Assembly (NCBI GenBank): GCA_013151555.1
Contig: JAADIA010000067.1
Location: 1 to 11,179 of the forward strand
Direction: 5' to 3'
Source of the DNA: Nitrospirota bacterium
GTDB lineage: Bacteria; NPL-UPA2; JAADIA01
DNA: 11,179 bases
The position numbers and the translations under genes are program-made. Positions 1-11,179 of the stretch are shown in pieces (position 1 is the first letter of the stretch; the number at the start of each line of letters is the position of its first letter). Below the pieces are notes generated by a model, which worked only from the letters and a program-made list of their open reading frames with translations, was not told the origin of the DNA and ran no database searches.

Positions 1-14
1 GGTGAAATGAGATT

Positions 15-722
15 ATGAAAAATAAGTTTATCTTGACCGGGCTACTCTTACTCGGTCTGGCCGTAAGCTTGGCTCCTTCAGCCGCAGCAGTACCGTTCGT
101 CGTGGATAATTTCGAGAGCTATAGCGGGAGTATCCCTAATGCCTATCAGACCGGTTGGCTGGAAACCTCATGGGCTCCTACTTTTAGTAGCGCCCTGGAG
201 ACCAATCCCGTCAATGTTGGCGAGGGTCAGCAATCGATGCTGCTCGAGACATATGCCGCATCGGGCGGAAATGGCGGTTATATGGCCCATAGGTTCGTAG
301 GTACAGTGGACTGGAGTGGACAGACGGATATCCGGTTCTGGGCCAAGGGAGATGCCGGTGGTGACCCGGGTGCTGTATACAGAATCTGGATTGGGAATGT
401 AACCGGGAGCAATGTCTATAATAACATTGCTAAGTCGAAGGTGAGGCTTCTCTCTGATTTGGATTCGAGTGGAGAGTATGTTACCCTTACTCTGGACGCC
501 AGTGATACCAGTGTATGGGAGTCGGGGTCTACCTTAAATCTGACCGCGGTAAAGAGAGTTTGGGTTTCTCTGTACAGCTATAATGGACAGGGAGATGGAG
601 GAAATCCGTCCAAACTCTGGGTGGATGATATCCAGGCTATCCCGGAACCGGGGAGTTTATTCCTCTTAGGAACGGGTTTGTTAGGTCTGGTATCCGGTCT
701 CCGCCGGAAGATGAAAGGGTAG
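15..722 (+). CDS. PEP-CTERM sorting domain protein (secreted, predicted jelly-roll)
   Basis: This is a 235-residue exported protein that carries the C-terminal sorting signal recognised by exosortase/EpsH systems. Residues 1-25 form a signal peptide: basic MKNK, a Leu-rich core and a cleavage site after AAA. The body (about 28-208) is acidic, Gly/Ser/Trp-rich and predicted to be all-beta. Its opening VDNFESY and closing LWVDDI resemble carbohydrate-binding or galactose-binding jelly-roll domains, but I cannot name the family. The tail is textbook: PEP at 210-212, a hydrophobic Gly/Leu helix (about 214-229) and a basic RRKMK end. Family knowledge says the tail is removed by exosortase and the protein reaches the cell surface or extracellular matrix. 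No exosortase lies in this window. The ATG at 15 is chosen because the signal peptide starts there; only a weak purine-rich site precedes it. A strong terminator follows, so the transcript ends with this gene. The ligand is unknown. Confidence 0.88.
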   Translation: MKNKFILTGLLLLGLAVSLAPSAAAVPFVVDNFESYSGSIPNAYQTGWLETSWAPTFSSALETNPVNVGEGQQSMLLETYAASGGNGGYMAHRFVGTVDWSGQTDIRFWAKGDAGGDPGAVYRIWIGNVTGSNVYNNIAKSKVRLLSDLDSSGEYVTLTLDASDTSVWESGSTLNLTAVKRVWVSLYSYNGQGDGGNPSKLWVDDIQAIPEPGSLFLLGTGLLGLVSGLRRKMKG

Positions 723-755
723 GGAAGAACGTTTTTTTTCGGAGATGTAAGTTTT

Positions 756-792
756 AGCTGAGGTGGTTTTTTTACTGCCTCAGCTTTTTTTT
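756..792 (+). terminator. Rho-independent terminator after the PEP-CTERM gene
   Basis: An 8-bp perfect stem, AGCTGAGG paired with CCTCAGCT, encloses a 14-base T-rich loop and is followed at once by eight T residues. It lies 33 bases after the stop codon of the PEP-CTERM gene and in front of a separate promoter, so it probably ends that transcript. Confidence 0.82.
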
Positions 793-813
793 GGTTTGTA
801 GAGGCCGGAGGCC

Positions 814-883
814 GGGGACAGTCCCCTCAGGCGGCGTAAATCGGGACAAGTTCCCTGGGGATCCGAATTGGACAACAGTCCCC
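814..883. repeat. Three spaced GGGACA...TCCC palindromic repeats
   Basis: Three related imperfect palindromes lie in a row: GGGGACAGTCCCC at 814-826, GGGACAAGTTCCC at 843-855 and GGACAACAGTCCCC at 870-883, about 27-29 bases apart. Each consists of a GGGAC arm and a GTCCC-like arm with a small A-rich centre. They sit in a non-coding GC-rich patch between a terminator and a tRNA promoter. They look like a small cluster of a dispersed palindromic repeat rather than an operator, because the copies differ in centre length and none overlaps the predicted promoter. Function unknown. Confidence 0.6.
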
Positions 884-898
884 GGGAAGCTTTCTTTC

Positions 899-928
899 TT
901 GACAGATAGCCTTTGACCGTGATATTCT
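899..928 (+). promoter_or_regulatory. Predicted sigma-70-type promoter of the tRNA-Thr gene
   Basis: A perfect -35 hexamer, TTGACA, lies at 899-904. Candidate -10 boxes follow: GATATT at 921-926 (16-base spacer) or TATTCT at 923-928 (18-base spacer), each matching four of six consensus bases. Transcription would begin near 933-937, about 25 bases before the tRNA 5' end, which suits a tRNA leader. It may also serve the glycosidase gene downstream. Confidence 0.55.
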
Positions 929-958
929 TTTTTTGGAAAGAAGGTTTCTTTTCTTCTT

Positions 959-1031
959 GCCCACGTAGCTCAGTTGGCAGAGCAGGGCTTTCGTAAAGCT
1001 CAGGTCGCCCGTTCGAACCGGGCCGTGGGCT
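959..1031 (+). tRNA. tRNA-Thr, anticodon CGT
   Basis: A full 73-base cloverleaf can be folded by eye. The acceptor stem is GCCCACG/CGTGGGC (959-965 with 1024-1030), the D stem is GCTC/GAGC, and the anticodon stem is GGGCT/AGCTC with one G-U pair. The seven-base loop TTCGTAA gives anticodon CGT at 992-994, which reads ACG. The variable loop is AGGTC, and the T arm GCCCG/CGGGC has loop TTCGAAC. The G1-C72 and C2-G71 pairs and anticodon G35-U36 agree with known threonyl identity elements. The discriminator would be U1031. No CCA is encoded, so a CCA-adding enzyme is required. The base after the acceptor begins a T7 run that may help end transcription, although no extra hairpin is present. Confidence 0.95.
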
Positions 1032-1069
1032 TTTTTTGAATATTCGGAGAGAAAAAAACAGGGATAGCC

Positions 1070-2398
1070 ATGGGGATGAAGATTACTTTTATCGGTGCCG
1101 GAAGTCTTGAGTTTACGCGTAAGCTGGTAAGGGATATATTAACTTTTCCTCTTCTAAAAGACGCAACTTTCGTCCTTATGGATATAGATAAGGAGCGGCT
1201 GGAGTTTGCCGGAAAGGCGGTTCAGGCTATTATCGATAAGGGCCAATATCCTGCCGGAGTCAGAACTACCTTAGACAGGAAAAAAGCCCTCAAAGGAGCC
1301 GACGTAGTCCTGTGTACCATTCTGGCCGGAGGAGTACAGGTATGGCGACATGATATTGAGATTCCCGGGGAATATGGGATTGACATCAATATCGGAGATA
1401 CCCGGGGGCCGGCAGGCATTTTCCGGGCATTGCGCACCATCCCGGTAATGCTGAGTATCTGTCGGGATATAGAGCGTTATTGTCCGGAAGCGGTTTTGCT
1501 TAATTACACAAATCCGATGTCCATGTTATGCCGGGCTATGCAGAAAAGAACATCTATCCGGGTGACCGGGCTCTGTCACAGTGTTCAGGAAACGGCAGGA
1601 ATGCTGGCCGGATGGATTAAGGCTTCTCCTGATAGGGTTACTTACCTCTGTGCGGGGATTAATCATCAGGCCTGGTATGTTGAGTATAAAAAGGATGGCA
1701 AGGATGCTTACCCGTTGCTTCGCCGGGCGCTTAAAAAAAAGACGATTTACAAGAAGGAAATTGTCCGCAATGAGATGTTTCTGCATCTGGGTTACTATGT
1801 CTCCGAGTCCAGCGGGCATAATTCCGAATATAACTGGTGGTTTCGCAAACGTCCTGACCTTATTAAGAAATACTGTCTCCCGGGCACAGGCTGGAATCCC
1901 GGAAAGCATGGTTATATCCTGAAGGAATATCTGAAAAGGGAAAAGACCTGGAAAAAGGAAGTAAAAAAGTGGTTTGAGGAAGGAGCCCCCATACCGCTAA
2001 AGAGGGGAAATGAATATGCGGCTTATATTATCAATGCTTTGCAAGGAGGAGAAGTCTTTGAATTTAACGGTAATGTTCCCAACACGGGAATTATAGATAA
2101 TCTTCCCTCCGGGGTATGCGTGGAAGTGCCGGTGGTAGCTAACAAGCGAGGATTCAATCCCCTGCATGTGGGAACCTTACCTCCCCAATGCGCTGCTCTC
2201 AACAGTATCAATATTGCAGTTGAAGAGATGGCTGTTGAAGCGGCTCTCACCGGAAATCCCGGGTTGGTCTTTCAAGCTATTGCTTACGATCCTCTTACTG
2301 CCGCCGTCCTTTCCCTGGCCGAGATTAAAAAAATGGTAAAGAAAATGTTCCGGAAGAACCGAAACTATTTACCTCAATTTAAAAGTATAGAGATATAA
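1070..2398 (+). CDS. Family 4 glycoside hydrolase, alpha-galactosidase-like
   Basis: This 442-residue protein belongs to glycoside hydrolase family 4, cytoplasmic enzymes that use NAD+ and a divalent metal (usually Mn2+) for an oxidation/elimination mechanism. An N-terminal Rossmann motif GAGS (9-12) binds NAD. NYTNP (145-149) is a family hallmark, and GDTRGPAG (109-116) lies in the active-site region. The metal-binding Cys and His are seen in LCHSVQ (Cys169) and GINHQ (His199). The CHSVQ form and the near-equal length to MelA (about 450) favour an alpha-galactosidase or alpha-galacturonidase over a 6-phospho-glucosidase, but the substrate is inferred. The gene stands alone: the tRNA is 38 bases upstream and no sugar transporter is adjacent. 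The start is uncertain, ATG 1070 or ATG 1076 two codons later. The nearest purine-rich site, GGAGAG at about 1046, is rather far away. Confidence 0.9.
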
Positions 2399-2502
2399 TC
2401 TTTCTTAATCCTGAATGCGGTTCCGTCTGTAATGGGCCCCTATTAATGGAAACAGTCAAGGCAAAGAGAAATAAATATTAAAGAGGATAAAGGAAAACTC
2501 TT

Positions 2503-3069
2503 GTGTGGATGATAGTTGACGGGTACAATGTTCTGAGGTCAAGCGGACGTCCTGTTCCTTTGAAAGGGAGCAGTTTCCAGGTGGAACGGGAAAGGTTTAT
2601 CGAAAGCCTGGGGCATTATCGGGGACAAAGGAAAGATCGGGTAACGGTTGTCTTCGATGGTTTTCACTCCGACCGGGATTTCCCCGATACGGAAAAGCGG
2701 GGAGGGGTAGAAGTTATCTTCTCGCACCGGGGGCAAACAGCCGATGATGTTATTAAACAGATGGTCGAGCAGGCGCCTAATCCCCGGGACATAATAGTGG
2801 TATCATCCGACCGGGAGATATCCGATTTTGTCAAGAGTTTAGGGGCTTCGGCAACCGGGGCCCGGAGCTTAGCTGACCGGCTGCTCGGGTTCCCCGAGGA
2901 AGAAAGAGTTCAGGGTTTGGAAGAAGAAATGGATAAGCCCGCTTACTACGAACGTTATATTAAAGGATATCTGGGGGAAGAGATATCTTCCTCAAAACCG
3001 GTTAAAGGTAAATCCCGCCGGTCTCGCCGGGACCGGTCTTCTCTTAAACTCTGGCGGACTGGTAAATGA
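2503..3069 (+). CDS. YacP/Rae1-type NYN-domain ribonuclease
   Basis: This 188-residue protein has the NYN (PIN-like) nuclease fold of the YacP family. The acidic active-site positions can be followed: VDGYN (Asp6), VVFDGFHSD (Asp52), TADD (81-82) and SSDREI (Asp103). The best-studied member, Bacillus subtilis Rae1, is a ribosome-dependent mRNA endonuclease that acts in the A site; the same role here is inferred. The length fits the family (about 170), with a basic C-terminal tail (KSRRSRRDR, about 170-178) that could contact RNA. The start is GTG at 2503, preceded at 8 bases by AGGA (2491-2494); the first residues MWMIVDGYNV put the first catalytic Asp at the usual place. It opens a three-gene unit, overlapping the next gene by 4 bases. 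Confidence 0.85.
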   Translation: MWMIVDGYNVLRSSGRPVPLKGSSFQVERERFIESLGHYRGQRKDRVTVVFDGFHSDRDFPDTEKRGGVEVIFSHRGQTADDVIKQMVEQAPNPRDIIVVSSDREISDFVKSLGASATGARSLADRLLGFPEEERVQGLEEEMDKPAYYERYIKGYLGEEISSSKPVKGKSRRSRRDRSSLKLWRTGK

Positions 3070-3296
3070 AGCGAGATGAGCTTATCCAGGTAAGAGTAAT
3101 CCCTAAGGCCAAGAAAAACAATCTTAAACAAGAAGGAAATAAGCTTAAGGTATATCTTACCGCTCCCCCGGTGGAAGGGAAAGCCAATAAGTTGCTTGTA
3201 GAACTTTTAGCTCAGCACTTCAAGCTAAAAAAATCCCGGATTAAGATTGTAAAAGGGGAGAAAAGCAGGGATAAGCTTGTTCGGATCGGAATTTAG
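3066..3296 (+). CDS. DUF167 family protein (YggU-like)
   Basis: This small basic protein of 76 residues matches the DUF167/YggU family along its whole length. The signature PPVEGKANK (about 34-42) is present, followed by the helix LLVELLAQHF, the strand IKIVKGEKSRDK and a final hydrophobic strand. The family fold is a small alpha/beta sandwich and its biochemical role is not established. Translation is probably coupled to the NYN nuclease gene through the ATGA overlap (start ATG 3066-3068, upstream stop TGA 3067-3069). The pairing is suggestive of an RNA-related role but does not prove one. Confidence 0.85.
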   Translation: MKRDELIQVRVIPKAKKNNLKQEGNKLKVYLTAPPVEGKANKLLVELLAQHFKLKKSRIKIVKGEKSRDKLVRIGI

Positions 3297-3317
3297 TTAT
3301 AAAGGAAAGATTGAAAG

Positions 3318-4130
3318 ATGCTTAATGTTCTTCTCTTCCTGATTACTATTATAACGACCCTTTTCGTGGGAACGTTGCGGAGAGGAGGAAACCCTCTTCA
3401 GGACCTGAGCAGTCTCCGTTTGGGGATGCCTTTCTCGTTTACCCTTATGAGCATCCTTTTAGTTCATGAACTGGCTCATTATTTTACTTCCAGACGGCAC
3501 AAGGTAAAAACCAGCTTGCCTTACTTTATCCCGGCTCCTACCTTCCTGGGGACTTTCGGCGCAGTTATCAGGATGAAGTCGCCTATGCCCAACCGTAACG
3601 CTCTCCTCGATGTAGGAATTTCCGGGCCTCTGGCCGGATTTGTTCTTTCCCTCGTAGCTATAGTCATCGGACTTAATTTATCTCCGGTAATAGGAGTTAC
3701 TCCTCAAAAAACGTTGGGCTTGGGAAGTTCTCTTCTTTTTTCCTTAATGGCGCACCTGGCAAAAGGGTCCTTACCAGCAGGATACTCTATTGCTCTTCAT
3801 CCCATTGCTTTTGCCGGCTGGATTGGATTCCTGATTACATCTATCAACCTCCTTCCTGCCGGGCAGCTTGACGGAGGACATATTGCTTATGCTCTTCTCG
3901 GCCGGAAACATTCTCTCGTGGCCCGGTTTGTATTCTTTGCCATGCTCGGTCTCAGCTTGTTCTGGATAGGCTGGTTTATCTGGGCGATTCTTATCTTTTT
4001 CATGGGAGAGAAACATCCTCCACCTCTTGATGATATAACACCCATAGATAAGAAAAGAAAAGTCCTTGCTCTTATCGCTTTGCTTATCTTCATTCTTACT
4101 TTCATTCCCACTCCTTTCGGGTCTCTCTGA
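3318..4130 (+). CDS. Site-2 protease-like M50 membrane metalloprotease
   Basis: This 270-residue polytopic membrane protein belongs to the M50 (S2P) intramembrane protease family. The zinc motif HELAH is at 50-54 (His50, Glu51, His54). The third metal ligand lies in NLLPAGQLDGGH (Asp185), equivalent to the family's NxxPxxxLDGG motif. The stretch FIPAPTFLGTFGAVI (70-84) and GISGPLAGF (100-108) are typical of the bacterial/chloroplast EGY-like branch with a short N terminus and no PDZ domain. About six hydrophobic segments are visible. Such enzymes cleave transmembrane substrates, for instance anti-sigma factors; the substrate here is unknown. The ATG at 3318 has an AGGAA site 10 bases upstream. 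It is the last gene of the NYN nuclease/DUF167 unit, 21 bases after its neighbour. A T-rich stretch follows the stop, but only a 3-4 bp stem precedes it. Confidence 0.88.
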   Translation: MLNVLLFLITIITTLFVGTLRRGGNPLQDLSSLRLGMPFSFTLMSILLVHELAHYFTSRRHKVKTSLPYFIPAPTFLGTFGAVIRMKSPMPNRNALLDVGISGPLAGFVLSLVAIVIGLNLSPVIGVTPQKTLGLGSSLLFSLMAHLAKGSLPAGYSIALHPIAFAGWIGFLITSINLLPAGQLDGGHIAYALLGRKHSLVARFVFFAMLGLSLFWIGWFIWAILIFFMGEKHPPPLDDITPIDKKRKVLALIALLIFILTFIPTPFGSL

Positions 4131-4142
4131 GCCCTTTTTTTC

Positions 4143-4171
4143 TTGCTACCTCTCTTTACTTTTTGTATAAT
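4143..4171 (+). promoter_or_regulatory. Predicted promoter of the repeat protein-mla operon
   Basis: The -35-like hexamer TTGCTA (4143-4148) and a perfect -10 TATAAT (4166-4171) are separated by exactly 17 bases. The predicted transcription start near 4178 lies about 70 bases before the likely TTG start of the repeat protein. It is the only well-matched promoter seen between the M50 gene and mlaD, so it probably drives all four genes. Confidence 0.6.
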
Positions 4172-4246
4172 AAGAACTTCAGTATAAAGGGGGGCGAAAG
4201 CAAAGTTAAACCGTTCCATCGTTCATAAAATTTGGAGTGCGTATCG

Positions 4247-5695
4247 TTGAAGAAAGGAGTCAAAGCAGGGATAACCCTTTTGCTGATGTGTTCCGTCTGG
4301 GGAACAGCATATGCTCGCTCTCAGAGCAACAGCTCCTTTAACCTCTGGCCTCTTTTATATTATGAAGGAAAAGAAGAAGCAGGGACGGAGACAGGGGAAT
4401 TTCTCTGGCCTTTCATCTCTTTCGAGAGCAGTCCGGAGGAATATACCTATGCTTTCCGGCCTCTGTTCATCGTCAGCAAAGAGAAAAAAAAACTTCTCCG
4501 GGAAGTCCAATTCCTCTGGCCTCTCGGGTGGTATAAGAGCACCCCGGAAAAGAAAAAACTTCGCCTTTTTCCTTTCTTTTATTATAATAAATATACGCTC
4601 CCTGACGGGGAGGAAAAGAGCGATTATACCCTTCTCCCTTTCTTTTTCGGCAGTCATTCGGATAAGGGAGACGGTTATTTTGCTTTTTTTCCTTTAGGAG
4701 GCCGGTTAAACCGGTGGTTGGGGAAAGACCGGGTGCGTTTCTTTCTCTTTCCGCTCTATGCCGATACAGCTAAAAGAGATTACCGGAGTTGGTATGTCCT
4801 TTGGCCTGTCTTTTCTTTTGCCAAAGGGAAAGGAGCAGGAGCCTACCGCTTCTGGCCCTTATTTGGACATGGCTATAAGACGGGCGAATATTCAAAGACT
4901 TTTGTTCTCTGGCCTTTCTTTAATTTCCAGAAGGCGGGGTTAAGCGGAGACAATCCGTCAGAGTCGCTGATGATGTTACCTTTCTATGCTTATCAAAGGT
5001 CTCCGGGAAATCGGACCGAAGCAGTCCTCTGGCCTTTTTTTACTTATACCGATAACCGGCGGGAAAATTATAAAGAATGGCATCTTCCCTGGCCCATCTT
5101 CTCCCGGACCAGGGGTGCAGACAGAAGAGGTGATGAACTTTGGCCTCTTTGGGGATACCGGCGGAAGGGGGACAGAGAACGTTTCTATGCTTTCTGGCCT
5201 CTCTATTGGTCTATGAAAGAGAATTCCGGAGAAGTGGAGAAGAGAAAAAATATAGTCTTGCCTGTTTACTGGAGCGAAAGAGAAACCTGGCCGGAAGAGA
5301 ACAAAAGTGCTTCCTATACCCGGGTCTGGCCCTTGCTCAGCTATGAAAGAGGTAAAGATGGTGCACTTAAATTGTCTATTCTTTCCCCTCTCTGGTTCCG
5401 GGACAGGGATGGTTTTCAAAAAAACTATTCTTCTTTCTGGACCCTCTACGAATACAGAAAGGACCGGGAGGGAAACCGGTTCTCGAAAGGTCTGTGGAGG
5501 TTATACCGGCATGAAAGGACGAAACGTTCTCATTCCCTGGAGTTAATTCATCTCTTTGCTTACCAGAGAGAGGGAAAGGAAAACATACGTTTTTCTTTTC
5601 TCAAAGGCCTCTTTGAATATAAGAGAAGAAAAGAAAAAAGAGCGCTGCGTTTCTTTTACTTTCTGAGATTTCCACACTATTTATCCGGAGGTTGA
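4247..5695 (+). CDS. Secreted aromatic WP-repeat protein of unknown family, upstream of mlaEFD
   Basis: I do not recognise this family. From TTG 4247 it has 482 residues. That start is preferred over in-frame TTG 4232 because GGAG (4234-4237) lies 9 bases before it and the protein then begins with a clean signal peptide (KKGVKAG, hydrophobic core, cleavage after AYA at about residue 23). The mature part is almost wholly an imperfect repeat of 17-23 (mean about 19) residues: charged turn, then aromatic-[LVF]-W-P-[LF]-[FWY]-x-[FY]. I count 19 core prolines, from residue 35 to 381, then three or four decayed units lacking Pro. Mature Cys is absent. Alternating aromatic strands and Lys/Arg/Glu/Gly turns suggest an antiparallel beta structure, either an outer-membrane barrel or a beta solenoid. 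Only 6 bases separate it from mlaE, so it is probably a functional partner of the transporter. Function inferred, not known. Confidence 0.8.
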   Translation: MKKGVKAGITLLLMCSVWGTAYARSQSNSSFNLWPLLYYEGKEEAGTETGEFLWPFISFESSPEEYTYAFRPLFIVSKEKKKLLREVQFLWPLGWYKSTPEKKKLRLFPFFYYNKYTLPDGEEKSDYTLLPFFFGSHSDKGDGYFAFFPLGGRLNRWLGKDRVRFFLFPLYADTAKRDYRSWYVLWPVFSFAKGKGAGAYRFWPLFGHGYKTGEYSKTFVLWPFFNFQKAGLSGDNPSESLMMLPFYAYQRSPGNRTEAVLWPFFTYTDNRRENYKEWHLPWPIFSRTRGADRRGDELWPLWGYRRKGDRERFYAFWPLYWSMKENSGEVEKRKNIVLPVYWSERETWPEENKSASYTRVWPLLSYERGKDGALKLSILSPLWFRDRDGFQKNYSSFWTLYEYRKDREGNRFSKGLWRLYRHERTKRSHSLELIHLFAYQREGKENIRFSFLKGLFEYKRRKEKRALRFFYFLRFPHYLSGG

Positions 5696-5701
5696 GCGAA
5701 G

Positions 5702-6472
5702 TTGAAAAGATCCTTATCAACTATAGCAAATAAATCTTCTGCCTTTTTTCAAACGGTAGGAGAATATCTCCGCTTACTGTTAAACATCGTTTATTGGTGT
5801 AAAGAAGCTTTCAAGAATACCGGAAGTATTATAAAACAGATGGCCCATATCGGAGTGGATACTCTCCCCATAGCTTCCGTTATGGCTTTCTTCGTAGGAA
5901 TGGTCCTTGCTCTTCACAGCGGATATCAATTCGCTAAATTTGGAGCAGAAGAATGGATCGGAAGATTGGTCGGGTTATCTATGGTGAAAGAACTGGGACC
6001 GGTACTGACCGGGCTGTTACTGGCCGGCCGGGTAGGTTCATCCATGGCTGCAGAGATAGGCACCATGAAAGTTTCCAATGAACTCGATGCCTTAAGGACC
6101 TTGAGGATAAATCCGGTACGTTACCTGGCCATGCCTCGATTTCTTGCTTCCCTCATCATGCTTCCCGTGCTCGTCCTCTATGCCGATGTGGTTGGAATAG
6201 CCGGGGGAGCTTTAACTGCTGCGACCTATGTAAACCTGGAACCCTCTGTCTATTTCGACAGTCTCTTCAAGACTTTAACCTTTAGTGACATATTCGAAGG
6301 TTTAATTAAAGCAGCTTTCTTTGGAGCCGTGGTTGCTCTCACCGGATGTTACAAAGGATTCAAAACCACCGGGGGAGCGCGTGGAGTAGGAAAAGCTACC
6401 ACCAGTTCTGTGGTTCTTTCTTTCCTGATCATTATGATTTTGGATTATGTTATCACGAGAATTTTAGTATGA
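5702..6472 (+). CDS. mlaE: MlaE-family ABC transporter permease
   Basis: This 256-residue inner-membrane permease of the MlaE (YrbE, DUF140) family forms the membrane core of phospholipid/MCE transporters together with the MlaF ATPase and the MlaD hexamer. The family signature is clear: KELGPVLTGLLLAGRVGSS (96-114) followed by AAEIGTM and NELDALRTL (126-134). An N-terminal interfacial helix region (about 1-50) and roughly five membrane segments follow, matching the usual length of about 260. The start is TTG at 5702, supported by GGAGG at 5687-5691 (10-base gap) inside the last codons of the preceding repeat protein gene. Its stop overlaps the mlaF start as ATGA, indicating translational coupling. 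The direction of lipid flow cannot be told from sequence. Confidence 0.93.
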   Translation: MKRSLSTIANKSSAFFQTVGEYLRLLLNIVYWCKEAFKNTGSIIKQMAHIGVDTLPIASVMAFFVGMVLALHSGYQFAKFGAEEWIGRLVGLSMVKELGPVLTGLLLAGRVGSSMAAEIGTMKVSNELDALRTLRINPVRYLAMPRFLASLIMLPVLVLYADVVGIAGGALTAATYVNLEPSVYFDSLFKTLTFSDIFEGLIKAAFFGAVVALTGCYKGFKTTGGARGVGKATTSSVVLSFLIIMILDYVITRILV

Positions 6473-7254
6473 AAACGAAAATTGAAGTATTAGGAATAAG
6501 CAAGAAGTTCGGAGACCATCAGGTCTTGAGGGATGTATCCCTCAAGGTTAAGGAAGGGGAAAATCTGGTCATCATCGGGAGTAGCGGAGGCGGTAAGACA
6601 GTATTGCTCAAGCATATTATCGGTCTCCTGAAGCCGGATTCAGGCAAAATCCTCATCGATGGAGAAGAAGTCACTGATAAAGACGGATTTGGCTTGAAAC
6701 CATTGCGCAAAAAATTCGGCATGGTGTTCCAATCTTCCGCCCTCTTTAATTCCCTGACGGTAGCAGAAAATATCGGTCTGGGACCACGGGAAGCCAGGAT
6801 ATATACGGAAAAAGAGATAAAGGAGATTGTAGAGGAGAAATTGCAGTTAGTCGGTCTGGAAGGCATCGGCGACCTGATGCCGGAAGAACTGAGCGGAGGA
6901 ATGAAGAAGAGGGTGGCCCTGGCAAGGTCCCTGGCTATGAATCCCGAAATAATCCTCTATGATGAACCTACTTCCGAACTGGATCCTCCCACCGCCCATA
7001 CTATAAACCAGTTAATACTCAATCTGAAGGAGAAGTTAAAAGTAACTTCGGTTACGGTAACCCATGATATTAACTGTGCCTATTTTATTGGTGATCGGAT
7101 AGCAATGCTCCATGAAGGAAAAATTATCAAGGTAGCTACTCCCGAGGAAATACGGGCGAGCTGCGACCCTATAGTAGGACAGTTCTTAACCAGAGATGAA
7201 TGGAAAAAAGGATGTCCGGGAAGCCCCGGTCTTACGGAACGAAATGATGCCTGA
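6469..7254 (+). CDS. mlaF: MlaF-family ABC transporter ATPase
   Basis: This 261-residue cytoplasmic ATPase powers the MlaE permease. The reading frame is open further upstream, but the ATG at 6469 is the true start: it overlaps the mlaE stop by four bases, and the upstream codons lie inside mlaE. All ABC elements are present: Walker A GSSGGGKT (37-44), Q-loop Gln88, signature LSGGM (141-145), Walker B ILYDE (162-166), D-loop ELD and switch His199 in VTVTHD. The GGMKKR sequence following the signature Ser is typical of MlaF/Mkl-type proteins. The C terminus has about 20 residues beyond the last core helix. Neighbours mlaE (overlapping) and mlaD (102 bases downstream) fix the assignment. Confidence 0.93.
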   Translation: MKTKIEVLGISKKFGDHQVLRDVSLKVKEGENLVIIGSSGGGKTVLLKHIIGLLKPDSGKILIDGEEVTDKDGFGLKPLRKKFGMVFQSSALFNSLTVAENIGLGPREARIYTEKEIKEIVEEKLQLVGLEGIGDLMPEELSGGMKKRVALARSLAMNPEIILYDEPTSELDPPTAHTINQLILNLKEKLKVTSVTVTHDINCAYFIGDRIAMLHEGKIIKVATPEEIRASCDPIVGQFLTRDEWKKGCPGSPGLTERNDA

Positions 7255-7259
7255 CTGTC

Positions 7260-7274
7260 GGGCTGAATTAGCCC
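7260..7274 (+). other. Small hairpin in the mlaF-mlaD gap
   Basis: GGGCT pairs with AGCCC across a 5-base loop in the 102-base gap between mlaF and mlaD, a few bases after the mlaF stop. A short T5 run follows at about 7281-7285, but C-rich sequence separates it from the stem, so it is a poor terminator. It could mark a processing or attenuation site, or mean nothing. Confidence 0.25.
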
Positions 7275-7356
7275 CCGCACTTTTTATCCATTCAACTTGC
7301 ACATATCATCCGTCTCAGAACAGATGAGCTGTGCTCACTAAAGGAGGAATGGGGAA

Positions 7357-8073
7357 ATGACCGTAGAAAAGAAAGTAGGTATCTTCTTCTTAGTGGCTGT
7401 GTTAATAATGGTCATTTTGTTGGAATCGGTGCAGAATAAACCTTTGTTCCGGAAAGAGTATTCCCTGAGGACTTATTTCCATTCCGTCAGAGGCCTGGAA
7501 CGAGGAGATTCAGTAAGGCTGGCCGGTTTGAAAGTAGGGGAGATTAAAAATATAACGATAGCCGGAGATAAAGTGGAAGTTCTCATGGCTATAAATAAGG
7601 GGGTTCCCGTAAGAGCCGATTCCCGAGCCGCTATCAAGATGGTCGGTCTTTTAGGGGGTAGATATCTCGGGCTTAGTTTAGGTTCTCCATCCAGTCCGCT
7701 GTTAGAACCCGATAGTGTGGTAAGCAGCCTCACATCTCCGGATATGGATGAGCTTCTGGTTAAGGTTAATACTATTGTTTCCGAAGTCCAGAAATTTACC
7801 GGAGTATTAGATGACAACAAGGATAATATCCGGACTATCTTAAGTTCTCTAAGTGCAAGTAGCCCGCAGCTAAAAGAAAGTCTGGAACGTTTAGGGAAGA
7901 TAACCGAGAAGATAGAAAAGGGAGAAGGAACTTTAGGTAAGTTGATAAATGATGATACCCTTTACCTGGAAACCAAAAAGACCGTGCAGGAAATCGGCAG
8001 AGCTGCCGAGGGAGTGCAAGAGCAAACTCCCCTTGCTGCCTTTACCAGCGTGCTTTTCGGTATCTCTAAGTAA
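7357..8073 (+). CDS. mlaD: MlaD-family MCE domain protein
   Basis: This 238-residue lipid-binding subunit is anchored in the inner membrane with a periplasmic MCE domain. Family members form hexameric rings on top of MlaE and pass phospholipids through a central pore. One membrane helix (about 7-23) is followed by the MCE domain (about 37-115) with GLERGDSVRLAGLKVGEI and the strand GLLGGRYLGL (97-106). The C-terminal part (about 125-238) is helical and ends with GEGTLGKLI and a hydrophobic ALFGI-like tail (SVLFGIS), as in longer MlaD relatives; E. coli MlaD is shorter (183). The ATG at 7357 has an excellent AAGGAGG site (7341-7347) 9 bases upstream, so it can be translated independently despite the gap after mlaF. 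It is the last gene of the block; no mlaC or mlaB follows. Confidence 0.93.
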   Translation: MTVEKKVGIFFLVAVLIMVILLESVQNKPLFRKEYSLRTYFHSVRGLERGDSVRLAGLKVGEIKNITIAGDKVEVLMAINKGVPVRADSRAAIKMVGLLGGRYLGLSLGSPSSPLLEPDSVVSSLTSPDMDELLVKVNTIVSEVQKFTGVLDDNKDNIRTILSSLSASSPQLKESLERLGKITEKIEKGEGTLGKLINDDTLYLETKKTVQEIGRAAEGVQEQTPLAAFTSVLFGISK

Positions 8074-8105
8074 AATAGGGCTTAAAACAAGATTCTTATT
8101 TTTTC

Positions 8106-8186
8106 ACCGCAGAGAACGCAGAGATTGCTTAATTTTTTAATTAATATAATTTTCATTTCCTCTGCGATCTTAGCGTTCTCGGCGGT
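8106..8186. repeat. Inverted repeat element (ACCGCAGAGAACGC arms)
   Basis: ACCGCAGAGAACGC at 8106-8119 matches the reverse complement of GCGTTCTCGGCGGT (8173-8186) at 13 of 14 positions. The arms enclose about 53 bases of AT-rich sequence, with further partial pairing inside (CAGAGAT against TCTGCGATCTTA). The element lies in the spacer between mlaD and the release-factor-like gene. It resembles a short non-autonomous palindromic repeat; it has no coding capacity. As RNA it would form a large hairpin and might also act as a boundary after mlaD. Confidence 0.6.
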
Positions 8187-8194
8187 TTAAGATA

Positions 8195-8218
8195 TTTATT
8201 TTATTCTTTATTTTATTC
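8195..8218. repeat. Two perfect tandem 12-base AT-rich units
   Basis: The 12-base unit TTTATTTTATTC occurs twice without a gap (8195-8206, 8207-8218) and a decayed partial copy follows. It directly follows the inverted repeat and precedes the release-factor-like gene, whose promoter may lie in this AT-rich stretch. Confidence 0.55.
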
Positions 8219-8265
8219 TTTTATTATGTTCTCATGTTAATAAGGTCTTCCGCGAAAGATAAAGC

Positions 8266-8691
8266 ATGTCTCTCTTTAAAGTATCGCCGGGGAAGGAACG
8301 AGAGCTTAGCGAACGTATGCAGCGAATGGGGATTCGGGAGCAAGATTTTCGAGAAACCTTCGTGCGTGCTGCCGGACGCGGCGGTCAAAAAGTTAATAAA
8401 ACCTCATCCTGTGTTTTCCTCTCTCACCTTCCCACCGGTCTTTCGGTCAAATGCCAACGATCGCGCTCACGAGCTCTGAACCGTTTTCTTGCCCGACGGC
8501 AACTCCTGGATAAAATCGAACGTTTACGGGAAGGACGGCTTAGCAAAGAGCAACAGCGTATCGCTAAGATTCGACGGCAGAAGCGTAAACGGTCAAAGCG
8601 GGCAAAGGAGAAGGTCCTGGCCGGGAAACGTCAGCAGGCAGAGAAGAAGAAGTTGCGTTCGGAAGGCACCATTCCTTTTGAGGAAGAGTAA
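8266..8691 (+). CDS. RF-1 domain (GGQ) release-factor-like rescue protein
   Basis: This 141-residue protein contains only the catalytic peptidyl-tRNA hydrolysis domain of class I release factors. GRGGQKVNKTSS has GGQ at 39-41 and is followed by HLPTGLSVKCQ and a Lys/Arg-rich C-terminal helix (about 80-135). Codon-recognition domains are absent, so it should act without a stop codon, on stalled ribosomes or on released peptidyl-tRNA. Its length matches ArfB (140), and the basic tail is like the one ArfB threads into the empty mRNA channel. However, the region after GGQ is as short as in RF1/RF2 and in the mitochondrial mtRF-R/C12orf65 type, so I avoid a firm ArfB name. The start ATG 8266 has no good Shine-Dalgarno site. 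The 3' end converges on the aminopeptidase gene with only 19 bases between them. Confidence 0.82.
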   Translation: MSLFKVSPGKERELSERMQRMGIREQDFRETFVRAAGRGGQKVNKTSSCVFLSHLPTGLSVKCQRSRSRALNRFLARRQLLDKIERLREGRLSKEQQRIAKIRRQKRKRSKRAKEKVLAGKRQQAEKKKLRSEGTIPFEEE

Positions 8692-8710
8692 TATACCGTC
8701 TTTTCGTTTA

Positions 8711-9793
8711 TTATTGGACTACTACGCTGTCCAGTTCTTTAGGTGACCGGGTTAAAACCTTTGCTCCATCTTCCCGGACGACAGCTATATCTTCAATCCG
8801 GATGCCGCCCCATTCAGGCAGATAGATGCCCGGTTCTATAGTACAGACCATGTTCTCAAGAAGAATCCCGGAATGAGAAGGGCCTAACATTGGTTTTTCA
8901 TGAACCTCTAATCCCACTCCATGGCCCAGATTGTGTAAGAACGCTCCGTTTAAGCCTTTGCTTTTAATTACCTCCCGAGCGGTACTATCTACGTCTTTCC
9001 CGGTAATCCCGGCTTGAAGTTTTTTTAAAGCTGCTTTCTGAGAAGATAAGACTAATTCATATATTTCCACTTGTTTCTTCGTAGGCTCTCCCATAAAAAC
9101 CGTTCGAGTCATATCGCTACTGTACCCGGAAACAGTAGCTCCAAAATCCAGAAGGACCATTTCTCCCAACCGGATCTTTTTATCAGAGTTTTTATGATGA
9201 GGTTCAGCAGCATTTATCCCGGAGGCCAGGATGGGAACAAAAGGAAGGGTTTCGGTTCCTTCTTCCCGGAGATACTTTTCCAGTTCCCAGGCAACCTGTT
9301 TCTCTGTAAGACCTTCTTTAAGATAACTTGTAATATGATGGAAAGCTCTATCGGTAACTTCTTGAGCTTGGACAAGGTAGCTTAACTCCTGCCGACTCTT
9401 AATGCTGCGGATGTTTTCTACTAAGTCGAGGACTGGAATCAATTCTGTTCCCGGTAAGTTTTTTTTTAATTCCTGGTATTGCCAAAAGGAGAGATAGTTG
9501 CTTTCAAATCCTAACCTCCAGATCTTCTCTTTTTTGATAACTTTAGAGAAAGACGGTTGGAAACCGCCGGAGGTCGTATCAAGGAGTTGAAAATGGGAAG
9601 CTTCTCTCTGCGCCTGAATAAGATAGCGGGAATCGGTAAAAAGAAAATTTCTCTCACCGGTAATTAAGAGGTTGCCGTTTGAGCCGGTAAAACCGCTCAG
9701 ATAACGTCTGTTCTCTTCTTTGACGATAAGAAGAGCATCTAATTTATCTTCATTAAACAGGGAGCGTAATTTTTTAAGTCTCTTTTCATACAC
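8711..9793 (-). CDS. M24 family aminopeptidase (Xaa-Pro dipeptidase type)
   Basis: This 360-residue metallopeptidase of the pita-bread M24B family probably removes N-terminal residues before proline in the cytoplasm. The N-terminal creatinase-like domain (about 1-130) contains YLSGFTGSNG and LFTDSRY. The catalytic domain shows all five metal ligands: Asp216 (LLDFGA), Asp227 (SSDMTR), His291 (LGHGVG), Glu320 (TIEPGIY) and Glu334 (RIED), plus His199 in EPHH. The length equals the bacterial PepQ/YpdF-like enzymes (about 355). The start is GTG at 9793: the in-frame TAA two codons upstream forbids an earlier one, and the N terminus RLKKLRSLF aligns with family starts. The Shine-Dalgarno site is poor. 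It lies 12 bases after the NIF3 gene and is probably cotranscribed with it. Exact substrate (dipeptide or longer peptide) is not decidable here. Confidence 0.9.
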   Translation of the reverse strand: MYEKRLKKLRSLFNEDKLDALLIVKEENRRYLSGFTGSNGNLLITGERNFLFTDSRYLIQAQREASHFQLLDTTSGGFQPSFSKVIKKEKIWRLGFESNYLSFWQYQELKKNLPGTELIPVLDLVENIRSIKSRQELSYLVQAQEVTDRAFHHITSYLKEGLTEKQVAWELEKYLREEGTETLPFVPILASGINAAEPHHKNSDKKIRLGEMVLLDFGATVSGYSSDMTRTVFMGEPTKKQVEIYELVLSSQKAALKKLQAGITGKDVDSTAREVIKSKGLNGAFLHNLGHGVGLEVHEKPMLGPSHSGILLENMVCTIEPGIYLPEWGGIRIEDIAVVREDGAKVLTRSPKELDSVVVQ

Positions 9794-9805
9794 TGCTTAA
9801 ACCGA

Positions 9806-10780
9806 TTACCCCTTAATTCTGTTTTTCACCCTGCTTATTCTAATCAATCCCGAGCAGGGAATAATTTCAATTCTTTTCTTTTCCAGCTCATCCAGAAAGA
9901 TATTCATCCCCAGGGAATCAGAAGCTATATGACCGGCTATTACCACATTGATATGATGTTTCTCTGCTTCCCGCTTATGGGTCTCTTTCATATGCATTCC
10001 GACAATAGTCCCGACCCCAGCCTGGGACAGTTTTTCATAAGCCTCTTTGGCCCCCGAGGTTCCACCGGTCATCTCCGTTGCTGCTATCTTACCTGCTCTT
10101 CCATCTTTGTTGCCCACAAAGATACGAGGCCCGGCCTTGATCTTAGTTGCCTCCTTGTACTCAGGAATGGATTTCAAAATCTCTACCAATTCGCCCACCG
10201 TCTCCGGATTTTTTCTCTCAATAAATGTATCGACAAAATTATAAACCAGGTTGTCGGCCGGGGTATGGACACAGATGAAGGGATAGTCCAAAAGCCTGGC
10301 CGTGTCCACAACCCGGTTATGGTTAAGAGGGGCTATGCCCCGGGAAACCTCAGCTATTCTTTTGCTCATGAGCCCTTCGGCTACATTTATGGGAACGCCG
10401 TATTTACACATCACATCTTCCTGAAGATGCATTGCTTTGTCTAAAGACGCCAGAGCTTTTCCTTCCGGATGATGGGAAATAATCAAATCTATATTCTTAC
10501 CTTTTTCCATCAGGCGGTCAGCCAGAAGAACTTCTGCCGGGTCAATGTCGATTCCCACGAGAACTCTTTTAACCTTCTTCTTCAAACTCCCGGTCAGAAA
10601 CCGAGTGTCAGGGTAGGGGTTAACCAACCTTTCAGGATCGAATTCTTCTTTATCATCCTTTTCCAGTTTTTCATACTGCTTCTTCTCTTTCTCAAGCTGC
10701 CGATAAACTTCCTTTTTGCTGCGGGGATCAGCTTTTATTCCCATTTCGATAGCTAACCGATAAATCTCTTCTGCATTCAT
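9806..10780 (-). CDS. NIF3/DUF34 family metal-binding protein, N-terminally extended
   Basis: This 324-residue protein carries the NIF3-like (YbgI/YqfO, DUF34) fold from about residue 60 onward. The dinuclear metal ligands can be traced: SHHPEG (His103, His104), VHTPADN (His172 with Asp176) and GHIASD (His284, Asp288). The last is usually GHxxSE, so a Glu is replaced by Asp. The family is often annotated GTP cyclohydrolase I type 2, but its true role is unsettled and I give no reaction. Residues 1-60 are an unusual charged helical extension (KKEVYRQLEKEKKQYEKLEK). The central insert is short, unlike the large one in Bacillus YqfO. ATG 10780 has a strong AAGGAG site (10789-10794) 8 bases upstream. 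It leads the minus-strand pair with the M24 aminopeptidase. Confidence 0.87.
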   Translation of the reverse strand: MNAEEIYRLAIEMGIKADPRSKKEVYRQLEKEKKQYEKLEKDDKEEFDPERLVNPYPDTRFLTGSLKKKVKRVLVGIDIDPAEVLLADRLMEKGKNIDLIISHHPEGKALASLDKAMHLQEDVMCKYGVPINVAEGLMSKRIAEVSRGIAPLNHNRVVDTARLLDYPFICVHTPADNLVYNFVDTFIERKNPETVGELVEILKSIPEYKEATKIKAGPRIFVGNKDGRAGKIAATEMTGGTSGAKEAYEKLSQAGVGTIVGMHMKETHKREAEKHHINVVIAGHIASDSLGMNIFLDELEKKRIEIIPCSGLIRISRVKNRIKG

Positions 10781-10800
10781 ATTTTTTTCTCCTTAAAGCT

Positions 10801-10895
10801 TAACTATGGAAACACAGACTTAACTACGGAAATACAGAAATACAAGATTGACCACGGAAACACTGAAACATAAAATTAACCACGGAAACTCGGAA
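10801..10895. repeat. Four direct repeats of TTAACCACGGAAACAC type
   Basis: Four related units begin at about 10801, 10820, 10848 and 10876 (spacings about 20, 28 and 28). Each opens with T(T)AAC or TTGAC, followed by (T/C)A(T/C)GGAAA and a CAGAA/CTGAA-like end. They are the left part of the repeat field upstream of the NIF3 gene. The repeats begin only about 20 bases before the NIF3 start codon, so the NIF3 leader RNA may contain them. Confidence 0.65.
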
Positions 10896-11160
10896 TTTTA
10901 AAAACACAGAAAATTAGAACTTAATTTATAAATCTTTAATTCTTTTTCATTCTATATTCTTTTTTCCGTGTCTCCGTTCTTCCGTGCCTCTGTGGTTTTC
11001 TTTTTTAACCGCAGAAATACAGAAATACAAATTCACCACGGAAACTCGGAAGTAGCCACGGAAACTCGGAATTTTAAAAACTTAATTTATAAATCTTTAA
11101 TTCTTTTTATTTTATATTCTTTTTTCCGTGTTTCCGTCCTTCCGTGCCTCCGTGGTTTTC
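10876..11160. repeat. Duplicated palindromic element, about 160-base period
   Basis: Two similar copies lie in tandem: 10876-11000 and about 11035-11160. Each starts with CCACGGAAACTCGGAATTTT, runs through an AT-rich core (shared TTAATTTATAAATCTTTAATT) and ends with TTTTTTCCGTG...TCCGTGCCTC(T/C)GTGGTTTTC. The ends of each copy form an imperfect inverted repeat (ACCACGGA against TCCGTGGT in copy 2). Corresponding bases are offset by 161, then 160 after a one-base gap; copy 1 carries about 15 extra bases near 10905-10919. No open reading frame of note lies here, and the sequence continues off the window with a similar TCCGTTCTTCC stretch. It resembles a non-autonomous mobile or palindromic repeat family. 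Confidence 0.65.
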
Positions 11161-11179
11161 TTTTCTCCGTTCTTCCCTG

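What the first reader, a model, noticed from the sequence alone, without database searches (positions are those of the whole stretch)
4247..5695. Unrecognised secreted protein made of about 20 aromatic Trp-Pro repeats
After a signal peptide, nearly the whole protein is an imperfect repeat of about 19 residues with core aromatic-[LVF]-W-P-[LF]-[FWY]. The core proline recurs at intervals of 17-23 residues at least 19 times, and the last units degrade (WT, WR, no Pro). The charged turns alternate with aromatic strands, and mature Cys is absent. I know no named family with this pattern. An outer-membrane barrel of about 20 strands or a beta solenoid would explain it.
Basis: partly seen in the sequence, partly recalled or inferred. 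Interest (0 to 1): 0.72.

Follow-up and report, generated by a model that had tools for sequence, protein, structure and literature searches.

The report
Trp-Pro hairpin-ribbon partner of MlaEFD
This gene encodes an exported protein built from about 23 short hairpins with greasy Trp-Pro tips, and in many bacterial phyla it sits in the same operon as the MlaE-MlaF-MlaD lipid transporter, so it is probably the missing outer-membrane-side part of that machine in bacteria that lack the textbook parts MlaA and MlaC.

Summary
In detail: 482 aa, a cleavable signal, no mature Cys, and a ~19-residue repeat with 19 core prolines (18 core-motif matches; at most 6 in 10,000 shuffles). That linkage is conserved: 43 of 49 distinct loci and 16 of 20 more have an mla gene beside it on the same strand, on either side, in at least six phyla. 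All 28 carrier genomes tested have MlaE; 15 of 18 tested, this one included, lack MlaA and MlaC. AlphaFold2 (pLDDT 89.6) predicts ~45 six-residue strands, two per repeat, with Trp-Pro in one turn. The best PDB matches are single-layer meanders (CPAP G-box, ApoB, OspA), not a 20-strand barrel or solenoid. No Pfam or PDB sequence matches; no description found in the papers searched. Planctomycetota members carry lipoboxes. Best reading: an undescribed subunit of MlaEFD-type systems, probably the outer-membrane-side lipid-handling partner. Linkage is shown; role and geometry are inferred.

The parts
4143..4171 (+). sigma-70-like promoter TTGCTA-17-TATAAT upstream of the operon
   Evidence: consensus scan, 10 of 12 matches; a lead only, as the region as a whole is not clearly enriched in such sites
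4234..4237 (+). GGAG ribosome-binding site, 9 nt before TTG 4247
   Evidence: sequence
4247..5695 (+). Trp-Pro hairpin-ribbon protein, 482 aa, first gene of the operon
4247..4315 (+). signal peptide, residues 1-23, likely cut AYA|R
   Evidence: sequence; predicted helix 3-25; homologues have signal peptides or lipoboxes
4331..5653 (+). about 23 repeats of ~19 aa (residues 29-469), each a beta-hairpin with an L-W-P-L/F tip
5702..6472 (+). MlaE-family lipid ABC permease (PF02405, E 5e-82), 6 bp after the repeat gene
6469..7254 (+). MlaF-like ABC ATPase, 4-bp overlap with mlaE
7357..8073 (+). MlaD-like MCE protein (PF02470, E 2e-17), 238 aa

Best explanation
The protein is an exported subunit of an MlaEFD-type MCE lipid transporter. 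SHOWN by sequence: it has a signal peptide, or a lipobox in several lineages, and its gene is coupled to mlaE/mlaF/mlaD across many phyla. PREDICTED: it folds into a long single-layer antiparallel beta-ribbon of ~45 short strands, in which one edge carries ~20 Leu-Trp-Pro-Leu/Phe hairpin tips and the other edge is charged. INFERRED: it is the outer-membrane-side partner of MlaEFD, taking the place that MlaA and MlaC hold in E. coli. It would be anchored to or lie against the periplasmic leaflet of the outer membrane. Its greasy edge would dip into that leaflet, or line a track along which lipid tails pass to or from the MlaD ring, with MlaF ATP hydrolysis driving transport. The direction of transport is not inferred.
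For: Operon linkage: 29 of 31 genome loci have mlaE next to the gene, the other two being contig ends. 45 of 51 loci (43 of 49 distinct) have an mla gene within 300 bp on the same strand, often overlapping by 4 bp. 16 of 20 further loci do so. The gene lies upstream of mlaE, downstream of mlaD or between mlaF and mlaE, so linkage survived rearrangement. All 18 carrier genomes in the first set have MlaE, as do 10 of 10 in a second, including genomes where the gene is unlinked. MlaA and MlaC are both absent from 15 of 18, while Omp85/BamA is found in 17 of 18 and LptD in 12 of 18, this genome included, so these are diderms. Lipoboxes occur in all ten Planctomycetota members, nine with Ala after the Cys, and in several members of another phylum. 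Positions -2 to +2 around the Pro are 60-100% hydrophobic and almost free of charge (0-5%), while positions five or more residues away are 29-59% charged. Structure. Grasekamp et al. 2023 (PMC10665443) report no MlaD barrel in PVC and FCB groups and raise 'as yet unidentified proteins'.
Against: No experiment and no demonstrated contact with MlaD or lipid. The window protein itself has a type I signal and no lipobox, so outer-membrane anchoring is not shown for it. Three carrier genomes also have MlaA and MlaC. Most MlaE-bearing genomes lack the protein (309 of 386 have MlaE, about 18 have this), so it is not a general requirement. In one family (L128-L131) the gene is not linked to mla genes. 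This genome also has a second MlaEFD cluster without it. Model coordinates could not be inspected, so ribbon against closed ring is undecided.
Confidence: 0.6

Rival explanations
1. It is an integral outer-membrane beta-barrel or a short-walled closed ring whose hydrophobic tips insert into one leaflet, giving the outer-membrane pore for the MlaEFD system, as the C-terminal barrel of Veillonella MlaD is proposed to do.
For: Signal peptide, antiparallel meander topology, many aromatics; barrels (porins, VDAC, LptD) appear lower in the structure lists; a barrel-bearing MlaD is the precedent.
Against: Strands are ~6 residues, too short to cross a membrane (transmembrane strands usually have 9 or more); hydrophobicity is confined to about five residues at one turn; barrel matches score well below single-layer sheets; Planctomycetota members are lipoproteins.
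Confidence: 0.15
2. It is a periplasm-spanning lipid slide: laid straight, ~45 strands at 4.8 angstrom would reach about 215 angstrom, roughly the depth of a periplasm, bridging MlaD to the outer membrane as TamB/AsmA-type proteins do.
For: Strand count; ribbon-type matches including the lipid-binding ApoB belt; one continuous greasy edge; no MlaC in most carriers.
Against: Length assumes a straight ribbon; curvature was not seen; no AsmA/TamB Pfam match; MlaD in these operons is itself usually long (median 345 aa) and could span the gap.
Confidence: 0.2
3. It is a structural or regulatory envelope protein that shares the operon but takes no direct part in lipid movement.
For: No experiment links it to lipid; unlinked copies exist and distant relatives with similar repeats are not mla-linked.
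Against: Linkage in three different gene orders over many phyla and co-occurrence with MlaE in 28 of 28 carrier genomes tested.
Confidence: 0.05

Closest known systems
Mla system (MlaA-MlaC-MlaFEDB) of E. coli
   Same: MlaE permease, MlaF ATPase and MlaD MCE protein are present in the operon
   Different: no MlaA or MlaC in this genome or in most carriers; an unrelated Trp-Pro repeat protein is encoded instead
Veillonella parvula MlaEFD with barrel-bearing long MlaD (PMC10665443)
   Same: MlaA/MlaC-less MlaEFD system in a diderm
   Different: there the outer-membrane part is a domain of MlaD; here MlaD is 238 aa and a separate beta protein is encoded
CPAP G-box / TCP10 domain
   Same: best structural match, a single-layer antiparallel beta-meander of repeated hairpins (Z 9.9 and 10.7)
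   Different: eukaryotic centriole protein; about 150-180 residues aligned, under 10% identity, rmsd 5.7-16; no Trp-Pro tips known to me
PqiC / MlaA outer-membrane lipoproteins
   Same: proposed role: outer-membrane lipoprotein partner of an MCE protein
   Different: no sequence match; different predicted fold
Leptospira LA_1737 family (NF047486)
   Same: weak match of the C-terminal part, E 6e-5
   Different: 23 bits against a cut-off of 60, and only 1 of 29 homologues matches

Membership tests
MlaEFD-type MCE lipid transport system (as an operon-encoded component) | operon with MlaE (PF02405), an MlaF-type ATPase and MlaD (PF02470) | tested here: met
MlaEFD-type MCE lipid transport system (as an operon-encoded component) | physical contact with MlaD or MlaE and a part in lipid movement | not testable with these tools
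   needs biochemistry or genetics
MlaA / MlaC | PF04333 or PF05494 match | tested here: not met
   window protein has no Pfam family at E up to 10; none of 29 homologues matches Pfam
Outer-membrane beta-barrel | transmembrane strands of about 9 or more residues with alternating in/out pattern | tested here: not met
   strands ~6 residues in the predicted model; hydrophobicity clustered at one turn
Outer-membrane beta-barrel | closed barrel | tested here: inconclusive
   coordinates not visible; barrels rank below single-layer sheets
Beta-solenoid | stacked parallel coils with a hydrophobic core along the strands | tested here: inconclusive
   matches are antiparallel meanders and the hydrophobic residues are at the turn, but coordinates were not inspected
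MORN repeat | Pfam MORN match | tested here: not met
   no Pfam match; only fold resemblance to MORN1, Z 8.5
AsmA/TamB bridge-like proteins | Pfam match to a TamB or AsmA domain | tested here: not met
   no Pfam match
LA_1737 family (NF047486) | score above curated cut-off of 60 bits | tested here: not met
   23 bits

The most novel reading that the evidence does not exclude
An undescribed, widespread class of MCE transporter partner: a Trp-Pro-edged single-layer beta-ribbon, open or closed into a ring, that carries lipids between MlaD and the outer membrane in phyla without MlaA and MlaC, by a structural principle not seen in known lipid transporters.
Probability: 0.4. Interest if true: 0.9.

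Novelty: new variant of a known kind. Interest (0 to 1): 0.77.

Why it matters
How MlaEFD systems reach the outer membrane in bacteria without MlaA, MlaC or a barrel-bearing MlaD is open; Grasekamp et al. 2023 (PMC10665443) report that the barrel is absent from PVC and FCB MlaD and raise unidentified proteins. This family gives a specific, operon-encoded candidate in Planctomycetota, Verrucomicrobiota/Lentisphaerota, Myxococcota/Thermodesulfobacteriota, Dadabacteria and other phyla, with 37% of 148 genomes in one sampled phylum carrying it. One gene deletion would test it.

Tried and rejected
Pfam, PHROGs and PDB sequence searches gave no family; NCBIfam gave only the sub-threshold LA_1737 match. 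Plasmid and viral collections hold no relative at the sensitivity used. The first alignment of five distant homologues had no stretch conserved enough for a collection scan; a closer set worked. Short hits in G022 and G050:C3 at E above 0.05 were dropped: they lie in ORFs of over 900 aa that read as isoleucyl-tRNA synthetase by eye. A tree of MlaE shows that the repeat gene is clustered but not of one origin (6 changes, 17.9 in shuffles), so it does not mark one MlaE clade. Foldseek against PDB gave no global match (query TM at most 0.19 in the rows shown). Literature searches for LA_1737 and for an MCE partner of this kind found no description; only open-licence papers were searched.

Full report
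OBSERVATION. The ORF at 4247-5695 (+) is real. It starts with TTG preceded by GGAG, carries a signal-peptide-like N-terminus and has no cysteine after it. A ~19-residue unit recurs about 23 times. Eighteen core-motif matches against a mean of 1.2 and a maximum of 6 in 10,000 shuffles, and autocorrelation peaks at 18-19, 37-39 and 58, rule out chance.

CONTEXT. The repeat gene is followed 6 bp later by mlaE (PF02405, E 5e-82), then mlaF with a 4-bp overlap, then mlaD (PF02470, E 2e-17). A promoter-like site lies about 75 bp upstream (a consensus match only). The three downstream genes make the MCE-type lipid ABC transporter core. The same genome has a second MlaEFD cluster without the repeat gene, and no MlaA or MlaC. 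It has Omp85/BamA and LptD, so an outer membrane is expected.

CONSERVATION. Searches of 60 and 386 relatives, a scan of one genome per bacterial and archaeal species and a sample of one phylum (55 of 148 genomes) found homologues in Poribacteria, Abyssobacteria (Hydrogenedentota), Dadabacteria, Myxococcota, Thermodesulfobacteriota, Verrucomicrobiota, Lentisphaerota, Planctomycetota and Sumerlaeota by record title or taxonomy. In 29 of 31 species-scan loci mlaE is next to the gene, and the two exceptions are contig ends. Over all loci fetched by then, 45 of 51 (43 of 49 after removing two duplicated genomes) have an mla gene within 300 bp on the same strand. The six exceptions are two contig ends, one short contig, one split cluster and two distant relatives. 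Of 20 further loci, 16 are linked; the other four belong to one family whose MlaE lies elsewhere. The gene lies upstream of mlaE, downstream of mlaD, or between mlaF and mlaE, which argues for selection on linkage. Every carrier genome tested has MlaE (18 of 18, 10 of 10). The converse does not hold: 309 of 386 genomes have MlaE and about 18 have this gene. A tree of MlaE with 65 rows clusters the label (6 changes against 17.9 in shuffles) without a single origin (midpoint root, quick method, long branches present).

EXPORT AND ANCHORING. The window protein has a type I signal. All ten Planctomycetota members in the scan carry a lipobox, nine of them with Ala after the Cys, which by the E. coli rule favours the outer membrane (established knowledge, not tested in these phyla). 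Members in another phylum do too (L117, L118, L120-L122, L132; read by eye), and L055 and L082 look so by eye.

FOLD. AlphaFold2 on the window protein with 28 homologues gave mean pLDDT 89.6 and pTM 0.76, with ~45 strands of about six residues, two per repeat, the Trp-Pro in the turn between them. A separate model of a Planctomycetota member from a nine-row alignment of that phylum alone shows the same strand pattern with lower confidence (pLDDT 73, pTM 0.48). The best structural matches for both are open single-layer antiparallel sheets: CPAP G-box/TCP10 (Z 9.9 and 10.7), ApoB (9.4 and 9.3) and OspA (9.2 and 8.0). The tool warns that Z near 8 can reflect a common arrangement, and no global match exists, so this is a resemblance of topology. 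Around the proline, positions -2 to +2 are 60-100% hydrophobic and almost free of charge, and positions five or more residues away are rich in Arg, Lys, Glu and Asp. The predicted object is therefore a ribbon with one greasy edge and one charged edge. If straight, 45 strands at 4.8 angstrom give about 215 angstrom.

FUNCTION. Shown: export signals, repeat architecture, conserved linkage to and co-occurrence with MlaEFD, usual absence of MlaA and MlaC. Inferred: it is the outer-membrane-side lipid-handling subunit of these transporters. Grasekamp et al. 2023 (PMC10665443) describe MlaEFD as the ancestral core, find no MlaD barrel in PVC and FCB groups and raise unidentified proteins. Direction of transport is not inferred. 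Rivals are an integral barrel or ring, a periplasm-spanning slide, and a bystander; they are listed with their tests.

NOVELTY. The system is of a known kind (MCE transport), the subunit and its predicted architecture are not described in the papers searched, and no curated family covers it. I rate it a new variant of a known kind.

Noticed in passing
window 15-722 (+): PEP-CTERM-sorted secreted protein with a weak carbohydrate-binding (CBM_11) match.
   Followed up: no
L084 (G000:C11) 5036-7622: Second MlaE-MlaF-MlaD cluster of the same genome, between dnaB/rplI and radA genes (read by eye), without the repeat gene.
   Followed up: partly
L051 7041-8879 (-) and L052 1670-3517 (+): Distant, longer relatives (612 and 615 aa) with FP/LFPF repeats and no mla genes nearby: the repeat superfamily seems wider than the MCE-linked family.
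   Followed up: partly
L128-L131: In one family of complete 1.6-1.8 Mb genomes the gene lies next to a coaD-like gene (read by eye in L128 and L130), not next to mla genes.
   Followed up: partly
L012 3329-4792; spacing similar in L042 and L043: Two extra genes, one DnaC-like by eye, lie between mlaE and mlaF.
   Followed up: no
window 8266-8691 (+): Stand-alone RF-1-domain protein (peptide-release-factor-like) downstream of mlaD.
   Followed up: no
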